Positions 1 through 10,537 of a stretch of 10,537 nt of DNA are shown here, one piece after another; the first letter of the stretch is position 1, and each line of letters begins with the position of its first letter. The notes beneath the pieces were generated by a model. It saw only the letters and a program-made list of their open reading frames with translations. It had not been told where the DNA came from and did no database searches. Source of the DNA: Klenkia sp. (lineage in GTDB: Bacteria > Actinomycetota > Actinomycetes > Mycobacteriales > Geodermatophilaceae); contig JAOPVM010000306.1 in NCBI GenBank assembly GCA_025966215.1, positions 1 to 10,537 on the forward strand. Direction: 5' to 3'. The translations under genes were made by a program, and so were the position numbers.

Positions 1-224
1 CGCCTGGTCCTGGAGGAGCGGGCCAGCTTCTCCCCCGACGCGCTGACCGGATGGAGGCCAACCTCCGTTTCGCCGGTCAGGAGACCGCCGAGACCAAGGT
101 CTTCGGCCGGCTCACCGCCTGGCAGAACTGGATCTTCCAGCGGCCCAACGCCGCTGGCCCCGAGGGCGCACTGCGCCGCTACGGCTCCGGCCAGCGGGCC
201 GACTACGACAGGAAGCGGGTCTGA
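1..224 (+). pseudogene. boxC: benzoyl-CoA-dihydrodiol lyase (BoxC), C-terminal end, apparent 1-base frameshift
   Basis: This is the 3' end of a gene entering from the left edge. BoxC is a crotonase-superfamily enzyme that opens the ring of the benzoyl-CoA dihydrodiol/epoxide product, giving an aliphatic semialdehyde-CoA plus formate. Bases 1-48 read in frame 1 as RLVLEERASFSPDALT. From the ATG at 51 to the TGA at 222-224, frame 3 reads MEANLRFAG, then AWQNWIF, RPNAAGPEGALRRYG and finally DRKRV. Both pieces match the tail of BoxC as I remember it, and they join smoothly if one base is missing near 49-51 (ACC GG ATG, with the glycine codon one base short). Neither frame alone gives a BoxC tail: frame 3 before 51 and frame 1 after 51 are both unrelated proline/arginine-rich text. 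Whether this is a true mutation or a sequencing error cannot be told here. The family call is strong (about 0.85); the pseudogene status is less certain. boxB begins two bases after the stop, so they form one operon. Confidence 0.7.
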
Positions 225-225
225 C

Positions 226-1707
226 ATGACCACGACCGAATCGACCCCCGACACCGGCACGCTGACCGGCGACGCCCCGGCCCCCACCGGACCCACGTCG
301 ACCATCGACTACTCCGAGCGCATCCCCAACAACGTGAACCTGGCCGGGGACCGCAAGCTGCAGCGCGCCCTGGAGGGCTGGCAGCCCAAGTTCCTGGACT
401 GGTGGGGCACCCTCGGGCCCTCGATCCCCACCCAGGACGTCTACCTGCGCACCGCGATCGCGGTCGGCCGGGACGGCTGGGCGCACTTCGACCGGGTGCC
501 CATGGAGCAGTACCGGTGGGGCATCTTCCTGGCCGAGCAGGACCCCGAGCGGACCATCTCCTTCGGCCAGCACAAGGGCGAGAAGGCCTGGCAGGAGGTG
601 CCCGGGGAGTACCGCTCGGACCTGCGCCGGCTGATCGTCGTGCAGGGCGACACCGAGCCCGCCTCGGTCGAGCAGCAGCGCCACCTGGGCATGACCGCGC
701 CCTCGCTGTACGACATGCGCAACCTGTTCCAGGTCAACGTGGAGGAGGGGCGGCACCTCTGGGCGATGGTCTACCTGCTGCACGCCCACTTCGGGAAGGA
801 CGGCCGCGAGGAGGCCGAGGAGCTGCTCAAGCGCAACTCCGGGGACTACGACTCCCCCCGCATCCTCGGCGCATTCAACGAGGAGACCACCGACTGGCTG
901 CAGTTCTTCATGTTCACCTACTTCACCGACCGGGACGGCAAGTACCAGCTCGGCACGATGAAGGAGTCCGGCTTCGACCCGCTGGCCCGGACCTGCGAGT
1001 TCATGCTCAAGGAGGAGGCCCACCACATGTTCGTGGGCACCACCGGGGTGCAGCGGACCGTGGAGCGCACCGCGGCGCTGATGGCCGAGCACGGCACCGA
1101 CGACCTCTGGCAGCACGGTGCCATCCCGCTGACGGTGATCCAGAAGTACCTGAACTTCCAGTTCTCCGTCTCGATGGACCTCTTCGGCTCCGAGACGTCG
1201 TCCAACGTGGCCGGCTACTACACCGCCGGGCTCAAGGGCCGCTGGATGGAGACCCGTCGCAAGGACGACCACCTGCTGCACGACCTGACCATGGACGTGC
1301 CGGGGATCGAGAACGGCGTGATGGTCACCCGGAACGTCCCGATGCTCACCGCACTGAACCTGGACCTGCGCAACGAGTACACCGCCGACTGCGTCAACGG
1401 CGTCCGGCGCTGGAACCAGGCACTGGAGGACGCCGGTCTGGAGGAGCGGCTCTACCTGCCGCACGACGGCTTCAACCGCCGGGTGGGGGCCTTCTCCGGC
1501 CACCACGTCAGCCCGCAGGGCGAGATCGTCGACGACGCCACGTGGGAGCGCTCGGTCGCTGGCTGGCTGCCGACCGGCGACGACCGCGAGCAGGTCGCGG
1601 CGCTGATGACCCCGCACTACGAGGAGGGCGAGTTCGCCTCCTGGATCGCGCCCCCGTCGGTGGGCATCAACGACATGCCCGTCGAGTACGACTACGTGCG
1701 TTTCTGA
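226..1707 (+). CDS. boxB: benzoyl-CoA 2,3-epoxidase, diiron oxygenase subunit B (BoxB)
   Basis: BoxB is a class-I-like diiron monooxygenase that uses O2 and two electrons to form 2,3-epoxybenzoyl-CoA, the dearomatising step of aerobic benzoate breakdown as a CoA ester. The 493-residue protein is close to the family length (about 475) with a low-complexity Thr/Pro-rich N-terminal extension of about 25 residues before DYSERIPNNVNL. A four-helix-bundle iron site is visible: E144 (GDTEPAS), E174 and H177 (EEGRH), D235 (FTDRDG), and E264 and H267 (EEAHH). Their spacing agrees with the iron ligands I recall for Azoarcus BoxB, shifted by a constant 24 residues, so the enzyme appears intact. The ATG at 226 has AGGAAG at 210-215, about ten bases upstream. 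The stop lies four bases before the ligase gene. The usual reductase partner BoxA is not seen in the window. A reductase and a ferredoxin follow two genes downstream and are candidate partners. Confidence 0.95.
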   Translation: MTTTESTPDTGTLTGDAPAPTGPTSTIDYSERIPNNVNLAGDRKLQRALEGWQPKFLDWWGTLGPSIPTQDVYLRTAIAVGRDGWAHFDRVPMEQYRWGIFLAEQDPERTISFGQHKGEKAWQEVPGEYRSDLRRLIVVQGDTEPASVEQQRHLGMTAPSLYDMRNLFQVNVEEGRHLWAMVYLLHAHFGKDGREEAEELLKRNSGDYDSPRILGAFNEETTDWLQFFMFTYFTDRDGKYQLGTMKESGFDPLARTCEFMLKEEAHHMFVGTTGVQRTVERTAALMAEHGTDDLWQHGAIPLTVIQKYLNFQFSVSMDLFGSETSSNVAGYYTAGLKGRWMETRRKDDHLLHDLTMDVPGIENGVMVTRNVPMLTALNLDLRNEYTADCVNGVRRWNQALEDAGLEERLYLPHDGFNRRVGAFSGHHVSPQGEIVDDATWERSVAGWLPTGDDREQVAALMTPHYEEGEFASWIAPPSVGINDMPVEYDYVRF

Positions 1708-1711
1708 GTCG

Positions 1712-3370
1712 ATGACCACTCTCGACGTCGGCGCCGACGCCGAGGCCGTCACCGGGCCCGCCCCCACCACGGGAGCGGGCCCGGTGGAGGGCCCGGCCCT
1801 GTTCAACGCGGCAGAGTGGCTGGTGACCCGGCACGCCCGGGCCGACGCGGACCGCCTCGCCATCACCGCGATCGACCTGGACGGCAGTGTCCGCACCCTC
1901 AGCTACGGCGACCTCGACGACGCCGTCACCGCCCTGGCCGCGGCCTTCCTCGCCTCCGGGGTCCGGCCGGAGGAACGCCTGCTGCTGTGCATGGGCGACA
2001 CCCCCGAGCTGCTGACCGCGTTCCTGGCCGGTCTGCGCATCGGTGCGGTCCCCGTGCCGGTGTCGACCATGCTCACACCCAAGGACGTCGCCGTGCTCGC
2101 CCGGGACAGCCGGGCCCGGCTGTTCGCGACGAGCTCGGAGTTCGTCGCGCTGGCCCCCGCGGTCGGCGGGCTGCCCGGGCTGGCCGACGTCGTCGTCCTC
2201 ACCGACGGCGACCTGCCCGCGGTCCAGGGCGCCCGGGTGCACCGCTGGGCGGACTTCGTGGCCACCGGCCGGGGCCGGGAGGTCGAGCCCTACCCGACCG
2301 TCGCGGACTCCCCCGCGTTCTGGCTCTACACCTCGGGCACCACCGGCTCGCCCAAGGGCGCCATGCACCGGCACGGCTCGCTGCGCGACACCTACGAGAC
2401 CTACGCCAGCGACGTGCTGGCGATGCAGCCGGAGGACGTCACCTTCTCGGTGGCCAAGTTCTTCTTCGCCTACGGCCTGGGCAACACCCTCACCTTCCCG
2501 TTCGGCGCCGGGGCCAGCACGGTGCTGGACCGCTCCCGCCCCTCCCCCGCCGGGACGCTGCGGGTGCTCACCGAGCAGCGGCCCACGCTGTTCTTCGGGG
2601 GGCCCACCTACTTCGCCGCGCTGATGTCGGCCCAGCTGCCCACCGACGCCTTCGCCTCCGTCCGGGCCTGCGTCTCGGCGGGTGAGGCGTTCCCGGCGGC
2701 GCTGTTCGAGCGGTTCACCGGCCGGTTCGACGTGGAGATGCTCGACGGGATCGGGTCGACGGAGATGCTGCACATCTTCATCAGCAACCGCCCCGGGCGC
2801 TCCCGGGCGGGGTCGACCGGAGAGCTGGTGGCCGGCTACGAGGCGCGGATCGAGGACGACGACGGGCAGCCCGTCCCCGACGGCACCCCCGGCAACCTCT
2901 ACGTGCGCGGGTCCTCGGCCGCCACCGGCTACTGGCAGCGCACCGAGGTCACCCGCCGGGTCTTCCAGGGCCCGTGGGTGCGCACCGGGGACACCTACGT
3001 CCGCGGACCCGACGGGTACTTCTCCTCCCTCGGCCGCACCGACGACATCATCAAGGCCGGTGGCATCTGGGTCTCGCCCACCGAGGTGGAGACCCGGCTG
3101 CGCGAGCACGCCGACGTCACCACCGTGGTCGTGGTGTCCATCCCCGACGCCGACGGGCTGGACAAGCCGGTCGCCTGCGTGGTGCTCGCCCCCACCTCGA
3201 CCACGACGGGTGCCGACCTGGTCGCCTTCTGCCGGGAGGGCCTGGCGGCGTTCAAGCGCCCCCGGCACGTGCTGGTCTTCGACGAGCTGCCGATGACCGC
3301 CACCGGCAAGCTGCAGCGCTTCCGCGTCCGCGAGCTGGCCGTGGCCCGGCTGACCGGGGAGGGCGCGTGA
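1712..3370 (+). CDS. benzoate-CoA ligase
   Basis: This adenylate-forming (ANL) enzyme activates benzoate with ATP and CoA to benzoyl-CoA, the entry step of the pathway. The 552 residues show the full ANL motif series. The phosphate-binding loop YTSGTTGSPKG lies at about 206-216. YGLGNTLTFPFGAG lies at 254-267. DGIGSTEMLHIFISNRPG (345-362) is characteristic of the benzoate/4-hydroxybenzoate-CoA ligase group. The TGD aspartate is D427, the hinge GRTDDIIKAGG is at 441-451, and the catalytic lysine is K533 in TATGKLQR. Compared with relatives there are about 25 extra low-complexity residues at the N-terminus. The ATG at 1712 follows the boxB stop by four bases and has no clear Shine-Dalgarno sequence, which suggests translational coupling to boxB. 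The 3' end overlaps the next gene by four bases. Substrate choice between benzoate and a ring-substituted analogue cannot be settled from sequence, but the boxC/boxB context favours benzoate. bclA and badA are names used for relatives. Confidence 0.92.
   Translation: MTTLDVGADAEAVTGPAPTTGAGPVEGPALFNAAEWLVTRHARADADRLAITAIDLDGSVRTLSYGDLDDAVTALAAAFLASGVRPEERLLLCMGDTPELLTAFLAGLRIGAVPVPVSTMLTPKDVAVLARDSRARLFATSSEFVALAPAVGGLPGLADVVVLTDGDLPAVQGARVHRWADFVATGRGREVEPYPTVADSPAFWLYTSGTTGSPKGAMHRHGSLRDTYETYASDVLAMQPEDVTFSVAKFFFAYGLGNTLTFPFGAGASTVLDRSRPSPAGTLRVLTEQRPTLFFGGPTYFAALMSAQLPTDAFASVRACVSAGEAFPAALFERFTGRFDVEMLDGIGSTEMLHIFISNRPGRSRAGSTGELVAGYEARIEDDDGQPVPDGTPGNLYVRGSSAATGYWQRTEVTRRVFQGPWVRTGDTYVRGPDGYFSSLGRTDDIIKAGGIWVSPTEVETRLREHADVTTVVVVSIPDADGLDKPVACVVLAPTSTTTGADLVAFCREGLAAFKRPRHVLVFDELPMTATGKLQRFRVRELAVARLTGEGA
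3356..3363 (+). promoter_or_regulatory. Shine-Dalgarno sequence for the reductase gene
   Basis: GGGGAGGG lies inside the 3' end of the ligase gene, three to seven bases before the GTG at 3367. It decides the start: the frame stays open upstream to an ATG at 2974, but that region is coded by the ligase in another frame. Only from 3367 does the protein begin with a normal FAD-binding strand and glycine loop. Confidence 0.6.
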
Positions 3371-4371
3371 GGGAGGTCGAGGTCGACCTGCTCGTCGTCG
3401 GCGCCGGGCCGGCGGGGCTCTACGCGGCCTACTACGCCGGGTTCCGCGGGCTGCGCACCGCGATCGTGGACAGCCTCGACGAACCCGGGGGGCAGGTCAC
3501 CGCGCTCTACCCGGAGAAGCAGATCTACGACATCGCCGGCATGCCCGCCGTCCGCGGTCGCGACCTGGTGGCCGGGCTCGTCGCCCAGACCGGGCGCTTC
3601 GACCCGACCTACGTGCTCGGCGAGCGGGCCGAGGAGCTTCAGCGTCGTCCCGACGGGCGGCTGGAGGTCACCACCGACCGGGGCACCCGGATCGACACCG
3701 GGACGATCGTCGTCACCGGCGGGATCGGCACCTTCACCCCCCGCCCGTTGCCGGGCGGGGACGTCTGGGAGGGGCGCGGCCTGCACTACGTGGTGCGTGA
3801 GCTCGCCGCCCACGCCGGCCAGCACGTGGTGATCGTCGGCGGCGGGGACTCCGCCGTCGACTGGGCGCTGGCCCTGCAGCCGCTGGCCGCCTCGGTGACC
3901 GTCGTGCACCGGCGGGCGGCCTTCCGGGCGCACGCGGCCAGCGTGGCCGACATGCACGCCGGGTCGACCGTCGTCCTCACCGACGCCCAGGTGCACGAGC
4001 TCACCGGGGACGACGTCCTGCGCGCCGTGCACGTGCGCGCCAAGGACGGCACGGTCACCGAGCTGCGGGCCGACGTCGTCATCGCCGCACTGGGGTTCAC
4101 CGCCGACATCGGTCCGCTCGAGCGGTGGGGCATCGACGTCGTCGATCGCAAGATCACCGTGGACACCGCCATGCGCACCACCGTCCCCGGGGTCTACGCC
4201 GCCGGGGACATCACCGAGTACCCGGGCAAGGTGCGGTTGATCTCGGTCGGCTTCGGCGAGGCCGCGACCGCCGTCAACAACGCCGCCACGCACCTGTTCC
4301 CCGACCAGCCGCTGTTCCCCGGGCACAGCAGCGACGACCCCGCCGGCCTGCCCACGCCGGTCCCCGCCTGA
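3367..4371 (+). CDS. ferredoxin-NADP+ reductase, thioredoxin-reductase type
   Basis: A 334-residue flavoprotein of the YumC/FNR2 group, which transfers electrons between NADPH and ferredoxin. The N-terminal FAD loop is GAGPAG (12-17) and PGGQV follows at 40-44. The NADP domain has [13 protein letters not shown] at about 155-167 and the basic HRR (181-183) typical of NADPH preference. The second FAD contact is [22 protein letters not shown], split over about 278-299. The redox CxxC of true thioredoxin reductases is absent, and no cysteine is visible in the protein, which fits a ferredoxin reductase. The start GTG at 3367 overlaps the ligase stop (GTGA), so translation is probably coupled. Its position between the ligase and a ferredoxin, in the same operon as boxB, suggests that it feeds BoxB through that ferredoxin. 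That role is inferred. A general cellular reductase captured in the operon is the alternative. Confidence 0.88.
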
Positions 4372-4378
4372 GGAGGAG
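4371..4378 (+). promoter_or_regulatory. strong Shine-Dalgarno sequence for the ferredoxin gene
   Basis: AGGAGGAG overlaps the reductase stop codon and sits nine bases before the GTG at 4388. It is the strongest ribosome-binding site I see in the operon, suggesting that the ferredoxin is made in excess of the enzymes before it. Confidence 0.7.
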
Positions 4379-4387
4379 CCACCCCCC

Positions 4388-4717
4388 GTGCCCTACGTCA
4401 TCGGCAACGAGTGCATCGGCACCACCGACATGTCCTGCGTGGACGAGTGCCCCGTGGACTGCATCTACGAGGGGGACACCAAGCTGTACATCAACCCCAA
4501 GGAGTGCATCGACTGCGGGGCCTGCGAACCGGCCTGCCCGGTCGAGGCCATCGCCCAGGACCGGCGGGTCACCGAGGAGAACGAACCCCACGTCGAGGAC
4601 AACCGACGGTTCTTCCTCGAGCTGCTGCCCGGGCGCGACGCCCCCCTGGGCAACCCGGGCGGGGCGAGCAAGACCGGCCGGATCGGCGTGGACACCGAGC
4701 TCGTCGCCGGTCTCTGA
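4388..4717 (+). CDS. seven-iron ferredoxin ([3Fe-4S][4Fe-4S]), FdxC/FdxA type
   Basis: A 109-residue soluble electron carrier that resembles the mycobacterial seven-iron ferredoxins. Cysteines are at 9, 17, 21, 25, 40, 43, 46 and 50. By the known pattern of this family, C9, C17 and C50 hold the [3Fe-4S] cluster and C21, C40, C43 and C46 the [4Fe-4S] cluster, leaving C25 free. The second half lacks cysteines and ends in the usual extension [15 protein letters not shown] and IGVDTELV, common in actinobacterial members. It is the last gene of the operon, 16 bases after the reductase and directly before a strong hairpin. With that reductase it forms a plausible two-protein replacement for BoxA, passing electrons to the BoxB diiron site. 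The fold is clear. The partner assignment rests on gene order only. Confidence 0.93.
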
Positions 4718-4724
4718 GTCCCAC

Positions 4725-4773
4725 CGCACGCAGAACGGCCCGGCTCCCTCGCGGGGGCCGGGCCGTTCGTGCG
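4725..4773. terminator. GC-rich hairpin terminator shared by convergent genes
   Basis: Bases 4733-4748 pair with 4753-4768 around a TCGC tetraloop, giving 16 bp with one G-T pair (left arm GAACGGCCCGGC TCCC). An outer five-pair stem (CGCAC at 4725-4729 with GTGCG at 4769-4773) extends it across a three-base bulge. It starts eight bases after the ferredoxin stop and ends 17 bases before the stop of the convergent binding-protein gene, so it can serve both strands. There is no T tract on either side, as is common for actinobacterial terminators. Confidence 0.8.
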
Positions 4774-4790
4774 AACAGGTGGTGCTGGGG

Positions 4791-6131
4791 TCAGCGCGCC
4801 GGGCCGATGCCCTGGGCGTTGAGACCCTGGATGATCCGCGAGGACTCCTCGAAGCCGATCACCACGATGGCGTCGGGGTTGAGGTCGACCATCTGCTGCA
4901 CCTCGGAGTCGAAGTTGGCAGCCTGCGGGTCGTAGGTGATCGAGACGACGTCGTCCTCGGACAGGCCGTCGCTGATCAGGTTGTTGCGGGCGTTCTCGGC
5001 CAGGCCGGTGCCGTACGGGTCGTTGATCGCGAGGATCCCGACCGTGTTGTTGCCGTCGGCACCGATCAGGTCGGCCAGCGCGCGGGCCTGCAGCGTGTCC
5101 GCGGGCGCGGTACGGAAGTACAGGCCCGAGTCGTCGTAGGTCGTGAACTGGTCGGAGGTGTTCGCCGGGGAGAACTCCAGGACGCCGGCACCGGTGATGG
5201 TGTCGATGACCGTGAGGCTCACGCCCGAGGAGGCAGCGCCGATGATCGCGTTGACGCCGGACTGCAGGAGGCGGTCGACGGTCTGGGTGGCGGTGTCGGT
5301 CGAGGCGTCACCGGAGTCACCCTCGACGAGCTGGACCGGCTGGCCCAGGACGCCGCCGGCGGCGTTGATGTCGTTGATCGCCAGCTGGACGCCGGCGACC
5401 TCCGGCGGCCCGAGGAAGGCCAGGTTGCCGGTCAGCGGCAGCAGCGTGCCGATGATCAGCGGGTCGCCCGTGGCGCCGGCCGCGGCGTAGGCCGGGCCCT
5501 CGTCGGAGGCGGCGTTGGCCTCGTCGCCCGCGAGGGCGAACTCGGTCAGGCTGTCGTCGATCTGGTTGTCCTCGCCGAACTGCAGCAGCCCGAAGCTGGC
5601 CTCGGCCGGCTCGCCGGCGTCGGCGAAGCTCAGCGGACCGGTGATGCCGTCGTAGTCGACGTTCCCACCGGCAGCGATGATGTCCAGGCAGGACTGGAAG
5701 TCCGAGCAGGCGTCCCCACCGAAGGTGATGCCGTTGACGTACGGCCCGAAGGTCGTGGCCTGGTTGGTGCCGGCAGCCTGCGCGGCCAGCGCGGTGATGA
5801 TCACCGCGTCGTAGGACTCACCCGCGTAGTTGTAGTCCTGCAGGTCGGGGTTGATCTCCAGCAGGCGGTCGGTGAAGTCCCCCGACAGCTCGGTCAGCGG
5901 CGTGGTTCCCCGCATGCCGGCCAGGGCGCCCGGCTCGGAGAAGTCGTTGCCGAGGGCGTTGCCCATGTTGCCGTCGGTGCCGTAGACGTTGACCTGCCGT
6001 GAACCGCTGTCCCCGCCGCCACCGCTGGTGGCCGCGGCGTCGTCGCTGTCGCTGCCGCCGCCACAGGCGGTTGCAGCGAGCAGGACGGCCCCGGACACGG
6101 CGACGGCGCGGGCGAAGGTGCCAGTGCGCAT
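4791..6131 (-). CDS. substrate-binding lipoprotein, branched-chain-amino-acid type, circularly permuted
   Basis: A 446-residue extracytoplasmic solute receptor of the LivJ-like (Peripla_BP_6, type I) family for an ABC importer. Residues 1-23 are a lipoprotein signal: MRTG, a hydrophobic stretch, then the lipobox ending at C23, followed by a Gly/Ser/Asp linker. The domain order is unusual. Residues 46-205 (QVNVYGTDGNMGN ... ITGPLSFADAGEPAEASFG) match the part that normally forms the C-terminal half, including a cysteine pair C142/C148. A low-complexity linker follows at 206-222. Residues 223-446 (DPLIIGTLLPLTG ... VVIGFEESSRIIQGLNAQGIGPAR) match the part that normally begins the mature protein. 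Start 6131 was chosen over 6158 because GGGAG lies seven bases upstream and the signal peptide then begins normally. No permease or ATPase gene is adjacent in the window. The ligand is unknown; an aromatic acid or an amino acid are both possible. Confidence 0.85.
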   Translation of the reverse strand: MRTGTFARAVAVSGAVLLAATACGGGSDSDDAAATSGGGGDSGSRQVNVYGTDGNMGNALGNDFSEPGALAGMRGTTPLTELSGDFTDRLLEINPDLQDYNYAGESYDAVIITALAAQAAGTNQATTFGPYVNGITFGGDACSDFQSCLDIIAAGGNVDYDGITGPLSFADAGEPAEASFGLLQFGEDNQIDDSLTEFALAGDEANAASDEGPAYAAAGATGDPLIIGTLLPLTGNLAFLGPPEVAGVQLAINDINAAGGVLGQPVQLVEGDSGDASTDTATQTVDRLLQSGVNAIIGAASSGVSLTVIDTITGAGVLEFSPANTSDQFTTYDDSGLYFRTAPADTLQARALADLIGADGNNTVGILAINDPYGTGLAENARNNLISDGLSEDDVVSITYDPQAANFDSEVQQMVDLNPDAIVVIGFEESSRIIQGLNAQGIGPAR

Positions 6132-6138
6132 CAAGTGA

Positions 6139-6143
6139 CTCCC
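6139..6143 (-). promoter_or_regulatory. Shine-Dalgarno sequence fixing the binding-protein start
   Basis: GGGAG on the minus strand, seven bases before the ATG at 6131. The upstream in-frame ATG at 6158 has no such site and would put nine polar residues before the signal peptide. Confidence 0.6.
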
Positions 6144-6161
6144 AGTGAGGTGTTCCATCGC

Positions 6162-6207
6162 TCGGCCGGACCCGGGCCGGGGCGCGGATGCGCCCGGGTC
6201 TGTCCGA
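6162..6207. repeat. 16-bp imperfect dyad (hairpin or operator) upstream of the binding-protein gene
   Basis: The left arm 6162-6177 and right arm 6192-6207 are complementary over 14 of 16 positions plus one G-T pair, with a perfect inner nine (GACCCGGGC / GCCCGGGTC). The loop is 14 bases. Inside it a competing short stem is possible (minus strand GGGCG, loop CATCCG, CGCCC). The dyad lies 30 bases upstream of the start codon and would fall at the very beginning of the transcript if the promoter at 6219-6247 is used. It could be a repressor operator, an mRNA-stabilising hairpin or an attenuator. Confidence 0.5.
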
Positions 6208-6218
6208 CCAGTGGGGGG

Positions 6219-6247
6219 AACCTAGCTGTGCGGTGGGACACCGACAG
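6219..6247 (-). promoter_or_regulatory. candidate promoter for the binding-protein gene
   Basis: Minus strand TAGGTT (6224-6219) resembles a -10 box (TAnnnT), with CTGTCG (6247-6242) 17 bases upstream sharing three of six positions with TTGACA. Transcription would start near 6212, leaving a leader of about 80 bases that contains the 6162-6207 dyad. This is a weak, pattern-only call. Confidence 0.3.
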
Positions 6248-6311
6248 CCCTCCCGACCGCACCGTGATGAGGTCGTGACCTGGCCGTCCGGAACCCGTGA
6301 CACCCGGGGTT

Positions 6312-6346
6312 CCCGGCAACACGCCCGTCATCCGGGCGACGCCGGG
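6312..6346 (-). terminator. candidate terminator downstream of the ANTAR regulator
   Basis: Nested stems: CCCGGC (6312-6317) with GCCGGG (6341-6346) outside, and CGCCCG (6322-6327) with CGGGCG (6333-6338) around a five-base loop inside. It starts about 35 bases after the stop of the regulator gene on the minus strand and lies before the binding-protein promoter. No T tract follows. Confidence 0.35.
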
Positions 6347-6380
6347 GCCGAACGGACCCATGCGGACCACCGGCGGTGGA

Positions 6381-6983
6381 TCAGGCGGTGGGGGTCTCCG
6401 CCGGACCGACACCGTCGGTGAGCACCAGCTGCGCCAGCGCCTTCATCGACGTGCGCTCGTTCATCGCCGTCCGCTGGATCCACCGGAACGCCTCGGCCTC
6501 GGTGATCCCGCGGTCGGCCATGAGCTTCCCCTTCGCCTGCTCGACCACCTTGCGGGCCTCCAGACGCTCCTTGAGGTCACCGACCTCGGCATCCAGCGCG
6601 GTCATCTCCACGAACCGGGCCCGGGCCACCTCGATCGCCGGCACCAGGTCCGCCTTCGAGAAGGGCTTCACCAGGTAGGCCATCGCACCGGCGTCCCGGG
6701 CCCGCTCCACCAGCTCGCGCTGGGAGAAGGCGGTCAGCACGATCACCGGGGCGATCCGGGAGGCCGCGATCTGCTCGGCCGCGGACAACCCGTCCAGCAC
6801 CGGCATCTGCACGTCCAGCACGACCAGGTCCGGGCGCAGCTCGCGCGCCAGGTCGACCGCGGCCTGGCCGTCGCCGACCTCGCCGACGACGACGTACCCC
6901 TCCTCCTCCAGCATCTCCTTGAGGTCGAGGCGGATCAGTGCCTCGTCCTCGGCGATGAGGACCCGGGTCGGCTCGTTGCTCAC
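6381..6983 (-). CDS. pdtaR: response regulator with ANTAR RNA-binding domain (PdtaR-like)
   Basis: A 200-residue two-domain regulator. The receiver domain (about 6-120) has the acidic pair E12/D13, phospho-acceptor D57 in VVLDVQMP, switch threonine T84 and conserved K106 in LVKPFSK. A helical linker leads to the ANTAR domain (about 137-189) with LEARKVVEQAKGKLM and EAFRWIQRTAM. ANTAR proteins bind paired RNA hairpins and act as antiterminators or block ribosomes. Length and sequence fit mycobacterial PdtaR (Rv1626, about 205 residues), the partner of sensor kinase PdtaS. No kinase gene is present here, as expected since the two are usually unlinked. The GTG at 6983 is preceded by TAGGGT (minus strand 6995-6990) six bases upstream, which fits a leaderless transcript. 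The AGGG within it could alternatively act as a weak ribosome-binding site. The gene is divergent from the tRNA with 52 bases between them. Confidence 0.93.
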   Translation of the reverse strand: MSNEPTRVLIAEDEALIRLDLKEMLEEEGYVVVGEVGDGQAAVDLARELRPDLVVLDVQMPVLDGLSAAEQIAASRIAPVIVLTAFSQRELVERARDAGAMAYLVKPFSKADLVPAIEVARARFVEMTALDAEVGDLKERLEARKVVEQAKGKLMADRGITEAEAFRWIQRTAMNERTSMKALAQLVLTDGVGPAETPTA

Positions 6984-6989
6984 CGGCTC

Positions 6990-6995
6990 ACCCTA
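6990..6995 (-). promoter_or_regulatory. -10 box for a leaderless pdtaR transcript (candidate)
   Basis: Minus strand TAGGGT matches TAnnnT and ends six bases before the GTG at 6983, so transcription would start at or next to the start codon. This spacing is typical of actinobacterial leaderless genes. I found no convincing -35 box. Confidence 0.4.
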
Positions 6996-7020
6996 GCGAG
7001 GCCGCGGGCCCGGTGCGTCG

Positions 7021-7026
7021 TACGCT
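7021..7026 (+). promoter_or_regulatory. candidate -10 box for the tRNA transcript
   Basis: TACGCT matches TAnnnT and lies ten bases before the first base of the tRNA, placing a transcription start at about 7033. No clear -35 box is seen. It is the only plausible promoter element on this strand in the 52-base divergent gap, so it may also drive the decarboxylase gene directly after the tRNA. Confidence 0.3.
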
Positions 7027-7035
7027 CCATCGAGG

Positions 7036-7109
7036 GCCCCCGTACCCCAACTGGCAGAGGGAGCGGATTCAAAACCCGCACAGTGTCCGTTCGAATCGGA
7101 CCGGGGGCA
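7036..7109 (+). tRNA. tRNA-Leu (anticodon CAA), short variable loop
   Basis: A full cloverleaf can be drawn. The acceptor stem is GCCCCCG (7036-7042) with CGGGGGC (7102-7108) and discriminator A at 7109. The D stem is CCC/GGG (three pairs), and the D loop contains TGGCAGA. The anticodon stem is 7063-7067 with 7075-7079 (A-C mismatch at the closing pair). The loop TTCAAAA gives anticodon CAA at 7070-7072. The T stem GTCCG/CGGAC encloses TTCGAAT. CCA is not encoded. Leucine identity is supported by the anticodon, the A discriminator and the three-pair D stem. Against a canonical tRNA-Leu, the variable region is only five bases (7080-7084), so the long arm of class II tRNAs is missing. I have a vague memory of similar short CAA tRNAs annotated as Leu in Actinobacteria but cannot confirm it. 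Confidence 0.88.
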
Positions 7110-7110
7110 C

Positions 7111-8688
7111 GTGACCGGCCACATGACTCCTGAGCAGTTCCGCCAGCACGGGCACGAGGTCGTGGACTGGGTGGCCGACCACATGGGGCGGGTGGAGTCG
7201 CTGCCGGTGCGGTCCCGGGTCTCCCCCGGCGACGTGCGGGCGCAGCTGCCCGCGCACCCCCCCGAGCAGGGCGAGTCGATGGCCGACGTGCTGGCCGACC
7301 TGGAGCGGGTCGTCGTCCCGGGCCTGACGCACTGGCAGCACCCCGGCTTCTTCGGCTACTTCCCGGCCAACACCTCCGGGCCCTCCGTGCTCGGTGACCT
7401 GGTCAGCTCCGCCCTCGGCGTGCAGGGCATGTCCTGGGTGACCAGCCCGGCCTGCACCGAGCTCGAACAGCACGTCATGGACTGGTTCGTCGAGCTGCTC
7501 GGCCTGCCCGGGTCCTTCACCCACGCCAGCACCGGCGGCGGGGTGGTCCAGGACTCCAGCTCCGGGGCCAACCTGGTGGCACTCCTGGCCGCCCTGCACC
7601 GGGCCACCGGCGGCGCCACCGTGCGCGGCGGCGTCCGCCCGGAGGACATGACCGTCTACGTGTCGGCCCAGACGCACTCCTCGATGGAGAAGGCCGCCCG
7701 GATCGCCGGCCTGGGCACCGACGCCGTCCGCGTCGTGGAGGTCGACGGCGACCTGGCGATGCGTCCGCAGGCACTGGCCGCCCGGATCGACCGCGACATG
7801 GCCCGCGGGTTCACCCCCGTGCTGGTCTGCGCCACGGTGGGGACGACGTCGACCGGTGCGTTCGACCCGCTGGAGGCCCTCGGCCCGGTCTGCCGGGACC
7901 GCGGCGTGTGGCTGCACGTCGACGCCGCCTGGGCCGGGGTGGCCGCCGTCGCCCCCGAGCTGCGGCACCTGCAGGCCGGGGTCGAGTGGGCCGACAGCTA
8001 CACCACCGACGCACACAAGTGGCTGCTCACTGGCTTCGACGCCACGTTGTTCTTCACCGCCGACCGGGCCGCACTCACCGGGGCCCTGGCGATCCTCCCG
8101 GAGTACCTGCGCAACGCCGCCACCGACAGCGGCTCGGTGGTGGACTACCGCGACTGGCAGATCGAGCTCGGCCGTCGCTTCCGGGCGCTCAAGCTCTGGT
8201 TCGTCGTCCGCTGGTACGGCGCCGAGGGGCTGCGCGAGCACGTGCGCGCGCACGTGGCGCTGGCCCAGGAGCTGGCCGGCTGGGCCCGCGCCGACGACCG
8301 GTTCTCCGTCGTCGCCCCGCACCCGCTGTCGCTGGTCTGCCTCAAGCCGCGCTGGCCGCACGGGGTGGACGGCGACGTCGCCACCATGACCCTGCTCGAG
8401 CGCCTCGCCGACGGCGGTGAGGTGTTCCTGACCCACACGACCGTCTCCGGCGAGGTGGTGCTCCGGGTGTCCATCGGGTCCCCGGCCACCGAGCGACGGC
8501 ACGTGGAGCGGCTGTGGGCGCTGCTGGGTGAGCACCACGACTGGCTGGCCAACGACTTCGCTGAGCAGCAGCGCGCGCAGACCGAGCGGGAACGCGCCGA
8601 CCGGGAGGCAGCCGAGCAGGCCGCAGCGGCGCCCCAGCCGGTGGAGCACCAGACCGTCGCCGAGGTGGATCGGGCCTCAGCCGAGTGA
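7111..8688 (+). CDS. PLP-dependent aromatic-L-amino-acid decarboxylase family protein
   Basis: A 525-residue fold-type I group II decarboxylase. It removes CO2 from an amino acid, probably aromatic (Tyr, Phe, Trp or Dopa), to give the amine. Visible elements are HPGFFGYFPANTS (77-89), SPACTELE (112-119), GGGVVQDSSSG (142-152), the ring-stacking histidine H189 in QTHSS, the PLP pyridine-binding D271 in HVDAAWAG, and the Schiff-base lysine K303 in TTDAHKWL. The C-terminal domain closes with LRVSIGSP (451-458), followed by a charged Glu/Arg/Ala tail of about 40 residues, probably helical. The start is ambiguous: GTG 7111 lies one base after the tRNA, and ATG 7123 gives the common N-terminus MTPEQF. 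Neither has a good ribosome-binding site. The 3' end overlaps tesB by 12 bp. Exact substrate is not predictable; a glutamate or diaminobutyrate decarboxylase is less likely. Confidence 0.88.
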   Translation: MTGHMTPEQFRQHGHEVVDWVADHMGRVESLPVRSRVSPGDVRAQLPAHPPEQGESMADVLADLERVVVPGLTHWQHPGFFGYFPANTSGPSVLGDLVSSALGVQGMSWVTSPACTELEQHVMDWFVELLGLPGSFTHASTGGGVVQDSSSGANLVALLAALHRATGGATVRGGVRPEDMTVYVSAQTHSSMEKAARIAGLGTDAVRVVEVDGDLAMRPQALAARIDRDMARGFTPVLVCATVGTTSTGAFDPLEALGPVCRDRGVWLHVDAAWAGVAAVAPELRHLQAGVEWADSYTTDAHKWLLTGFDATLFFTADRAALTGALAILPEYLRNAATDSGSVVDYRDWQIELGRRFRALKLWFVVRWYGAEGLREHVRAHVALAQELAGWARADDRFSVVAPHPLSLVCLKPRWPHGVDGDVATMTLLERLADGGEVFLTHTTVSGEVVLRVSIGSPATERRHVERLWALLGEHHDWLANDFAEQQRAQTERERADREAAEQAAAAPQPVEHQTVAEVDRASAE

Positions 8689-9546
8689 GCGGATGAGGCC
8701 CTCCTGGGCGACGGTCGCCACGTGGGTGCCGTCGGCGGACCAGATCTGGCCCAGGTTCATCGCGCGCCCCGAGGCGGCGGCCGGGCTGTCGGTCTCGTAG
8801 AGGAACCAGTCGTCGGCCCGCACCGGCCGGTGGAACCACACCGCGTGGTCCAGCGAGGCGCCCACGTGCTCACCGCCCCAGCCGCCGCCGATCCGGGCCA
8901 GGCCCGCCGACAGCAGGGTCAGGTCGGACACGAAGGTCAGGGCGGCGGCGTGCACCCCGGCGTCGTCGGGCAGCCGGCCGGTCACCCGGAACCAGGTGCG
9001 GCTCTGGGTGCGCGGCGGGGTCTTGGGGGCCGGGTCGAACGGGTCCTCGAGGAACCGCTGCTCGACCACCCGGGCGAAGGCCCGGGCTCCGGTGGACCGG
9101 CCCGGGTGAGCGGCGCTCACCTCGTCGATGCCGGGCAGCGACTCGGCGACCGGCACCTCGGGCATGGGCAGCGAGTGCTCCACCACGGCGGCCTCACCCG
9201 CGGTGAAGTCCGCGGTCAACGCGAACACCGCGACGTCCTCACCGTGCCGGGTCTGCCGGCCCACCACCCGCCGGGTGGAGAACGACCGCCCCTCCCGGAT
9301 CCGGTCGACCTCGTAGCGCAGCTCCGCGTGCGGGTCGCCCGGGCGGAGGAAGTAGGAGTGCAGCGAGTGCACCCCCCGGCCGGCCGGCACGGTGCGGGTG
9401 GCCGCGGTGAGCGCCTGGGCGGCGACCTGACCACCGAACACCCGCTGCAGCGGGGTGGACGGCGTCTGGCCCACGTAGAGGTCCGGCGACCGCTCCACCA
9501 GGTCCAGGACCTCGAGGAGAGCCGCCGCCGGGAGTGTGCCCGTCAT
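8677..9546 (-). CDS. tesB: acyl-CoA thioesterase II
   Basis: A double hot-dog thioesterase that hydrolyses acyl-CoA to free acid and CoA, of 289 residues, nearly the same length as E. coli TesB (286). The N-terminal hot dog carries VFGGQVAAQAL (36-46) and HSLHSYFLRPGDP (60-72). The C-terminal one carries the likely catalytic trio D208 (VSDLTLL), S231 (ASLDHAVWFHRP) and Q281 (VAQEGLIR). These align with Asp204, Thr228 and Gln278 of E. coli TesB, with Ser in place of Thr. The reading frame is open to an ATG at 9609, but I chose ATG 9546: it is preceded by AGGA at a suitable distance, and the protein then starts at the family's usual point. The gene lies 72 bases downstream of pyruvate kinase on the same strand, an arrangement I recall from mycobacteria (pykA-tesB1), and could share its transcript. 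Its natural substrate is unknown. Confidence 0.93.
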   Translation of the reverse strand: MTGTLPAAALLEVLDLVERSPDLYVGQTPSTPLQRVFGGQVAAQALTAATRTVPAGRGVHSLHSYFLRPGDPHAELRYEVDRIREGRSFSTRRVVGRQTRHGEDVAVFALTADFTAGEAAVVEHSLPMPEVPVAESLPGIDEVSAAHPGRSTGARAFARVVEQRFLEDPFDPAPKTPPRTQSRTWFRVTGRLPDDAGVHAAALTFVSDLTLLSAGLARIGGGWGGEHVGASLDHAVWFHRPVRADDWFLYETDSPAAASGRAMNLGQIWSADGTHVATVAQEGLIRSLG

Positions 9547-9561
9547 TCCATCCTGCCCCGT

Positions 9562-9579
9562 GGCCCCGGTGCAGGGGCC
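9562..9579 (-). terminator. short hairpin between pyruvate kinase and tesB
   Basis: GGCCCC (9562-9567) and GGGGCC (9574-9579) form a six-pair perfect stem with a six-base loop, 40 bases after the pyruvate kinase stop and 15 bases before the tesB start. It may be a partial terminator or just GC-rich chance; GTGG (9560-9563) and CCAC (9582-9585) allow an alternative outer stem. Confidence 0.3.
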
Positions 9580-9618
9580 CGCCACGAGCGTGCGAGTGGT
9601 GGGGGGCACCCGGGTCCT

Positions 9619-10537
9619 TCAGGCATGCTGGCCGATCTCGTGCACCCGGATGAGGTTCGTGGAGCCCGAGATGTTCGGCGGGGAGCCGGCGACGACGACC
9701 ACCCGGTCGCCCTCCTTGAGCCGGCCGATGGACAACAGCGAGAAGTCGACCTGGCCGACCATGTCGTCGGTGTGCCCGACCTGGGGCACCAGGAAGGTCT
9801 CCACACCCCACGACAGCGCCATCCGGCTGCGCACCCGCGGGTCGGTGGTGAAGGCCAGGATCGGCAGCCGGGTGTGCAGCGCCGCGAGGCGGCGCACGGT
9901 GTCCCCGGTCATGGTGAACGCGGCCAGCGCGTCCACGTCGAGGGCCTCGCCGACCTCGCGGGCCGCCTTGACGATGGCGCCCGAACGCGACCGGGACTGC
10001 CGCACCAGGGCCGGCACCCGCACCGCGTCGGACTCGACCGCGTCGATGATCCGCTCCATCGTGCGCACCGCGGCGATCGGGAACTTCCCGACCGAGGTCT
10101 CCCCGGACAGCATCACCGCGTCGGCACCGTCGAGCACGGCGTTGGCGACGTCAGAGGCCTCGGCCCGGGTGGGCCGGGAGGAGTTGATCATCGACTCGAG
10201 CATCTGGGTGGCCACGATGACCGGCTTGTTCCGCTCCCGGGCGGCCTGCACGGCACGCTTCTGGACCAGCGGGACCTGCTCCAGCGGGAGCTCCACGCCG
10301 AGGTCGCCGCGGGCGACCATGATGCCGTCGAAGGCCTCCACGATGGCCTCCAGGTTCTCCACCGCCTCGGGCTTCTCCAGCTTGGCGAGGACCGGGACCT
10401 CGACGTCCTCCTGGCGCATGATCTCGCGCACCAGGTCGACGTCGCGGGGCGAGCGCACGAACGACAGCGCCACGACGTCGACCGACAGCGACAACGCGAC
10501 GCGCCGGTCCTCGGTGTCCTTCTCCGACATCGCCGGG
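9619..10537 (-). CDS. pyk: pyruvate kinase, C-terminal two thirds (5' end beyond window)
   Basis: Glycolytic enzyme converting phosphoenolpyruvate and ADP to pyruvate and ATP. About 305 residues are present of a usual 470-480. The frame is open to the right edge, and the Met codon at 10530 is internal, within the conserved SEKDTEDRR segment, so it is not the start. Counting from that Met, the active site is complete: K50 and E52 (VLAKLEKPEA), D76 (VARGDLGVE) and T108 (IVATQMLES). Their spacing is identical to Lys220/Glu222/Asp246/Thr278 of E. coli PykF as I recall it. VMLSGETSVGKFP follows, then the allosteric C-terminal domain (FTMTGDTVRRLA, PILAFTTDPRVRSRMALSWGVE), ending in HEIGQHA. The stop is at 9619-9621. 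tesB follows on the same strand. Confidence 0.96.
   Translation of the reverse strand, partial: PAMSEKDTEDRRVALSLSVDVVALSFVRSPRDVDLVREIMRQEDVEVPVLAKLEKPEAVENLEAIVEAFDGIMVARGDLGVELPLEQVPLVQKRAVQAARERNKPVIVATQMLESMINSSRPTRAEASDVANAVLDGADAVMLSGETSVGKFPIAAVRTMERIIDAVESDAVRVPALVRQSRSRSGAIVKAAREVGEALDVDALAAFTMTGDTVRRLAALHTRLPILAFTTDPRVRSRMALSWGVETFLVPQVGHTDDMVGQVDFSLLSIGRLKEGDRVVVVAGSPPNISGSTNLIRVHEIGQHA

Follow-up and report, generated by a model that had tools for sequence, protein, structure and literature searches.

Taken as a whole, the evidence makes it very likely that a gene of a Klenkia (Geodermatophilaceae) contig encodes a circularly permuted LivJ-type lipoprotein of a LIV importer, that its form of the permutation (type A) arose once, that a second form (type B) arose separately, and that duplication is the likeliest route. 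The window, the whole stretch of 10,537 nucleotides analysed, carries the gene on the minus strand (4791..6131, stop included), and the open frame runs uninterrupted from an ATG at 6131 to a stop codon at 4791–4793, giving 446 amino acids; the assignment is supported by this frame and by full-length conserved relatives. Judged by its sequence, the product would serve a LIV-type (amino acid/amide) ABC importer as a lipid-anchored binding protein permuted from an ordinary LivJ-type protein.

The protein contains four parts, all encoded on the minus strand. Residues 1–45 (5997..6131) form a lipoprotein signal peptide and a short linker; the lipobox motif, judged by eye, places the lipid-bearing cysteine at C23, and both M1-R2-T3 and C23 are invariant among ten aligned relatives. 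Residues 46–205 (5517..5996) correspond to the former C-terminal segment, which now comes first and matches the part that would follow residue 446 in relatives of ordinary order. The former C- and N-termini are bridged by residues 206–222 (5466..5516), and the former N-terminal segment, residues 223–446 (4794..5465), now comes last and ends in GIGPAR. The bridge had been called low-complexity from the sequence alone, a description that needs a small correction: it is conserved among the ten aligned relatives, and residues 201–220 are predicted to be ordered (pLDDT 94–96). A strong hairpin is located 3′ of the stop codon, between converging genes (4720..4790, minus strand), with a folding energy of −52.4 kcal/mol and a z-score of −6.1. 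The terminator proposed at this place is therefore present as a hairpin, but not at the suggested 17 bases, because the inner stem (4768–4733) lies 22 bases past the stop, and a T run is lacking.

The order of the two halves is reversed with respect to the profiles. Peripla_BP_6 of Pfam matches residues 227–443 on profile positions 4–216 of 343 (3.2e-35; 122.8 bits, cut-off 31.7), and the front segment 46–205, searched alone, matches ANF_receptor positions 267–350 of 353 (3.2e-5) with 23.6 bits, slightly below the curated cut-off of 25.4. The start of Peripla_BP_6 at the back of the chain, together with the end of ANF_receptor at its front, indicates that the chain order is reversed. The canonical N-to-C order of the Peripla_BP_6 fold is thus not kept, and the Klenkia protein is a permuted descendant rather than an ordinary LivJ-type member. 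When each half was compared with the fetched loci by tblastn, both halves were found in one frame at 115 of 122 loci, 92 of them permuted and 23 ordinary, and the other seven gave no same-frame pair; there is some redundancy in the 122 loci, since a number of genomes occur twice. The ordinary loci include Pseudonocardia, Mycolicibacterium, Rhodococcus, Millisia, Hoyosella and Lolliginicoccus, as well as Gordonia, Acidimicrobiales and Egibacteraceae metagenome assemblies.

These ordinary relatives also decide against a distinct family in which the swapped order is primary and the front half has come to resemble LivJ C-termini by convergence. Such a reading, to which we give almost no credence, could draw on the weak match of the front half to general Pfam models; however, the 23 relatives share 56–63% identity with the former N-terminal half and 36–59% with the former C-terminal half, the latter over most of the segment, and the five that were scanned (four of the 23 and L220) match Peripla_BP_6/ANF_receptor along most of the chain and in the usual order. 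The distinct-family reading is refuted by both observations. The permuted LivJ-type protein is further supported by its ends, which are complementary: in the ordinary relatives the two segments adjoin where the Klenkia protein has its new ends, as in L108, in which the match of residues 224–446 stops at base 7669 and that of residues 46–196 begins at 7667. Aligned pairwise with the nearest ordinary relative, the start of the front and the end of the back lie no more than two residues apart in 96 of 125 permuted frames. The other 29 exceed two residues; in some of them the segments seem to overlap, by as many as 38 residues, and we attribute this to linkers rich in Gly/Ser/Thr that align by chance. 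The swapped halves and fitting ends described by the sequence-only reading are hence borne out, and its rejection of a truncation agrees with the intact 446-codon frame and the full-length relatives of the same order.

AlphaFold2 models the 446-residue protein as a single compact chain with one confident fold (pLDDT 91.8, pTM 0.87), which supports the view that the permuted chain would fold as one compact protein. The input comprised 146 rows, with 26 full-length permuted relatives and 60 ordinary relatives each entered as two half fragments; because the ordinary relatives were given as separate halves, the packing between the halves rests on the 26 permuted rows. Confidence was low (pLDDT 52) in an earlier model built from ten close relatives. 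The VIA rows cover residues 221–446 or nearly so, one of them from residue 119, and the lack of a match for the front half is not readable from them. The confident single-chain prediction and the ordinary relatives at the same locus together support the proposed circular permutant with a retained signal peptide and a new linker.

The permutation is old and family-wide, and is not private to the Klenkia window. Among 298 genomes of the order searched, a full-length permuted match, counted by result rows, occurs in 46 of the 51 genomes of the window's family, one-contig genomes included, and the remaining five have no match at a threshold of 1e-20; the orthologues sharing the swapped order that the sequence-only reading proposed to look for are therefore found throughout the family. 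Two of the 46 (G124 and G268) carry an additional distant ordinary paralogue of 46% and 42% identity. Full-length permuted matches of 39–48% identity also occur in a second family, f16, in 99 of 150 genomes, 13 of which show an additional separate N-half match (57–61%), with the ordinary order confirmed in one, G250. This genome holds an ordinary gene with its transporter plus an orphan A-type permutant (L272, L273). In G085 (L166/L098), the break is identical to the window's. A search of a viral library added nothing. An assembly artefact or a recent private rearrangement is conceivable for a draft genome such as the window's (475 contigs, 73% complete), yet the order is repeated in many genomes, among them the one-contig genome G006 (99% identical); the chance of such an origin is negligible. 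Artefact, truncation and private rearrangement are all ruled out by the relatives in other genomes.

Additional permuted paralogues were observed in the genus. Several Klenkia genomes contain a second, orphan permuted paralogue (L026, L030, L034 and L035), with no LivFGMH match within roughly 6 kb on either side. In the window's own genome, contig C279 bears a short stretch that ends in GLGPQR (L041, ~4700–5044), either what is left of the 3′ part of a permuted paralogue or a diverged piece of one, and no front half for it was found on that contig.

A second break, type B, is located about 20 residues further on and occurs in Acidimicrobiia-like lineages. Full-length or nearly full-length permuted matches were found in eight of 396 genomes of the phylum (the window's own, G050, G648, G399, G609, G489, G551 and G591); a search of 36 genomes returned two of these phylum permutants again, and a search of 148 genomes added G821, G735, G736 and G741. 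Type B is represented by ten of those genomes, all except the window's own and G050, and by the frame-broken L099. The latter (6800–8180), from an Acidimicrobiales metagenome assembly, is a B-type permutant in which two frameshifts seem to compensate each other, due to sequencing error or decay. Over L001–L238, 114 frames are A-type, 11 are B-type and 107 are ordinary, two of the ordinary ones being too short for use. The B-type fronts begin about 20 residues later, with LEGMKGTTPL or similar, and the C-terminal piece reads ...YGTDGNMGNALGENFDAGK or similar. In profile coordinates, which are cleaner than the pairwise break table, the printed A-type rows have fronts from position 2–3 of the C-profile and backs to position 220–224 of the N-profile, whereas the B-type fronts start at C-profile 13–22 and the rest, to positions 19–20, is found at the very end of the chain.

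The linkers also differ between the types. The motif AG[DN]E is present in 84 of 114 A-type linkers (including L166 and five of six f16 representatives) and in none of 105 ordinary tails, and RxG[DN]G in all eight members of the main B group (B1), neither of the two B2 proteins (L137 and L138) and two of 105 ordinary N-terminal stretches, both motifs having been picked after the linkers were inspected.

The A-type gene and its ordinary orthologues share one locus. The gene follows pdtaR on the same strand at all 57 permuted loci (L043–L098 and L100) and at 18 of 22 ordinary loci (L101–L122), and it converges on livF at 54 and 21 of these, respectively; the three permuted exceptions (L052, L066 and L067) have little sequence past the gene. 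Behind livF, livG, livM and livH are found in most of the displayed loci. That permuted and ordinary orthologues both occupy the position between pdtaR and a facing livFGMH indicates that one gene was permuted in place. The same locus is shown for the A-type only, because pdtaR is upstream at none of 11 B-type loci, of which eight converge on livF (L264 is too short), and because at the two B2 loci, L255 and L256, the gene diverges from livH, so that the gene order changed along with the protein order. Near the f16 copies L265, L266 and L272, no transporter was detected.

In the window, the upstream locus marker is a conserved same-strand neighbour encoding a response regulator (6381..6983, minus strand), which we take to be pdtaR-like. 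LIV-type permeases and ATPases are available as partners, since relatives have livFGMH at the same locus and, in G006 (L270), some 9 kb separate it from the gene. Between the binding-protein gene and livFGMH, box-like genes intervene in the window's species; in the window they occupy 226..4717 on the plus strand, in the layout of the near-identical complete genome G006, and presumably encode a boxB-like protein, a CoA ligase, an NAD(P)/FAD oxidoreductase and a ferredoxin, a set of the aerobic benzoate type. Within the flanking sequence examined, none of the 57 named A-type loci gave a boxB match. Geodermatophilaceae loci have a pyridoxal-dependent decarboxylase gene flanked by pdtaR and a thioesterase-like gene (7111–8688 in the window), and none was detected in the ordinary-order loci L101–L122. 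In two LivH permeases of this locus (L044, 12175–13575, and L105, 10969–12249, both on the minus strand), BPD_transp_2 is preceded by a CarboxypepD_reg (prealbumin-like) domain at the N-terminus. Such a LivH stands beside permuted and ordinary binding proteins alike, and tblastn finds similar N-terminal stretches at many other loci.

The number of permutation events was addressed with proteins rearranged into a common order, 68 of which form the main tree. Here, the A-type proteins of Geodermatophilaceae and L166 form a clade (98/96), which groups with the f16 copies and with ordinary orthologues of Pseudonocardiaceae/Corynebacteriales type (100/99); without constraint, the f16 copies are placed beside the ordinary orthologues (93/71). 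The eight B1 proteins form a clade of their own (97/96), and B2 is joined with the ordinary L220, L221, L224 and L226 (100/99). Of 110 representatives chosen, 109 entered a quick tree, in which the very long L221b1 broke up the A-type; L221b1 and many others were left out of the 68-row tree. L210 and L230b1 were dropped as short, L099, whose frame is broken twice, was kept out of the binding-protein trees, and L098 was left out of the transporter tree for missing data.

Under a single ancestral permutation, the break would have shifted later, and the ordinary relatives would have regained their order or exchanged it by transfer. Some results are compatible with it: forcing the A-type together is not rejected by the joint tree (lnL 2.9 higher, p 0.55), neither half, tested by itself, rejects a single clade (all B, p 0.27 and 0.14; A+B, p 0.056 and 0.14), and in the LivFGMH tree the two B groups are not set apart from each other (p 0.42). 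However, the joint tree rejects one clade of A and B (lnL 107.9 lower, p 0.0011) and, more weakly, a clade of all B (lnL 56.9 lower, p 0.020), the breaks and linkers differ between the types, and ordinary orthologues form the sister group of the A-type in both the binding-protein and the transporter tree, six A-type and ten ordinary loci being grouped in the latter (100/100). A single origin is accordingly improbable in our view. The joint tree argues firmly for at least two permutation events. A third is probable from the joint tree and the linkers, on which it rests because the half tests and the transporter tree are not significant. The A-type would most likely stem from one event in an ancestor common to the Geodermatophilaceae, the L166/L098 lineage and the orphan f16 lineage, and the B-type, with its separate break about 20 residues downstream, from at least one origin and probably two in Acidimicrobiia-like lineages.

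Circular permutants usually arise by duplication or by fission/fusion (PMC3320104). The second route, given there as a recognised one, would correspond to a chimera in which halves of two different binding-protein genes were fused in reverse order. We find this quite improbable, as the ends fit closely, the gene occupies the orthologous locus, and both A-type halves are placed with the same ordinary orthologues when a tree is built for each half (support 96 for the N half and 61 for the C half); the agreement of the half trees argues against a chimera, although the C-half support of 61 still leaves it a little room. Duplication of a single gene is favoured instead: the likeliest course would be that the gene was duplicated in tandem, that the copies were fused in frame and that both ends were then trimmed while the signal peptide was kept. 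The tandem duplication with loss of the outer halves suggested by the sequence-only reading is plausible. Doubled-segment intermediates were sought in 232 frames and none was seen; above 5 bits, the C profile gave only short tails of ten B-type proteins, and the N profile gave one weak second match, in L232 (15.5 bits). Two ordinary-order paralogues, one of them very diverged, are arranged in tandem in different frames in L221 and L222 (G818 and G752). Such tandem ordinary pairs are the substrate needed for permutation by duplication.

In the proposed mechanism, the ligand would be bound in the cleft and passed to LivHMGF, as by an ordinary LivJ. The new linker would join the old ends, and the lipid anchor would enter at lobe II instead of lobe I, a lobe assignment that we assume from LivJ topology. 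A wider interpretation, which we offer as speculative and judge unlikely, is that the LivJ-type protein of one conserved actinobacterial LIV transporter is a permutation hotspot, with at least three independent events in two neighbouring loops, kept because the shift of the anchor from lobe I to lobe II alters how the receptor meets a permease with an unusual outward CarboxypepD_reg domain. Because permuted proteins exist alongside ordinary orthologues that are as much as about 60% identical to them, for the A-type at the same locus and with the same transporter, the effects of permutation can be tested directly; folding, ligand affinity, domain closure and docking are all accessible on permuted/ordinary pairs. 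These proteins are a natural experiment in which a chain was rewired, by prediction without losing its shape, through a swap that is old and seemingly repeated in related bacteria. They are also a warning, as the best family profile covers half of such a permuted protein.

The closest known proteins are the LivJ-type binding proteins themselves (Peripla_BP_6, amino acid/amide type I; PDB codes: 3ipc, 4gnr and 4n0q), which are homologous to both halves and are likewise accompanied by LIV-type importer genes. Compared with them, the Klenkia protein has swapped halves, new ends at canonical residue ~220 and a new linker between the old ends. Laboratory-made rewired pieces of the type I fold have been crystallised, unlike which the Klenkia permutant is natural. 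In the open-licence PMC literature, no permuted LivJ-type protein was found among the matches listed. The sequence-only reading, which knew of no described natural permutant in this receptor family, agrees with these matches as far as the LivJ type is concerned, but not for type I binding proteins as a whole, because one report (PMC4990184) describes the sugar-binding TpMglB-2 (Tp0684) of Treponema pallidum as a natural, membrane-tethered circular permutant. According to that report, the permutation was revealed by the crystal structure, glucose binding and an accompanying shape change were measured, the moved part is 13% identical to MglB with an unclear donor, and the authors proposed a class 'Type Ic / Cluster Bc' and guessed at an advantage of tethering (PMC4990184). 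The Klenkia protein resembles TpMglB-2, as there described, in being a circularly permuted type I binding protein, by sequence and, for the fold, by prediction. TpMglB-2 belongs to the sugar (MglB) family, and its first three N-lobe strands are moved to the C-terminus with the order of the C lobe untouched; in contrast, 224 residues are moved in the Klenkia protein, the break is at canonical ~220, and the strand arrangement that defines 'Type Ic' in that report is not shared. The re-sited membrane anchor as a selected trait, no more than a suggestion for TpMglB-2, becomes testable here. That type I binding proteins can be permuted in nature was already known; what is new is the recurrence and the orthology in place, since the two parts of the Klenkia protein, in contrast to the moved part of TpMglB-2 as reported, share as much as 63% and 59% identity with ordinary orthologues at the same locus, and the permutation seems recurrent.
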